A program made the translations under genes and the position numbers. From Candidatus Cryptobacteroides avicola (lineage in GTDB: Bacteria > Bacteroidota > Bacteroidia > Bacteroidales > UBA932): a DNA stretch of 64,000 nt. The stretch's first letter is position 1; each line of letters opens with the position of its first letter. The stretch is taken from NCBI GenBank assembly GCA_017695115.1, contig JADILV010000021.1:62001-126000 (forward strand), written 5' to 3'. Under the pieces are notes generated by a model. That model saw nothing but the letters and a program-made list of their open reading frames with translations, was not told where the DNA came from and made no database searches. Positions 1-64,000 of this stretch are shown one piece after another.

Positions 1-1
1 T

Positions 2-538
2 ACCGCCATCCTCGACAAGATGGAGCAGTTGAAAAAGGAGCTTGAAGCGCACGGACATACTGTGAAGATCGATGACAGGGATACTCTCCGTCCGGGATTC
101 AAGTTTGCCGAGTGGGAGCTGAAAGGAGTGCCTGTAAGGATTGCTATAGGCCCGCGCGATCTGGAGAACGGCCAGGTAGAGCTCGCCAGAAGGGACACTC
201 TGGAAAAATCCTCTGTACCTCAGGAGGGACTGGGGAGGAGAATCGAGGACCTGCTCGATGAAATACAGAAGAATATCTATTCCAAGGCATTGAAATTCAG
301 GGATGACAATATAGTAAAAGTGGATACGTGGGATGAATTCAAGACCAGGATCGAGGACGGCGGCTTCCTGCTTTGCCACTGGGACGGGACTACCGAGACC
401 GAGGAAAAGATCAAGGAAGAGACCAAGGCCACTATAAGGTGTATCCCTATAGATACTGCGGTGTGCGAAGAGGAAGGGAAGTGCATCTATTCAGGCAAGC
501 CTTCGCACAGGAGAGTGCTTTTCGCCAGATCATATTAG
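2..538 (+). CDS. proS: Prolyl-tRNA synthetase, C-terminal part (truncated by window start)
   Basis: Frame open from base 2; C-terminal anticodon-binding and ProRS C-terminal signature ([24 protein letters not shown]...FLLCHWDGT...[18 protein letters not shown]). Confidence 0.93.
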
Positions 539-576
539 CGGACATTCACGTTACTGTTTAACTTAATTCATTGCTT

Positions 577-1692
577 ATGAGAACATTCTGTTTGCCGGTC
601 CTTATCCTGTCCTTTCTTTCTGCAGTTCCGATGGAAGCTCAGGACAGCCTGCTTACCGAGTCGCAGAAAGCTGCTGCCGATGCGGCTATAGCCTTGCAGG
701 CGACTCCGCAGCCTGTTGAGGTGCAGAAGGTCAGGTACTGGACAAACTCCCTTCAGACCAAGCTGGATTTCGGACAGACTTCACTTACAAACTGGTCTGC
801 CGGAGGCAACAACACCGTGTCTTTAAAGACTTTCATTGACGGAAGTGCAAATTACAGCAAGGACAAGATGTTCTGGAACAACCGTCTCCAGCTTGATTAC
901 GGGTTCCTGTATTCGGCGGACAAGCCGATTCTGCAGAAAAGCGACGACAGAATCTATCTGGAAAGCAAGTGGGGGCTTCAGGCCACGGGCAAACTGTACT
1001 ATTCGGCTGATTTCAGTTTCAGGTCACAGTTCACGAACACTTATGAGTATCCTACTCCGTCAACCAAGGCTGACGGGACAGCGTTAGGAGAAGGGGAGGA
1101 GTACAAGGCGCAAGACTGGAAGGCTGCGCGGGTCCTCAAATCCGGATTCCTTTCCCCTGCTACTACCACTCTGGGTCTCGGTCTTGACTACAAGCCGTTG
1201 AGCTGGCTGTCGGTGAACCTTGCTCCGCTTACGGGCAGCATCGTAATTGTCGACAACCCCGAACTCAGGTCTGCCAACGGACAGCCGTTCAGGAAACAAT
1301 ACAAGGACATGGCTGACGCGGATCTTCCGAGAGATGAAGCGGGGCTCATACTCGGAAGCTGTTATAAACCTGTAAAATTCCAGTTCGGTGCACAGCTGAA
1401 GGTGGATTTCAAGTTCAATGTCAACGACAACTTCGCATTTTCATCCCAGGTAGTGCTGTTCTCCGACTATCTGGACGATCCGCAGAACATGCGTGTGAAC
1501 TGGGATGCAAGGATTGACTGGAAACTGGCGAAATTCTTCTCGTTCACGATTATTACAAACATGATTTATGACGACAATGTCTTGATTGTGAATGAGAAAG
1601 ATTTGGACAGATATCCTAACGGCAAGCAGAGGGTACAGTTCAAGGAGTCGCTTTCATTCGGTTTTGTATATACTTTTGCGACGAAATCATAG
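577..1692 (+). CDS. DUF3078 domain-containing protein (secreted, beta-rich)
   Basis: Signal peptide; WxxGGNNTVSLKTF...NRLQLDYGFLYSADKP.. typical of DUF3078 proteins. Confidence 0.8.
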   Translation: MRTFCLPVLILSFLSAVPMEAQDSLLTESQKAAADAAIALQATPQPVEVQKVRYWTNSLQTKLDFGQTSLTNWSAGGNNTVSLKTFIDGSANYSKDKMFWNNRLQLDYGFLYSADKPILQKSDDRIYLESKWGLQATGKLYYSADFSFRSQFTNTYEYPTPSTKADGTALGEGEEYKAQDWKAARVLKSGFLSPATTTLGLGLDYKPLSWLSVNLAPLTGSIVIVDNPELRSANGQPFRKQYKDMADADLPRDEAGLILGSCYKPVKFQFGAQLKVDFKFNVNDNFAFSSQVVLFSDYLDDPQNMRVNWDARIDWKLAKFFSFTIITNMIYDDNVLIVNEKDLDRYPNGKQRVQFKESLSFGFVYTFATKS

Positions 1693-1700
1693 ATGCGGAT

Positions 1701-3236
1701 ATGCAGCATGCATTCGATTCAATACTGACCGGGCTGTTTGGGGAAATGTCCTCCAGACAGCCCGCTCTGTCTGGAAGCAGGCCGTCTGTCCTGCTGGCCG
1801 TCAGCGGCGGTATAGATTCCATGTGTATGGCCGGACTGTTCAAGGGCAGTGCTGCGGCAATGGACTTCGCAGTGGCGCATTGTAATTTTTCACTTCGGGG
1901 AAAAGAAAGCGACTCGGACGAGTCTTTGGTATCCGCATGGGCGGAAAGAAACGGAGTGAAACTGCATGTGAAGCGTTTCGATACCAGGGAATTCGCTGCC
2001 GGAAAGGGGCTGAGCATAGAGATGGCCGCCAGGGAGCTCCGGTACGGATGGTTTGCCGGCTTGTGTGACGAATACGGCTATGATGCCGTGGCAGTGGCGC
2101 ATAACGCAAACGACAATGCCGAGACTCTGTTTCTGAATCTTTTGCGCGGTACGGGAGTCAGAGGTCTGTCCGGGATGAAACCGTTGTCTCCTCTTCCGTA
2201 TTCCAAAGCCGGCATGGAGCCGGAGCGCGGAACCGGACGTCCTTTTCTGATACGTCCTCTCCTGTCGTTCACAAGGAAGCAGATAGAAGGTTATGTATTT
2301 GCGCATAAAGTGTCTTACCATGACGACAGGACGAACTTCGAGACTGAGTATAAACGGAATAAGGTACGTAATCTGGTCTTTCCTCTCCTGGAGCAGATCA
2401 ATCCCTCTTTCATAAGGACGGTGAACCGGGAAATGGAATATTTTTCCCAGGTGGGCGCGATCGCAGACGACTATTATGCCTCTTGTCCTGAAGGTGTCTT
2501 TTCAGACTCGGGTTCTGAAGGCGGCAGGGCAGACATAGCCGGACTTGTGGCCCTTCCGCACTGGGAATATCTGCTGTACAGGTTTCTTGACGGTTACGGA
2601 TTCCGCCCGCCTGTAATTTCATCTTTGGCGGACCTTCTGAAAAGCAGCCGGACTGTATCCGGTAAGGTTTTCCGTTCGGAAAACTATACTGTGGTTACAT
2701 CCGGTACGGAACTGATTGTCAGCAGGAACCTCTCCTGTCCTGATATGCCCGGGACGGAACACGGACCTTTTTCGAGACGGCGCGGGACGCTGCCTGCCTC
2801 TTTCGGGGATTTCCCGGCCGGGTCTGCCGAAGTAATGACTGTACATGCTCCCGGAGACTATTTTTTCAACGGTCTGTCGTTTTCCGTAAGCCTGACGGAG
2901 AGGAAATCGCTTGAATCTCTGGCCGCACCGGCAGGAACCCTGTATTTTGATGCACGGAAAATGCCGTTTCCTTTCCTTTGCAGGAAATGGATGAAAGGGG
3001 ACTGGATGGTCCCTCTTGGAATGAAGGGCAGGAAGAAAATAAGCGATTTGTTTACAGATCTTAAATTCAGTGTGCCGGACAAGTCAAAAGCCGTCATACT
3101 TGTGAGTCCAGGGCTCGGTACGGGATCTGATTCCGGCCACGGTCATCGTGTAGCTGCTGTCCTGGGAGTAAGATCAGATAATGCGACAAGGATTACGGAT
3201 GATACGGATAATGTATTGACGGTTAGAATCAAGTAA
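1701..3236 (+). CDS. tilS: tRNA(Ile)-lysidine synthetase
   Basis: PP-loop SGGIDSM, HCNFSLRGKESDSDE, AVAHNANDNAETLFLNLLRGTG; TilS C-terminal domain. Confidence 0.93.
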   Translation: MQHAFDSILTGLFGEMSSRQPALSGSRPSVLLAVSGGIDSMCMAGLFKGSAAAMDFAVAHCNFSLRGKESDSDESLVSAWAERNGVKLHVKRFDTREFAAGKGLSIEMAARELRYGWFAGLCDEYGYDAVAVAHNANDNAETLFLNLLRGTGVRGLSGMKPLSPLPYSKAGMEPERGTGRPFLIRPLLSFTRKQIEGYVFAHKVSYHDDRTNFETEYKRNKVRNLVFPLLEQINPSFIRTVNREMEYFSQVGAIADDYYASCPEGVFSDSGSEGGRADIAGLVALPHWEYLLYRFLDGYGFRPPVISSLADLLKSSRTVSGKVFRSENYTVVTSGTELIVSRNLSCPDMPGTEHGPFSRRRGTLPASFGDFPAGSAEVMTVHAPGDYFFNGLSFSVSLTERKSLESLAAPAGTLYFDARKMPFPFLCRKWMKGDWMVPLGMKGRKKISDLFTDLKFSVPDKSKAVILVSPGLGTGSDSGHGHRVAAVLGVRSDNATRITDDTDNVLTVRIK

Positions 3237-3247
3237 ATCCAGATTTG

Positions 3248-3991
3248 ATGGAACGGTCCGAATTCAAAATAGAGATATGCGCCAATTCGGTGCAGAGCTG
3301 TGTCAAGGCTTCTCTGGGAGGGGCGGACAGGGTGGAGCTGTGTGCGGGTATTCCTGAAGGGGGCACTACGCCTTCTGCCGGCATGATCCGCTCTGCAAGG
3401 GAATCAGTCGGCATAGGGCTGAATGTGATAATACGTCCTCGCGGCGGGGATTTCCTGTATTCGGAAGAGGAGGTGAGGCAGATGCTTTACGACATAGAGA
3501 CCGCGAAGGATCTCGGAGCTGACGGACTGGTGTTCGGGGCTCTCTGCCCTGACGGGGAAATTGACATGAGGGTTATGTCCCGTCTGATGTCTGCAGCCGG
3601 AAACCTGCCTGTGACTTTTCACAGGGCATTCGACCATGCAAAGGATCCGTTGGGGGCTCTGGAGAATATAATCAGTCTCGGATGTGTCCGCATCCTCACT
3701 TCCGGACAGAGGGCAAATGCAGAACTTGGATCCGGTCTTCTCTCCCTGCTGGTGGAAAAGGCCGGCAGGCGTATCATTATCATGCCAGGATGTGGGGTCA
3801 ATGCCTCTAATATCAGGCAAATAGCAACTGTTTCAGGTGCACGGGAATTTCATTTCTCCGCCAGAAAGCCGGTCGAAAGCCGTATGGTGTACCGCAATCC
3901 GTCCGCGACAATGGGGGACGGCAGCGATGATTATTCGGTGCCTGTAACATCCTCGGATATAGTACGGGAGACGATAGCAGCATTGCTGTAG
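3248..3991 (+). CDS. cutC: Copper homeostasis protein CutC
   Basis: EICANSVQSCVKASLGGADRVELCAGIPEGGTTPSAG and MIRPRGGDFLYSEEE motifs of CutC. Confidence 0.92.
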   Translation: MERSEFKIEICANSVQSCVKASLGGADRVELCAGIPEGGTTPSAGMIRSARESVGIGLNVIIRPRGGDFLYSEEEVRQMLYDIETAKDLGADGLVFGALCPDGEIDMRVMSRLMSAAGNLPVTFHRAFDHAKDPLGALENIISLGCVRILTSGQRANAELGSGLLSLLVEKAGRRIIIMPGCGVNASNIRQIATVSGAREFHFSARKPVESRMVYRNPSATMGDGSDDYSVPVTSSDIVRETIAALL

Positions 3992-4005
3992 TGTCTCCGA
4001 GGCAA

Positions 4006-4098
4006 ACATCAGGCCGGTCTCATTCAGAACCCCTCCCGCTTGCGCGGGTCCTCCCCTGTGCGGGGTGCAACGGTTCTTCATCGAGACCGGCCTGATGT
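4006..4098. repeat. Large structured inverted repeat (16-bp perfect arms with nested hairpins) between convergent genes
   Basis: acatcaggccggtctc (4006-4021) / gagaccggcctgatgt (4083-4098); inner gaacc/ggttc and two small hairpins cccgc-ttgc-gcggg and cccc-tgtgc-gggg. Confidence 0.8.
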
Positions 4099-4123
4099 CT
4101 GTTGTCAGAACGGAATATTCCGG

Positions 4124-5902
4124 CTATTTTATTTCTATTTCGTATGGCATTCTGGCATAGACCTGACCTGTCCTGGTCCCGTTCCAGTCCATGAACGCCT
4201 CCTCGATTCCTTCAAACGGAGTCCCTGCGAACACTTTTGCGTTGTCACCATTAAAGGCCTGCATGAGTTTCTCCATAGTGGTCAGAGGCTTCGGATATTC
4301 CACTATCTGCCAGTTCGCAAGATCCTGGCCGTAATCTCCGTCAGCAGAAGCCGCTGCATAGAGTATGGCATCCTTGATGGTGCCTATCTGGTCTACAAGC
4401 CCGAGGTCGAGGGCATCGCTGCCGGCCCATACCCTTCCTTGTGCGATAGAATCCACGTATGATTTGTCCAGATTCCTGCCGTCGGCTACTATGCTTGTGA
4501 ACTTGTCGTATATTTTCTCTACCGAAGCCTGCATGTAAGCCGTTTCCGCTTTGTCCAAAGGACGGAATCCGGAGTACATGTCCCCGTGCCTGTTTGTAGA
4601 TACGGCCGTAATGTTGACATGTGCGATATCTTCGAGAGTCCCGCTGAAATCAGGAATCATACTGAATACTCCGATAGATCCTGTGAGAGTTCCTGCATTC
4701 GTGAAAATGTAGTCACAGCTGTTTGAAATCCAGTACCCGCCGGAAGCCGCGTATGCACCGTATGATGCAATGACCGGTTTGTCCTGACGGAGCAGGTCTA
4801 TTTCTGTCTTTATCTTTTCAGACGCGAATACGCTTCCTCCAGGGGAGCTTACCCTGAATACCACGGCCTTTACCGTAGAGTCTTTGCGCACATCGGCGAT
4901 GATGGATGCAAATCTGTCTCCTGCAACCTGTTCCGGCTCGGACCCGTTCACAATATCTCCGTTGGCATAGATGACCGCAATCTTGTTTTCAGCCTTGAAA
5001 TTCGGAAGGACTTTCAGTTTTGCATAGTCAGTAAGTGAAACCATAGGGACATTTTCAGTCTGCCCGGCATCGAAGTAGTCGCTGAGTTTCTGTTTGAGCT
5101 GTTCACGGGTGAGGAGTTCATCGACGAGCCCGTTGTTGAGAAAATCTTCGGAAAAATTAAGTTTCAGGTTGTCTATCAGAGAGTTGAAATCATCTTGACT
5201 TATCTCCCTTGCAGAAGCTATGGTAGAAGTCCAGTTGTTCCAGATGGCGTCGAGCAGTTCCTGGTTCTGCTGCAGGTTTTCAGGGCTCGGACTGTCTTTT
5301 ATGAACATTTCGCCTGCTGATTTGTACTTCCCGTGGCGGATAAGCTGTACATTCACCCCCAGCTTGTCAAGAATGTCCTTTAGAAAGATCATCTGTGAGG
5401 AGAGACCTGAAATCAGGCTCATTGTACCTTCGTGGACGCTCATATAGACCTTGTCTGATGCTGAGGCCAGATAGTACCCCGGAGTGGAAGGTGTTTCCAT
5501 ATAGGAAATTACCGCCTTGCCGCTTCTGCGGAAACCGTCGATTGCGGTCCTGAGTTCCTCGATTTCGGCAATTCCGCCTGAAACCATATCCGGACGCATG
5601 TACATGTATTTGATGGCCGGGTCGGCAGCGGCAGCGTCAATGGCCTGGATGGCATCCCAGATTCCGATGACAGTCATGTTGTTGCCTTGAAGCTGGCTGA
5701 TAGGGTCCGTTTCGGTCGTCTGCTCGCTGACGGCTATTTTGGAGAAATCCAGAGAAAGTACTGCTGTGCGTGGCATTACCGGCTGGCTGCTTCCGAGGGC
5801 TGCGAGGGATCCGATGAATGCAAGCGAGAAAAAGAAGAACACCAGTCCGACCAGGAAGAACCCCAGCATGGCGGCCAGTGTCATTTTGATGAATTCTTTC
5901 AT
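4124..5902 (-). CDS. sppA: Signal peptide peptidase SppA, 67K type
   Basis: Duplicated S49 peptidase domains; VFRVSSPGGSVFASEKI, SYGAYAASGGYWISNSCDYIFTNAGTLTGSIGV; start chosen at MKEFIKMTLAAMLGFF. Confidence 0.93.
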   Translation of the reverse strand: MKEFIKMTLAAMLGFFLVGLVFFFFSLAFIGSLAALGSSQPVMPRTAVLSLDFSKIAVSEQTTETDPISQLQGNNMTVIGIWDAIQAIDAAAADPAIKYMYMRPDMVSGGIAEIEELRTAIDGFRRSGKAVISYMETPSTPGYYLASASDKVYMSVHEGTMSLISGLSSQMIFLKDILDKLGVNVQLIRHGKYKSAGEMFIKDSPSPENLQQNQELLDAIWNNWTSTIASAREISQDDFNSLIDNLKLNFSEDFLNNGLVDELLTREQLKQKLSDYFDAGQTENVPMVSLTDYAKLKVLPNFKAENKIAVIYANGDIVNGSEPEQVAGDRFASIIADVRKDSTVKAVVFRVSSPGGSVFASEKIKTEIDLLRQDKPVIASYGAYAASGGYWISNSCDYIFTNAGTLTGSIGVFSMIPDFSGTLEDIAHVNITAVSTNRHGDMYSGFRPLDKAETAYMQASVEKIYDKFTSIVADGRNLDKSYVDSIAQGRVWAGSDALDLGLVDQIGTIKDAILYAAASADGDYGQDLANWQIVEYPKPLTTMEKLMQAFNGDNAKVFAGTPFEGIEEAFMDWNGTRTGQVYARMPYEIEIK

Positions 5903-6023
5903 ATTAAGTTGTTTTATAATGATTACAGCTGTAGCCGCGGAAAGCGGCAATCATTCAAAGTTACGAAAAAAAATCGTATCTCGGTAAATTTTATTACTTT
6001 TGCACTCTTTGCTGAAGTGTAAT

Positions 6024-8156
6024 ATGAAGATTATAAAACATATACGGTATGTCATAGCCATTATCTCCTGCTGTGCCGGCATAGTCTGGGACGCATCGGG
6101 GCAGGTGGCTGTGGCGGATACAGCAGGTCTGTATGGTGAAAGGAAGGACAGTCTGGATGCGGCGGTGTATGTGTCGCGACAGAGCGGAAATTATCTGAAA
6201 AAGGGCTCTCCGATAAGGACAGAGGTCATTTCATCTGCCGGTCTCCATAAAATGGCATGCTGCACCCTGGCCGAGAGTTTCGAGAACTCGGCGAGTGTGA
6301 CTGTCGGATATTCCGATGCCGTGACCGGTGCCCGTCAGATACGTCTGCTGGGGCTCTCGGGAGTGTATACGCAGATGCTTGACGAGAACCGTCCGGTTAT
6401 GAGAGGGCTGGCTTCCCCGTTCGGGCTTTCGTATGTCCCCGGCCAGTGGCTGGAGAGCATACAGATAGCGAAAGGGGCTTCTTCCGTGATAAACGGAGTC
6501 GAGTCGATGACCGGCCAGATAAATATGGAGCACCGGAAGCCGACCGATGAAAAACCTCTGTTCCTCAATGCTTCTGTCATGAGCGATACGAAGGTGGATT
6601 TCAATGCGGCATCATCGCTCCAGATGGGATACAGATGGAGTACGGCCATACTTGGGCATGTGTCCGGCAACTTCAAGAGTTTCGACCACAACCATGACGG
6701 GTATATGGACGATCCGGAAATGCTGCAGTTCAGTCTTGCCAACAGGTGGCTGTATATGGCGGACAGCGGAGTGCAGGTGCGTTTCGGGTTCAAGGCTCTG
6801 CAGGATTCGCGCAGAGGAGGGCAGGAAGGCTATGACCATGAAAAATACAGCCTGTCCAACACTCTGCCGTGGGGGTCGGACATCCTTAACCGTTCGCTCA
6901 ACGGATATCTGAAAGTCGGCATCCCGCTTGCGGAGGACAATTCACGGAATATCGCTGTAGTGGCTGATTATACTCTGTATGACATGGATTCATGGTTCGG
7001 CTCTACGAAATATCTTGGACAGCAGCATTCGGGATTCATCAACGTGATGTACCAGCATGAGATAAACGGGGCGCACAAGTTCACGGCAGGGCTCGGTTCC
7101 ACTTATGACATGCTGGATGAGGACTTTGCCCGCACCGTACTTTACCCTGACCCCGCTTTCGCTTCCGTCAGCAAAAAAGGACTGACCTCTCTTTTCAATG
7201 CCGGAGTTTTCGGTGAATATACATATCATGCCGGGGACAAGTTCACCGCGATAGCCGGCGTAAGGGGCGAATGGTACAGCCGGGACGGGTTCAAGTGCTC
7301 TCCACGTGCGACAGTCAAATATTCTCCTGTCGAACAGATCATCATCAGGCTCAACGGAGGAAGGGGACTGAGGTATTCGATGCCCCTGGTAGACAATATC
7401 GGGGTCCTCTCGACCGGCAAGGCCTTCAAAGGTATGTTCAATGACCATATCCTGGAAGATTCATGGACCTACGGAGGCAATGTAACGTACTATCTGCCTT
7501 TCGGCGCGTCAGACAACACCTATATCAGTTTCGACTATTTCCATACAGGATTCTGCCAGCAGATGGTCGTGGATTATGAGCATGAGGTCAATGTGATAGA
7601 TTTCTATGCCCTGGACGGAAAACGGTCATTCACTGATAATTTCCAGATAGATTTCAATGTCGAGCCTGTCGAGCGGTTTACAGTCACGGCCACTTTCAGA
7701 TATACTGACGCCAGGATCGAGCTGAAAGACAGGGGGCTGGTAGAGAAACCGATGACGAGCCGGTACAAGGGGGTGCTGAATCTCCAGTATGCGACCAGGC
7801 TCAGCAAATGGATATTCGACTTTACCGCTTCTCTCAACGGGCCTTCAAGAGTGTACGGCTTTATGGAGGGACTTGAGGACTCTGACGGGAATCTCCTGTA
7901 CAAAGACGGGCATACGCCGGCATATCCGATGCTTTACGCCCAGATAACAAGGAGGCTCAAAGGCCTGGACATCTATATAGGAGGGGAGAACCTTACCAAT
8001 TTCCGTCAGAAGGATGTGATAATAGGAGCTGCCAGGGACCGGGACGGTATCGTGAACCCGCGCCAGCCTTCGTTCGACGCAAGTGCGGTATGGGGACCTC
8101 TCATGGGGATGAAGTTCTATGCCGGAGTCCGTTTCACTCTCTGGAAAAAACTTTGA
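6024..8156 (+). CDS. TonB-dependent outer-membrane receptor (probably metal related)
   Basis: Plug domain (SVTVGYSDAVTGARQIRLLGLSGVYTQMLDENRPVMRGL), C-terminal beta-barrel; followed by an HMA protein. Confidence 0.85.
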   Translation: MKIIKHIRYVIAIISCCAGIVWDASGQVAVADTAGLYGERKDSLDAAVYVSRQSGNYLKKGSPIRTEVISSAGLHKMACCTLAESFENSASVTVGYSDAVTGARQIRLLGLSGVYTQMLDENRPVMRGLASPFGLSYVPGQWLESIQIAKGASSVINGVESMTGQINMEHRKPTDEKPLFLNASVMSDTKVDFNAASSLQMGYRWSTAILGHVSGNFKSFDHNHDGYMDDPEMLQFSLANRWLYMADSGVQVRFGFKALQDSRRGGQEGYDHEKYSLSNTLPWGSDILNRSLNGYLKVGIPLAEDNSRNIAVVADYTLYDMDSWFGSTKYLGQQHSGFINVMYQHEINGAHKFTAGLGSTYDMLDEDFARTVLYPDPAFASVSKKGLTSLFNAGVFGEYTYHAGDKFTAIAGVRGEWYSRDGFKCSPRATVKYSPVEQIIIRLNGGRGLRYSMPLVDNIGVLSTGKAFKGMFNDHILEDSWTYGGNVTYYLPFGASDNTYISFDYFHTGFCQQMVVDYEHEVNVIDFYALDGKRSFTDNFQIDFNVEPVERFTVTATFRYTDARIELKDRGLVEKPMTSRYKGVLNLQYATRLSKWIFDFTASLNGPSRVYGFMEGLEDSDGNLLYKDGHTPAYPMLYAQITRRLKGLDIYIGGENLTNFRQKDVIIGAARDRDGIVNPRQPSFDASAVWGPLMGMKFYAGVRFTLWKKL

Positions 8157-8208
8157 CGGACTTGTCATTCCGTCAGGAGGAAAAATTGTCAATAACTTTA
8201 TTAAGAAA

Positions 8209-8595
8209 ATGATAGGAACAATAAAGAAATCTGCCATTGCCATCTTGCTGGCAGGATGTTTACAGACGGTATCTGCCGGACAGGAGGCGTACTGTGCCGG
8301 AATGCCGGGAATCGGGTGCGCGGTGGAGGCAGGAGCTGCTGCCGGGCCAAAGAAAGAGCTGAAGACGGTCAGGTTCTCGGTAAGCATGCATTGCGAGAAC
8401 TGTGTCAGGAAAATCACCGAGAACATTTCGTTCGAAAAAGGTGTGAAAGACCTGGAAATTTCTTTGGAGGACAAGGAAGTGACGGTCACTTATGACCCTG
8501 CCAAGACTGATCCGGACAGGCTCGCGGAGGCCATACGTTCGCTGGGCTATACCGTTGAGAGGCAGAAGTCTGATGATACTGTAGAAAAAGAATAA
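8209..8595 (+). CDS. Secreted heavy-metal-associated (HMA) domain protein
   Basis: Signal peptide then KTVRFSVSMHCENCVRKITENISFEKGVKDLEISLEDKEVTVTYDP; CxxC HMA motif. Confidence 0.85.
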   Translation: MIGTIKKSAIAILLAGCLQTVSAGQEAYCAGMPGIGCAVEAGAAAGPKKELKTVRFSVSMHCENCVRKITENISFEKGVKDLEISLEDKEVTVTYDPAKTDPDRLAEAIRSLGYTVERQKSDDTVEKE

Positions 8596-8609
8596 GTTTA
8601 CGTGGCTAT

Positions 8610-9479
8610 ATGTTCGAGATAGTTTCAAAAGAAATGCTGACTCCGGCGATATGCCGGATGAAAGTACACGCACCGCGGCTTGCGGCTTCGGCACAGCCGG
8701 GGCAGTTCCTGATAGTGCGCCCGAATGAGCATGGCGAGCGCATCCCTCTTACCATAAGCGACTATGACCGGGATAACGGGACCGTGACTATCGTCACCCA
8801 GAAGATAGGCGCATCCACTTCGGAGATATGCTCTTTCGAAGCCGGAGATGCTTTCAGTGATGTGGTCGGTCCTTTAGGAGTGCCGTCGGAGTTTACCGAA
8901 AAAAGCGACGGGGAACTTGCAGGGCAGAGATATATCTTCATAGCCGGAGGTGTCGGGACCGCTCCTGTCTATCCGCAGGTCAAGTACCTGCATTCCAAGG
9001 GGGTGCCTGTGGATGTGATTATCGGAGCCAAGAATGCGGGGCTTCTCATATATAAGGAAGAGATGGCGTCAGTGTGCGATCATCTGTACATCTGCACTGA
9101 TGACGGCTCTGAAGGATTCAAGGGGATGGTGACCGGGCTGCTCGAGAAGCTGGTTCTTGAAGACGGAAACAGGTACACGCAGGCTGTGGCCATAGGTCCG
9201 ATGATAATGATGAAGTTCGCTACGCTCACGGCAAAGAAGCTGGGGCTTCCGATGATAGTGAGCCTTAATACTCTGATGGTCGACGGGACCGGAATGTGCG
9301 GGGCGTGCAGGGTGACAGTAGGGGGCAGGACCCGTTTCGCCTGTGTCGAAGGGCCCGAGTTTGACGGCTATGAGGTGGACTTCGATGAAGCCATGCGCCG
9401 TCAGGGAATGTACCGGAGTCAGGAACATGATGCAGAAGAACGTTATGAACATGAATGCAAGATAGGGAGGGGCAGATAA
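8610..9479 (+). CDS. Sulfide/dihydroorotate dehydrogenase-like FAD/NAD-binding protein (NfnA-like)
   Basis: Ferredoxin-reductase fold; GPLGVPSE, FIAGGVGTAPVYPQVKYL, C-terminal MVDGTGMCGACRVTVGG iron-sulfur motif. Confidence 0.88.
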   Translation: MFEIVSKEMLTPAICRMKVHAPRLAASAQPGQFLIVRPNEHGERIPLTISDYDRDNGTVTIVTQKIGASTSEICSFEAGDAFSDVVGPLGVPSEFTEKSDGELAGQRYIFIAGGVGTAPVYPQVKYLHSKGVPVDVIIGAKNAGLLIYKEEMASVCDHLYICTDDGSEGFKGMVTGLLEKLVLEDGNRYTQAVAIGPMIMMKFATLTAKKLGLPMIVSLNTLMVDGTGMCGACRVTVGGRTRFACVEGPEFDGYEVDFDEAMRRQGMYRSQEHDAEERYEHECKIGRGR

Positions 9480-10888
9480 TGGCAAACAGAATACCGAGAG
9501 TTCCCGTCAGGGAACAGGACCCGAAGGTCAGGGCGACCAATTTCGATGAAGTATGTTACGGATATGACGCACAGGAGGCCCAGCTTGAAGCAAGCCGCTG
9601 CCTGCACTGCAAGAATCCGCGTTGTGTTTCTGCGTGCCCGGTAAACGTAAGCATACCTGAGTTTATAGCACATGTGGCTTCCGGAGACTTCTCCGGTGCG
9701 GCTTCGGTAATAGCCCGGGACTCATCTCTTCCGGCTATCTGCGGCAGGGTGTGCCCGCAGGAGACACAGTGTGAAGGCAGCTGTATCCTCGGCGTAAAAG
9801 GGGAGCCGGTGGCGATAGGGAAACTGGAAAGGTTCGTGGCGGACTGGAATATGGAGAACGGCGGCCATAAAGTGGAGAAGGCTCCGTCAAACGGATACAA
9901 GGTGGCTGTAGTGGGCAGCGGACCTTCTGGCCTGGCGTGTGCCAGCGACCTGGCAAAGATGGGATATGATGTCACTATATTCGAGGCTCTCCATAAGGCA
10001 GGAGGCGTACTTGAATACGGGATTCCGGAGTTCAGGCTTCCTAAAGAAAAGGTGGTCGCCGCCGAAATCGGAGCAGTCAAGGCCCTTGGAGTCAGGATCG
10101 AGACCGATGTGGTGGTAGGCAGGACGGTTACTGTCGACTCTCTGCTTGATGAAGAAGGATATTCTGCGGTGTTCATCGGCTCCGGAGCCGGGCTCCCGCG
10201 TTTCATGGGTATCCCTGGAGAAAATCTGAACGGGGTGTTCTCGGCAAACGAATTCCTTACCAGGAACAACCTTATGAAAGCCTACCGCGATGACTATATG
10301 ACTCCTGTCTATACCGGACACAAGGTGGTAGTGGTAGGCGGCGGCAATGTAGCCATGGATGCGGCCCGCACGGCACTCCGTCTGGGGGCAGAGACCACTA
10401 TAGTCTACCGCAGGACGGAAAAGGAACTTCCTGCACGCCGCGAGGAAGTGCATCACGCCATGGAAGAAGGGATTACATTCTCCATGCTTACCAACCCTGT
10501 TGAAATCCTCGGGGATGAAAAAGGTTGGGTGTGCGGGATTAGATGCATAAAGATGGAACTCGGAGAGCCTGACGAGAGCGGGAGGCGTTCTCCGGTGCCT
10601 GTCCAGGGCTCGGAATTCGACATAGAGGCCGATTCTGTGATCATGGCACTCGGGACATCTCCGAACCCTCTGATAGCCAGGACAACTCAGGGCCTGGAAA
10701 CCAACCGTAGAGGGTGTATAACCGCAGATTCCGACGGTGCCACTTCCCGTCCAGGAGTATTTGCCGGAGGTGATGCGGTTACGGGAGCAGCTACCGTTAT
10801 CCTGGCGATGGGAGCGGGAAGAAAAGCCGCCGCTGCCATTGACAGGTATATCAAGGAAACAGTTGCAGATACGGTTGTCGGGAAATAG
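9479..10888 (+). CDS. gltA: NADPH-dependent glutamate synthase small-chain-like protein (GltA/NfnB)
   Basis: ATG overlaps stop of upstream gene (taATG); CLHCKNPRCVSACPVNVSIPEFI, VAVVGSGPSGLACASDLAKMGYDVTIFEA, VVVVGGGNVAMDAARTALRLGAE. Confidence 0.9.
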   Translation: MANRIPRVPVREQDPKVRATNFDEVCYGYDAQEAQLEASRCLHCKNPRCVSACPVNVSIPEFIAHVASGDFSGAASVIARDSSLPAICGRVCPQETQCEGSCILGVKGEPVAIGKLERFVADWNMENGGHKVEKAPSNGYKVAVVGSGPSGLACASDLAKMGYDVTIFEALHKAGGVLEYGIPEFRLPKEKVVAAEIGAVKALGVRIETDVVVGRTVTVDSLLDEEGYSAVFIGSGAGLPRFMGIPGENLNGVFSANEFLTRNNLMKAYRDDYMTPVYTGHKVVVVGGGNVAMDAARTALRLGAETTIVYRRTEKELPARREEVHHAMEEGITFSMLTNPVEILGDEKGWVCGIRCIKMELGEPDESGRRSPVPVQGSEFDIEADSVIMALGTSPNPLIARTTQGLETNRRGCITADSDGATSRPGVFAGGDAVTGAATVILAMGAGRKAAAAIDRYIKETVADTVVGK

Positions 10889-10904
10889 CCGGTGGTATGC
10901 CGGA

Positions 10905-11384
10905 ATGTTTGTGGAAATGTTGCCAGCTAAGATAAAGTCAGTGTCGGGCAGTGCTGTAGCCGGATTTATCATGCTGCTTGCGGTTTCTTCCTGCGAGATA
11001 AGCGGCGGGAACGGTCCCAATGGCACATTCGGCTTTCCGTACGCCGATTTCGAAGTGGACGGGATAGTAGTGGATGATCTCGGACAGCCGCTTGCAGGCG
11101 TGCGTGTCTATTATACCGATCAGAACTGGGGAGTGACTTATACGGATGTGCAGCCTGACGGACGCTTTTCACTTTACGGGACCTTTACTCCGGCTGGCAG
11201 CATCGGATTGACAGCTGTAGATACGGATATGGATGATGGACTGAACTGGGGATCGTATTATGATGCCTACATTACTGTCCCTCTGAATTTTGTCGAAGGT
11301 TCTGACAATATGGCCGACGAATGGTTTTCCGGTCTTTATGTATGTGAAGAGCCGGTGGTCATACAGATGTTCCGCCAGTGGTGA
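10905..11384 (+). CDS. Putative lipoprotein, radical SAM-associated (copy 1)
   Basis: Lipobox LLAVSSC; GTFGFPYADFEVDGIVVDDLGQPLAGVRVYY...; upstream of a radical SAM/SPASM gene. Confidence 0.75.
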   Translation: MFVEMLPAKIKSVSGSAVAGFIMLLAVSSCEISGGNGPNGTFGFPYADFEVDGIVVDDLGQPLAGVRVYYTDQNWGVTYTDVQPDGRFSLYGTFTPAGSIGLTAVDTDMDDGLNWGSYYDAYITVPLNFVEGSDNMADEWFSGLYVCEEPVVIQMFRQW

Positions 11385-11438
11385 AAGACGTACTGTCAAA
11401 GATAAATGTCTGATAATAAAAAAATGCAGTCGGCTAAG

Positions 11439-11468
11439 TTTGGAAGGTTGGAAAAATTACTATATTTG
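11439..11468 (+). promoter_or_regulatory. Bacteroidota-type promoter (-33 TTTG, 18-bp spacer, -7 TATATTTG)
   Basis: TTTG 11439-11442 and TATATTTG 11461-11468, upstream of ATG at 11496. Confidence 0.6.
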
Positions 11469-11495
11469 TCAATCAACCAATTGCAGGACTGTATC

Positions 11496-11945
11496 ATGAA
11501 AAACATCATTATCCGGATTTGTAAATGGCTTCTGCCTCTTTTCGGTGTTTCGGTCGTGAGTTGTGATGAGGGCGGGTTCCAGCCAAGTGATGAATACGGT
11601 ACCCCGCATGCGGACTTTGAAATCAAGGGACGCGTGTTGGAGTCTTCCCGGTCACAGCCTGTGCAGGGATTGCAGGTTTCTTCTGAAGATGCGAATTACG
11701 GTACGCCTTCCGTGACAACAGATGCCGAAGGCCGTTTTACTTTAGCCGGGTCGTTTTTTCCATCGAAGACCATGCGGATAACGGTTGAAGATGTCGACGG
11801 TGATGAAAACGGAGGCCTTTTTTCTCCTTCCACGGTAACCGTCGCTCTTGAACAGAAGAAGAAAGGCGACGGATGGTATGGCGGTGTGTGGGCTGCCGGA
11901 GATGTGGAGATAACAGTTTCGGAAGATATCAGTTCTGACTGGTAA
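11496..11945 (+). CDS. Putative lipoprotein, radical SAM-associated (copy 2)
   Basis: Lipobox VSVVSC; EYGTPHADFEIKGRVLE...PVQGLQVSS parallels copy 1; start placed downstream of promoter. Confidence 0.75.
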   Translation: MKNIIIRICKWLLPLFGVSVVSCDEGGFQPSDEYGTPHADFEIKGRVLESSRSQPVQGLQVSSEDANYGTPSVTTDAEGRFTLAGSFFPSKTMRITVEDVDGDENGGLFSPSTVTVALEQKKKGDGWYGGVWAAGDVEITVSEDISSDW

Positions 11946-11962
11946 TCTCCAGTGCCGTTCTC

Positions 11963-13033
11963 ATGACAGGAATTTCCATAAGACAGCGCATTGCGCTCGA
12001 AATGCACCGCCAGCTGATAATGGAGCAGAAGGAGAAACATCCTCTGAGACAGCTGTTCTGGGAGTGTACCCTGAGGTGCAATCTCCATTGCAGGCATTGC
12101 GGAAGCGACTGCCATATCTCATCATGCACCCCTGACATGCCGTTCGAAGATTTCCGTAAGGTGCTGCTGCGTGTAAAGGAGAAATGCGACCCGCATCATG
12201 TAATGGTAATCTTGACTGGCGGCGAACCTCTTATGCGCAAGGATCTGGAGAAATGCGGGAGAAGCATATACGACATGGAGTTCCCGTGGGGTCTGGTAAC
12301 AAACGGAGTGCTTATGACTCCGGCAAGGGCGGAAGCCCTTCTGAACGCCGGTCTGCATTCTGCGACTGTCAGTTTGGACGGATTCCTGCCTGATCATGAG
12401 TGGATGCGAGGCGTGCCAGGATGTTTCGGCCGCGTTGAAGAAGCCGTAAGGATACTTTCAGGTGAGCCGTCTTTGAAATTTGACGTGGTTACATGTGTGA
12501 ACCGGCGTAATTATCCGACACTCGGAGAATTCAAGGAATATCTTGTCTCCTTAGGCGTAGGTCACTGGCGCCTTTTTACTGTCTTTCCTGTAGGCAGGGC
12601 GGCTGATGATCCTGCACTGCAACTTGACAGAGAGCAGTTTACCGGGCTTATGGAATTTATTTACAAGGTCCGGAAGGAGGGGCGCATATCGGCAAGTTAT
12701 GGATGCGAGGGCTTTCTCGGCAGCTATGAGGGCAAAGTCCGTGATTATTTGTATACCTGCCAGGCCGGTCTTTCAACAGCCTCTGTCCTTAGCGACGGGT
12801 CGATTTCAGCCTGCCCGAGCATCAGAAGCGACTACCATCAGGGGAATATATACGAGGATGACTTCATGGAGGTCTGGGAGAACAGGTTTAGTCCTTACAG
12901 GGACCGGCAATGGATGAAAAAAGGAAAGTGTTCCGGCTGCAGATGGTTCCGGTACTGTGAGGGGAACGGAATGCATCTGCGGGATGACAACGGAAATCCG
13001 ATACTTTGCCATCTTGACCGAATAAACCAATAA
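11963..13033 (+). CDS. Radical SAM/SPASM protein of a radical SAM/lipoprotein system
   Basis: CNLHCRHC radical SAM motif, ILTGGEPLMRKDL, C-terminal SPASM-like cysteines (CQAGLSTASVLSDGSISACPSI...CSGCRWFRYCEGN). Confidence 0.9.
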   Translation: MTGISIRQRIALEMHRQLIMEQKEKHPLRQLFWECTLRCNLHCRHCGSDCHISSCTPDMPFEDFRKVLLRVKEKCDPHHVMVILTGGEPLMRKDLEKCGRSIYDMEFPWGLVTNGVLMTPARAEALLNAGLHSATVSLDGFLPDHEWMRGVPGCFGRVEEAVRILSGEPSLKFDVVTCVNRRNYPTLGEFKEYLVSLGVGHWRLFTVFPVGRAADDPALQLDREQFTGLMEFIYKVRKEGRISASYGCEGFLGSYEGKVRDYLYTCQAGLSTASVLSDGSISACPSIRSDYHQGNIYEDDFMEVWENRFSPYRDRQWMKKGKCSGCRWFRYCEGNGMHLRDDNGNPILCHLDRINQ

Positions 13034-13119
13034 AAACCGGAAAAATTTTCATTGGCAGTGCAACGTGCGCGCCCTCTTCTGCATCTATAGGGCGTTGTTT
13101 GATTAATAATTGTACCGTT

Positions 13120-13209
13120 ATGAGAGAATTTTTACTGGAACTGGTCAAAAGAGTCGGAGCACTGCTGCTGGTGGCCGGTGTTCTCTCTTCTTTTATCTGG
13201 CTATCTTAA
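13120..13209 (+). CDS. Small hydrophobic peptide, 29 aa (MREFLLELVKRVGALLLVAGVLSSFIWLS); candidate only
   Basis: ATG..TAA read directly; single predicted TM helix after a basic N-terminus; 86 bp after radical SAM stop; below ORF-track size cutoff. Confidence 0.45.
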   Translation: MREFLLELVKRVGALLLVAGVLSSFIWLS

Positions 13210-13236
13210 CTTCTGATGAGATTACTGAAATAATTA

Positions 13237-13270
13237 AAGAGGGTGGCTCAAAAGGAGGAGCCACCCTCTT
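13237..13270. terminator. Bidirectional hairpin terminator, copy A
   Basis: aagagggtggctcaaaaggaggagccaccctctt perfect stem followed by T-rich sequence. Confidence 0.75.
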
Positions 13271-13339
13271 TTCTCTTTGGCGCTGCCCCGTGCGTCATTT
13301 CTACTGATGCCTGATGTCACTCTGACCGGCCGCTTGATT

Positions 13340-13380
13340 GTCATTTCGACCGGAGGACGAAGTCCGGAGCGGAGAAATCT
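13340..13380. repeat. Interspersed intergenic repeat of the 'gtcatttcgacc...ggagaaatct' type
   Basis: gtcatttcgaccggaggacgaagtccggagcggagaaatct, resembles a short dispersed sequence common in Bacteroidota genomes; internal ccgga/tccgg palindrome. Confidence 0.55.
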
Positions 13381-13429
13381 GCGGGTGGCTGCATTCCGGA
13401 TAGATTCGGATGATTTATGTACAAAAAAA

Positions 13430-13461
13430 AGAGAGTGGCTCAAAAGGAGGAGCCACCCTCT
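13430..13461. terminator. Bidirectional hairpin terminator, copy B (near-identical to copy A)
   Basis: agagagtggctcaaaaggaggagccaccctct. Confidence 0.7.
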
Positions 13462-13497
13462 ACATTCTATGATATGATTATATCATTTCTTGAAGGA

Positions 13498-14994
13498 CTA
13501 TTTTCCCCACATCCTGAATTCGCTCAGGCAAGTGCAGCTTGTAGAGCCGGTTCCCAGGATTCCTTGGCCTGATTCCTTTATGCAGAACCTGATATAGGTT
13601 ACAGGAGCCCCCATGCCTGATACATCCACTATCGGAGACAACCATGCAGTATCTCCTGACCCGAACGGCCACGGGCACTTGGATGATGCGTAGTCATCAT
13701 CTGTTGCCGAGTAGACGAGAGCCCAGTTCATGGCGTCGTACGCTGCTTCGGTATCTCCCGCAGGAGTCTCTGTAGTGGCGTAGATCTCGATAGCCCGCGG
13801 ACCTGTGTCATTTGCATTGTTTTTATACCTCGGTGTCCATTTTACGTGGCATCCTACGGTGAGAGGCTGGTCAAGCCTTATCTGGAGGTAATGTCCGTAT
13901 TTAGCATTTACATAAGCCGGAGCCTGCCAAGGCGAGTGCCAGTACGTACTGAGGTTGCTGTCAGTCAGGCCTGCAATACCCTGGCCGTCGTACGTCACAT
14001 TGAACGGACAGAAGAAGTTGGCGTCAGTAAGTGCGATAGGGTCTTCCTCCAGAACGATGTAGAATATCTGGCCATTCCCGTCGCTGACGGTTTCGGTCCC
14101 TCCCGTTACATTATATGATTCGCAGGTGATTTCGACAGGAAAAAGGTATATCCCCGCCCCGTTGATGGTTTCAGTGTTCTTTTTAAGGCCGATGCTGAGG
14201 CTGGTGGCGCCTTCCTTCACTGTGAAATCTTCGGTCGCGAAAGAGATGGCATCTGCAGGGAGTTTCTCGTAGGTAGTGAGGTACTTTTCGTTGTAGGTAT
14301 CCACCAGATCTTCCCTGTATGTGACTGTGAACGGCACATCGAAAGGACATTCTACTCCGCCTTCCACGTTGATACGGATTTCCGGCAGGTCGGTTGCGCT
14401 GTATCTCTGGAGGTCATTGTAGACAGGGAGCCCGTCATCCGGGACTGTACCTGCCGCCGAGAGGTTAAAGCTGAGGTCGCGGACACTCAACTCCCGAATG
14501 ACATAGTTCTTCTCCTCATATACTGATGCATCGGAAGAGGTTATTCTGAATGCCAGACAGTAAATCCTGTCCGGAGACTTCTCTATGGCAGTTCTCAGGC
14601 TCTTCACCTGATCAGTAGTGAACTCTGCGGAGAAAACCCCCGCAGGTTCTCCAGAAGCTATATTTACGGTTTTCGAAGAAAGACTGTAGTATTCTTCCGG
14701 GAGGAGAATATAGTTGCTTCCGTACAGCTGGAGGTCTTCCTGGCTCATCTCGCTGACATTGAAACTGCAAGGCTCCTCCGGAGTACTGCCGCCTTTAAGC
14801 ACCGTGAACGGAACCTCAAAGTCGGTACCTACATCGTACACCACAGCAGAACCGGCGCCATAGTCCTTGAAACTTACCACCTTATGGTACGATTCCGGAA
14901 TCATGTTACGGAGTTCATATTCTTCCTGCTCGCACCCTGTGATGCACGCCAGCGCAAGCGCGGAAACTCCAAGTGTCTTTATAAGTGTTTTCAT
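13498..14994 (-). CDS. DUF1735/discoidin-like surface lipoprotein (SGBP-like) of SusCD locus
   Basis: Lipobox ACITGC; DUF1735-like repeats and C-terminal F5/8-type region (LTDSNLSTYWHSPW...YLQIRLDQPL); directly downstream of SusD. Confidence 0.78.
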   Translation of the reverse strand: MKTLIKTLGVSALALACITGCEQEEYELRNMIPESYHKVVSFKDYGAGSAVVYDVGTDFEVPFTVLKGGSTPEEPCSFNVSEMSQEDLQLYGSNYILLPEEYYSLSSKTVNIASGEPAGVFSAEFTTDQVKSLRTAIEKSPDRIYCLAFRITSSDASVYEEKNYVIRELSVRDLSFNLSAAGTVPDDGLPVYNDLQRYSATDLPEIRINVEGGVECPFDVPFTVTYREDLVDTYNEKYLTTYEKLPADAISFATEDFTVKEGATSLSIGLKKNTETINGAGIYLFPVEITCESYNVTGGTETVSDGNGQIFYIVLEEDPIALTDANFFCPFNVTYDGQGIAGLTDSNLSTYWHSPWQAPAYVNAKYGHYLQIRLDQPLTVGCHVKWTPRYKNNANDTGPRAIEIYATTETPAGDTEAAYDAMNWALVYSATDDDYASSKCPWPFGSGDTAWLSPIVDVSGMGAPVTYIRFCIKESGQGILGTGSTSCTCLSEFRMWGK

Positions 14995-15015
14995 TTCAGT
15001 ATTTTCTGTTATTTA

Positions 15016-17022
15016 TTAATATCCTGGAGCCTGAACGAGTTGAGGGTCGTTGTAGACTTCGTCCTGGGACAGAGGTATAAGATACATCCTGTTGTCCCAC
15101 ATGTAACTTCCGTCGACCTGGACGCGCGTGTTGAGCTGCTCGAAAGTCGGGTTCTCGATGCGGCTGACGAAACTGTCGAGTCCGGTACGGGCACCGGCCT
15201 TGAGATACTGCTCGGCCACGCACCATCTGCGGACGTCGTAATAACGGTGGCCTTCGGCATAAAGTTCGATCCTGCGTTCCGCCCTCACCCAGTCGCGTAT
15301 GGTCATATCATCGTTGCAGTCCTGAGCAGTCAGTGCAGGGACACCTGCGCGTACCCTGATTACATTCAGTGCGTCGAGCGCATTCTGGAGCTCCCCGGCT
15401 TCACCGTTCATGTACAGTTCAGCGCAGCTTTCAGCAAGGTTGAGGTACAGTTCACTCATTCTGTACAGCGGGCTCGGGTAGTCATAGTTTATGTCGACAC
15501 CGAAGTTACCGCTCCATGTTTCTGCAGGAGATATGAATTTGTAGTTAAGGTAGCCTGTCTGGCACTGGTCTCTCAGACCGGAGTTGTTCTCGAAGCCCTG
15601 CGCACCGGAACTCCTGAAGTTGATCTGCAGAGGTTCATTGTTGCTGAGGAGCGGGCCCACATCGCCGCCGTCAAATGCTATCCATGCGTAGAAGCGGGGC
15701 TCGCGGTTTACATTCAGGTTGATGATCATGTTCCTGTCTTTGCCGGTTTTGTCAGATCCGAGATTTGCGGATTTGAGCCAGTCTGCTTCTGGCGTGAAGT
15801 CAGGGTCTTTAGCAGGAAGTTTCCCGTTTTCAGTGTAGAAGGCTTCCACTGTCTCCAGAGTAGGGCATATTCCACTATAGCCGCTCTGCCAGGTCCCGTC
15901 ATTTTTCTTGCATACTTTCTTTGGTATTGATGCCAGGGCTGTTTCTGCTGTACGGCGGCTGTTACTTACGATTGTGAATATCAGTTCATGGTTGAACGTC
16001 GTCTCGTCGGAGGTGGAGAGGTATCTCATAAGCATCACGTGGTTGAGGAATTTTTTGCCTTCAGGTGTGCTTGTGTCCACTCCGGGGATGTATATCTTGT
16101 CATAGTTTACTGTCGAATAGAGACCGTTGATGCTTTCAAGGTCATCAAGATCCATGATTTCACGGCCGTTGGCTTTGGCTATCTCTATAGCATCCTCGGC
16201 GGCCTCTTTCGCCCTTCTCCATTTCTCTATGTCAAACTTGTGGCTTACGAGCTCGGTCCCGTATCCCGGGGTCTCGAATGTGGTGTTTTTCCAGTCCGGA
16301 TAAGGGAAACTGCCGTTCCACAGCGGGGAAGCCGCATACAGTAGAAGTCGAGACTTGATGGCTGCGCAGACTGTCCTGTTTCCCCTTCCGTATGTTTCGT
16401 CCAGAGCATACCCGGACGGGAATTCATCGTATGAACATGCCGCGTCCAGTTCGCTGATGATATAGTCCACACAATAGTCGAAATGCGACCTTCCAGGGAA
16501 TTGGTCCCGCGGGGTATCGGTAGGCATGTATTCATCCACGATGGCGAACGGGCCGAACATCGACAGGAGCTTGAAATAGAAGTATGCCTTCAGGAAATGC
16601 GCATGTGCACGGTACAGGTTCTTGTCTGATTCAGTGAGGAATTCTGGGTTCTGCGATTCAAGTTCCCGGAGGAAAAGATGGACGTTGCCGATACTTCCAT
16701 AGGTCGCTCTCCATGTGTAATCGTTTACATTGGATGCATTCAGAAGTCCGTATGCCACTTTCTGCCTGTCATGTTCTGACCACAGGTCCGGAGTGACGTA
16801 TTCGTCCGTGGATCCTTCGTAACGAGAGAAAATCACGGGGTCATTTTCCGCTATGTATGAGTAGCCGCCAAAAATCCAGTTCTCTACCATGCTCTTGTTT
16901 TTCATGCCGTCCGTCAGGTCAGCCCTCTTGGGAGGGGCGACATCAAGGAAGTCGCATGAAACGGCTGCAGCGGACATGACGGCTGCGCAAAATATTTTTG
17001 TGTATATATTCTTCAATTTCAT
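15016..17022 (-). CDS. RagB/SusD family nutrient uptake lipoprotein
   Basis: Lipobox VSC; FLRELESQN, LKAYFYFKLL, RMSELYLNLAESCAELY, RAERRIELYAEGHRYYDVRRW. Confidence 0.93.
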   Translation of the reverse strand: MKLKNIYTKIFCAAVMSAAAVSCDFLDVAPPKRADLTDGMKNKSMVENWIFGGYSYIAENDPVIFSRYEGSTDEYVTPDLWSEHDRQKVAYGLLNASNVNDYTWRATYGSIGNVHLFLRELESQNPEFLTESDKNLYRAHAHFLKAYFYFKLLSMFGPFAIVDEYMPTDTPRDQFPGRSHFDYCVDYIISELDAACSYDEFPSGYALDETYGRGNRTVCAAIKSRLLLYAASPLWNGSFPYPDWKNTTFETPGYGTELVSHKFDIEKWRRAKEAAEDAIEIAKANGREIMDLDDLESINGLYSTVNYDKIYIPGVDTSTPEGKKFLNHVMLMRYLSTSDETTFNHELIFTIVSNSRRTAETALASIPKKVCKKNDGTWQSGYSGICPTLETVEAFYTENGKLPAKDPDFTPEADWLKSANLGSDKTGKDRNMIINLNVNREPRFYAWIAFDGGDVGPLLSNNEPLQINFRSSGAQGFENNSGLRDQCQTGYLNYKFISPAETWSGNFGVDINYDYPSPLYRMSELYLNLAESCAELYMNGEAGELQNALDALNVIRVRAGVPALTAQDCNDDMTIRDWVRAERRIELYAEGHRYYDVRRWCVAEQYLKAGARTGLDSFVSRIENPTFEQLNTRVQVDGSYMWDNRMYLIPLSQDEVYNDPQLVQAPGY

Positions 17023-17042
17023 GATTCGATGTGTCCTTTAAA

Positions 17043-20000
17043 TTAGAATTTGAACTGCACGCCCAGAGTGAATGTCCTTGAGAAAGGATATGAGTTCCAG
17101 CTGAGCTCAGGATCCCATTCCTTGAACGGACTCCATACCGCGAGGTTGTCACCGTTGATGTAGACTCTGGCTATCTTGAAACTGTAGCCGAGTTCCAAAG
17201 TCTTGAAGCGGAGGAAGCGTCCGTTGCGCATCCAGTATGTGCTGGCTTCAAGGTTCTGTGCCACATCGGCGTTGTTTATGCCCAGTCGCGGATAGGCTGC
17301 ATCCGGATCCGGATCCGCTTCAGTCCAGTGGTTCTTGTCGATGAATTCGATTACGTTGCAGGCATCCTCGCCGAACGGGGTGATTCCGCTTATCATTATG
17401 GTCCTCATTCCTGATCCTGTGAAGTACAGGCCGAGATCCCATTTCTTCCATCCGAGACTGAGTCCGATACCGTACTGGAGTCTCGGGAGATTGCCGTACT
17501 TGGATATCTGCACCTTGTCTATGTCGTTGATGACGCCGTCACCGTTGACGTCCCTGTATTTGACATCACCGGGCATAGGTGTGCTTCCGAGCTGCTGCAC
17601 CGCATGGTTGTCAATATCCTCCTGGCTCGTGAACAGCCCTTCGGCGATATATCCCCGCTGGTAGTATCCGTCGAGAGGGTAGCCGATACGCGATCTCCAC
17701 GGTTCAGGGTATGCCGGCTCTTCGTATGCATCGATCCTGTTCTGGTTGTAGGTCATGTTGAACCTCATTTCCAGTCTCCAGTCCTGCCCGAAGTTCCTGG
17801 CCCAGTTTATGCTGGCTTCGAAACCTTCATTGGTGGCCGCACCTACCTGTCCCCACGGGGTCGCGTTCCAGTATCCTGCTATCGTAGGCCAGGAGGTCCT
17901 TTCCATCATGATGCGGTCACGTTTCTCATGGAAGTAGTCCAGTGTCACATTGACCTGGTTGAACAGGGAGAAGTCCAGACCTACGTCCAGTTTCCTGGAT
18001 CTTTCCCAGTGCGGGTTGTCCACCTGATAGGCATCGACCGCGTGGGCACGGAAACTATACGGGTTGTTCTTTGAAGGCCCGAAGTATGCAGTTCCTCCAC
18101 CGTTGATGGTTATCTGGTCGAAATATACGAAGTGCTCGTAATAGTTGAAGTCATCGCTGCCGACCAGTCCGTATGATCCTCTGAGCTTGAAGTAGTTGAC
18201 AGCGTTGCTGATAGGTTCCCAGAATTTTTCGTTGCTCAGGGCCCATCCTACTGATACTGCCGGGAAGAATTCGAACCGGCGTCCTTTCTGGAGTCGTTCC
18301 GTACCGTTGTATCCGAAGTTGAACTCGAAGAAATAGCGTTCATCGAAGTCGTATGTGGCACGTCCTGAGAGACCCTGGTTACGCTCCGAGAGGCTCTTGT
18401 TCGGACGGTAGTCCCTCATCATGTACATAAGGAGGGCGCCTACGTTGTGCCTGCCGAACTTGCGGGAATAGTTGAGCCTGGCATCGAAGTAGAAGACCTG
18501 GTCGGTTGACGGCTCATCGTATGCTTCGGAGACGTATGTGTCGCCTGCGTCACCAACCTGCTCGAGAGTGTAGTTGTCAGGATCTTCCGGAGACCATGTG
18601 GACTTGTCCACCTCGAAATAGTAAGGGTTGATGGTCTGCTTGTATGTCGATGTAGCATAACTGTTCCAGTTTACCATGGCGGATGCCGAGAGCCCTTTGG
18701 TGATGAAACTGAAGTCTTGCTCGATTTTCAGCACCGCGTTCATCTTGTTTTCCTTTTTCACGGAATAGTCGTCGAGCATTGCCGCATAGGGGTTGAGCCT
18801 GCGGTCAACGGCAGTTTTCATGGCAGTACCGAATCTGATGTATTCGTCGCCCTCCTGCGCAGGGAAAGTGGCCGGGAACATCACCGGATTGGCCCTCAGA
18901 AGATAGCCGAAAAGCTGAGACTCGCCTTCCTGCATGCCCTGTTTCTGGACTATCTGGACATTGAGCCGCAGGTCGAGCTTGGTGGTGTTGGTGAGCTTGT
19001 AGGTGATGTTGTTCTGGAAGTTGTAGATGTACTGGTGGAGGTTGTTGTTGAACATGTAGTCCTTAGGGGCGTTGGCCATACCGGTGTCATGGTTGAAGTT
19101 CAGGGACATGTAGTATGTGGCCTTGTTTCCTCCTCCCTGGATGCTGACGTTTCCGCGCTGGTTGAGGTTGAATTTGCGGAACAGTACTTCCTTCCAGTCG
19201 ACATTCGGATATACGTAAGGATAGAGTCCGCTTCTGGTGTACTCTATGTCCTGTGCGGAATAGGTCGGGACAGCCGCCCCACGTGTCAGGGATGCCTCGT
19301 TGTAAAGTTCCATCCACCTGCCTCCGTCGACGAAGTTGACCATTTTGACAGGCTGCTTGAAGGATGTCTCTACCGTTGCTGTCACCTGGGTGCGCATGTT
19401 CTCGGCTCCGTTCTTGGTGGTGATGAGCATCACTCCGTTGGCTCCGCGCACACCGTAGATGGCTGTGGCCGATGCGTCTTTCAGCAAGGTAACGTTCTTG
19501 ATGGACTCAGCCGGGAGGCGGTTGAGGTCCCCGACCGAGATCTCAACGTCATCCAGAAGGATGAGGGGAGTGGTACGGCCTCCGAAAGTGCTGACGCCAC
19601 GGATGTAGAATTCTGAAGATGAGCCAGGTTCACCTGAGTTGGTGACCGATACGATACCGGCAAGTTTACCGGCGAGGTTCGATGTCAGGTTTGACGAAGA
19701 TGATTTGATGGCTTCTCCCTGTACAGAGGCGACAGCCCCTATGACCGAGATTTTTTTCTGGGTACCCATACCCACTACGACTGCCTCGTCGAGCTCGCTG
19801 TCGGATTCGAGGGCTACATCCACCACTCCCAATTTTCCGACGTCATAAGTACCGGTTTTGAAGCCGATACAGGAAATTTCGAGCTGAGGGTTTGCGGAGG
19901 TGACATAGATGACATAGCTTCCGTCGTCCATTGTCATTACTCCGTTGTTTGTGCCTTTTTCGACAACGAATGCGCCCGGAATCGGTTCCCTGTCTACGGC

Positions 20001-20156
20001 ACTGATGACTTTTCCTGTCACTTCCCTGACCTTATCGGCCTGGACAAGCATGGATTCCCCTCCCTGTCCGGGATCTGGGGCTACAGCTGCATTCGCTTGA
20101 CCTGCAAACGGTAAGCAGGCGAAACATGCCGCTGCTACAAAATGTTTTAAGTGCAT
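17043..20156 (-). CDS. SusC/RagA family TonB-linked outer-membrane protein
   Basis: CarboxypepD_reg-like N-terminus, plug (GANGVMLITTKNG), TonB barrel, SusC C-terminus; paired with SusD. Confidence 0.95.
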   Translation of the reverse strand: MHLKHFVAAACFACLPFAGQANAAVAPDPGQGGESMLVQADKVREVTGKVISAVDREPIPGAFVVEKGTNNGVMTMDDGSYVIYVTSANPQLEISCIGFKTGTYDVGKLGVVDVALESDSELDEAVVVGMGTQKKISVIGAVASVQGEAIKSSSSNLTSNLAGKLAGIVSVTNSGEPGSSSEFYIRGVSTFGGRTTPLILLDDVEISVGDLNRLPAESIKNVTLLKDASATAIYGVRGANGVMLITTKNGAENMRTQVTATVETSFKQPVKMVNFVDGGRWMELYNEASLTRGAAVPTYSAQDIEYTRSGLYPYVYPNVDWKEVLFRKFNLNQRGNVSIQGGGNKATYYMSLNFNHDTGMANAPKDYMFNNNLHQYIYNFQNNITYKLTNTTKLDLRLNVQIVQKQGMQEGESQLFGYLLRANPVMFPATFPAQEGDEYIRFGTAMKTAVDRRLNPYAAMLDDYSVKKENKMNAVLKIEQDFSFITKGLSASAMVNWNSYATSTYKQTINPYYFEVDKSTWSPEDPDNYTLEQVGDAGDTYVSEAYDEPSTDQVFYFDARLNYSRKFGRHNVGALLMYMMRDYRPNKSLSERNQGLSGRATYDFDERYFFEFNFGYNGTERLQKGRRFEFFPAVSVGWALSNEKFWEPISNAVNYFKLRGSYGLVGSDDFNYYEHFVYFDQITINGGGTAYFGPSKNNPYSFRAHAVDAYQVDNPHWERSRKLDVGLDFSLFNQVNVTLDYFHEKRDRIMMERTSWPTIAGYWNATPWGQVGAATNEGFEASINWARNFGQDWRLEMRFNMTYNQNRIDAYEEPAYPEPWRSRIGYPLDGYYQRGYIAEGLFTSQEDIDNHAVQQLGSTPMPGDVKYRDVNGDGVINDIDKVQISKYGNLPRLQYGIGLSLGWKKWDLGLYFTGSGMRTIMISGITPFGEDACNVIEFIDKNHWTEADPDPDAAYPRLGINNADVAQNLEASTYWMRNGRFLRFKTLELGYSFKIARVYINGDNLAVWSPFKEWDPELSWNSYPFSRTFTLGVQFKF

Positions 20157-20372
20157 AATAAATAAGGTTAATAGTTTGAGTTGGATCTTTTTTGGAAAAA
20201 AGATTATGTAAATCTACGCCATGTGGATTATATAAGCAAGAAAAATATGAAAAATTTTTAATATCGGGGGGTGGATATTAAATTTTGTTAAAATCAAGAA
20301 AAGCCCGCCTTTGCGGCAGGACTATGCCCGGGAAGGGCCGACGGAGGAAATCCATTGGAATTTCGGCGGCAA

Positions 20373-20404
20373 TTTGCATTGCTCCCGGTTTCTCACTAAA
20401 TTCG
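20373..20404 (+). promoter_or_regulatory. Probable hisS promoter (TTTG / TAAATTCG, 20-bp spacer)
   Basis: -33 TTTG 20373-20376; -7 TAAATTCG 20397-20404 (one mismatch to TAnnTTTG). Confidence 0.4.
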
Positions 20405-20455
20405 CAGCGGTTTTTACCGGATACATTCGGCGGACTATCATTAATTTAATTTAAA

Positions 20456-21865
20456 ATGGCACAGAAACCTTCTATCCCTAAGGGAACACGTGATTTCGGA
20501 CCTGCCGAAATGGCTGCCCGCAACTATATATTCGATACGATCAGGTCGGTATTCAAGACTTACGGCTATGCCCCGATCGAGACTCCGTCAATGGAGAACC
20601 TCAGTACGCTTCTGGGCAAATACGGTGACGAAGGGGACAAGCTCCTTTTCAGGATTCTGAATTCGGGTGATGCGTTTTCAGGTATTGACTTCGAGGAATT
20701 CCGTCTGCCGGAAGGGGAGAGGCAGTACAACAGCAAGGCTCTTTCGCTGAAGGTGTGTGAAAAAGGTCTGCGCTATGACCTGACTGTGCCGTTCGCACGC
20801 TTTGTCGTACAGCATCAGAATGATATCGCTTTCCCGTTCAAGAGGTACCAGATACAGCCTGTATGGAGGGCTGACCGTCCACAGAAAGGACGTTACAGGG
20901 AGTTCTACCAGTGCGATGTGGATGTCATAGGGTCCGAGTCTCTGGTCAATGAACTGGAGCTCGTGCAGATAGTCGACAGGGTGTTCCGCCTTTTCGATGT
21001 CAATGTGCTTATAAAGATCAACAACCGCAAGGTCCTTACAGGTCTTGCCGAGATATGCGGCTTTCCGGACAAGGTGGTCGACATCACTGTCGCTATCGAC
21101 AAGATCGACAAGATCGGTCTGGAGGCGGTGGAAGCGGAAATGAAGGAAAAAGGGCTTACCGATGCCGCCGTTTCCGTGATTGAGCCGGTGCTGGAATTAA
21201 AAGGATCCGCAGCGGAGAAGATCTCTGTCATGAGGGAGCTTATGGGAGGGAAATCGGCTTCCGGCATAGTCTCGCAGACTGGTCTCAAAGGTCTTGACGA
21301 GCTGGAAGAGCTTTTCGGCCTTATTGATGCGGCCGGAGTTTCCCAGGAGGTGGAGATAGACCTTTCTCTTGCGCGTGGACTGAATTATTATACAGGGGCC
21401 ATTTTTGAGGTCAAGGCCAAGGATTTCCAGATAGGAAGCATCTGCGGAGGAGGCCGTTATGACAACCTGACCGGCATTTTCGGTCTTCCGGGGATGTCCG
21501 GGGTCGGTATCTCATTCGGGGCCGACAGGATCTACGATGTGCTGAAAGGGCTGGACAAGTTCCCGAAGGAGGTGACTTCTTCCACCAGGGTGCTGTTCGC
21601 AAATATGGGAGGTCAGGAAATGAGATATATCCTTCCGGTGGTGAAGGCTTTGCGTGAAGCAGGAGTCGCATGCGAGATATACCCTGAGGCGGTGAAACTC
21701 AAGAAGCAGTTTGACTATGCGGACAAGAAGGCGGTTCCGTTCATTTCCATTACCGGCGGTGATGAAGCCGCTTCCGGCGTGGTGAATATGAAGAACCTCT
21801 CTTCCGGGGAGCAGAAGTCTTTCCCTAAAGAGGATATCGGGCGGATGCTCGAGTTTATAGGTTAG
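20456..21865 (+). CDS. hisS: Histidyl-tRNA synthetase
   Basis: [68 protein letters not shown]. Confidence 0.95.
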
Positions 21866-21884
21866 CCGTTAAATAAGATGTTGT

Positions 21885-21918
21885 AGAGGGAGATCCTGCC
21901 TGTGCCGGGTCTTCCTCT
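21885..21918 (+). terminator. Hairpin terminator after hisS
   Basis: agagggagatcc...gggtcttcctct imperfect stem. Confidence 0.45.
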
Positions 21919-21984
21919 TAATATATAATGTGAATCCGATGAATATTTATCGGATCAAATAAATTTTCGGACAGACGTTAAGTT

Positions 21985-22908
21985 ATGGGTGTGATTTCAA
22001 AAGCAGGGGCGTCAGGATTTTCCGGCCCCTTCTGGGGATATGCGGCAGGAATAGTGACAGGGGTGACTTACGGGCTCAATCCGCTGTTTGCCATACCTTT
22101 GATGAAGGGTGGCGTGTCAGTGGACACTATTCTGTTTTTCAGGTATTTCCTTGCAGTCCTGATTCTGGGTGGCTGGCTGCTCCTGAGAAAAGAGGATTTC
22201 AGGGTGACATGGCATCAGGCCCGCCGTCTGCTTGTGCTGGGGCTTCTTTTCTCTTTAAGCAGCCTGACTCTTTTCGAGGCCTATCATTATATCCCGTCGG
22301 GTGTGGCGACTACGATCGTATTCCTTTATCCTGTCCTGGTGGCATTGATAATGATGTTCCTGAAAGTCTATCCGACATGGCAGGTCTGGGTGTCTATAAT
22401 CGCCACTTTTATCGGTGTGCTTTTCCTGTGCAGGACTGACGGGACGCATGCCCTTCAGTGGAGAGGTCTTGCGCTTTCGTTCGCATCCGCCCTTTCCTAT
22501 GCGATGTTCATAGTGATTGTCAACAGGAGCCGGTCCGTACACCTGATATCCAATTCCATGCTGACATTCTACGCCCTGCTGACCGGGGTCGTGGTCTTTT
22601 CCCTGCACGCCCTTGTGGCCCGGGTGCCTCTTGCGGCAGGTCTGCACGGCTTGTCACCATGGGTCAATCTTCTGGGGCTGGCCGTTCTTCCGACCATAGT
22701 CTCCACGGCGACACTTGCCATGGCCACGAGGATCATAGGCGCGACCAGAGCGTCGGTGCTTGGTGTCTTCGAACCGGTTACGGCAATTCTTGTCGGAGCG
22801 GTGGCTTTCGGGGAGAGCATAACTGTCAATATCGTTATAGGCATAATACTTACAATGGCCGCTATAGTCTTCATGATCGTCTCTCCGGGCAGAAAGAAAA
22901 GCGCATGA
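21985..22908 (+). CDS. EamA/DMT family transporter
   Basis: Two EamA repeats, ten predicted TM helices; FEAYHYIPSGVATTIVFLYPVLVALIM. Confidence 0.85.
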   Translation: MGVISKAGASGFSGPFWGYAAGIVTGVTYGLNPLFAIPLMKGGVSVDTILFFRYFLAVLILGGWLLLRKEDFRVTWHQARRLLVLGLLFSLSSLTLFEAYHYIPSGVATTIVFLYPVLVALIMMFLKVYPTWQVWVSIIATFIGVLFLCRTDGTHALQWRGLALSFASALSYAMFIVIVNRSRSVHLISNSMLTFYALLTGVVVFSLHALVARVPLAAGLHGLSPWVNLLGLAVLPTIVSTATLAMATRIIGATRASVLGVFEPVTAILVGAVAFGESITVNIVIGIILTMAAIVFMIVSPGRKKSA

Positions 22909-22961
22909 CAGGCCTGGAAACTTGTGGTTAAAAAATCTTTTGAAATTTTTCTGTAGATAAA

Positions 22962-22992
22962 TTTGCATTATAAAAAAATGTTTGTACCTTTG
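22962..22992 (+). promoter_or_regulatory. tRNA-fMet promoter (TTTG / TACCTTTG, 19-bp spacer)
   Basis: TTTG 22962-22965, TACCTTTG 22985-22992. Confidence 0.7.
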
Positions 22993-23003
22993 CAGTCCAA
23001 TAT

Positions 23004-23076
23004 CGCGGGATAGAGCAGTTGGTAGCTCGTCGGGCTCATAACCCGGAGGCCGGAGGTTCGAGTCCTCCTCCCGCTA
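23004..23076 (+). tRNA. Initiator tRNA-fMet (CAT)
   Basis: 73-nt cloverleaf; anticodon CAT; three G:C pairs in anticodon stem (GGGctcataaCCC) and C1 x T72 mismatch typical of initiators. Confidence 0.92.
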
Positions 23077-23079
23077 CAA

Positions 23080-23118
23080 AGATGCCGTAACTTCTTTAAA
23101 CACAAAGAGTTACGGCAT
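23080..23118 (+). terminator. Hairpin downstream of tRNA-fMet
   Basis: gatgccgtaact-tctttaaacacaaag-agttacggcat. Confidence 0.55.
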
Positions 23119-23203
23119 TAATGTTATAAACGTGCATCAAAAATGTCAATTATACCCTCTTCGTAGCAGGGTCTGAACTTTGTCATAGAAAACAGCAGAA
23201 AAA

Positions 23204-23235
23204 TTTGGATAATGGTAACAAAAATGCTACTTTTG
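23204..23235 (+). promoter_or_regulatory. hicAB promoter (TTTG / TACTTTTG, 20-bp spacer) flanked by inverted motif TGTCATAGAA/TTCTATGACA
   Basis: -33 23204-23207, -7 23228-23235; motif copies at 23181-23190 and 23248-23257. Confidence 0.55.
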
Positions 23236-23256
23236 TGGCGTTAAAAGTTCTATGAC

Positions 23257-23439
23257 ATGAGAACATCAGAGTTCAAGAAACTACTGAAGGAACATAAGTG
23301 CTACTTTGTAAGCCAAGGGAAAAGACACGAAAAATGGTTTTCTCCCATTACCGGCAACAAATTCACCGTTCCTCGGCACGATGCCCAGGAGATCCCCACC
23401 GGGACCTTGCAGGCAATCAAGAAACAGGCAGGGATCTGA
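23257..23439 (+). CDS. hicA: HicA-family mRNA interferase toxin
   Basis: SEFKKLLKEHKCYFVSQGKRHEKWFSPITGNKFTVPRHDAQEIPTGTLQAIKKQAGI. Confidence 0.9.
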   Translation: MRTSEFKKLLKEHKCYFVSQGKRHEKWFSPITGNKFTVPRHDAQEIPTGTLQAIKKQAGI

Positions 23440-23501
23440 TCCCTGCCGATTCTTGAACTTTAAGCTCTGGTTCATAGGACTTTTATTTAATCATGGGTAT
23501 T

Positions 23502-23900
23502 ATGAAAATAGATGCTATAATAGAAAAGGGGCCTGACGGCATGTATTCGATTCGTTCGGAACAACATTTCGGAAACAATTATTTCGGAGGTTACGGGGAA
23601 ACGGTCAATCAGGCAAAGACTGATTTTTCCGACAGTGTGGATGAGGCTATGGCCGATGCCCGGGCTGAAGGAATAGAAGTTCCGGATATCGTGTCTGTGT
23701 CATTCAAATATGACCTGCCTTCATTCTTCAATGACTTTGATTTTATCAATGCCAGCAGATTTGCCCACTATGCAGGTATAAATGAAAGCAAGATGCGCCA
23801 ATACAAGAGCGGCACTGCATTTCCAGGGGAACGGACTACCATGAAAATCATGGCTGCTATACACAGAATAGGAACTGAACTCAGTTCAGTTTCTCTATAA
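23502..23900 (+). CDS. hicB: HicB-family antitoxin with C-terminal HTH
   Basis: HicB_like N-terminal domain and C-terminal ASRFAHYAGINESKMRQYKSGTAFPGERTTMKIMAAIHRIG helix-turn-helix; adjacent to hicA. Confidence 0.87.
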   Translation: MKIDAIIEKGPDGMYSIRSEQHFGNNYFGGYGETVNQAKTDFSDSVDEAMADARAEGIEVPDIVSVSFKYDLPSFFNDFDFINASRFAHYAGINESKMRQYKSGTAFPGERTTMKIMAAIHRIGTELSSVSL

Positions 23901-23922
23901 ATAGAACTTTTAACATTTTCAG

Positions 23923-23950
23923 GCCTCCGCAGAGATGCGGGGGCTTTTTT
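23923..23950 (+). terminator. Rho-independent-like terminator after hicB
   Basis: gcctccgca gaga tgcgggggc TTTTTT. Confidence 0.65.
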
Positions 23951-24000
23951 GCACCATTACCCTTTTTTGAGGCGTGTCAGAGGCCGTTCGGGATACAAAA

Positions 24001-24023
24001 AAAGGCGGTATTGAACCGCCTTT
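24001..24023 (-). terminator. Terminator downstream of the tRNA-Lys pair
   Basis: aaaggcggt attga accgccttt with A-run on plus (U-run on minus). Confidence 0.6.
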
Positions 24024-24024
24024 G

Positions 24025-24097
24025 TGCTCCCTCAGGGGCTCGAACCCTGGACCCCAACATTAAGAGTGTCGTGCTCTACCAACTGAGCTAAGGAAGC
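24025..24097 (-). tRNA. tRNA-Lys (CTT)
   Basis: Reverse complement folds as a 73-nt cloverleaf; anticodon loop CTCTTAA, anticodon CTT. Confidence 0.9.
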
Positions 24098-24130
24098 GTC
24101 ATGGAAGCCATTTTTCAGGCTGACCTTTCG

Positions 24131-24203
24131 TGATCCGTTTGGGATTCGAACCCAAGACCCCAACATTAAAAGTGTTGTGCTCTACCAGCTGAGCTAACGA
24201 ATC
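24131..24203 (-). tRNA. tRNA-Lys (TTT)
   Basis: Reverse complement folds as a 73-nt cloverleaf; anticodon loop CTTTTAA, anticodon TTT. Confidence 0.9.
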
Positions 24204-24305
24204 TTACCATTTTTTCCAACCGGTAAGCAGATGCTTTCCGAATTGGGATTGCAAAGGTATGCTTTTGCAATTAATTATCCAAATATTTCTGATGTTTTTT
24301 CGGAA

Positions 24306-25427
24306 TTATTTTTCAAATTTCCTTTTGATCTTGTTGACCAGAATGTCAGAGTCTTTATAGTGTATTTCCAATTCATTGATTATTACGGCTTCGGCGGATC
24401 TGGCCCATTGGCCGAACTCTTTATCGGGTATAAAGCCTTTTGTGAAATCAAGCAGCAGGCTGAGATCAAATTTGTCTGCAGAGACTCCTGCTCCGCTTTT
24501 CATGGCATCGAAGGCATTGCATTCCTGTTCTATATGGGAAGGTACCATCAGGACGGGTTTTTCAAGGTATATGGCTTCGCAGACAGATTCAAATCCCGCC
24601 GTGCTTGCGTATGCCATGCAGCCGGCCATCTGACGGAGGAATTCCGTGTCATCCAGCGTGTGGAAACTCAGTGTCGGATCTATCTCTGTGACAGGCGTGT
24701 CGGTGTCTTTGTCCCAGAAGAACTTCAGTTTTACTTCCGGGTGGATTTTATGCCAGGCCATGACATCGTCGGCAAATCCCGAATTGAGCATATAGCCATG
24801 GATATAATCTCCTTTTACCGGAACGGTTTCAAGGACTTCCTTTCTCAGGAGCGGAGGTACGACTCGGAGTTTCCTGCTTGGCAAGTCCCTCATTTTTCTG
24901 AAAGAAAGAGCCAGGTATTTGTTGGCCCCTATGGCTGTGACCCGTGTGAAGAAGCGCAGCCATCCGTAGCCTCCGAAAGCCTTGTTGGGCATTATGAAAT
25001 CTTTATGGAGGAAAAGATACTGGTGCCCGATGCATATCTGCGGTACCGGTACTCTGAAGAGCATGTAGGTGAGGCCGGTAAGCAGTTCATAGAAATTCAC
25101 TACGACATCCGCTCCGCAAGAGGCTATGGTCTTGCGGATATAGTTCATACTGCTGATGTATTTGGGAGCTACGGCTATATTGTAGGCTATGCTCTTGACC
25201 ATGTTCGGCTTGCGGTTTGCCGCCGACGGGAGGAAATTGATGCTGAGGAACTGGTGTACGGGGGCCTGCACTCCTTTGGTGAAGAAGTCGGGAAGATGCC
25301 GCGACTTGCTTTTCCCTACGAGGATGCCCACAACCTGGTGCCCGTGCCTGATGAGCATCTTTTCCAAGGTAATCGCCTGTGTAAGATGCCCTCTTCCTTC
25401 TCCCTGCACTATGAACAGATATTTCAT
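24306..25427 (-). CDS. Glycosyltransferase family protein (GT28/MurG-like fold)
   Basis: N-terminal MKYLFIVQGEGRGHLTQAITLEKML; C-terminal AYASTAGFESVCEAIYLEKPVLMVPSHIEQECNA. Confidence 0.8.
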   Translation of the reverse strand: MKYLFIVQGEGRGHLTQAITLEKMLIRHGHQVVGILVGKSKSRHLPDFFTKGVQAPVHQFLSINFLPSAANRKPNMVKSIAYNIAVAPKYISSMNYIRKTIASCGADVVVNFYELLTGLTYMLFRVPVPQICIGHQYLFLHKDFIMPNKAFGGYGWLRFFTRVTAIGANKYLALSFRKMRDLPSRKLRVVPPLLRKEVLETVPVKGDYIHGYMLNSGFADDVMAWHKIHPEVKLKFFWDKDTDTPVTEIDPTLSFHTLDDTEFLRQMAGCMAYASTAGFESVCEAIYLEKPVLMVPSHIEQECNAFDAMKSGAGVSADKFDLSLLLDFTKGFIPDKEFGQWARSAEAVIINELEIHYKDSDILVNKIKRKFEK

Positions 25428-25437
25428 GGCTGACGGT

Positions 25438-26211
25438 TTATTGTTTTGGCGCTTCGAGCAGTCCGGCCCCGAATTCATCCCTGTAGCGCATTATTCTCCA
25501 CGTGCCGTCTTCACTTTCCGTAAGTGCCGACATGGATTCCACCCAGTCTCCGGAATTGAGATACCGTATCCCGTCTATATACCTGTCTTCCGGGTAATGT
25601 ATATGTCCGCAGATGACTCCGTCGCATTTTTTGCTGCGTGCCAGATCTGCAAGCATGGTCTCGAACCCGGAGATGAACGATACGGCCTGTTTTACTTTGT
25701 GCTTGATGGTCTGTGAAAGGGAATAGTACGGTTTGCCGCGTTTCAGCCGGTACCTGTTATAGACGGCATTTGCCCACAGCAGCATGTTGTACCCTTTGTC
25801 TCCCAATACGGCAAGCCACCTCATATTTGCGGTGACACTGTCGAACACATCCCCGTGCGTAATGAAATAGCGCTTCCCGCAACTTTCCAGAATATACTCC
25901 TTTACGATGCTTATATTGGCCAGTCTCAGGGGAGCGATGTTGTCCAGAAAATCATCATGGTTTCCGCGTACGTACACAACATCCGTATCGTCTTCTTCCA
26001 TCATCCTCATTATGGCGTTGAAAAAGCGGGAATAGGATTTCTTCCACCGCCTGCTGTGCCTGTCCAGCTGCCATCCGTCGATAATGTCCCCGTCAAGAAT
26101 GAGCAGGTCGCACGTCAGGCTTTCCAGAAAGACGCTCGCTTCCTCGACTTTCGAGTGGTTCGATCCTATGTGTACGTCTGAAATGACGACTGTCTTATAA
26201 TGGTTTTTCAT
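25438..26211 (-). CDS. UDP-2,3-diacylglucosamine diphosphatase-like metallophosphoesterase (LpxH-like)
   Basis: VVISDVHIGS, LDGDIIDGW, YVRGNHDDF, ITHGDVFD, ICGHIHYP calcineurin-like motifs. Confidence 0.83.
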   Translation of the reverse strand: MKNHYKTVVISDVHIGSNHSKVEEASVFLESLTCDLLILDGDIIDGWQLDRHSRRWKKSYSRFFNAIMRMMEEDDTDVVYVRGNHDDFLDNIAPLRLANISIVKEYILESCGKRYFITHGDVFDSVTANMRWLAVLGDKGYNMLLWANAVYNRYRLKRGKPYYSLSQTIKHKVKQAVSFISGFETMLADLARSKKCDGVICGHIHYPEDRYIDGIRYLNSGDWVESMSALTESEDGTWRIMRYRDEFGAGLLEAPKQ

Positions 26212-26256
26212 GCTATCTCCGTCTATTGGTATCTGTCCGTTTTCTTTCGCCGGTTC

Positions 26257-27306
26257 TCAGGCCGAGAAGTCCTTTATCTTCTGCTCCATGGCGAGGCTGC
26301 ATACCAGAAGCCGTCCCCCCTTGGCCGATACTATGCATTTCTCCAGCCCTTCTACGACCACCGTATCGCTCTCCTGGGCATGGACAATACAGTCCTTGCA
26401 TCCGTATAGTCTTATATCGTGGCCTATGGCGGCATTCCCGTCCGCGTCACGTTCAAGATGTTCCAGAACGGCGCTCCAGTTGCCGAGGTCGCTCCAGCCC
26501 AGATTGTCGGAAATGACATATATGTCGTCCGACTTTTCCATTACGGCATAGTCGATGGAAATCTTTTCACATTGCGGGAACAGTTCTTCAAGTGCCGCAG
26601 ATTCATTGTCTGTATAAAGGTGGGGAGAAAGTCTGTCCATTATTCCCGCAATCTGCGGGGCGTGTTTCCGTATCTGCGCGACTATCGTGCGGACGGTCCA
26701 GATGAAAATACCGGCATTCCAGTAATAATTACCTGACCGGAGGTATTCTACGGCTGTCTCCATATCCGGTTTTTCCTTGAAAGACTGCACTTTGGCTATT
26801 CTGCCCCTGGCATCCCCTTCGGCGCAGATATATCCATATCCGGTTTCAGGGTGATCCGGTACAATGCCTGCAGTGACTATCCTGCTTCCCGCTGCAGAAA
26901 AATCGAGAGCCTTGTATATGAGAGCGTTGAATGCGTCCGTATTGAGGACAAGGGCATCGGCCGGCGTTACTATTATATTTGCGTCAGGATGTCTTTTTGC
27001 GATTTTCCAGCATGCGTATGCAATACATGGGGCCGTATTGCGGGCCTGGGGCTCGGCAAGGACATGATCAGGCAGGATTTCCGGAATCTGTTCCATGACA
27101 GCGGGTACGTAGCGTACTGAAGTCACTACCCAGAAGTTCTTTATGTCACAGACCGGAAGAAACCGGTCGACGGTCATTTGTATGAGGGACTTGCCGGTTC
27201 CGAGTATGTCTATGAACTGCTTGGGCGTTTCCGGTGTACTCAAGGGCCAAAGGCGGCTTCCTATGCCTCCGGCCATTATTACCACATGGGTTTCGGATTT
27301 TTCCAT
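26257..27306 (-). CDS. manC: Mannose-1-phosphate guanylyltransferase
   Basis: VIMAGGIGSRLWPLSTPETPKQFIDILG; FKEKPDMETAVEYL; NAGIFIW. Confidence 0.9.
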   Translation of the reverse strand: MEKSETHVVIMAGGIGSRLWPLSTPETPKQFIDILGTGKSLIQMTVDRFLPVCDIKNFWVVTSVRYVPAVMEQIPEILPDHVLAEPQARNTAPCIAYACWKIAKRHPDANIIVTPADALVLNTDAFNALIYKALDFSAAGSRIVTAGIVPDHPETGYGYICAEGDARGRIAKVQSFKEKPDMETAVEYLRSGNYYWNAGIFIWTVRTIVAQIRKHAPQIAGIMDRLSPHLYTDNESAALEELFPQCEKISIDYAVMEKSDDIYVISDNLGWSDLGNWSAVLEHLERDADGNAAIGHDIRLYGCKDCIVHAQESDTVVVEGLEKCIVSAKGGRLLVCSLAMEQKIKDFSA

Positions 27307-27383
27307 ATCGGGATATGTTACATAAAAATTCTCTGCAACCTCCAAAGTTATAAAAAATAGGCAAAGAGACAAAAAATAAGAAA

Positions 27384-27407
27384 GACCGGCCCTTGAAAGA
27401 GCCGGTC
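27384..27407 (-). terminator. Hairpin terminator after the outer-membrane protein gene
   Basis: gaccggc...gccggtc; T-rich on minus strand. Confidence 0.65.
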
Positions 27408-27456
27408 CAGAGTGTCTTTCTTCGGAAAGACGGATTGTATGATGCCCAATGTACTG

Positions 27457-28071
27457 TCAGAAAGATACTCCGAGCTTGAACCCTGCATTGTTTATACCGT
27501 TAAGGCCGAAAGCCTCGCTGCGGTTGGTCGCATAACTGTAATAGACCGCCAGTTGGAACCCGAAGTTGCTTTTGTAGAACGGGTGCCAGGTGAAGCCTAT
27601 TTCAGGCGAGATGTAGAACCCCCATTGCGAGTCGCGTGCCGCGATAGTAGGGTAGTACGTGTATTCTCTGGAATAATTGGCTCCCACTTTGGCTTCGGCG
27701 TACGGCTGGAAAGTCTTCCAACCGAGCCTGTATCTCAGTGTCGCTCCGAACGGCAGCTGGAACAGTGAATTGTTGGCGTCTGTCGTCAGCGCCGAACCGT
27801 CAGGGTACACAGTGGTATGGCGGGGTATATATTCATTGTTTGTATTGTAGCTTAAAAAAGCTCCTGCAGCAATCCTCGGCAGTATATAGTAACCTCCTTC
27901 CGCATACGCACCCCAGCCGCTGGCATTCTTTACGAAGCCGTTGCCGAAAGTCCCGTTGAACTGCCATCCTGCGTCTATGTAGAATCTCCTGCCAGGCTGG
28001 GCTTCAGCCACGATGCCGCCGCCCAGTGCGAGTATTGCAGCTACTGCTATATATCTTAACATGTTCTTCAT
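27457..28071 (-). CDS. Outer-membrane beta-barrel protein
   Basis: Signal peptide; alternating beta-strands; C-terminal GFKLGVSF ending in Phe. Confidence 0.65.
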   Translation of the reverse strand: MKNMLRYIAVAAILALGGGIVAEAQPGRRFYIDAGWQFNGTFGNGFVKNASGWGAYAEGGYYILPRIAAGAFLSYNTNNEYIPRHTTVYPDGSALTTDANNSLFQLPFGATLRYRLGWKTFQPYAEAKVGANYSREYTYYPTIAARDSQWGFYISPEIGFTWHPFYKSNFGFQLAVYYSYATNRSEAFGLNGINNAGFKLGVSF

Positions 28072-28083
28072 AAATCTGTCCTC

Positions 28084-28755
28084 CTATCTGCCCAAATATT
28101 CTGACTGTATGAAAGACTGTTCGATAGCCCTTGTAAAACGGGCAGAGTCTTCCCTGTTGTTGCCTATGTTGCCGTCAATGAAACTGTTCCATACTACAGG
28201 AAGAGGCTTGTCATCTCCGGTCTCTGCCGTAAGGTCGACCATTTCGGTAAGCAGTGAATGTGTCGAATAACTGTAGGTTACAGGGAATGAATAGCCCCAG
28301 TGCCCCCAGCTTCCCCAATATCCTGGATACCAGTACCCGGGATATGTGCTCCACCAATACGAAGTCGACGGAACGAATGCCGTAAAGTAGGAAGTCGATA
28401 CTATATATGAAATCTGGATGCCAAGGTCCGCCTCAGGGTCACCCTGGACTTCCTGATCAAGGTCGGAATCCAGTTTTCCGGTATCTACATAGGTATATCC
28501 GAGTTCTTCCATCCTGTCGATATACTGGTTCCTTACGGTCTTTCCCCAGTCATTCAGGAACATGCTGCCGTTGTCGCCGTCTATTGCAAGCAGACTGTCG
28601 GCTACCGTAAATGTTTCGTAGCCCGAAAAGTCGCTGACATCTTCACTGTGGGCGGTGTATACCAGATATTCACCGTCGAAGTCAGATGCCGAAGGCTCTT
28701 TCTGGCATGCTGCAGCCAGTACCAGAGCCGTTGCTATCAGTAAATATTTTTTCAT
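28084..28755 (-). CDS. DUF4136 domain-containing lipoprotein
   Basis: Lipobox LAAAC; DUF4136 pattern DFSGYETFTVAD...YWWSTYPGYWYPGYWG. Confidence 0.75.
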   Translation of the reverse strand: MKKYLLIATALVLAAACQKEPSASDFDGEYLVYTAHSEDVSDFSGYETFTVADSLLAIDGDNGSMFLNDWGKTVRNQYIDRMEELGYTYVDTGKLDSDLDQEVQGDPEADLGIQISYIVSTSYFTAFVPSTSYWWSTYPGYWYPGYWGSWGHWGYSFPVTYSYSTHSLLTEMVDLTAETGDDKPLPVVWNSFIDGNIGNNREDSARFTRAIEQSFIQSEYLGR

Positions 28756-28782
28756 GATCTTCTCCTTTCTTGAAATTTTCAA

Positions 28783-29379
28783 CTATAATGACATCCCTTC
28801 GAATGTACGTGACAGTTCATAAGGGACGAGTTTGCCTTCAAGGCGTAGTGTCTGTGAATTGAAGTTAGGTGAAATGATGGCGTATGCCTCATCCGAGCCT
28901 GGAAAAAGCGATATGTCCAGCTGTGCGCTGATCCCTATGCCGGTAATGTTCATTACTATACGGACAAGGCCTTTCTTGTTGACACTGACATCCATTCCGG
29001 TTATCCTGCCGTTGACTGTGATGCCGCCCAGACCGTTGGGGCCTGAGATAAAGCTGTTCGGTGAAATCTGTACGACCCCTCTTTCACCATTGACGGAAAT
29101 GAAATTGGTCGTGGAATTGACATAGATACGGGTTCCGCGTTTGAAGGTGATGGCATCGGCTTCTATCACGAATGATTTCTTGCCGATAGCTGACCATGCC
29201 TGCTGCCATAGCAGCGAATCCGTTGCCTCCTGCTGCTTTATTTCAGGAGCCCTTCTCTGCTGGAACTCAGCCATATCGTTTTTCCACTGGTCAATCCTTT
29301 CCTGTAGGGTCGTTTTGTCTTGCGCCGCTCCTGCCAGACATGCGGACAGGAGAATCAGCATTGAAATAAAACGTCTCAT
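28783..29379 (-). CDS. DUF4251 domain-containing protein
   Basis: FVIEADAITFKRGTRIYVNSTTNFISVNGERGVVQI; signal peptide. Confidence 0.75.
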   Translation of the reverse strand: MRRFISMLILLSACLAGAAQDKTTLQERIDQWKNDMAEFQQRRAPEIKQQEATDSLLWQQAWSAIGKKSFVIEADAITFKRGTRIYVNSTTNFISVNGERGVVQISPNSFISGPNGLGGITVNGRITGMDVSVNKKGLVRIVMNITGIGISAQLDISLFPGSDEAYAIISPNFNSQTLRLEGKLVPYELSRTFEGMSL

Positions 29380-29591
29380 AATCAATCTCCTTTGTTAATT
29401 TGATCCGTTCCGTTTTTTCCGGAACGCCAATATATAAACAACGCTTGTGCCATAACCTTGCATGCGGTCTCCGGCCAAACTTGCAGAATCGCCGGATAAA
29501 GCGATTCTGCGGATGAATACCGTATATAGACTGACAGACCGCCTCCCACTGGAAACGGTCTGTCAAAATGTCGTATGTCGTTGTCTGCAGG

Positions 29592-30422
29592 TTACCTGCC
29601 TGTCACGGCTTTCCTTTCGCGCTCTCCGAGCAGAGTCCTGGCAAGAGCCGGTTCATCGGTCGTAAGCATGTCTGTTCCGAGACGGAACATGTCGTTCATG
29701 TCGTTTTCTTTGTCTACCGTCCAGGCGTTGACGCTCATCCCGTGTTCTTTTGCCGATTTGATCCAGTCCGGATTTTTGGAAAGGGCAGAGTAGTGGTAGT
29801 CTATGCCGCTTATGCCGAAACCGTTGAGTTCTTCAGGGCTTATGTCCCCGCCCAGATACTGGACAGTATATCCCGGCATGGTCAGGGCAAGGCGTTTGCA
29901 GATATTCAGGCTGAATGAGATGAATACCACCCTGTCAGGAGAGTCCAGACCGTATTCCTTGAGCTTTTCTGCAGTCAGGTCCACAAGCCTGTCTTCTATT
30001 TCAGGTGTAGAATGTTTCTTCAGTTCGTATACCATTACTGTTCCCGGGCATTCCTTTACCTGTCTGAGGTAATCGTCGATGGTCGGTATGGGTTCTCCGT
30101 TGGCCAGTTTCACATCCTTGAATTCTTCGTATGGTGTCTGGTCTATGACTTTGCCGTCGATCATGCTGTCGTGATATACGAGGAGCACTTCATCGGAGGT
30201 CATGTTGACATCGAATTCGCTTCCCCAGAAACCGGCTTTCTGTGCGCATTTCAACGCTGCAAGCGAGTTCTTTGCATGGCCGGCCTCTTCACAGTTCCAG
30301 TAGCCGCGGTGAGCCACTACCGCAATCTTTCCGTCCGGCTGGTCCTGGCAGGATGCAGATAAGGCGGAAAACAGCATCAGTGCCGCAAACGGCCCTGACA
30401 GGAGTTTTGGAAAAACATTCAT
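29592..30422 (-). CDS. Glycerophosphodiester phosphodiesterase family protein
   Basis: VAHRGYWNCEEAGHAKNSLAALK, EFDVNMTSDEVLLVYHDSMIDG, NAWTVDKENDMNDMFRLGTDMLTTDEP. Confidence 0.9.
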   Translation of the reverse strand: MNVFPKLLSGPFAALMLFSALSASCQDQPDGKIAVVAHRGYWNCEEAGHAKNSLAALKCAQKAGFWGSEFDVNMTSDEVLLVYHDSMIDGKVIDQTPYEEFKDVKLANGEPIPTIDDYLRQVKECPGTVMVYELKKHSTPEIEDRLVDLTAEKLKEYGLDSPDRVVFISFSLNICKRLALTMPGYTVQYLGGDISPEELNGFGISGIDYHYSALSKNPDWIKSAKEHGMSVNAWTVDKENDMNDMFRLGTDMLTTDEPALARTLLGERERKAVTGR

Positions 30423-30565
30423 ATAATATGATTTTTTAATGGTAACATTTTCTTGCAAAACCTGACAAATTTAGAAATATTTGATATAAAGTCATGCTGT
30501 TTTCTGGTAAAAAACGTTAATTTTGCGTCCGGTTAAAACGGCAATAAGTTAATTCCTATATAATT

Positions 30566-31909
30566 ATGGTAAAAGTGAATCTTGGAGGTTGCAGCTCCTT
30601 TGTAAAAGATGCAGAATACAAGGAATATGTAGAAAAAGCCCTGTCCGCTCTGGATGTACTTGAGAACGAGACCGGGGCAGGCAATGATTTTCTCGGATGG
30701 AAGCATCTTCCGACCACGACTCCGGAGAGCCTTGTCGCAGAGTGCGAATCCGTAAGGGACAGCTGGAAAGGCAAAGGCGTGGATCTGGTTGTCGTAATAG
30801 GCATCGGCGGATCATATCTCGGTGCAAAATGTGCTGTCGAGGCCCTTTCCCACAGCTTTGCAAAACAGCTTTCAGGGAAAAAGGACGCTCCGGAAATCGT
30901 CTTCGCAGGCCATAACCTGTCTGAAGAATACATCTGCGAACTGATGGATCTTATGCAGCAGAGGAATACTGCTGCCGTAGTAATTTCGAAATCAGGTACC
31001 ACTACTGAGCCGGCCATTGCTTTCAGGCTTGTAAAACAGTATCTTGAGAAGACATACGGGGCAAAAGAAGCTGCTGAGCGCATTGTCGCTGTCACTGACG
31101 CTCACAGAGGTGCGCTCAAATCTCTTGCGACCCAGGAAGGATACAGGACTTTCGTAATCGAGGATAATGTCGGAGGCCGTTTTTCCGTCCTTACACCAGT
31201 GGGTATCCTTCCGATAGTACTTGCCGGATTCGATATGAGGGCAATGCTTGAAGGGGCTGCCGAAATGGAGCGCGAGTGTGCAAAGCGCAGTGCCGGAAAC
31301 CCTGCCGTTGAATATGCGGCCATGCGTAACCTTCTGTATGGCAAAGGAAAGAAGATCGAGATACTTGTTTCCTACAATCCTAAGCTCCAGTATCTTGGTG
31401 AGTGGTGGAAACAGCTTTACGGCGAGTCTGAAGGAAAGGACGGCAAGGGAATCTTCCCGGCATCGGTAAGTTTCACTACAGACCTTCATTCCATGGGCCA
31501 GTATATCCAGGACGGCGAAAGGACACTGATGGAGACTGTTGTTACAGTGGAAAAGAGTAACAGGAGCATGACCATCTCCGATGACCCTCAGAATCTGGAT
31601 GGCCTTAACTTCCTGACAGGAAAACACGTAGAGGAGTGCAACGCAATGGCTGAACTCGGGACGAAACTTGCCCATATTGACGGTGGCGTTCCTCAGCTGT
31701 CCGTGTCTGTGGAGAAAATCGACGAGTTCAATCTCGGCGGTCTGTTCTACTTCTTCGAGAAGGCTTGCGGAATCAGTGCGTATATCCTTGGCGTGAATCC
31801 GTTCGACCAGCCTGGTGTCGAGGCCTACAAGAAGAACATGTTCGCCCTGCTCGGAAAACCTGGCTACGAGGAACAGGCCAAGGCCCTTCATCAGAGGCTC
31901 GGCAAATAG
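30566..31909 (+). CDS. pgi: Glucose-6-phosphate isomerase
   Basis: VVIGIGGSYLGAKCAVEAL, VISKSGTTTEPAIAFRLVKQYLE, NPFDQPGVEAYKKNMFALLGKPG. Confidence 0.95.
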   Translation: MVKVNLGGCSSFVKDAEYKEYVEKALSALDVLENETGAGNDFLGWKHLPTTTPESLVAECESVRDSWKGKGVDLVVVIGIGGSYLGAKCAVEALSHSFAKQLSGKKDAPEIVFAGHNLSEEYICELMDLMQQRNTAAVVISKSGTTTEPAIAFRLVKQYLEKTYGAKEAAERIVAVTDAHRGALKSLATQEGYRTFVIEDNVGGRFSVLTPVGILPIVLAGFDMRAMLEGAAEMERECAKRSAGNPAVEYAAMRNLLYGKGKKIEILVSYNPKLQYLGEWWKQLYGESEGKDGKGIFPASVSFTTDLHSMGQYIQDGERTLMETVVTVEKSNRSMTISDDPQNLDGLNFLTGKHVEECNAMAELGTKLAHIDGGVPQLSVSVEKIDEFNLGGLFYFFEKACGISAYILGVNPFDQPGVEAYKKNMFALLGKPGYEEQAKALHQRLGK

Positions 31910-31927
31910 TCCCGGCATTCCGATGCA

Positions 31928-31967
31928 AAATAGAAAATCCCAGGTCTGTGCCTGGGATTTTCTATTT
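31928..31967. terminator. Bidirectional terminator between convergent pgi and UPF0597 genes
   Basis: 17-bp perfect arms aaatagaaaatcccagg / cctgggattttctattt. Confidence 0.75.
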
Positions 31968-33290
31968 GCAGACCATAATGTCCAGAATCATGGAATCCGC
32001 GTTCTGCATGCCTACAGAACCGATGCGGCCCAGGTTCCGGATAGTTTTTTCTATATCCTTTTCAATGATCCCGTCGTGCTCTGATATGCAGATTCCGTCC
32101 ATGGCGAGGACGGCGGACTGGATTGCGGACGATACTCCCGATGCCACTTTCATCGCGCAGCCGACTTTGGCTCCGTCGCATACCATGCCTGTGATGTTTC
32201 CTATCATGTTCTTTACGGCCGAACAGACCTGCTGATAGTTTCCTCCGCGCAGGGAAGTGATTCCGCAGGCCGCTCCGGTAGATGCGATTACGCATCCGCA
32301 CAATGCCGACAGTTTGCCCAGATAGCCTTTTATGTGTATTGCAGTCAGGTGGCTCAGGACGAGCGCCCTGGCCAGCTGCTCTTGTGGCACTTCGTATTTG
32401 ATGGCGTATGCGATGACAGGCATGGTTACGGTTATACCCTGGTTCCCGCTGCCTGAATTGCTCATGGCTGGAAGCGTACATCCGGCCATGCGGGCATCGG
32501 AAGCCGCGGCGGTCAGTGCCATGGCGTAGCTCATGAAATCATTGCCGAACACTTCCTTGTATTGCCCGGAATTGATGGTCTTTCCTACTTTGAGTCCGTA
32601 ATCCCCTGAAAGACCTTCGAGAGCGAGTTTGAGATTGAGATCCCTGGATTCCAGTATGAATTCTATATCTTCATATCCTACGGTGCCGGCAAAGTCGTAT
32701 ATTTCCTTGAGAGTCAGCTTGTAATCGAGAGTGCTCTTGCCTGTGGCCCCGGTTTCTCCGGTTCCTGGCTGGGTGCAGTGAAGGACATTCCCGTCGAAAC
32801 TTGTCTCCACTATATTGTCATGGTCGTCTTCTATGACTGCCGATGACGAATGGTCGTCTTCTACCGAAACCGTGACTTTCGCGTAAAGCTTGTGCCCCGT
32901 TTCCGTGTGTCTGACCTTGATCCGGCAAGAGTCTGCAAGTTCTTTTGCCCGGGATACGGATTCTCCGCTGAGTTCATGGAGGACTTCAAGTCCGTATTCC
33001 GATTTTCCGCATACTGCACCCAGAGCCGCAGCTATCTGCAGTCCCACCATTCCGGTCCCCGGTATTCCCACTCCCATGCCGTTTTTGAGCATGTTCCCGC
33101 TGACTTCGACAAGTACGTTGAAATCAGCGTGCGCCCTCCACTTCTCTGTACGGCAGTCCGGACACTGCTCCATGAGGATTTCTACCGCCTTTGCCGCAGC
33201 GAGCGCCACGGCTATCGGTTCCGTACATCCGAGTGCCGGCTTTACTTCTTTCTTTATAAGTTCTATGATTTCAGCTTCCCGTGGTGTCAT
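31962..33290 (-). CDS. UPF0597 / L-cysteine desulfidase (serine dehydratase alpha-like) family protein
   Basis: KPALGCTEPIAVALAAAKA, SNSGSGNQGITVTMPV, CGCVIASTGAACGITSLRGG. Confidence 0.87.
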   Translation of the reverse strand: MTPREAEIIELIKKEVKPALGCTEPIAVALAAAKAVEILMEQCPDCRTEKWRAHADFNVLVEVSGNMLKNGMGVGIPGTGMVGLQIAAALGAVCGKSEYGLEVLHELSGESVSRAKELADSCRIKVRHTETGHKLYAKVTVSVEDDHSSSAVIEDDHDNIVETSFDGNVLHCTQPGTGETGATGKSTLDYKLTLKEIYDFAGTVGYEDIEFILESRDLNLKLALEGLSGDYGLKVGKTINSGQYKEVFGNDFMSYAMALTAAASDARMAGCTLPAMSNSGSGNQGITVTMPVIAYAIKYEVPQEQLARALVLSHLTAIHIKGYLGKLSALCGCVIASTGAACGITSLRGGNYQQVCSAVKNMIGNITGMVCDGAKVGCAMKVASGVSSAIQSAVLAMDGICISEHDGIIEKDIEKTIRNLGRIGSVGMQNADSMILDIMVCK

Positions 33291-36200
33291 AGGGCAAAAT
33301 ATTTAAGTGAAGATGATATGATGTCATAGATGGCTTCCGGCTGTTGCAGGGTCTCGACCGGGAAGCCTATGCAGACAGTCCTGTAGGTTCCTGCATCGTA
33401 GCGGATTCCTGCTGAAATCCGGGTGTCGCGGTACTTCAGGATGGTCTTTGCCGAGTCTGAGGCAGGTGCGAGCCCGTCCGGAGTTTCTACACTGTATATC
33501 GTGGAGTTGGGTCTGTTGGCAAAAGTCATCACCCTGCCCGGATCTTCCATGCTGAATCCTGAAAGATATTCCGGTACGGCAGAGACAGCGGCACTTTTAC
33601 TGGCATAGTTGCATATCCAGCTATAGCCGAGAACTTTCCGTGCGAATTTTATTGAATTGGCCTTGAAAGTGCTGTCGCACCTGACAGGGAAAACGCAGTC
33701 CCATACGTCGGTACCTATATTGGCTCCGGATATCAGGATGTTTCCTCCGTTTTCAGTGTATGACCTGATGGCATCCTGCATTTCCAGAGGGAATACTCTG
33801 AATTTGTCTCTGACCGCTCCTCTTCCGGTCATTGTAGTCACCTGCTTGCCGCAGATCATATCGGTGCTCCATGCCTGCTGCCTGAGAGTAGAGTCTGATA
33901 CAAAGGCTTTTGCGCTGGCTGAGAAGAAAGGATAGCCTGCTGCAAGCACGGCCTTTCCATGTACATACGGATAGTCGAATGTATTGCCGGCAACAGTCTT
34001 TCCGGCATAATCCGAGTAGGAGGCCCCGAAGCCTGCGTTATCATCGTCCGTCCATGGCATTGACCTGCGGTACTGGTACATTTCACCTATATACGTGAAG
34101 TCTCTCATATAAGGGACTCCGCTGTCGAGGGTATTGTCAAAACCTGCGTATTGCGGTGTGTCGAACCATGCCGGGCATGACACCCTGTCGAAATTGTTTA
34201 CAATGAGTACGGCGCTGTCGACCTGATGGCGGCGGTTTCCGGCCGCGTCATGTTTATACCCCTCCGGCAGCCCGATACTCAGGGTCTCGCTCGGGAATCC
34301 GATGCCGCCGCTGTTATATGCCGCTATGCGGTAACTGTATATATGTCCGGGCCGTATAGGGACTTCGGCGGCCGTCATGCCTCCGGAAGTGCTGAAGGTT
34401 CTGACCGGCTTTCCTGTGTCGAAAGCCCCGTCATCGACTTTCGTATACAGGATATAGTTTTCTGCCGTAGCCGTAGGCTCCAGGGTATCGGCCGTTTCTT
34501 TCCAGCTCAGGAATGCGTGCGAACTGCCGTTTTTCATCCTGAACCTGACCGAGAAGGAATTTACAGGAAGGGGCTGGACCGCATAGTCGCATCCGTATCT
34601 GTTGCTGAGGTATTTGAGTATGCCTTTATATACAGCTCTGCTTACGGTAAATCTGAAAGCGGGGTCAAGGCCGTGCTTCATGTCCGCAAAGTTCTGGTGC
34701 GACATCACTTCGAGCAGCATTGTGGGCACCCCTGTCGTGCGCGATTCGCTGTATGAGCGGTCCCATATATGTCTTCGGCTCCATAATGAGTCATAGCCTG
34801 CCCTCAAGTCATGTACTACCTGGCTTTGCACCAGATCAGTGAGTTCCCTGCTTGTCATTCTGCTGCTCCTGTCCGGAAATCTGCTGCTGTTCTCGCACAG
34901 AAGGGTGTATATTCCGAGCGTACCGATAATCGAGTCTCCGGGACTTGTCCCGGCATCGGAATGGAATGCAAAAGCCATGTCTATGGGGATGTGCCTGCCT
35001 TCTCCTTTCGGATTTACGGAAGAGCCTCCGCTGAGTTCCTGCACCCATTTGCCTCGGGACATGAAATCATCCATGTAATCGTCCAGCTGTTTGTTCTGGC
35101 TGTACACCGAAGTGTCGGACCCGGCCCACTGCATCCAGTATCTTGCCCCTTCGGCGAATCTTGGCATTCCGGACAGTTCAGGTGCGGCTATGGAGTCGTT
35201 CTGGCATTTCCGTGCTATATTTCCGTATCCGCCGCCTATTTTCACGGCATCGGCCGTGACGGTTTTTCCCGGAACGAAAGTCCGTCCTGCAGGGGAGACA
35301 TTGTCCAATGTGACTTTTCCTCCGGTACCTTTCCCGAACTCGAATGTCCCGAGATATATCCAGGTCCCGCCGCCCATTGTCTGGTTGACTATGAAATGGG
35401 TTTCCCCTCCGAGATGTTTTACCGTGTAATGTGCGGATTCGGTACTGTTCGGAAGGGTCTTGTATGATACGTAAACCGCATATTCTCCTCTTTCAGGGAT
35501 ATCGGGAGTCCAGACGGCAGAGGCTTTCCCTCCTTTTTGTCTTGCGGAAATACACTCTGCCTTCCTTGCAGAGCCTGCCCGGAACGGGTTCTCGTCTGCC
35601 GTATAGGTCTGGAGCGTGTCTGCAAAACCGCATCCTGCGTCTTCCCATTCTCCTGTTTCAGTGTAAATCCCGGAAGTCCTTATATACGGTCCCGCCGTGG
35701 AGTCCGGGGTGAAGTGAGGGTCGTTGTCCGTGATGATTTCAACTGTCTGCAGATCCCTTTCCCTGGGCAGCATCACTACGCATCCTGCGTTCTCCAGCAT
35801 AGGTACAAGGAACGGCAGTACAAAGCCTGATGTGAACAGGTCTTCTACAGTCTGGAACAGGCACGGCCTCTGCCATTCCCATCTTCCGGTCTTCTGTTCG
35901 TAGTACCGCCCGTGGCTGTTCCATAGCGCTATATGCCTGCCCTGCAGTCCGTCCCTGAATTCCGGCAGGTCAGGATTTTCAACCAGAGGGACACTGCCGG
36001 CCCTTCTGTCCCTGACCTTGAACGGTGTCTTGTCCGGCTGCCCGTCATTGCCGGGACTGCCGGTTACAAGTTCGGACATGCGTGTGCGGCCGCAGTATAT
36101 TTCGCCTACATCGTATCTTGAATATTCTTGTGGAAACAGTTCCTTGAGACTTTCCCTGAACCATCTGTATGTGTCGCTGCGCCATGGGCAGTCTCCAAGA

Positions 36201-36412
36201 CTGCGTGTAAAATAGAAGTCGAGGGAATTCCCTCTTTTCATGACCGCCCTGATTGCAAGTTCGTTCTTTACCGTGGTCTTTTCCTGGATAAGAGAATCCA
36301 GAGTGCGGCACACCGGCTTGAATTCATCGGCGATCCTGCTCTGGGACATGGCAGGGACCAGCCCTGAGACCACCAGCATGGAGATGCTGCACAATAATGT
36401 TCTGATTGTCAT
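33287..36412 (-). CDS. N-acetylmuramoyl-L-alanine amidase-like protein with golvesin/xanthan-lyase-like domain
   Basis: RHIALWNSHGRYYEQ, AGCVVMLPRERD, AFAFHSDAG, TMLLEVMSHQNFADM; intervening golvesin-like region. Confidence 0.7.
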   Translation of the reverse strand: MTIRTLLCSISMLVVSGLVPAMSQSRIADEFKPVCRTLDSLIQEKTTVKNELAIRAVMKRGNSLDFYFTRSLGDCPWRSDTYRWFRESLKELFPQEYSRYDVGEIYCGRTRMSELVTGSPGNDGQPDKTPFKVRDRRAGSVPLVENPDLPEFRDGLQGRHIALWNSHGRYYEQKTGRWEWQRPCLFQTVEDLFTSGFVLPFLVPMLENAGCVVMLPRERDLQTVEIITDNDPHFTPDSTAGPYIRTSGIYTETGEWEDAGCGFADTLQTYTADENPFRAGSARKAECISARQKGGKASAVWTPDIPERGEYAVYVSYKTLPNSTESAHYTVKHLGGETHFIVNQTMGGGTWIYLGTFEFGKGTGGKVTLDNVSPAGRTFVPGKTVTADAVKIGGGYGNIARKCQNDSIAAPELSGMPRFAEGARYWMQWAGSDTSVYSQNKQLDDYMDDFMSRGKWVQELSGGSSVNPKGEGRHIPIDMAFAFHSDAGTSPGDSIIGTLGIYTLLCENSSRFPDRSSRMTSRELTDLVQSQVVHDLRAGYDSLWSRRHIWDRSYSESRTTGVPTMLLEVMSHQNFADMKHGLDPAFRFTVSRAVYKGILKYLSNRYGCDYAVQPLPVNSFSVRFRMKNGSSHAFLSWKETADTLEPTATAENYILYTKVDDGAFDTGKPVRTFSTSGGMTAAEVPIRPGHIYSYRIAAYNSGGIGFPSETLSIGLPEGYKHDAAGNRRHQVDSAVLIVNNFDRVSCPAWFDTPQYAGFDNTLDSGVPYMRDFTYIGEMYQYRRSMPWTDDDNAGFGASYSDYAGKTVAGNTFDYPYVHGKAVLAAGYPFFSASAKAFVSDSTLRQQAWSTDMICGKQVTTMTGRGAVRDKFRVFPLEMQDAIRSYTENGGNILISGANIGTDVWDCVFPVRCDSTFKANSIKFARKVLGYSWICNYASKSAAVSAVPEYLSGFSMEDPGRVMTFANRPNSTIYSVETPDGLAPASDSAKTILKYRDTRISAGIRYDAGTYRTVCIGFPVETLQQPEAIYDIISSSLKYFAL

Positions 36413-36433
36413 CTGTCCTGCTCCTGAAAAATC

Positions 36434-36859
36434 CTAATGTCCGTCTTTTCCTGTCTTTTTCCTGCCCTGCACGGCCAGCCAGAGTATGAGAGTGGCGACA
36501 GAGCCCGCAAAAAGGCCCAGACAGTCTGCCCTGAAGTCATTTATGTCGCAGCTCCTGTAGTCCGTCAGTCCCTGGATGAGTTCTATCCCGCCTCCTATGA
36601 AGACGCCGCCGGCGAGCACGGCCAGCAGGAACCCGATGAATTTCACGGGACTCCAGCTTGCCTTGCAGAAGACAAGCGTGATGAGTGCTGGATAAGGGAA
36701 GAACATCAGGAAATGCGCAATCTTGTCTTTCGGTATCCCGAACCATTCCGCCGACATGTCTGTCTCCGGTCCGAAGTTGAGGAAACAGAGAAGACATACC
36801 GATATTATGTATAGTATCAGTAAAAGCCGTGAAAGATAGAATTTGAAATAACGTTTCAT
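36434..36859 (-). CDS. VanZ family protein
   Basis: PKDKIAHFLMFFPYPALI, GGIELIQGLTDYRSCDINDFRADCLGLFAG. Confidence 0.85.
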   Translation of the reverse strand: MKRYFKFYLSRLLLILYIISVCLLCFLNFGPETDMSAEWFGIPKDKIAHFLMFFPYPALITLVFCKASWSPVKFIGFLLAVLAGGVFIGGGIELIQGLTDYRSCDINDFRADCLGLFAGSVATLILWLAVQGRKKTGKDGH

Positions 36860-36866
36860 TACAGTC

Positions 36867-37961
36867 CTATCTTAAACATTCCATGACCGTATCCACCATG
36901 GCGCCATACTGGGATTCCATGCTTTGCAGAAGTCTGTACTGCGCCCTTGTCCGTACCAGGTTATGTTCCGGATATGCGGTCTTGTAATATGTGTCCCCGT
37001 CGATATGGTCCATAAGGAACCTGAGTACCTGCTCGTAGGTTATATATCTTGCGGAGAAGGCCAGATACTCTTTTTCGCATTCCGTTAAACTGTCTTTTCT
37101 CTGGGAAAGATAGCCTCTGGTGTAGGCCCTGAACATATCCGGCGACATCGAGACTCTGGAAAGGTCCGTGTCATCTTCTTTACCTGTATTGGTGTAGGAC
37201 CGTATGGCATCTCCGAAATCGTTGAGTGACGTGCTGCTCATACAGGTGTCGAGATCTATTACGCAGAGAACGTCATTTGTATTCTTGTCAAAAAGGATGT
37301 TGCTGATTTTCGTGTCGTTGTGGGTTACACGTGTAGGTATGGCGCCGTTTTCGACCAGTGTCCAGAAATCCAGCATTTCCTTTCGGCGGCTTTCAATCCA
37401 TCCGATTTCCTCGGACAGGTTTTTCACCCTTCCTGCGGCATCGCGCCTGAGGGCCTCGTCCCACTGGGTGAATCTCCATCTGATATTGTGGAATCCCTTG
37501 ATGGTTTCGTTCAGAGGAGTGGTGAAGTCAGCGAGCATGGTCTGGAATTTACCTATGCCCTTGCCTCCCTTGAAGGCAAGCTCAGGAGTATCGGCAGACT
37601 CGTAAGTGACAGAGCCTTCGATGAAGACGGTCATCGCCCAATAGTTTCCGGACATGTCCTTGTAGTAGAGGCCTCCGTCTGTCCTTTTTACGACTGTCAT
37701 GGCCTCTCTCATCGGGTCTCCGCCTTCTTCCGTGATTTTTTTCTTCAGGTGCTCCGTAACGGAAAGGATATTCTGCATCATGCCGGGAATATCCGGGAAT
37801 ACATTGTGGTTCTTTCTCTGCAGGATATATCTTCTCCCGCTTTCAGTGCCGACAATGAAAGTGTCGTTGATGAAACCGGGCCCGAGCGGCCTGACCGAAG
37901 TGGCGGCACTTTCCGTTGAAAACATCGATACGATGTCCTGTAGGTCTTTATTTCCTATCAT
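36867..37961 (-). CDS. Aminoglycoside phosphotransferase (APH)-family sugar kinase-like protein
   Basis: GFINDTFIV...YILQRKNHNVFPD; THNDTKISNILFD, CVIDLDTCM. Confidence 0.8.
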   Translation of the reverse strand: MIGNKDLQDIVSMFSTESAATSVRPLGPGFINDTFIVGTESGRRYILQRKNHNVFPDIPGMMQNILSVTEHLKKKITEEGGDPMREAMTVVKRTDGGLYYKDMSGNYWAMTVFIEGSVTYESADTPELAFKGGKGIGKFQTMLADFTTPLNETIKGFHNIRWRFTQWDEALRRDAAGRVKNLSEEIGWIESRRKEMLDFWTLVENGAIPTRVTHNDTKISNILFDKNTNDVLCVIDLDTCMSSTSLNDFGDAIRSYTNTGKEDDTDLSRVSMSPDMFRAYTRGYLSQRKDSLTECEKEYLAFSARYITYEQVLRFLMDHIDGDTYYKTAYPEHNLVRTRAQYRLLQSMESQYGAMVDTVMECLR

Positions 37962-38003
37962 GATGTTCCTTTTGTTTTATGTGGTCGTTGTATTCTGCCG
38001 GCA

Positions 38004-38648
38004 TCAGAACAGAAGTTCCCCGAAGAAATCCGGACGGTGGAAGTCCGGGGTAGGGGACACGACCCTGTTCCATGCCAGAAAATGCGGATGGGCGGTCTTG
38101 TCTGCACATTTGTAGAAATTCGCCCTGATTGACGATGGCAGATGTGACGGGTCTATTCCTATCATTTCGAGTGGAACGGCCATGCCGACACTCCATCCGA
38201 AGATTTTTCCGGACAGGTCTCTCTGCTTTCTGGCGAGAGTGGAATATCTGGTCACATCAGCCAGCCTTTCGGGCGGATAATGCGTGCAGTCCTCCCTGTT
38301 CCTGCGTTTTGCCCCCAGAAGGGTGCCGATGCAGTTCATCTCGAAATTGTAATATGTGCCGTCGTGCGGGTCCGATGCAAAGAATTCACAGCAGCTGTCC
38401 TCCCATACCGGGCCGTTGTCTTCGAGGGCCATTGCCCTGAGGTCCAGACATCTGATATGGTACAGAACGGCGATGTGGGTCCTGCTCCTCGCTATGGCAA
38501 AAGAAGTGTCGGGGTGGTAAGGGAACCGGTCCGGCCAGCATACTTCCCCTATGAAAGATTTGGCTCCGCCTGTTTCCAGTGCCATGTCCAGATCTTCATA
38601 AGGCATCTTTTCGAGATTCTCGATAAACGGGATTTTCAGGGTCTTCAT
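38004..38648 (-). CDS. Carbohydrate-binding family 9-like protein
   Basis: VWEDSCCEFFASDPHDGTYYNFEMNCIGTLLGAKR; no signal peptide visible. Confidence 0.75.
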   Translation of the reverse strand: MKTLKIPFIENLEKMPYEDLDMALETGGAKSFIGEVCWPDRFPYHPDTSFAIARSRTHIAVLYHIRCLDLRAMALEDNGPVWEDSCCEFFASDPHDGTYYNFEMNCIGTLLGAKRRNREDCTHYPPERLADVTRYSTLARKQRDLSGKIFGWSVGMAVPLEMIGIDPSHLPSSIRANFYKCADKTAHPHFLAWNRVVSPTPDFHRPDFFGELLF

Positions 38649-38650
38649 GG

Positions 38651-40483
38651 CTATAAGGCTTGCATATCATTGAGTTTCTTGTAATAACCGTCCATCGCAA
38701 TGAGCTCTTCATGTCTGCCTCGCTCGACTATCTCACCTTCATGCAGTACGCATATTTCGTCAGCATTCTTGATGGTGGAAAGACGGTGTGCGATGGCGAT
38801 GGTGGTGCGTGAAGTCGTGAGCCTGTCCAGTGCTTCCTGTACCAGACGCTCCGATTCCGTATCCAGTGCAGAGGTCGCTTCATCCAGAATAAGGACAGGA
38901 GGGTTCTTGAGGATTGCCCTTGCGATGCTTATCCTCTGTCTCTGCCCTCCGGAGAGCTTGCTTCCGCGGTCTCCGATGTTGGTGTTGTACCCGTCTTCCT
39001 TCTCCATGATGAAGTCATGTGCGTTGGCGACCTTGGCGGCTGCTGTAACCTGTTCCATGGTCGCATTTTCTACACCGAATGCTATGTTGTTGAAAATGGT
39101 GTCGTTGAACAGGATGGCTTCCTGATTTACATTGCCGATCAGGCCGCGCAGATCCCTGATGCGGAAATCCTTTATATTTACTCCGTCAAGAGTTATCTCT
39201 CCGGAAGTGACGTCATGGTATCTCGGAATGAGGTCAACCAGCGTGGATTTCCCGGAACCGGACTGTCCGACCAGGGCCACGGTCTTTCCTTTAGGGATGG
39301 TGAGGTCGATGTTCTTGAGGACCGGTTTCCCGTTTTCGTAGCTGAAGCATACGTTGTGGAATTCTATCCTGTCATTGAATCCCGTCAGTTCGGCAGGGTG
39401 CTCCGATTCCTTGATGTTGTTCTCTGCCTTCAGTATCTTGTCCACACGTTCCATCGAGGCGAGACCTTTAGGGATGTTGTATCCTGCCCTGGCGAACTCT
39501 TTCAGAGGATTCAGCACGCTGTACAGGATTACCATATAGAAAATAAAGGTCGGGGCGTCGATCGGTGCGGAGTCGGAAAGGATGAGCGTGCCGCCGAACC
39601 ACAGGACTATCATGATCATTATTGTACCCAGGAATTCGCTCAGAGGATGGGCAAGCGCCTGTCTTGTGGATACTTTCCCGGAAGCGGTCCTGAGTTCGTT
39701 GCTGATTTTCGTGAACCTTTCCACCATTTTGTCTTCCGCTATGAAAGCCTTGATGATGCGGAGTCCTCCGAGTGTCTCTTCCAGCTGCGACATGGTGTCG
39801 CTCCATTTGCTTTGGGCTTCAAGTGACTGGCGTTTGAGTTTCTTGCCCACGACACCCATGCCCCATGCCATCAGAGGAACGACGAGCAGCGTGAACAGCG
39901 TGAGCTGCCAGCTGGTGTAGATCAGTGTCCCGAAGTAGAATATGATGAGAATCGGATTCTTTATGAGCATGTCAAGGGAACTGGTGATGGAATACTCTAT
40001 TTCTCCCACGTCACCGCTCATCCTGGCGATTATGTCCCCTTTCCTTTCCTGGGAAAAGAACCCGAGCGGAAGTCCCATCATCTTCTTGTATACCAATATC
40101 CTTATGTCTCTTACAACACCCGTTCTCAGAGGTATCATCACCGCGGAAGACCCGAAATAGCATGATGTTTTCAATGCCGTCATGATACCGAGGAAAAGTC
40201 CCAGGATCATGAGGGTGGCTGACCCTCCGAAACGGTCTATCATTATCGTGACATAATAATAGAGGTTGTTCTTGACCATGTCCACATTGAATGCTCCGCT
40301 GTCCCATGGGATGAACTCGTAGGTGGTGGTGTCCATCTTGAACAGTATCTGGAGAATGGGGATGATCAGGGTAAAGGAGAATATGTTGAAGATAGCCGAG
40401 AGGATGTTCAGGAATATCGCTCCTGCAAGGTATCTTTTATATGGTGACGCGAAGCGTTTGAGCAGCTGCCAGAATTCTTTCAT
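38651..40483 (-). CDS. ABC transporter ATP-binding protein/permease (MsbA-like exporter)
   Basis: TM domain, Walker A ALVGQSGSGKSTLVDLI, signature KLSGGQRQRISIARAIL, Walker B PVLILDEATSALD. Confidence 0.9.
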   Translation of the reverse strand: MKEFWQLLKRFASPYKRYLAGAIFLNILSAIFNIFSFTLIIPILQILFKMDTTTYEFIPWDSGAFNVDMVKNNLYYYVTIMIDRFGGSATLMILGLFLGIMTALKTSCYFGSSAVMIPLRTGVVRDIRILVYKKMMGLPLGFFSQERKGDIIARMSGDVGEIEYSITSSLDMLIKNPILIIFYFGTLIYTSWQLTLFTLLVVPLMAWGMGVVGKKLKRQSLEAQSKWSDTMSQLEETLGGLRIIKAFIAEDKMVERFTKISNELRTASGKVSTRQALAHPLSEFLGTIMIMIVLWFGGTLILSDSAPIDAPTFIFYMVILYSVLNPLKEFARAGYNIPKGLASMERVDKILKAENNIKESEHPAELTGFNDRIEFHNVCFSYENGKPVLKNIDLTIPKGKTVALVGQSGSGKSTLVDLIPRYHDVTSGEITLDGVNIKDFRIRDLRGLIGNVNQEAILFNDTIFNNIAFGVENATMEQVTAAAKVANAHDFIMEKEDGYNTNIGDRGSKLSGGQRQRISIARAILKNPPVLILDEATSALDTESERLVQEALDRLTTSRTTIAIAHRLSTIKNADEICVLHEGEIVERGRHEELIAMDGYYKKLNDMQAL

Positions 40484-40621
40484 TGCAAAAATTTTGAATA
40501 ACCCACAAAGATAACGGTTTTTCCGAAAATCAAAACGGGACCTTGCCGGTTTATGCCCGGTATAGCCCCGCCTGTGGAAAACAAACGATCGGATAACCGG
40601 ATTTCTCCGGAATCCCTGACG

Positions 40622-41824
40622 TTAGATTATTCCCAGCAGATGGCTGCGCGACAGCATGCATGCACCGATAGGGCCTGCCTTCTTGCCGAGTTTCGAGAAC
40701 TTGATCACGGTATCCTTGCTGACGATATTCAGGGAATACTTGTTTATGGCACTCTTGATAGGGAGCATGAGGTACTCTTCCGCGATGGAGAACCGTCCTC
40801 CGATCACCACCAGTTCAGGGTTGAATACATTTATCAGCCCGGCAATGGCCCGGCCCAGCGTACTTCCGATCTCTTCCACGGATTCTATTGCCAGGACATC
40901 TTCTTCAGCCAGGGCTTCGAGTATGTCGTTCAGGGTGATTTCCCCGCCCCTTGCGTATTTCGCTGAAAGAAGCGATGCTTTTCCCTCTTTGATCTTTTCC
41001 ATGAAGATCCTGTGTACAGCCAGTCCGGATGCCCCGGTTTCCAGACAGCCAACCTTGCCGCACTGGCAGATAATGCCGTTGTCGAGGAAAGGGAAGTGCC
41101 CCATTTCGCCTGAATATCCGGATTTTCCGTAATACAGTTTGCCGTCGAGGATCATGCCCATGCCGAGCCCCCAGCTTACGTTCATGAAAAGCATGTTCTT
41201 TACGTTGTCTCCCATGCCGCAGAGGTATTCTCCGTATGTCATTGCCCTGGAGTCGTTCTCAATGAATACAGGTGCGCCCAGCTTTTCTTCAAGTATGTCG
41301 GCAGGCAGCATGTCCTCTCCCAGAAAATAGGAAAAGCAGTGGCCCGTTTCACGGTTGACCCTTCCGGTGAGGTTGAGCCCGTATGCCAATATGTCCTTGG
41401 TTTCTATCTTGAGCGAGTCTGTATATTTCTTGAGGAAGGCGCAGAGGTCGTACATTGACTGCTCCGTGCTTTCGAGACAGAAAGGCAGGTCATCCTTGTA
41501 GTCGATGATGCTTCCCTTGAAGTTGCTTACCGCAAGGCTTACATGTGTCTTGCTGACATCGACGCCGACAAAATAGCCGGCATCGGGATTCAGCCCGTAA
41601 ATGCTTGGCCGGCGCCCTCCGGAAGTTCCTATTTTGCCGAGCTCTTTCAGGTAGCCGTCCTCAATCAGCTCACCCACAAGTTTTGTTATTGTCGGTATGC
41701 TGGTGTTGGTTTCCTTGCTCAGTTCGGCAATGCTGTAATCCCCGTCGTTGACACAGAAACCGAGTATCTTTTGCTTTATGGCTGTGTTTTTCCCGTCCGA
41801 ATTGTTCAAGAACATGTTTTTCAT
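40622..41824 (-). CDS. ROK family transcriptional regulator
   Basis: N-terminal HTH (YSIAELSKETNTSIPTITKLVGEL), ROK kinase domain GEMGHFPF..CQCGKVGCLETGASG; TATCTTTG -7 box at 41849-41856 (minus). Confidence 0.88.
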   Translation of the reverse strand: MKNMFLNNSDGKNTAIKQKILGFCVNDGDYSIAELSKETNTSIPTITKLVGELIEDGYLKELGKIGTSGGRRPSIYGLNPDAGYFVGVDVSKTHVSLAVSNFKGSIIDYKDDLPFCLESTEQSMYDLCAFLKKYTDSLKIETKDILAYGLNLTGRVNRETGHCFSYFLGEDMLPADILEEKLGAPVFIENDSRAMTYGEYLCGMGDNVKNMLFMNVSWGLGMGMILDGKLYYGKSGYSGEMGHFPFLDNGIICQCGKVGCLETGASGLAVHRIFMEKIKEGKASLLSAKYARGGEITLNDILEALAEEDVLAIESVEEIGSTLGRAIAGLINVFNPELVVIGGRFSIAEEYLMLPIKSAINKYSLNIVSKDTVIKFSKLGKKAGPIGACMLSRSHLLGII

Positions 41825-41892
41825 CATGCGTATATTTATTAACGGGAGCAAAGATACTAAAAATATTCAAAAATAATTAAAATTTTTTAAAA

Positions 41893-43308
41893 TCATTTCC
41901 CGGAACCGGTCCAGTATTCCTCGATTTCTTCAAGGGTCTTCCCTGTGGTCTCGGGGACGGCTTTCCACATTATCAATATATAAGGTATGCACATCGCCGC
42001 GAACAGGAAGAATGTTCCGGAAGGCGTGAGGTTCTCAAGCAGCCACGGCGTCAGCTGCCCGATAAGGTATGTCCCGATCCAGAGGGCGAGGCCGGCGACT
42101 GACATCGCGCGTCCGCGTACACTGTTGGGGTACATTTCCGAAAGCAGGACGAATACCACTGCGCTGATGGAGATCGCGCAGCAGAATACATAGAACAGGA
42201 AGAACGCCAGAAGGAATCCGTTGCCGAGTCCCCATGCATTCGAGAAAGCGAAATAAAGCCCTATCATGACAAGGGACAGTATCATACCGGAAACTCCCCA
42301 GTAGACCAGTTGCTTGCGTCCGACCTTGTCGATAATGAATACTGCTATGACGGTCGTTAGCATGTTGACTGCGCCTACGAGTACCTGCGAGAACATGGAA
42401 TCGCCGCTCGACAGTCCAGCCTGCTCGAATATGCTCGGACCGTAGTACAGGACTGCATTTACGCCCATGAACTGTCCCAGGATGGCTATGGCCGAACCTA
42501 TGATGACCGCCTTCAGGATTCCGGGTTTCAGCAGGTCTTTCCATGCCCCTTTGGTTTCTCCTGCGATGGACCTGCGCGTTTCCTCGACCTGCTGTGCGGC
42601 GTAATCTCCGCTCAGATAGATTTTCATCAGCGTAGCCGTTGCCTGTGCTCCTCTGCCTTTGATTATCTGCCATCTCGGGCTTTCAGGTATGAAGAATATG
42701 ACGACAAGGTATATAAGGGCAGGCACTATCATGGAGCCGAGCATTCCTCTCCACATTTCGTCTTTTAGGAGGTGGTGCAGGGTCGCTGAACCGTAGGTAG
42801 TTGACTGGGCCGCATCCTGGATCCAGAAATTTACGAGGTAGGCTGCCAGGAAACCTATGGTAACGGCGAGCTGGTAGAGAGATACGAGAGTGCCCCTCTT
42901 GTCGGCAGTCGCCACTTCTGAAATGTAGATCGGGGCGACAATCGATACTATTCCGATTCCTATGCCGCCTGTGATTCTGAAACCTACCAGCTGGACGAAG
43001 CTGCTGCTGGCAGCGCATCCTATGGCGCAGAAACTGAACAGGGTAGCGGCGATGAGCATCGTCTTTTTCCTTCCTATGCCGTCGCTCATGGAGCCTGCTA
43101 CTATAACGCCGAATATCGAGCCTATGAGTGCGCAGCCTACATACCAGCCCTGCTGCATCGTGTCCAGGGCGAACTGGCTGGTAACGCTGCTTATGGTCCC
43201 TGAAATTACGGCGGTGTCATACCCGAACAGAATCCCGCCTATGGCGGCGACTACGGAAAGGAAGATGATATAGCCGGTGTTGGTGCCGGAAGTCTGGGTC
43301 TGTGTCAT
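41893..43308 (-). CDS. Sugar porter family MFS transporter
   Basis: GGILFGYDTAVISGTI, GRKKTMLIAA, PESPRWQIIKGR, PETTGKTLEEIE. Confidence 0.9.
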   Translation of the reverse strand: MTQTQTSGTNTGYIIFLSVVAAIGGILFGYDTAVISGTISSVTSQFALDTMQQGWYVGCALIGSIFGVIVAGSMSDGIGRKKTMLIAATLFSFCAIGCAASSSFVQLVGFRITGGIGIGIVSIVAPIYISEVATADKRGTLVSLYQLAVTIGFLAAYLVNFWIQDAAQSTTYGSATLHHLLKDEMWRGMLGSMIVPALIYLVVIFFIPESPRWQIIKGRGAQATATLMKIYLSGDYAAQQVEETRRSIAGETKGAWKDLLKPGILKAVIIGSAIAILGQFMGVNAVLYYGPSIFEQAGLSSGDSMFSQVLVGAVNMLTTVIAVFIIDKVGRKQLVYWGVSGMILSLVMIGLYFAFSNAWGLGNGFLLAFFLFYVFCCAISISAVVFVLLSEMYPNSVRGRAMSVAGLALWIGTYLIGQLTPWLLENLTPSGTFFLFAAMCIPYILIMWKAVPETTGKTLEEIEEYWTGSGK

Positions 43309-43521
43309 AGCTGTTGTTCTGTTTTCTTTATTTTGTAGGTGCAAATGTAATAATAATTCTATATTTAAATATAAAAAGACAGATTTACTTGACGAAACTT
43401 TTAAAAAATTTTCATAAAATATCGTACGTATTTGTAAAATTTATATATTTGCGGAGGATATGAACAAAGAACATATCGGTAAATGTTTTAAAGCACTAAT
43501 TACTAATAAACTAAAGTTCCA

Positions 43522-46500
43522 ATGAGAAAAACTTGCTTGATTTTAGCGTGTGTTTTCTCTTTCGGTCTGCTTGGGGGGGGGTATGATATACGCTTGAATG
43601 CCACCGAACTGCAGGCGACACAGGAAGAGAGAGTCATCACGGGTGTCGTGACTGACACCGGCGGGGAGCCTGTTATCGGCGCATCAATTCTCCAGACTGG
43701 GACACTTAATGGTGTCATCACAGATTTAGACGGAGCCTTTACCATTACGGTACCGGACGGTGTTTCGCTTACGGTATCATGTATAGGGTATGAGGACTAT
43801 TCTTTTGTTCTTGACAGAAGAGACAGGTATGAAATCATTCTGAACACATCATCAGAATTTCTGGATGAGGTCGTAGTCGTAGGTATGGATAACCGCCAGA
43901 CGAGACGGTCCATCACCGGTGCGATTTCCACCATCGATACAAAGGATCTGGTGCAGAGCCCTGTGGCCAACATTTCCAATGCTCTTGCCGGCAAGCTTCC
44001 TGGTCTGATGACGGTCCAGTCTTCTGGAGAACCTGGAGCGGATGCTTCTACCTTGTATATCAGAGGTGTAGGAACATACGGTACAACAGCTCCGCTGGTG
44101 GTGATCGACGGACTTCCTCGAGACAAGGCGGACTTCGATATGCTCGATGCCAACGAGATCGAGTCCATCACCATCCTGAAAGACGCCTCTTCATCTTCTC
44201 TGTACGGTATACAGGGAGCGAACGGTGTCGTCGTGGTGACTACCAGACGAGGTGGCGGAAACACCAAGCCAAAAATCTCCTTCACCATACAGCAGGCTCT
44301 TCAGCAGCCGATGAGGCTTCCTGAAACATTGAGTTCATATGAACAGGCTATATATAACAGGACGGTGGATTTCAATGACGGACAGCCAATGAGATATACT
44401 GATGAAGTGCTTGAAATCATAAAGACGAATGCTGATCCGTATCTTTATCCGAATACGAACTGGTTCGATGTAGTGCTGAAGGACCATTCATGGCAGCAGC
44501 AGTACAATGTGAATATCTCTGGAAGTGCCGGCAAGGATAATAGAGTGACATATTTTGTTTCAGGTAGTTATATCAATCAAGGTACTCTCCTGAACCATGA
44601 AGATGTCTTCCAGTCCAATTTTGGAGTCCGTTCGAAATATGACAGGTACAATTTCCGCTCAAATATTGATATCAAGGCCACCAAGATGCTGGACATCAGG
44701 TTTGACCTTGCTGGAAGGTTCGAGACAAGGATAGGTCCGAGTACAAGTTTCTCTAATGTATTCAATATAATTACAACTAGATCACCGAGTTCTCAGGCTA
44801 TTTTCAATCCTGACGGTACATTGGCTGCAGGAAGTAACCTTGAGATACCTTATCAGAACAACCCTTACGGAGTCATTACAGAGAGCGGTTACTACAAGAA
44901 TATCACCAATGTAATGTACGGAACCATCTCGGCCCGTCATGCTCTCGACTTCATAACCAAGGGTCTCAGTATACAGGCGTTTTTCAGTTTTGAAAGCAAC
45001 AGCCAGCTCAACCGTTCATGGAGCCGTGAATTCGAACAGTACTGGTATCGTGGACTTGACCAGAACAACCAGCCTGTATATCAGGACTATACGACCGATG
45101 GGCAGTTGACATCAAGTACATGGCGATCAGTAGACCAGTATACATACTATGATGTCCGTCTCAACTATGACAGGGCATTCGGAGACCACAAGGTGACAGC
45201 ACAGCTTCTCGGAAACCGTACCCTCAGGAATCTTACAGCGTCCGAGTACATGTATGCATACCAGGGTCTCAGTGCGAGGGCTACCTATAATTATGCCGAC
45301 AAGTATTTCCTCGAGTTCAATCTCGGTTACAACGGTTCAGAGAACTTTCCTCCGGGTCGCCGTTATGGACTGTTCCCTTCTTTTTCTGCCGGCTGGGTGC
45401 TCAGCGAGGAGCCGTGGCTTAATATGCCTGATGCTGTCAAGATCTTAAAACTGAGAGGTTCATACGGAGTAGTCGGAAATGACCAGATAGGCGGAGAACG
45501 TTTCCTTTATCTGTCAGATTTCGGTCCTGGCGGTGGATGGTCAGGTATATTTACCGGAGGATATTATTTCGGAACCACTAATGGTGGTACAGTGACCAAC
45601 GGAGGATATAATGAGACAAGAGTCGGCAATATGTACGTGACATGGGAAAAAGCCAAAAAGACCAATGTCGGTTTTGACCTTTCTCTGTTCAGGAACAACG
45701 CCGTCAACTTTACTCTGGACTATTTCTATGAGATGCGTGACAACATCCTTACCGAGGCGGGCCGTGTGCCTGACTATGTGGGAATCGAAAATGTCGCTCC
45801 CCGCAACTCCGGAAAAGTCCGCAACCAGGGTCTCGAGGGAGAGTTGAACCTGAACTTCCAGTTCGGCAATGACTTCTCGATGTTCGCGAACATCCAGGCT
45901 ACCTGGGCGAAAAACAAGGTCCTTGAAAATGACCAGCCTACTCCTGCTTTTGAATATCAGGATCTGAGGGGATATGAAATTGGGTATGACCTTGGTTATC
46001 ATGCCATCGGCTTATTTGAAAGTTATGAAGAAATCGAAAACAGTCCTACTCAGAATTTCGGTCCTGTCATTCCTGGCGATATAAAATATCAGGATGTGAA
46101 TGAAGATGGCGAGATCGACCCGTCTGACCGTATACCTATCAAGTGCTATTCTGTACCGACACTCACAGGTGGCTTCTCTATAGGATTCAATTATAAAGGT
46201 TTTGACTTCAGCGTGATGTTCAGTGGTGCGATCGGAGGTACTGCAAGACTGTTCCCATATCAGAGCAGTATTGTCAACCTCAAACGTTGGACTCCTGAAA
46301 ATCATAATGCAATCCTTCCTGTAGCGCATACTACTGCAAACAATACGGTATTGTCTGATCAGAACCTTATGAAGACTGATTATCTGAAGCTCAGAAATGT
46401 AGAGATCGGGTATACTTTCCCTACGAGGTGGTTGTCAAAGATCCGTATTTCAAGTGCACGACTGTATCTGAATGCACAGAATGTGGCGGTTTGGGATAAG

Positions 46501-46599
46501 ATGTGGCTTAAAGACCGCGACCCGGAATCTGCTGGATCTGGAACTTTGCCTTATCCGCTTCAGAGGATTTTCAATATCGGACTTCGCTTTGACATATAA
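43522..46599 (+). CDS. SusC/RagA family TonB-linked outer-membrane protein with 9-nt poly-G tract in 5' coding region
   Basis: CarboxypepD_reg-like domain, plug, barrel; followed by SusD. Poly-G at 43573-43581. Confidence 0.95.
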   Translation: MRKTCLILACVFSFGLLGGGYDIRLNATELQATQEERVITGVVTDTGGEPVIGASILQTGTLNGVITDLDGAFTITVPDGVSLTVSCIGYEDYSFVLDRRDRYEIILNTSSEFLDEVVVVGMDNRQTRRSITGAISTIDTKDLVQSPVANISNALAGKLPGLMTVQSSGEPGADASTLYIRGVGTYGTTAPLVVIDGLPRDKADFDMLDANEIESITILKDASSSSLYGIQGANGVVVVTTRRGGGNTKPKISFTIQQALQQPMRLPETLSSYEQAIYNRTVDFNDGQPMRYTDEVLEIIKTNADPYLYPNTNWFDVVLKDHSWQQQYNVNISGSAGKDNRVTYFVSGSYINQGTLLNHEDVFQSNFGVRSKYDRYNFRSNIDIKATKMLDIRFDLAGRFETRIGPSTSFSNVFNIITTRSPSSQAIFNPDGTLAAGSNLEIPYQNNPYGVITESGYYKNITNVMYGTISARHALDFITKGLSIQAFFSFESNSQLNRSWSREFEQYWYRGLDQNNQPVYQDYTTDGQLTSSTWRSVDQYTYYDVRLNYDRAFGDHKVTAQLLGNRTLRNLTASEYMYAYQGLSARATYNYADKYFLEFNLGYNGSENFPPGRRYGLFPSFSAGWVLSEEPWLNMPDAVKILKLRGSYGVVGNDQIGGERFLYLSDFGPGGGWSGIFTGGYYFGTTNGGTVTNGGYNETRVGNMYVTWEKAKKTNVGFDLSLFRNNAVNFTLDYFYEMRDNILTEAGRVPDYVGIENVAPRNSGKVRNQGLEGELNLNFQFGNDFSMFANIQATWAKNKVLENDQPTPAFEYQDLRGYEIGYDLGYHAIGLFESYEEIENSPTQNFGPVIPGDIKYQDVNEDGEIDPSDRIPIKCYSVPTLTGGFSIGFNYKGFDFSVMFSGAIGGTARLFPYQSSIVNLKRWTPENHNAILPVAHTTANNTVLSDQNLMKTDYLKLRNVEIGYTFPTRWLSKIRISSARLYLNAQNVAVWDKMWLKDRDPESAGSGTLPYPLQRIFNIGLRFDI
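43573..43581 (+). repeat. Homopolymeric G9 tract within susC-like gene
   Basis: ctgcttGGGGGGGGGtatgat. Confidence 0.95.
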
Positions 46600-46617
46600 T
46601 TAAAAGTAAAGGATAAA

Positions 46618-48309
46618 ATGAAAAGGATATATATACTGGCAACAATTCTGCCTGCCGTGGTGTCGGTGGTCTCGTGTTCAGACTTCCTTGAGAGGGCACC
46701 GGGAGACAACATGACTGAGCAGGAACTCTTCTCTAAAATAGAGACTGCAGAAGCATATCTTGATAATGTTTACACGTATTTGCCAGATTTCCAGTATAAT
46801 ACTGAAGATCTGAGTGGCAGGTATAAACTTGGGGATGCTACTGATGAAGGAGGATTTCAGCAGGCTTCCGGGTATACACAGTGCCCGTTCGACATTAACC
46901 TTGGCAGCTGGAACTCGGAAACAATGCCTATGCAGCGAAACTGGTCTGATTACTATGGGTGTATAAGGCGCTGCAACATGCTGATAAAGAACTATGACCT
47001 CATTCCTGAAGAAATGACAACAGGAGCTGCGACCAACAGGAAGGAGCGTATCCTAGGTGAAGCGTACGGATTACGAGGATATTATTATTTTCTTCTGTTC
47101 AAGCAGTGGGGAGGTGTTCCTATCATTACATCTGTTCTCGACCCTGGAGACGAGTCCCAGCTCAATGGCATCAAAAGAGCCTCGGCAGAAGAAACTCTTC
47201 AGCGAGTTCTTGATGATATGGATGAGGCGATCAAGCATCTTCCTGCAAAGCATAATGACGCCAATTTCGGACGGTTCACTTCTCTGATAGCGACTGTCGT
47301 AAAGTCTCAGGTGAAACTCTATTGGGCAAGCAAGTACTGGAACAGGGATAATGATAAAGCCCGCTGGTCGGAAGCTGTTGATGCTTGTCGTGAAGCATAT
47401 AATATGGCACTTCAGAACGGACATGTCCTGGCCCGTACCTACAGATCTCTTTTTAATGAGACAGGTCTTCAGAGTGAGGTTATATGGACAAAGAATTCAC
47501 CATACTATTATGAATGTTACTGGTGGGACTTTTATGCTATGCCTCTCGGCTATGGCGCATTCAATGTGGACGGTCCACTTCAGGAGTTGGTGGATGATTT
47601 TGAAATGAAAGAATCGGGAGAAATACCTGTCCTTGGATATACTGCTGACAATCAGCCTATTCTTAATGAAAAGGCCTATGATTATGATCCGGCACATCCA
47701 TGGGAAGGTAGAGAGGACAGGTTCTATTCATGCATCCTTTACCATGGAGCCATTTTACAGGACAGACCTATCGATATTTCTGCCAGTGGCAAGGATAATA
47801 TCAATATAGGTTCGATCATACGTACCAATTATTTTACCAATAAATATCTGGATCCGGATCATAATCTGGTTACAAACCAGACCTGGACATACAGGAGGTT
47901 TGCAAGTATACGTACAGCTGAACTGTATCTTAACTATGCAGAAGCGCTGAATGAACTTGACGGTCCTACACAGGCAGTTTATCAGCTTGTAAATGATATA
48001 AGGCGTAGAGCCGATCAGCCAGATCTTCCAGAAGGACTGTCACAGGAACAGATGCGTGAGAAGATTTATCATGAAAGGAGAATAGAACTCTGCTTCGAGA
48101 ATCACCGTTTCTGGGATGTTCGCAGATGGATGATTGCTGAGGATGTTGACAATGGTCCGGTACATAGAGTTATGGTAGGTGACGATGGCACTATTACCTA
48201 TCCTATATTCCAGAACAGGGTGTTCGATCCGAGCAAGCATTATCTGTTCCCTATACCTCAGCGTGAAATAGACAAGAACAACGCTCTGGAACAGAATCCT
48301 GGATGGTGA
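46618..48309 (+). CDS. RagB/SusD family nutrient uptake lipoprotein
   Basis: VVSC lipobox; GEAYGLRGYYYFLLFKQWGGVPII, IRTAELYLNYAEALNEL, ERRIELCFENHRFWDVRRW. Confidence 0.93.
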   Translation: MKRIYILATILPAVVSVVSCSDFLERAPGDNMTEQELFSKIETAEAYLDNVYTYLPDFQYNTEDLSGRYKLGDATDEGGFQQASGYTQCPFDINLGSWNSETMPMQRNWSDYYGCIRRCNMLIKNYDLIPEEMTTGAATNRKERILGEAYGLRGYYYFLLFKQWGGVPIITSVLDPGDESQLNGIKRASAEETLQRVLDDMDEAIKHLPAKHNDANFGRFTSLIATVVKSQVKLYWASKYWNRDNDKARWSEAVDACREAYNMALQNGHVLARTYRSLFNETGLQSEVIWTKNSPYYYECYWWDFYAMPLGYGAFNVDGPLQELVDDFEMKESGEIPVLGYTADNQPILNEKAYDYDPAHPWEGREDRFYSCILYHGAILQDRPIDISASGKDNINIGSIIRTNYFTNKYLDPDHNLVTNQTWTYRRFASIRTAELYLNYAEALNELDGPTQAVYQLVNDIRRRADQPDLPEGLSQEQMREKIYHERRIELCFENHRFWDVRRWMIAEDVDNGPVHRVMVGDDGTITYPIFQNRVFDPSKHYLFPIPQREIDKNNALEQNPGW

Positions 48310-48356
48310 TTGTGGAATTATGAACCGTATTAATAACACTTTAAATTTAAATCATT

Positions 48357-49811
48357 ATGAAAAAATCATTTTTTATGCTGGGGATTTCAGCTCTTGTTGC
48401 CGGGACTATGTTCACGGCATGCAAAGAGAATCCTTCGGGACCTGAAACAGTGATTCCCACAGTAAGTATTTCTGCTGATGCGAGTTTTGCTTCTGACAAC
48501 ACCGCTACTCTCACATTGTCTCTTTCTGAGGCTACCACTGAGGATGTCTCAGTTACTCTTGCAGATGCTGATGTTCAGTCCGGAAGTAAAAAGGTATCTG
48601 CTATATATTCAAAGAATGTAACCATTGCTGCTGGAGAAACATCTGCTACAGTCGATGTACAAGCAGATATACTTGGCTTGGAAGAAGGTACTTATCAGGC
48701 TGCTATCCAGATAGCTTCTGCAGAAGGTGCTGAAGTGGCAGAGAATCCTGTTGTGTATATTGCTCTTAACTATGTACAGCAGGCTAGTGTGGATTTATAT
48801 GCAGATAACACTACATTCAGACCAGACGGAACGGCAGCTCTTAGGCTTGTTCTTTCTGAAGCATCTTCTATGGATGTAACTGTGACTCTGGAAGAAGGCG
48901 AAGGTACTACTGCTGATGTGTCATACGAAAAGACTGTGACTATTCCGGCCGGAGAAACAGAAAAAGAAGTTATACTGACAGTCGAGATTCCAGAAAATCT
49001 CGAGCCTGGAACATATCCAGCTGTGATTCAGATCGCGTCTGTGGAAAACGCACTGGCAGGTAATGCAAAAAGTGCGACTATCAATCTTGTATATCCTTTT
49101 ACTGCAAATATTACTGTTGACGGTGTATTTGACGACTGGGATACCGCTCCTGCCTCTGTATGGACTTTGCCGGAAGGTGATGTCAAGTATGGGATGATTA
49201 AAACTTTGAAGCTGGCTGCAAACGGTTCACGTGTGTTCGTCTATTTCGAATTTGACGATCCGTCTAATTATAATTCAAAGACTCCGTATGAAGATAATTC
49301 ACTCCCATTTAATATGTACATAGACACAGATGGAGACCCTACTACAGGAGCTATTGTAACTGCTGTCGATAACGATACATATTATCCTCCTTATGATGCA
49401 GATCATATGGGACTGGAATATTATCTCGAGATCACTCTGCATGATGTCGGAACAAATACTATATCTGATTTCTGGACATATGGTGGTCTGTATAGATATG
49501 ATGGAGATGATGGAGATGCTGTTTTCTCAAAACTTACTCAACTGAAAGCTGGAAGCGACTATGACGGAAGCTCTATTTACGGTTCCGGAGTATATGAGAA
49601 CGGGACGGGACGTGTGGAAGTGCAACTTTCAAGGCAGTTCTTTGAAATGACAGGAAGTAAAGCTAGATTTGCTGTGAAAGTTATGGACCAGTATAACAAT
49701 TGGAAGGCTCTTGGTCTTCTTCCTCAGGGAAATTCAGTTGAAGTTGACGGAGTTACCCAGCACGGACAAGTTGATATGGCTGAAATAACATTACCGGACT
49801 ATGAAGGTTAA
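48357..49811 (+). CDS. Surface lipoprotein with two DUF1735/Calx-beta-like repeats and C-terminal CBM9/DOMON-like domain (SGBP candidate)
   Basis: FTAC lipobox; tandem repeats ending GTYQAAIQIAS / GTYPAVIQIAS; ITVDGVFDDWDTAP...YFEFDDPSNYN. Confidence 0.75.
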   Translation: MKKSFFMLGISALVAGTMFTACKENPSGPETVIPTVSISADASFASDNTATLTLSLSEATTEDVSVTLADADVQSGSKKVSAIYSKNVTIAAGETSATVDVQADILGLEEGTYQAAIQIASAEGAEVAENPVVYIALNYVQQASVDLYADNTTFRPDGTAALRLVLSEASSMDVTVTLEEGEGTTADVSYEKTVTIPAGETEKEVILTVEIPENLEPGTYPAVIQIASVENALAGNAKSATINLVYPFTANITVDGVFDDWDTAPASVWTLPEGDVKYGMIKTLKLAANGSRVFVYFEFDDPSNYNSKTPYEDNSLPFNMYIDTDGDPTTGAIVTAVDNDTYYPPYDADHMGLEYYLEITLHDVGTNTISDFWTYGGLYRYDGDDGDAVFSKLTQLKAGSDYDGSSIYGSGVYENGTGRVEVQLSRQFFEMTGSKARFAVKVMDQYNNWKALGLLPQGNSVEVDGVTQHGQVDMAEITLPDYEG

Positions 49812-50850
49812 AGTAAGTTTTGCAGTATTATGTATGTCAGTTCTTCTGCTCGCTTCATGCGGGGCGGGCAGAAGCTCTGATAATGATGCTCCGTTTTTCC
49901 AGATGAGGGGTATCGTGCTGGCTTGGGATGATATCAGTGATCCTGTAACCATAGACTGGCTGTCCATCATGCATGAGAACGGCCTGAATACTATCAGTGT
50001 ATTCGGAAAGGATTACACGAGCGAAGAATATCTTGCTTTCAAGCAGAAATGCATAGACGAAGGGTTTGACTTCGAGTACGAGGAGCATGCCATGTCCTGG
50101 CTGCTGCCCCGTGACCTGTTCGAGACATATCCGGAGTATTTCAGGATGGACAAGAACGGTGTCCGTCAGCCTGACGGCAACGGCTGCCCTTCCAGTGAGG
50201 AAGGCCTGGAGGTGATCATGAGCAATGTGCGTGCATTTGCACAGAAGCATACCCCTACGAACCACAAGTATTATACGTGGCTCTATGACGGAGGTGATAT
50301 CTGCCACTGTGAGAAGTGCAAAGGATACAACGCTTCGGATCAGGGACTCATTTTCGAGAACCATATCATCAAGGCTCTGAGGGAGTATGACCCTGAGGCG
50401 ACACTTGCCCACCTGGCATATTCGAACACAACCCCGGCCCCGAGCGTAGTGAAGCCGGAGGAGGGCATTTTCCTGGAGTTCGCTCCGTTCTATCGCAGAT
50501 GGGACAAGCCTCTTTCAGATAGGGATGCCATCCGTGACGGGGAGTACTGGACTCACGGGGACTATCTGGACATGCTGGAGGCGAACCTGAAGGTTTTCCC
50601 TGCCGAGACAGCCCAGGTACTGGAGTACTGGCTCGATGTATCCCAGCGCAGCGGATGGAAGAAGCCTCAGGTGAAGCTGGACTGGCATAAGGATGTCTAT
50701 CTTGATGACTTGAAGACATATGCAAGTTACGGAATTAAGAATATAACCTGTTATGGAGCCTGGATAGATCCGTATTATGTCAAGACCTATAAGGATCTGA
50801 CATGCGTGACGGATTATTGCCAGGGACTGCTGAACTATAAACCTGAATAA
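49801..50850 (+). CDS. DUF4838-like lipoprotein (copy 1)
   Basis: Lipobox LLASC; GNGCPSSEEGLEV, WLYDGGDICHCEKCKGYNASDQGLIFEN; overlaps upstream gene. Confidence 0.72.
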   Translation: MKVKVSFAVLCMSVLLLASCGAGRSSDNDAPFFQMRGIVLAWDDISDPVTIDWLSIMHENGLNTISVFGKDYTSEEYLAFKQKCIDEGFDFEYEEHAMSWLLPRDLFETYPEYFRMDKNGVRQPDGNGCPSSEEGLEVIMSNVRAFAQKHTPTNHKYYTWLYDGGDICHCEKCKGYNASDQGLIFENHIIKALREYDPEATLAHLAYSNTTPAPSVVKPEEGIFLEFAPFYRRWDKPLSDRDAIRDGEYWTHGDYLDMLEANLKVFPAETAQVLEYWLDVSQRSGWKKPQVKLDWHKDVYLDDLKTYASYGIKNITCYGAWIDPYYVKTYKDLTCVTDYCQGLLNYKPE

Positions 50851-50851
50851 A

Positions 50852-51994
50852 ATGATAAGGCGTTTTTTAACTGTTTTGTCGGTGGCATGCTGCCTGACAT
50901 TCTCTTTCTGTTCATGTGACGATACCGGGGATTTTCCTGATGATGACAAAAACACTGAAAAGCCGGCTCCCGGTGAAGGTGAGGATGACCAAAAGGATGA
51001 TGAAGGTACTGATGAGCCTCTCCCAGAAGGAGAACGCTGGTTTAAGACCAGGGGGCTTGTGATGGGATGGACAGATGTGGCCAATTCCTATGTGCTAGAT
51101 TATATACAGATTGCAGAAGACAACGGACTCAATACATTCAGTATCTACGGGGCGGACAGGACTTCTGCTGTATGGAATAACTTTGCGTCAAGATGCAGAG
51201 ATGCAGGTATTGATCTGGAGTTTGAAGAACATATGATGTCATTCCTGCTTCCTCGTGATCTTTTCAGTACGCATCCTGAATATTTCCGTATGAACGAGAA
51301 CGGTGTAAGAGTCAGTGATGCCAACGGTTGTCCGTCATCAGAAGGTGCGCTTGAGGAAGTCAGAAAGAATGCAAAAGTATTGGCTCAAAATTATGCTCCT
51401 ACCAACAACAAGTATTATTTCTGGCTTGATGATGGGGGTGGAGTCTGCCACTGCGAGAGATGTAAAGAGTTAAATGACGCAGATCAGGCATTGATATTTG
51501 AAAATGTGATTATCGAGGCTATCAAGGAAATCAATCCAGATGCCCAGCTTGCGCATCTGTGCTATGCCAACACTCTGGATGCTCCTCGCAAGACAGTGCC
51601 TCACGAGGATATATTCCTGGAGTTCGCTCCATTTTACAGAGACTGGTCTCAACCGTTGTCATCGGTATGGGCTACAGGAAGAACCGGTATTTCTCATAGC
51701 CGGTACCTCAGAGCTCTTAAAGAGAACCTTGATGTTTTCCCAGCAAAGACTGCACAGGTACTGGAGTACTGGATGGACGACTCGCTGTTCAGCGGATGGG
51801 ACCAGTCAAATCTGGTAGAAGTCCCGTGGGATAATAGTATATTCCTTGATGACCTTGACACATACGCATCTTATGGCATTCGTCATATAATGTGTTACTG
51901 TGCCTATGTAGGACCTCAGTATGTACAGAAATTCGGCTATCCTACATTCCTCGAGGAATACGGACAGGGACTGTATAACTATGAGAAGAAATAA
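50852..51994 (+). CDS. DUF4838-like lipoprotein (copy 2)
   Basis: Paralogue of upstream gene; WLDDGGGVCHCERCKELNDADQALIFEN; lipobox. Confidence 0.72.
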   Translation: MIRRFLTVLSVACCLTFSFCSCDDTGDFPDDDKNTEKPAPGEGEDDQKDDEGTDEPLPEGERWFKTRGLVMGWTDVANSYVLDYIQIAEDNGLNTFSIYGADRTSAVWNNFASRCRDAGIDLEFEEHMMSFLLPRDLFSTHPEYFRMNENGVRVSDANGCPSSEGALEEVRKNAKVLAQNYAPTNNKYYFWLDDGGGVCHCERCKELNDADQALIFENVIIEAIKEINPDAQLAHLCYANTLDAPRKTVPHEDIFLEFAPFYRDWSQPLSSVWATGRTGISHSRYLRALKENLDVFPAKTAQVLEYWMDDSLFSGWDQSNLVEVPWDNSIFLDDLDTYASYGIRHIMCYCAYVGPQYVQKFGYPTFLEEYGQGLYNYEKK

Positions 51995-52631
51995 TTTTGG
52001 TAGTGTTTTCATAGTTGCTGCTTTGCTGCCGCTTATGGCGGCAGCATGCGGCAATATGACAGAAAAAGACGGTCATGAACCTTTCGTCATAGGTGCCGTG
52101 ACCGGGATAGATGGCCTGCATGCCCCATGGGACGGTCTTGATGACAGTACGTCAGTAAGGTTCTTTGCTGATTCCGAAGACCTTTGCATTGTGTGCGAGG
52201 TGGAGGATACGACACTTGCAGTCACTGAAGACTACCGCGGGGAGAATGACGTGGAGCCCGAGGACAGGGTAGAGGTATTCTTCAGTGCAGGACCGGATAT
52301 GGAGCTGTATTACTGTGCGGAGATAGACCCTCTCGGGCGTGTCCTTGACTACTCATGCCGTTATCCTTCGCAGATGGACTACGGATGGGATTTCAGTACT
52401 CTCAGGGTAATGTCAGGACTTACAGCGGACGGGTATGCCGTCTCGCTGAAGGTCTCCCTGTCCGAACTGGAGAGTTTCGGAATCGATACGGCGGCAGGCT
52501 TCTATATGGGTATTTTCCGTGCTGATTTCCGCCCGGACGGCAGTGTGAACTGGTATTCGCATGTCAAGAGCGATGATGCAAGTCCGAATTTCCATCAGCC
52601 GAAAATGCTCTTTTATACACGGACAGAATAA
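51981..52631 (+). CDS. Carbohydrate-binding family 9-like lipoprotein
   Basis: AAAC lipobox; APWDGLDDSTSVRFFADSEDLCIVCEVEDTT...EDRVEVFFSAGP...YYCAEIDPLGRVLDY. Confidence 0.72.
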   Translation: MRRNNFGSVFIVAALLPLMAAACGNMTEKDGHEPFVIGAVTGIDGLHAPWDGLDDSTSVRFFADSEDLCIVCEVEDTTLAVTEDYRGENDVEPEDRVEVFFSAGPDMELYYCAEIDPLGRVLDYSCRYPSQMDYGWDFSTLRVMSGLTADGYAVSLKVSLSELESFGIDTAAGFYMGIFRADFRPDGSVNWYSHVKSDDASPNFHQPKMLFYTRTE

Positions 52632-52659
52632 TTTATATAAAAAAGAATAAAACCGACAG

Positions 52660-55572
52660 ATGAAAATCAAGATACTTGCGCTGGTGATTCTGGCGCTGGC
52701 AAATATGACAGCCGCTGCTCAGACAGCTACAGTCAAGGATACGGTGATGAGGACCTATCCGTTTTCAGATCCCAATCCTGTGCCGCAGCCTTCAGGGGTG
52801 TACCCGTATTACAAGTACGAGACATTCGCATTCGAGCCGGAGGATGCCGTATGGAAAATGGTCGTTCTGGAGAACGATTATCTCAGGGTCAAGATCTTCC
52901 CTGAGATAGGAGGCAAGATATGGTCTATCTATGACAAGACCCAGGGCAAGGAGCTGTTCTATGACAACGATGTGGTGAAGTTCCGTGAGATTGCCCTTCG
53001 TGGGCCATGGACGAGCGGAGGTATAGAGTTCAACTATGGAGTGATAGGTCATGCACCTACATGCTCCCATCCTGTTGACTACGAGATATCACATAAGGAT
53101 GACGGCAGTGTGAGCTGCTATATTGGTGTGCAGGAGCTTCTGACCAGGACGAGGTGGATGGTGGAGGTCAATCTTCCGAAAGATGCCGTATGGGTCCGTA
53201 CACGGGCCTTCTGGCACAACTCCTCAGGAGTCTACCAGCCATATTACACTTGGGCAAATTCTGGGGTTGAGGTCACTCCTGAGATGAAACTGATTTATCC
53301 GTCCAGCTATTCCATAGCGCATGACGGCCGCATTTTCCCGTATCCTGTGGATGAGGCAGGACGTGACCTTTCCGAATATTCCCAGCAGAATTTCGGTCTG
53401 GACAAGTCGTATCATCCGGGAGGGTCGCACAAGAACTGGTTCGGAGTATACTGGCCGGAACGTGAGGTGGGTATGCTTCACTACGCCCTCAGGGATGAGA
53501 AACTGGGAAGGAAATATTTCAGCTGGACCCAGTCGGGACAGGGAGAAATATGGGTCGGGCTTCTTACCGACACCAGACCGCAGTATGTGGAGCTGCAGAG
53601 CGGAAGGCTTTTCAACCAGAATTTGTGGGAAAGCGTAAGCACTCCTTACAAACAGACGCTCTTTACTCCTTACGGGACTGATGAATGGAACGAATACTGG
53701 CTTCCGTTCTCAGGTATAGGTGACGATGTCAACGGACTGACCCTGCGTGCTGCCGTGAATGTCGAGCCAGGTGCAGACGGGGTCATGGTGGGTGTTTTTG
53801 CTTTGCAGGGCATATCCGGGAAGCTGGAGCTTAAAGGTGCCGAAGGTGAGACTCTTTCATCCAGGGACATTACTCTGGAGCCGTCAGAATCATTCAGTGA
53901 GTCTTTCTCTGTAGGTGGTGATGCCCTCAAGAGCATCACTCTGGATGGAAGGACTCTGTGGAGCTCTGACAGCCAGGAGACAGACCGTCCGAGCGAGATA
54001 AACAAGGATTTCAGCCTTGATTCTGCCCAGGGGCTTACGGTCTATGCGAAATATCTGGTCGGGATGCGCAAATACCCTGATGCCGAGTGGCGTGTGGACA
54101 AGGCGCTTGAAATGGATCCGTCTCTGATTCCTGCGTTGAATCTCAAGGCGCTCCTGTGCGCAAGGTCTATGGACTATGAAGAGGCATACCGCTATGCCGA
54201 CAAGGTCCTGGCCATCGACGAGTATGATCCGCAGGCCAACTATATCAGTGGACAGGCTGCTGCCGCTCTGGGAAAGGTCTATGATGCGATGGACCGGTTT
54301 GAGGTGGCTGCCATCACTCCGGAGCTTAGGAGCGCGGCCTGTACCGAGCTCGCGAAACTTCATTTCAAGGCAGGGGAGAAAGAGCTGGCTGCGGATTATT
54401 TGAAGAAAAGCCTCGTGGGAAACGCTTATAATGTCACGGCATATTATCTTCTTTATCAGATAGCTCCGGCTGAGGATATACTTGAAAAAATTGAGGGTCT
54501 TGATCTTCTGACGCATTTCCCTGATGTAGAGAGGATGCTTGCAGGAGAGATTTCATCTGATGAACTGTCTGAATCCATCAGGGAGGAACTTAAATGGCAG
54601 AACTATATCGAGTTCGCAGCTTTTTACAGTGAACTGGGCCTTAAGGACAAAGCCTCTCGCCTCCTTGCTGCCTGCCCTGAACAGAATGCTCTGGTGGCTC
54701 TGTGGAGAGCATGGCTTGAAGGTGACACTGGTGCGATCGTCTCTGCTGAATCCTGTCCTGTAGATCTCGTGTTCCCGTTCAGGGAGGAGTCTGCCGCTCC
54801 TCTGGAGTGGGCTGTGGAGAATGGGGGAAGCTGGAGAAGCCGCTATCTTCTGGCTATGCTGAAGGATTTCCTGGGGCATAAGGACGAAGCCATATCACTG
54901 ATGTCCGGGAATGAGTCCGACTATGCTCCTTACTATTGCTACAGGAGTCAGCTGACAGAATCAAAGGAGGATATGCTGAAAGCTCACCAGATGGATCCTG
55001 ACGAGTGGCGCTACCGTCTCTATCTGGCTCAGCGCTATTACCGTGACGGCAAGTATGATGAGGCTATAGAGCTGACAGGCAAGTATTATTATAAGCATAG
55101 CGAGAATTTCCACATAGGAGACATTTACGTCAAGTCCCTGATAGCTGCGGGAGAGTACCGGAAGGCGGACAAGGCGGTGATGAGCCTCAGGATTCTTCCT
55201 TTCGAGGGCCAGGCCGGAAGTCATGTCATGTACCGGGACATCAAGCTGCATCTTGCAGCCGAGAGTATCGACAGGGGCAGGTACAAGGATGCGCTTGCCC
55301 GTATAGCAGAGGCGCAGGAATGGCCTGAGAGCCTGGGTGTCGGGAAACCATACGATGATCTTATCGACACCACCCTTGAGAACTGGCTTACGGCCATAGT
55401 CTATAAGCGTCTGGGAAGTGATTCACTGTCAGAGGAATATCTCTCTAAAGTGAAGAATAGCGTCCTGCTGGATTCTTTCGAAGAAGTCACGACCAAGACC
55501 AATGGATCATATCCTGAACTTATGTCCATGCTCGGAAATCTGGATGCTTCATCCGACAAGAAACTGTTCTGA
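52660..55572 (+). CDS. DUF5107 domain-containing protein with TPR repeats
   Basis: VVLENDYLRVKIFPEIGGKIWSIYDKTQGKELFY...GGIEFNYGVIGHAPT; C-terminal TPR units. Confidence 0.85.
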   Translation: MKIKILALVILALANMTAAAQTATVKDTVMRTYPFSDPNPVPQPSGVYPYYKYETFAFEPEDAVWKMVVLENDYLRVKIFPEIGGKIWSIYDKTQGKELFYDNDVVKFREIALRGPWTSGGIEFNYGVIGHAPTCSHPVDYEISHKDDGSVSCYIGVQELLTRTRWMVEVNLPKDAVWVRTRAFWHNSSGVYQPYYTWANSGVEVTPEMKLIYPSSYSIAHDGRIFPYPVDEAGRDLSEYSQQNFGLDKSYHPGGSHKNWFGVYWPEREVGMLHYALRDEKLGRKYFSWTQSGQGEIWVGLLTDTRPQYVELQSGRLFNQNLWESVSTPYKQTLFTPYGTDEWNEYWLPFSGIGDDVNGLTLRAAVNVEPGADGVMVGVFALQGISGKLELKGAEGETLSSRDITLEPSESFSESFSVGGDALKSITLDGRTLWSSDSQETDRPSEINKDFSLDSAQGLTVYAKYLVGMRKYPDAEWRVDKALEMDPSLIPALNLKALLCARSMDYEEAYRYADKVLAIDEYDPQANYISGQAAAALGKVYDAMDRFEVAAITPELRSAACTELAKLHFKAGEKELAADYLKKSLVGNAYNVTAYYLLYQIAPAEDILEKIEGLDLLTHFPDVERMLAGEISSDELSESIREELKWQNYIEFAAFYSELGLKDKASRLLAACPEQNALVALWRAWLEGDTGAIVSAESCPVDLVFPFREESAAPLEWAVENGGSWRSRYLLAMLKDFLGHKDEAISLMSGNESDYAPYYCYRSQLTESKEDMLKAHQMDPDEWRYRLYLAQRYYRDGKYDEAIELTGKYYYKHSENFHIGDIYVKSLIAAGEYRKADKAVMSLRILPFEGQAGSHVMYRDIKLHLAAESIDRGRYKDALARIAEAQEWPESLGVGKPYDDLIDTTLENWLTAIVYKRLGSDSLSEEYLSKVKNSVLLDSFEEVTTKTNGSYPELMSMLGNLDASSDKKLF

Positions 55573-55610
55573 CAAGAACAAGTTTAATGATACGTTATAG
55601 TTTTGTGGAT

Positions 55611-55649
55611 AGGGCGGCTTAAAAGAATACTTTCTTTTGAGGTCGCCCT
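55611..55649. terminator. Imperfect hairpin terminator between convergent genes
   Basis: agggcggcttaaaaga...tcttttgaggtcgccct. Confidence 0.5.
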
Positions 55650-55669
55650 CATTTCATTTAAATATGAAT

Positions 55670-57073
55670 TTATAGATAAGGTTGATAGAGCCCGGAGCTG
55701 TTTGTGTCATGAAGGTATTGGCTGTATTCCATGAACAGAGTTTCCGTCTTTTCTTCTCCTACCCTTATCCTTGCCTTTGGGTCACTGAAGACTCCCGGGT
55801 ACTGGTAGAAGATGATTTTTTCGAAATTGTCGAACATCTGCAGATCCCCTGTGATCCCCTCGATGTCTCTTGGGTAGAGAGAAGCGTCATCGTTGAAAAG
55901 GAATGCTTCGAGGTCAAACCACAGATGGGCTCCTGACTGGTCGCACAGCTTCTGGAGAGTCATAGCGGCTTCCTTCCCGGTCATGTCTTCTTCCGGCATT
56001 CTGGCGAAGCCGAACGGGCACAGTATGTCCAGATGCTCCAGCAGAGCCGGATATGTGTCCATCCCGTCCTTTATGCCGAATGAGTTGGTCGCAAGCATTA
56101 TGGGCTTCCCCGGGGCGAACTCTCCGCAGAATTCTTTGAACTCCTTGAAGAAAGCTACTATCTCACGCTTTCTCTGAATTCTCATTTCAGGGGTCTTTTC
56201 CCAGTTGTCCAGACTTCCTCCTGATTCTTCAGGGATATAGAACCCGTAGAAAGAGTCATGGTGTCCGTATTTTTCCCATACCTCCCGGGTCACCATCTTG
56301 TGCCATTCCAGCGATTCTGCAGTAAAATCGAACCATGCGAACATCCCGATGCCTGGAAATACATGCATGCCAAGCTTGTCTGCTTCATCCAGTATCGCCT
56401 CTACGGGGTCTGATGCTGTTATTTCCATCCTCCCGCTGTAAAGCTTTGAGTCGTAGTATGCCTTGCCTGCGTAGCTTTCTGCCGTAGTGGCGTGCCTACC
56501 TACGTATTCTTCGTTACGGAAAAGTTCCTGGATGACTATAATGTCCAGTCCCAGGGAATGCATGGAGCGCACCATTGATCTCCAGTCTTCGTCTGTCAGC
56601 TTCCGTATGTCGTCATTCCAATGTTTACCTTCTGTCTCGCTCCAGTGGCAGATTCCTACGAAGGCTCCGCCTGCAGTTCTGGTTGACCTGATGTCGGAAC
56701 GGATGATGCTGACAGGGTTGGTCTTGAGCAGTGTATCTCTCCCTGAAATGACCTTGAGTGATATTCCGTGCTTCCCTTCGAGCCCCTCTGTCTCCAGAAT
56801 ATGCCTTATACATAGAGACCCTCCTGGCTCTACGGCTACAGTTTCCTGGCAGACTTTAGTCTGCACACCGCCATGCTCCATGTATATGGACACGCTGCAG
56901 TTCCTTTCCCTGTGCCCCTTGTTGACTATTCCGGCCCTGACATCCAGGTCGGTACGGTCTGTGACTTCCACCGGAGGTACCACAGACAGATATGTCTCTA
57001 CCTGGTTTTCTTCTATGCTGCCTGAGCAGGATGCGGCACAGAACAGAATGCAGATTGTTTTAAAATGTTTCAT
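55670..57073 (-). CDS. DUF4434-type putative glycan-active lipoprotein
   Basis: Lipobox AASC; FVGICHWSETEGKHW...ESYAGKAYYDSKLYSGRMEITASDPVEAILDEADKLGMHVFPGIG...GFYIPEE. Confidence 0.65.
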   Translation of the reverse strand: MKHFKTICILFCAASCSGSIEENQVETYLSVVPPVEVTDRTDLDVRAGIVNKGHRERNCSVSIYMEHGGVQTKVCQETVAVEPGGSLCIRHILETEGLEGKHGISLKVISGRDTLLKTNPVSIIRSDIRSTRTAGGAFVGICHWSETEGKHWNDDIRKLTDEDWRSMVRSMHSLGLDIIVIQELFRNEEYVGRHATTAESYAGKAYYDSKLYSGRMEITASDPVEAILDEADKLGMHVFPGIGMFAWFDFTAESLEWHKMVTREVWEKYGHHDSFYGFYIPEESGGSLDNWEKTPEMRIQRKREIVAFFKEFKEFCGEFAPGKPIMLATNSFGIKDGMDTYPALLEHLDILCPFGFARMPEEDMTGKEAAMTLQKLCDQSGAHLWFDLEAFLFNDDASLYPRDIEGITGDLQMFDNFEKIIFYQYPGVFSDPKARIRVGEEKTETLFMEYSQYLHDTNSSGLYQPYL

Positions 57074-57182
57074 AGTTGTGCTTTTCGAAAGCAAAATTAA
57101 ATAATTATAATAAATATCGATAGATAATTATTGTAAAAATATATTATAAATGAATTTTTAAAAATAAATTTTAGAATATACG

Positions 57183-57212
57183 TTTGTTATTTTATAAAAT
57201 TATTTATATTTG
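57183..57212 (+). promoter_or_regulatory. Promoter (-33 TTTG, 18-bp spacer, -7 TATATTTG)
   Basis: TTTG 57183-57186, TATATTTG 57205-57212. Confidence 0.55.
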
Positions 57213-57221
57213 TAATGGCTA

Positions 57222-58730
57222 ATGAGATTAAATATGAAATTAAAATATGTTCTTCTGTTATTGTTGCTTTTTGCCTGTGTGGAATCTTCTTTTTCTCATA
57301 CCAGACCAGTGAAAGGTACATGGGTGAATCTGTTCTGGCAGGATGAAAGGAACAATTACATGAATCCCCGGTATATGGATATTACCGATCCTCTTCTTTG
57401 GAAGACCAAGATTGAAGAACTGCATGATATGGGGATGGAGTATGTGGTGATAATGGCTGTGGCAAATGAGGAGAGAGCCTGCTACCCGTCCGGATTTATG
57501 GAACCTGCGTATCCTGAAGACAGACAGAGTCCTGTCGAGGCAATAATGGAGGCTGCTGATGAGTGTGGCATGAGTGTTTTCATGAGCTGTGGCTGGGCGA
57601 AGAACCAGCTGGACAATCTGAAGGACCCCGATGTGAAAGAGACACAGTTGAGAATAATGGAGGAGACTGCACGGCTGTTTTCGGGCCACAAGTCGTTTTA
57701 TGGGTGGTATCTGCCTGTGGAGGACAGCTTTGAGCCTGTCCTTTCCGATCATGCGGTGCAAGCTGTCAATGCTCTTGCCGCCAGAGCAAGAGAACTGACT
57801 CCTGGCAAGATGGTCATGATATCGCCGTACGGACTGTGCAATGCTGACTATGCCTCCCCGAAATTCGCGGAGCAGATCCGCAGACTGAAAGTGGATATAA
57901 TAGCTTATCAGGATGAGGTGGGATGTGTCAGGGAACCTATGCCTATGAGGCGGATGAAGGAACATTTCAAGATTCTGGGTGACATACACGAGGAGACCGG
58001 GATAAGGTTCTGGGCTAATGTCGAGTCTTTTACATGGGACCGGGAAACTAACAGCTGGTATTCTTCTCTTGTCCCTGCCGCATTCGGAAGGTATCTGTCC
58101 CAGCTGGTCGGTGTCTCGCAGGCAGGTGTCGACAATGTTCTGAGCTTTTCGATATACGGGATTTATGACAGGCCCGGATCCCCTTTCCCTCTAGGGCAGC
58201 CGGTGTGGTCCAATGTTGCATACAATGACTACATGGACTGGCTGTCTGGAAAAGGACGGTGGCCTCTTCTGGAAGCTACTTTCTATGACAGTGTGGCTAA
58301 CGGTGCCCAAGGAAAGACTGTGTCTGCTTCTGGGGCTTCCTGTCCTTCTTTGCTCACAGACGGCGATTTCGGGTATGAAGACTGTGGAGCTTCTCAGTGG
58401 TGCCGCTTTGACGGAGGTAAGATGGAGGCTGTGATTGATCTGGAGAATATCGCCGAAATATGTTCTTTGGCTGTGCGTTTCCTTAATTATGCTCATGCTG
58501 CTGTCTCTATTCCTCGTATTGTGGACTTTTATGTGTCAGATACCGGCGAATGTTTTGAGAAAGTGAGTACAGTGGTTATGGACAATACTCCTAATGTTTT
58601 GCATGACTGCTGGATAGATCTGGCTTCAACGGGACCCGTGTCAGCGAGGGGCAGGTATGTCAAGGTGGTGGCGGAATGCGAGGATGGTGATATTTGCTGT
58701 GACGAAATTTTCATCAACCCTGTATTTTAG
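57222..58730 (+). CDS. DUF4434-type protein with C-terminal discoidin-like domain
   Basis: GTWVNLFWQDERN, MGMEYVVIMAVANEERACYPSG, GWYLPVEDSFEPVLSD, C-terminal jelly-roll-like region. Confidence 0.68.
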   Translation: MRLNMKLKYVLLLLLLFACVESSFSHTRPVKGTWVNLFWQDERNNYMNPRYMDITDPLLWKTKIEELHDMGMEYVVIMAVANEERACYPSGFMEPAYPEDRQSPVEAIMEAADECGMSVFMSCGWAKNQLDNLKDPDVKETQLRIMEETARLFSGHKSFYGWYLPVEDSFEPVLSDHAVQAVNALAARARELTPGKMVMISPYGLCNADYASPKFAEQIRRLKVDIIAYQDEVGCVREPMPMRRMKEHFKILGDIHEETGIRFWANVESFTWDRETNSWYSSLVPAAFGRYLSQLVGVSQAGVDNVLSFSIYGIYDRPGSPFPLGQPVWSNVAYNDYMDWLSGKGRWPLLEATFYDSVANGAQGKTVSASGASCPSLLTDGDFGYEDCGASQWCRFDGGKMEAVIDLENIAEICSLAVRFLNYAHAAVSIPRIVDFYVSDTGECFEKVSTVVMDNTPNVLHDCWIDLASTGPVSARGRYVKVVAECEDGDICCDEIFINPVF

Positions 58731-58764
58731 ACAAGATGAAGTGAAATCTAATGAACTGAACAAT

Positions 58765-59940
58765 ATGGATAATCTGGATTTTGCAGCTTTGGCTCTACAG
58801 TATAAGGCCGAACTGCTTGATAACTGTCTCCCGTTCTGGCTTGGGAATTCTCAGGATACTGAATATGGAGGTTATTTCAGCTGTCTGAACAGGGACGGAA
58901 GTGTATATGATACAGACAAATTCATCTGGCTGCAGGGTAGGGAAGTGTGGCTGTTCGCCATGCTGTACAACAATGTGGAGAAGAAGCAGGAGTGGCTCGA
59001 CTGTGCATTGCAGGGCGGGGAGTTCCTCAGGAAGTACGGGCATGACGGGAATTATAATTTCTATTTCTCCCTGAACCGAGAAGGGCAGCCTCTGATCCAG
59101 CCGTACAATATCTTTTCAAACACTTTCGCCTGCATGGGGTTTGCCCAGCTTGCAAAGGCTACCGGGAAAGCAGAGTATGCGGATATAGCGAAAAAGACTT
59201 TTGACAGGATTTTGGCAAGAAAGGACAACCCTAAAGGTATATGGGAGAAATCCTATCCCGGAACCAGACCGATGAAGGGGTTCTCTCTGCCGATGATAAT
59301 CTGCAATATGGCTCTCGAGATAGAAGATATCATAGAAGACAAGAGTCTGCTTGACAGGACGATCGAAACATGCCTGCATGAAGTGCTCGAAGTCTTTTAT
59401 AAGGATGAGGTGGGGATGATGGTCGAGAATGTCTCGTCGGTAGATGGCAGCCTCATTGATTGCTTTGAGGGAAGGGTGATCAATCCTGGCCATAACCTTG
59501 AGGCGATGTGGTTTCTGATGGACCTCGGCGTGCGTTTGAAAGACAGATCTCTGATAGACAGGGCAGTGAAGATAGCTCTTAATGTGATAGAATATGGCTG
59601 GGACAAGGAATACGGTGGGATATTCTATTTCATGGACCGCAAGGGTTATCCTCAGCAGCAGCTCGAGTGGGACCAGAAGCTCTGGTGGGTGCATATCGAG
59701 TCATCTATCGCGATGCTGAAGGCTTATAGCCTTACCGGGAACAAGGAATGCCTGTCGTGGTTTAAAAAGCTGCACGAGTATATGTGGACTCATTTCAAGG
59801 ACAGCGAATTTCCGGAATGGTTCGGATATCTGAACCGCAGAGGCGAAGTCCTGCTGCCTTTGAAAGGAGGAAAGTGGAAGGGCTGTTTCCATGTCCCGAG
59901 AGGACTGTATCAGATATGGAAGCTGCTTGAGCAGTGCTGA
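58765..59940 (+). CDS. AGE (N-acylglucosamine 2-epimerase) family epimerase/isomerase
   Basis: GGYFSCLNRDGSVYDTDKFIWLQGREVWLFAMLYN, FEGRVINPGHNLEAMWFLMDLG, QLEWDQKLWWVHIESS. Confidence 0.9.
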   Translation: MDNLDFAALALQYKAELLDNCLPFWLGNSQDTEYGGYFSCLNRDGSVYDTDKFIWLQGREVWLFAMLYNNVEKKQEWLDCALQGGEFLRKYGHDGNYNFYFSLNREGQPLIQPYNIFSNTFACMGFAQLAKATGKAEYADIAKKTFDRILARKDNPKGIWEKSYPGTRPMKGFSLPMIICNMALEIEDIIEDKSLLDRTIETCLHEVLEVFYKDEVGMMVENVSSVDGSLIDCFEGRVINPGHNLEAMWFLMDLGVRLKDRSLIDRAVKIALNVIEYGWDKEYGGIFYFMDRKGYPQQQLEWDQKLWWVHIESSIAMLKAYSLTGNKECLSWFKKLHEYMWTHFKDSEFPEWFGYLNRRGEVLLPLKGGKWKGCFHVPRGLYQIWKLLEQC

Positions 59941-59950
59941 TGTGTAAAGA

Positions 59951-59995
59951 CAGTAAACAAAGAGGGTGGCCCGGAGCCACCCTCTTTGTTTACTG
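59951..59995. terminator. Long perfect bidirectional terminator (20-bp arms)
   Basis: cagtaaacaaagagggtggc-ccgga-gccaccctctttgtttactg. Confidence 0.8.
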
Positions 59996-60007
59996 CGGTG
60001 ATACGCT

Positions 60008-62272
60008 TCAGTCTAAACGGATTCTGACTTTCTGGTCCTGGACCATGATGTAGTAATCCCCTTTTTCCAGGAAACGGTTCCCGTCTGGCCCGATGAAGCT
60101 GAAGTCCCTTTCAGGGTCTATGTGGAACGTGAATGTCCTGCTTTCTCCTTTCCGTATCATTTTCTTCTCGAAATGTCTGAGCTCTTTGACGGGCCTGGTG
60201 ATGCTGCAGTAAGGGTCGCAGATGTACCAGAGCACTGTTTCTTTGCCGTCCATGCCCCCAGTGTTGGAGACTGTTATTTCGGCAGTCAGGGTCTGTCCTT
60301 CTTTTATCGTAAGCACATTGTCTCCTGTATCTGTATACCTGTCTGATCCATAGATACATACTTTGAGAGGACTGTAATCGAAGTCTGTATAGCTCAGTCC
60401 GTAGCCGAACTCATACATCGGTGTGCTCTGTATGTCCTGATACCGTCCGGCCCGTTCTGTCCTGGCGGCATTGCGCTGATTATAGTAGATAGGAATCTGT
60501 CCTGTGGTATATGGAAATGTTACTGCCAGCTTTCCGGAAGGGTTATATCTGCCTGTAAGTATCCCTGCTACTGCAGGGCCTGTCATTACTCCAGGTTGCC
60601 AGATTTCCATGACCGCATCTGCCATAGGGGCTATTCTTGTGAGGTCGAGAGGTCGTCCGCTGGACAGCAGAACAGCTATGGGTTTCCCTGTCTTGTCGAG
60701 CTCTTCCAGGAGTTTTTCCTGTATCTGGGGAAGTGCGATGGTGGAGCGGGACGCGTTTTCTCCGCTCCATGCCCGTTTTTCTCCGAGGCACAGGACGACA
60801 ATGTCGGCTGCCTCGGCAGCAGCCGTCGCTTCATGGAATCCAGACGTGTCTTCCCCGTCGAAGTCACATCCCATGGCATAGATAATCTCCGATTCGTCTC
60901 CGAGTTCTGCTTTCAGTCCGTCATAGATGCTGATGACATCTTCTTCTATTCCGCGACCTTCCCATGAGCCGAGCATGTCAAACCTGTTCTTTACGACAGG
61001 GCCGATCAGTGCTATTCTGGCTCCTTTTTTAAGGGGAAGGACATCGGATTCGTTTTTAAGCAGTACCATGGATTCCTGTGCGAGCTGCTCTGCGACTTCC
61101 TTGTATTCCGGCAGAAGGAACCGTTCGCTCTGCGGCTTTTCTACTGTGTACGGCTCCTCGAAAAGTCCGAGTCTGAATTTCAGCCTGAGCACACGTCTTA
61201 CTGCGTCATCAAGCCGTTCTTCGGATACTTTGCCTTCCTTGACCAGATCCGCCAGATTCTCTACATAGCAGTTGTCTACCATGTCCATGTCCAGACCGGC
61301 GTTGAATGCGTACATTGTCGCCTGTTTCCTGTCCGGGGCCATACCTTGCGTGACAAGCTGGTCCACTGCATTCCAGTCGCTTACTACGAAACCTGAGTGC
61401 GCCCATTTCTCTTTCAGGATTTCCGTCATCGTATAATGCTTGGCCGATGCCGGTATTCCGCTGATGGCATTGAAAGAGCTCATGAGAGTCGCCGCTCCGG
61501 CTTTGACCCCTGCCTCGAAAGAGGGCAGATATGTGTCCCATAATGTCTGTCTCGATATTTCTGTGGCTACATAGTCTCGTCCTGCTTCTGAGGCTCCGTA
61601 TCCCACATAGTGTTTAAGGCATGCCGCTATGCTGCCATCGTCCGCAAGGTCGTCTCCCTGATACGCTTTTACCGAAACGGCGCTCATAGTCGAACAGAGG
61701 TAAGGGTCTTCCCCGAACCCTTCTGCAATCCTGCCCCATCTCCCGTCTCTGGCTATGTCTACCATCGGTGAGAATGTCCAGTCTATTCCTGCCGATATGG
61801 CTTCCCTGGCTGCCACGCGGCAGGCCTGTGCCACGAGGTCCGTGTTCCATGAAGCCGCTTGTCCGAGGGGGATGGGGAATACTGTCCTGAACCCGTGTAT
61901 CACATCGAAACCGAACAGTATGGGTATCCCCAGCCTGGTGTTCTCAACCGCTTCTTTCTGCATGGCATTGCGCAGCTGTGGCTCGACTCCGACAAATATC
62001 AGCGAACCTTCTTTTCCGGAAAATTTCTTGACAGTTTCTCCTATGTTGTTGATGTTGTCGTTGTTCCCGAGTACATACTGGCTGAGCTGCAGGACTTTCT
62101 CCTCAAGAGTCATTCTCGACAGCAGGTCTCCTACTCTGTCGTCTATGGGTGCGTCCGGATTTTTATAGATTATTTCCTTTTTGTCTGTACTTCCTTCTCT
62201 TGCTATGGCCGTCCATGTGTGTGGAGTCAGAGTCAGGATGAGACCTGTGAGAATAAAAAGATTCAATTTCAT
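60008..62272 (-). CDS. Glycoside hydrolase family 3 protein (beta-glucosidase-like)
   Basis: GIPILFGFDVIHGFRTVFPIPLGQAASWN, GFVVSDWNAVDQL, C-terminal fibronectin III-like domain. Confidence 0.92.
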   Translation of the reverse strand: MKLNLFILTGLILTLTPHTWTAIAREGSTDKKEIIYKNPDAPIDDRVGDLLSRMTLEEKVLQLSQYVLGNNDNINNIGETVKKFSGKEGSLIFVGVEPQLRNAMQKEAVENTRLGIPILFGFDVIHGFRTVFPIPLGQAASWNTDLVAQACRVAAREAISAGIDWTFSPMVDIARDGRWGRIAEGFGEDPYLCSTMSAVSVKAYQGDDLADDGSIAACLKHYVGYGASEAGRDYVATEISRQTLWDTYLPSFEAGVKAGAATLMSSFNAISGIPASAKHYTMTEILKEKWAHSGFVVSDWNAVDQLVTQGMAPDRKQATMYAFNAGLDMDMVDNCYVENLADLVKEGKVSEERLDDAVRRVLRLKFRLGLFEEPYTVEKPQSERFLLPEYKEVAEQLAQESMVLLKNESDVLPLKKGARIALIGPVVKNRFDMLGSWEGRGIEEDVISIYDGLKAELGDESEIIYAMGCDFDGEDTSGFHEATAAAEAADIVVLCLGEKRAWSGENASRSTIALPQIQEKLLEELDKTGKPIAVLLSSGRPLDLTRIAPMADAVMEIWQPGVMTGPAVAGILTGRYNPSGKLAVTFPYTTGQIPIYYNQRNAARTERAGRYQDIQSTPMYEFGYGLSYTDFDYSPLKVCIYGSDRYTDTGDNVLTIKEGQTLTAEITVSNTGGMDGKETVLWYICDPYCSITRPVKELRHFEKKMIRKGESRTFTFHIDPERDFSFIGPDGNRFLEKGDYYIMVQDQKVRIRLD

Positions 62273-62291
62273 CTGATGAAAATTCAAATAA

Positions 62292-63380
62292 TTATAGATT
62301 GAAGTATTCCTTGTATCTGTCGAAAAGATGTCCGGCCTGCAGATAGGCTGACTGCGGGCTCATGAAATGCGAAAATTCGAAGGTGATAGCCTTGTCATAT
62401 CCGCACCGTGCCGCCGCTTCCAGTTTCATCCTCAGCTTGTCGAACTTGATAGGCAGGAAATTGATAGGCATATCACGGTCAAAAGTTTCGGCATTGGTCC
62501 AGCACTGCATCCCGTATTTGTCTGCAAGTTTTTTATTTACAGTAAAGAATGCGTCAAGTTCATCGTAGTCGATGTGTCCGTCCTGGAATGCGCACGCGTC
62601 TACGACATCGTGTATCCCGTCGAATATCTCGTTCCATTCTTTTTCGTGCTGGGCTACCGATACTGCCTGGTCGTTGGTCATTTTGCCTGTGCCCATTATG
62701 GCTTTCTTGCCGTCAATCCACGGGGAAATGAATGTCGGCAGCCCGCCTGAAACATCTTTGCACTGTTTTCCCAGCGCATGGAAGGCGTCTATAGCCCCTT
62801 TGGTCTTGCGGCTGATTTCTCCGCTGATATACCATCCTCCGAAACTGTCGTATTTTTCCCCGTACATTCTCCAGACTTCATCGATGACATATTTGTTGTC
62901 TTCAATCTCGTAAGACAGGTCTCCGGTATCCCAGTATTTTCCGGAATCATACAGCCCGAACCAGAACTTCATCCCGTATTTCTGCGCCAGTCTCAGGAAC
63001 ATGTCTATCAGGTCGACAGAAGGCATGTAACATCCTTTCTTCAAGAGGTACGGAGAAGGGTAGGTGATGAATTTGCGGTATCCGGAACGTATCACTATCA
63101 CCGTATCTATCCCTATGGATTTCATGTATCTGAAATCGGCGTCCCATTCCTTTTCGCCCCAGTTCTGGTGCGGGATGTCATGGGAAATCTCGTCAAGGAA
63201 AGTCCCGGTAATCTTGAGCCCCTGCGCTTTCGGGACGATAAGGCCTCCGGTGCTGTCTTGGTTTGCCGCGCGGCTCCCGCCTGCCGGGGAACATGAGCTG
63301 ACTGACAATATGCCCGGCGCAGCTATGGCTGAAGCTGCTGCGGCTGCTGCTGTTTTCAGGAATGATCTGCGGTCTGTCAT
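62292..63380 (-). CDS. DUF4434-type protein with Tat-like signal and lipobox
   Basis: MTDRRSFLKTAAAAAASAIAAPGILSVSSC; KITGTFLDEISHDIPHQNWGEKEWDADFRYMKSIGIDTVIVIRSGY. Confidence 0.7.
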   Translation of the reverse strand: MTDRRSFLKTAAAAAASAIAAPGILSVSSCSPAGGSRAANQDSTGGLIVPKAQGLKITGTFLDEISHDIPHQNWGEKEWDADFRYMKSIGIDTVIVIRSGYRKFITYPSPYLLKKGCYMPSVDLIDMFLRLAQKYGMKFWFGLYDSGKYWDTGDLSYEIEDNKYVIDEVWRMYGEKYDSFGGWYISGEISRKTKGAIDAFHALGKQCKDVSGGLPTFISPWIDGKKAIMGTGKMTNDQAVSVAQHEKEWNEIFDGIHDVVDACAFQDGHIDYDELDAFFTVNKKLADKYGMQCWTNAETFDRDMPINFLPIKFDKLRMKLEAAARCGYDKAITFEFSHFMSPQSAYLQAGHLFDRYKEYFNL

Positions 63381-63507
63381 AAAAAAATAATTTAAATTTA
63401 TTATTAATGAATCAACCACAAAAATAGAAAAATAATTAATAAAACATCCTTATTCGATAATAAAAAATTTTATAATTAAATATTTGTTAAATAAATATAT
63501 TTGATGT

Positions 63508-63538
63508 TTTGTCTATAGAATAAAAATACATATCTTTG
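63508..63538 (+). promoter_or_regulatory. Promoter of terminal susC-like gene (TTTG / TATCTTTG, 19-bp spacer)
   Basis: TTTG 63508-63511, TATCTTTG 63531-63538; ATG at 63623. Confidence 0.65.
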
Positions 63539-63622
63539 CGGTGTGTTATTAAAATATTTTCAGAATCACTGTTTTTAATTGTTCTGCACCCTATTATAAA
63601 ACATATATTTAAACGTTTTATT

Positions 63623-64000
63623 ATGAATTTAAACTTAAAAAATGAAAAACTACTCGGAAAATTGGCGATGGTCATTTTTCTGGGGGTATTGTCTGGCGGA
63701 ATTCAAATGTTCGCCGGTTCTTCTGATCTTGGGGGGGGCATAACGCTCCAGCAGCAAGACACGAAGCAGATTGAAGGCATCGTGCTGGATGAAAACAGGC
63801 AGCCTGTGGCCGGTGCGAGCGTCGCTATTGCGGACGACCTTTCTGTAGGTACCATCACGGATGTAGATGGTGAATTTTCTATTTCTGTTCCTGGAAATTC
63901 AGATGTCATTGTGTCTTTTATAGGGTATAAGGATGCGGTGGTCCCTACACAGGGGGTGACGTATCTTGAAGTCCAGCTCATTCCTGATGCACAGGTGCTT
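63623..64000 (+). CDS. SusC/RagA-type TonB-linked outer-membrane protein, N-terminal part (truncated by window end), with G8 tract
   Basis: MNLNLKNEKLLGKLAMVIFLGVLSGGIQMFAGSSDLGGGITLQQQDTKQIEGIVLDENRQPVAGASVAIADDLSVGTITDVDGEFSISVPGNSDVIVSFIGYKD read directly; open to window end. Confidence 0.85.
   Translation, partial: MNLNLKNEKLLGKLAMVIFLGVLSGGIQMFAGSSDLGGGITLQQQDTKQIEGIVLDENRQPVAGASVAIADDLSVGTITDVDGEFSISVPGNSDVIVSFIGYKDAVVPTQGVTYLEVQLIPDAQVL
63731..63738 (+). repeat. Homopolymeric G8 tract within susC-like gene
   Basis: tctgatcttGGGGGGGGcataacgctcc. Confidence 0.95.

Follow-up and report, generated by a model that had tools for sequence, protein, structure and literature searches.

Poly-G tracts at the 5′ ends of SusC genes in “Candidatus Cryptobacteroides avicola” as probable slipped-strand phase-variation switches

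Poly-G phase variation of TonB-dependent receptors is known from Neisseria meningitidis, in which the haemoglobin receptors HmbR and HpuAB are switched in this way (PMC3786947, PMC3352162), and Campylobacter jejuni NCTC11168 has a poly-G/C phasome of 29 loci with tracts of ≥7 (PMC4965091). The reviews consulted describe phase variation in gut Bacteroidales as DNA inversion. In Bacteroides fragilis, a DNA invertase is known to cause phase variation of SusC/SusD (Nakayama-Imaohji 2009, as cited in PMC11868660). A 2025 review of model Bacteroidales discusses inversion, and terms for slippage and homopolymers are absent from it (PMC12632263); a 2010 B. fragilis paper goes no further than to suggest slippage where an acetyltransferase has four consecutive C's (PMC3090145). 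We found no earlier report of poly-G tracts or slipped-strand switching in SusC genes in the literature searched (subscription papers and preprints were outside its scope, and priority is unproven). Poly-G switching of TonB-dependent receptors in Neisseria and SusC/SusD inversion in Bacteroides are thus known, but the poly-G route to SusC variation is apparently undescribed.

We conclude, with a probability of roughly 0.87, that the poly-G tracts in SusC genes of “Ca. Cryptobacteroides avicola”, which belongs to an uncultured Bacteroidales genus of >400 species, are slipped-strand phase-variation (contingency) switches, including the G8 tract of the gene designated here SusC-2. The likeness to HmbR and HpuAB lies in TonB-dependent outer-membrane receptors with poly-G within the reading frame and ON/OFF states set by that frame. 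The present system differs in belonging to another phylum and to the SusC/RagA family with its SusD partner, in having many receptors per genome, in a presumed cargo of glycans or peptides rather than haem, and in being known from sequence alone. The B. fragilis invertase system, as the citing paper presents it, shares protein family, order and stochastic SusC expression, but there a recombinase inverts a promoter, whereas here the frame shifts at an intragenic poly-G tract; an invertible promoter would be unnecessary for a slippage switch, and both mechanisms could coexist. As in the C. jejuni phasome, the G/C tracts of a genome number in the tens and many lie in surface-related genes, but the phylum is another, SusC transporters are the largest class, and the other classes include lipoproteins, sigma and anti-sigma factors and hybrid regulators.

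The window (the whole stretch of DNA analysed, 64,000 nucleotides) ends within SusC-2, the 5′ part of which occupies 63623 to 64000 of the forward strand. Its translation is that of a SusC/RagA-type TonB-dependent outer-membrane transporter; the whole gene encodes 1,049 amino acids and extends past the window to G000:C84:128772. The reading frame from the ATG at 63623 starts MNLNLKNEKLLGKLAMVIFLGVLSGGIQMFAGSSDLGGGITLQQQ... and includes the G8 tract in frame (63731 to 63738, codons 37 to 39), in the interval between the signal peptide and the N-terminal domain. The original prediction of a G8 tract in a SusC frame just past the signal peptide, with built-in stops at both neighbouring lengths, was confirmed in coordinates and frame: G8 is the ON length and gives 1,049 codons from this ATG, G7 gives 39 codons ending at a TAA (63741 to 63743) and G9 gives 50 codons ending at a TGA (63772 to 63774). 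An alternative start, ATG 63642, lies in another frame and would enter the SusC frame at G9, but its N-terminus does not resemble a signal peptide, and orthologues begin at MNFNL, matching 63623. A 548-amino-acid lipoprotein reading frame lies 3′ of SusC-2, beyond the window. Next to SusC-2, a GH3 gene and a gene resembling GlcNAc 2-epimerase are flanked by two DUF4434 proteins (57222 to 58730 and 62292 to 63419), and all of these probably form a single glycan-utilisation locus with SusC-2.

The other tract-bearing SusC of the window, SusC-1 (43522 to 46599, forward strand; 1,025 amino acids by translation), has a G9 tract at 43573 to 43581, at codons 18 to 20 and the end of the signal peptide. 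G9 is its ON length; G8, G9 and G10 give 24, 1,025 and 21 codons, respectively. SusC-1 and SusC-2 both match TIGR04056 over their full length and above the cut-off of 368.25 bits (876.4 and 698.8 bits), and SusC-1 has the adjacent SusD expected of a SusC/RagA transporter (46618 to 48309, forward strand; PF07980, 1.6e−50; PF14322, 2.7e−20). Each of the two genes has, as in a phase-variable locus of the simple-sequence-repeat type, a repeat that sets the frame and stops that close the other frames, as one-base slips at either tract reach a stop after about 20 to 50 codons. The third SusC (17043 to 20156, reverse strand; TIGR04056, 872.9 bits) served as a tract-free internal negative control and has no run of ≥6 in its 5′ region, as anticipated. 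The claim that the window holds no further G/C run of ≥8 holds even for ≥7 on both strands, where just the G8 and G9 tracts were found. The raw count of G/C runs in the window, however, shows no excess over dinucleotide shuffles, and raw over-representation was dropped as evidence. The suggestion that the tracts occupy homologous sites stands insofar as both lie between the signal-peptide core and the N-terminal domain; their codons differ (18 to 20 versus 37 to 39), and a single homologous site was rejected.

The significance of the tracts comes instead from the genome-wide run-length spectrum and from placement. Exact G runs in the genome number 3 (G7), 26 (G8, derived from match totals), 16 (G9) and 1 (G10), with 43 G tracts of ≥8. 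In a 223-kb sample that combined the SusC loci with the window, the probability that a run extends by one further base is 0.12 to 0.20 at lengths 3 to 5 and jumps thereafter, and run-extension models were rejected up to p = 0.5 (2e−10 at 0.5; 1e−16 at 0.35). The G9 count is the highest among 101 genomes of the genus (runner-up, 14), and the remaining 100 have means of 2 G9 and 8 G7 runs, which indicates a tract set that is well developed in this lineage but patchy across the genus. The majority of genomes sampled across the order have 0 to 5 G9 runs; exceptions include G438 and G495, from other families of the order, which have 24 and 28 exact G9 runs, above the number found here, and may represent separate poly-G sets.

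A profile search found 33 SusCs above the TIGR04056 cut-off. Readable 5′ ends also number 33, as the contig-end fragment L084 was added and L054, whose 5′ end is cut, was omitted; L054 is probably the other end of the L084 gene, because both match L220 at 100%. The prediction required an excess of tracts in susC 5′ regions across the genome, and such an excess was found: a tract is present at nine of the 33 5′ ends (G8, G9 or C8 at eight of them, G7 at one), while at the remaining 24 no G or C run reaches a length of 6. By area, 0.07 G8+/C8 tracts would be expected close to SusC starts, and eight were found; six genes have an in-frame G8/C8 against a synonymous-codon null with a mean of 0.10 and a maximum of 2 in 2,000 draws. 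The run spectrum and this 5′ enrichment give the excess and the placement of a phase-variable class of loci, and both out-of-frame phases stop within 15 to 52 codons in every N-terminal tract gene of the genome. A further SusC (L065:2546-2553, contig C18) has an in-frame G8 at codon 188, beyond the N-terminal region.

Both states occur within the genome. Six tract-bearing SusCs are ON and three are OFF: one on contig C22 (tract C8, ON at a tract length of C9), one at C21:90248 (G9, ON at G8) and one on contig C9 (G7, ON at G8). Read at the ON length, the downstream frames of all three, of about 1,000 codons, are intact. The OFF share is 3/9 for tract-bearing and 0/24 for tractless SusCs (Fisher test, about 0.015, or 0.014 counting 25). 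Six species, including this one, retain the SusC-1 tract at 73 to 87% protein identity; it is ON in three (G9 here; G8 in L102 and L104) and OFF in three (G8 in L101 and L103; G9 in L105). The 34 tract-bearing SusCs read in five relatives (G061 to G065) comprise 21 ON and 13 OFF. All compared genomes are assemblies, mostly metagenomic, in which homopolymer lengths may be off by one.

Alignments with the closest relative, G061, indicate how the tracts change. The SusC on contig C9 (L096/L224) is collinear with its counterpart except for a one-base indel, OFF (G7) here and ON (G8) in G061, so that this gene, like SusC-1, has both states across species. At L036/L205, GGGGTGGG here corresponds to G8 in G061, and at L084/L220, G8 here corresponds to GGGGGGAG in G061, the displayed flanks being otherwise identical. 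These single-step differences imply that tract length shifts by one base and that tracts are born or lost by one substitution. A design fixed across the genus is ruled out, as 26 of the 29 best SusC-1-like matches in the genus lack a tract. For SusC-2, the best match among the first five relatives found had 35% identity and was hence rejected as an orthologue; a search of the genus yielded three full-length orthologues (82%, 71% and 71% identity), none with a run of ≥6 near the start, and both states were not seen among its relatives. Switching of SusC-2, and any variation in its tract length, are accordingly inferred from the tract-bearing class and not read from its own variants. The original prediction of a shared contingency design rather than chance is upheld by the non-chance spectrum and placement, but needs amendment in that the tracts differ in position and are gained and lost through single substitutions.

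An origin of the G runs by chance in linkers that encode glycine, with frame-shifted copies as ordinary pseudogenes or assembly errors, would be compatible with the unexceptional run count of the window, with the tolerance of glycine-rich linkers for GGG codons and with the miscalling of homopolymers in metagenome assemblies. We consider this very unlikely, given that G7 is depleted and G8 to G9 are enriched genome-wide, that the tracts are placed at SusC starts, that the downstream frames of OFF genes are intact and undecayed, and that ON and OFF alleles recur among orthologues of several independently assembled species. The intact OFF frames would also suit programmed ribosomal frameshifting or transcriptional slippage at the tract, through which OFF alleles would yield some full-length protein, and polymerase slippage is also possible on G8 to G9 runs. 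However, the majority of alleles already have the in-frame length, at which slippage of this kind would merely lower output, and orthologues differ in tract length; this explanation seems the least likely of those considered.

Somewhat less improbable, but still unlikely, is that the tracts mutate readily, as hot spots, and now and then inactivate genes but are not maintained as reversible switches. Some tracts are lineage-specific, that of SusC-2 is missing from its orthologues, and those at L036 and L084 are one substitution from their relatives. Against this, the SusC-1 tract has been kept in six species with both states present, which demands either return to ON or lasting tolerance of OFF, and the G7 gap in the spectrum implies that a length of 8 to 9 is maintained. 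The tract-free SusC-2 orthologues, the shortness of G8 to G9 and the patchiness of tracts in the genus count against phase-variation switches, which we nevertheless favor. From the tracts, their non-random spectrum and placement, the ON and OFF alleles within the genome and between species, and the intact OFF frames, we infer slippage in living cells, its reversibility, a phenotype and an advantage.

Tracts also occur outside SusC genes. Early tracts are found in lipoproteins with BACON domains (L069, L078 and L081), and a small lipoprotein (L070:4154-4162) has a G9 tract inside its signal peptide, with the lipobox in frame at another length only, so that this gene is apparently OFF. Among regulators, an ECF sigma factor (L088:4307-4852; C69:15307-15852) has an in-frame G9 at codon 12, and ∼1.4 kb downstream of it lies a SusC whose N-terminus is extended; if phase variable, the sigma factor would switch the entire locus. 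A G8 tract just before a FecR anti-sigma reading frame (L064, locus positions 4984 to 4991, reverse strand) follows a start codon that shares the FecR frame at G9 but not at G8, and the gene looks OFF from its reading frame; another FecR frame also has a tract upstream (L090). A hybrid two-component regulator (L087) and an AraC-type regulator (L093) have internal tracts, and an MFS_2 sugar-transporter reading frame (L091:3416-4243), far shorter than its family, has a G9 at codon 83, at which it is possibly frame-shifted. Tracts deep within genes may be neutral.

Further G tracts of ≥8 are intergenic. DUF3575 proteins have internal tracts at four loci (L075, L085, L092 and L094), and at two of these, tracts lie upstream of TAnnTTTG boxes ahead of the genes (L094:4395-4403, G9; L075:4064-4071, G8), each of which also has a second, internal G8; the upstream tracts are possible promoter-spacing switches. 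Across 151 genomes of the genus, G8 occurs 12 to 30 bases before TAnnTTTG at 24 sites, against 4 for the reversed control, a pattern that suggests promoter tracts in the genus too, although this is less well supported than the SusC part. A genome-wide poly-G phasome at SusC frames, at regulators (ECF sigma, FecR anti-sigma and hybrid two-component) and at promoter spacing before TAnnTTTG, giving cells of the same clone different combinations of active polysaccharide-utilisation loci, is a tentative extension to which we give slightly less than an even chance.

Under the slipped-strand switching proposed here for SusC genes, mispairing during replication would alter a tract by one base; an in-frame length would allow translation of the full SusC transporter, and a tract one base longer or shorter would bring a stop soon after (39 or 50 codons in SusC-2), in or near the signal peptide. 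Cells would each express a changing subset of their own SusC transporters, resulting in varied glycan uptake and in variation in the surface receptors that phage or host encounter. The ecological role would presumably be glycan choice and escape from phage or antibodies that target SusC. Such a switch, if real, would escape inversion-finding tools, and OFF copies would be truncated or dropped by gene callers. SusC slippage could then partly explain why strains differ in the glycans they use and in their sensitivity to phage.
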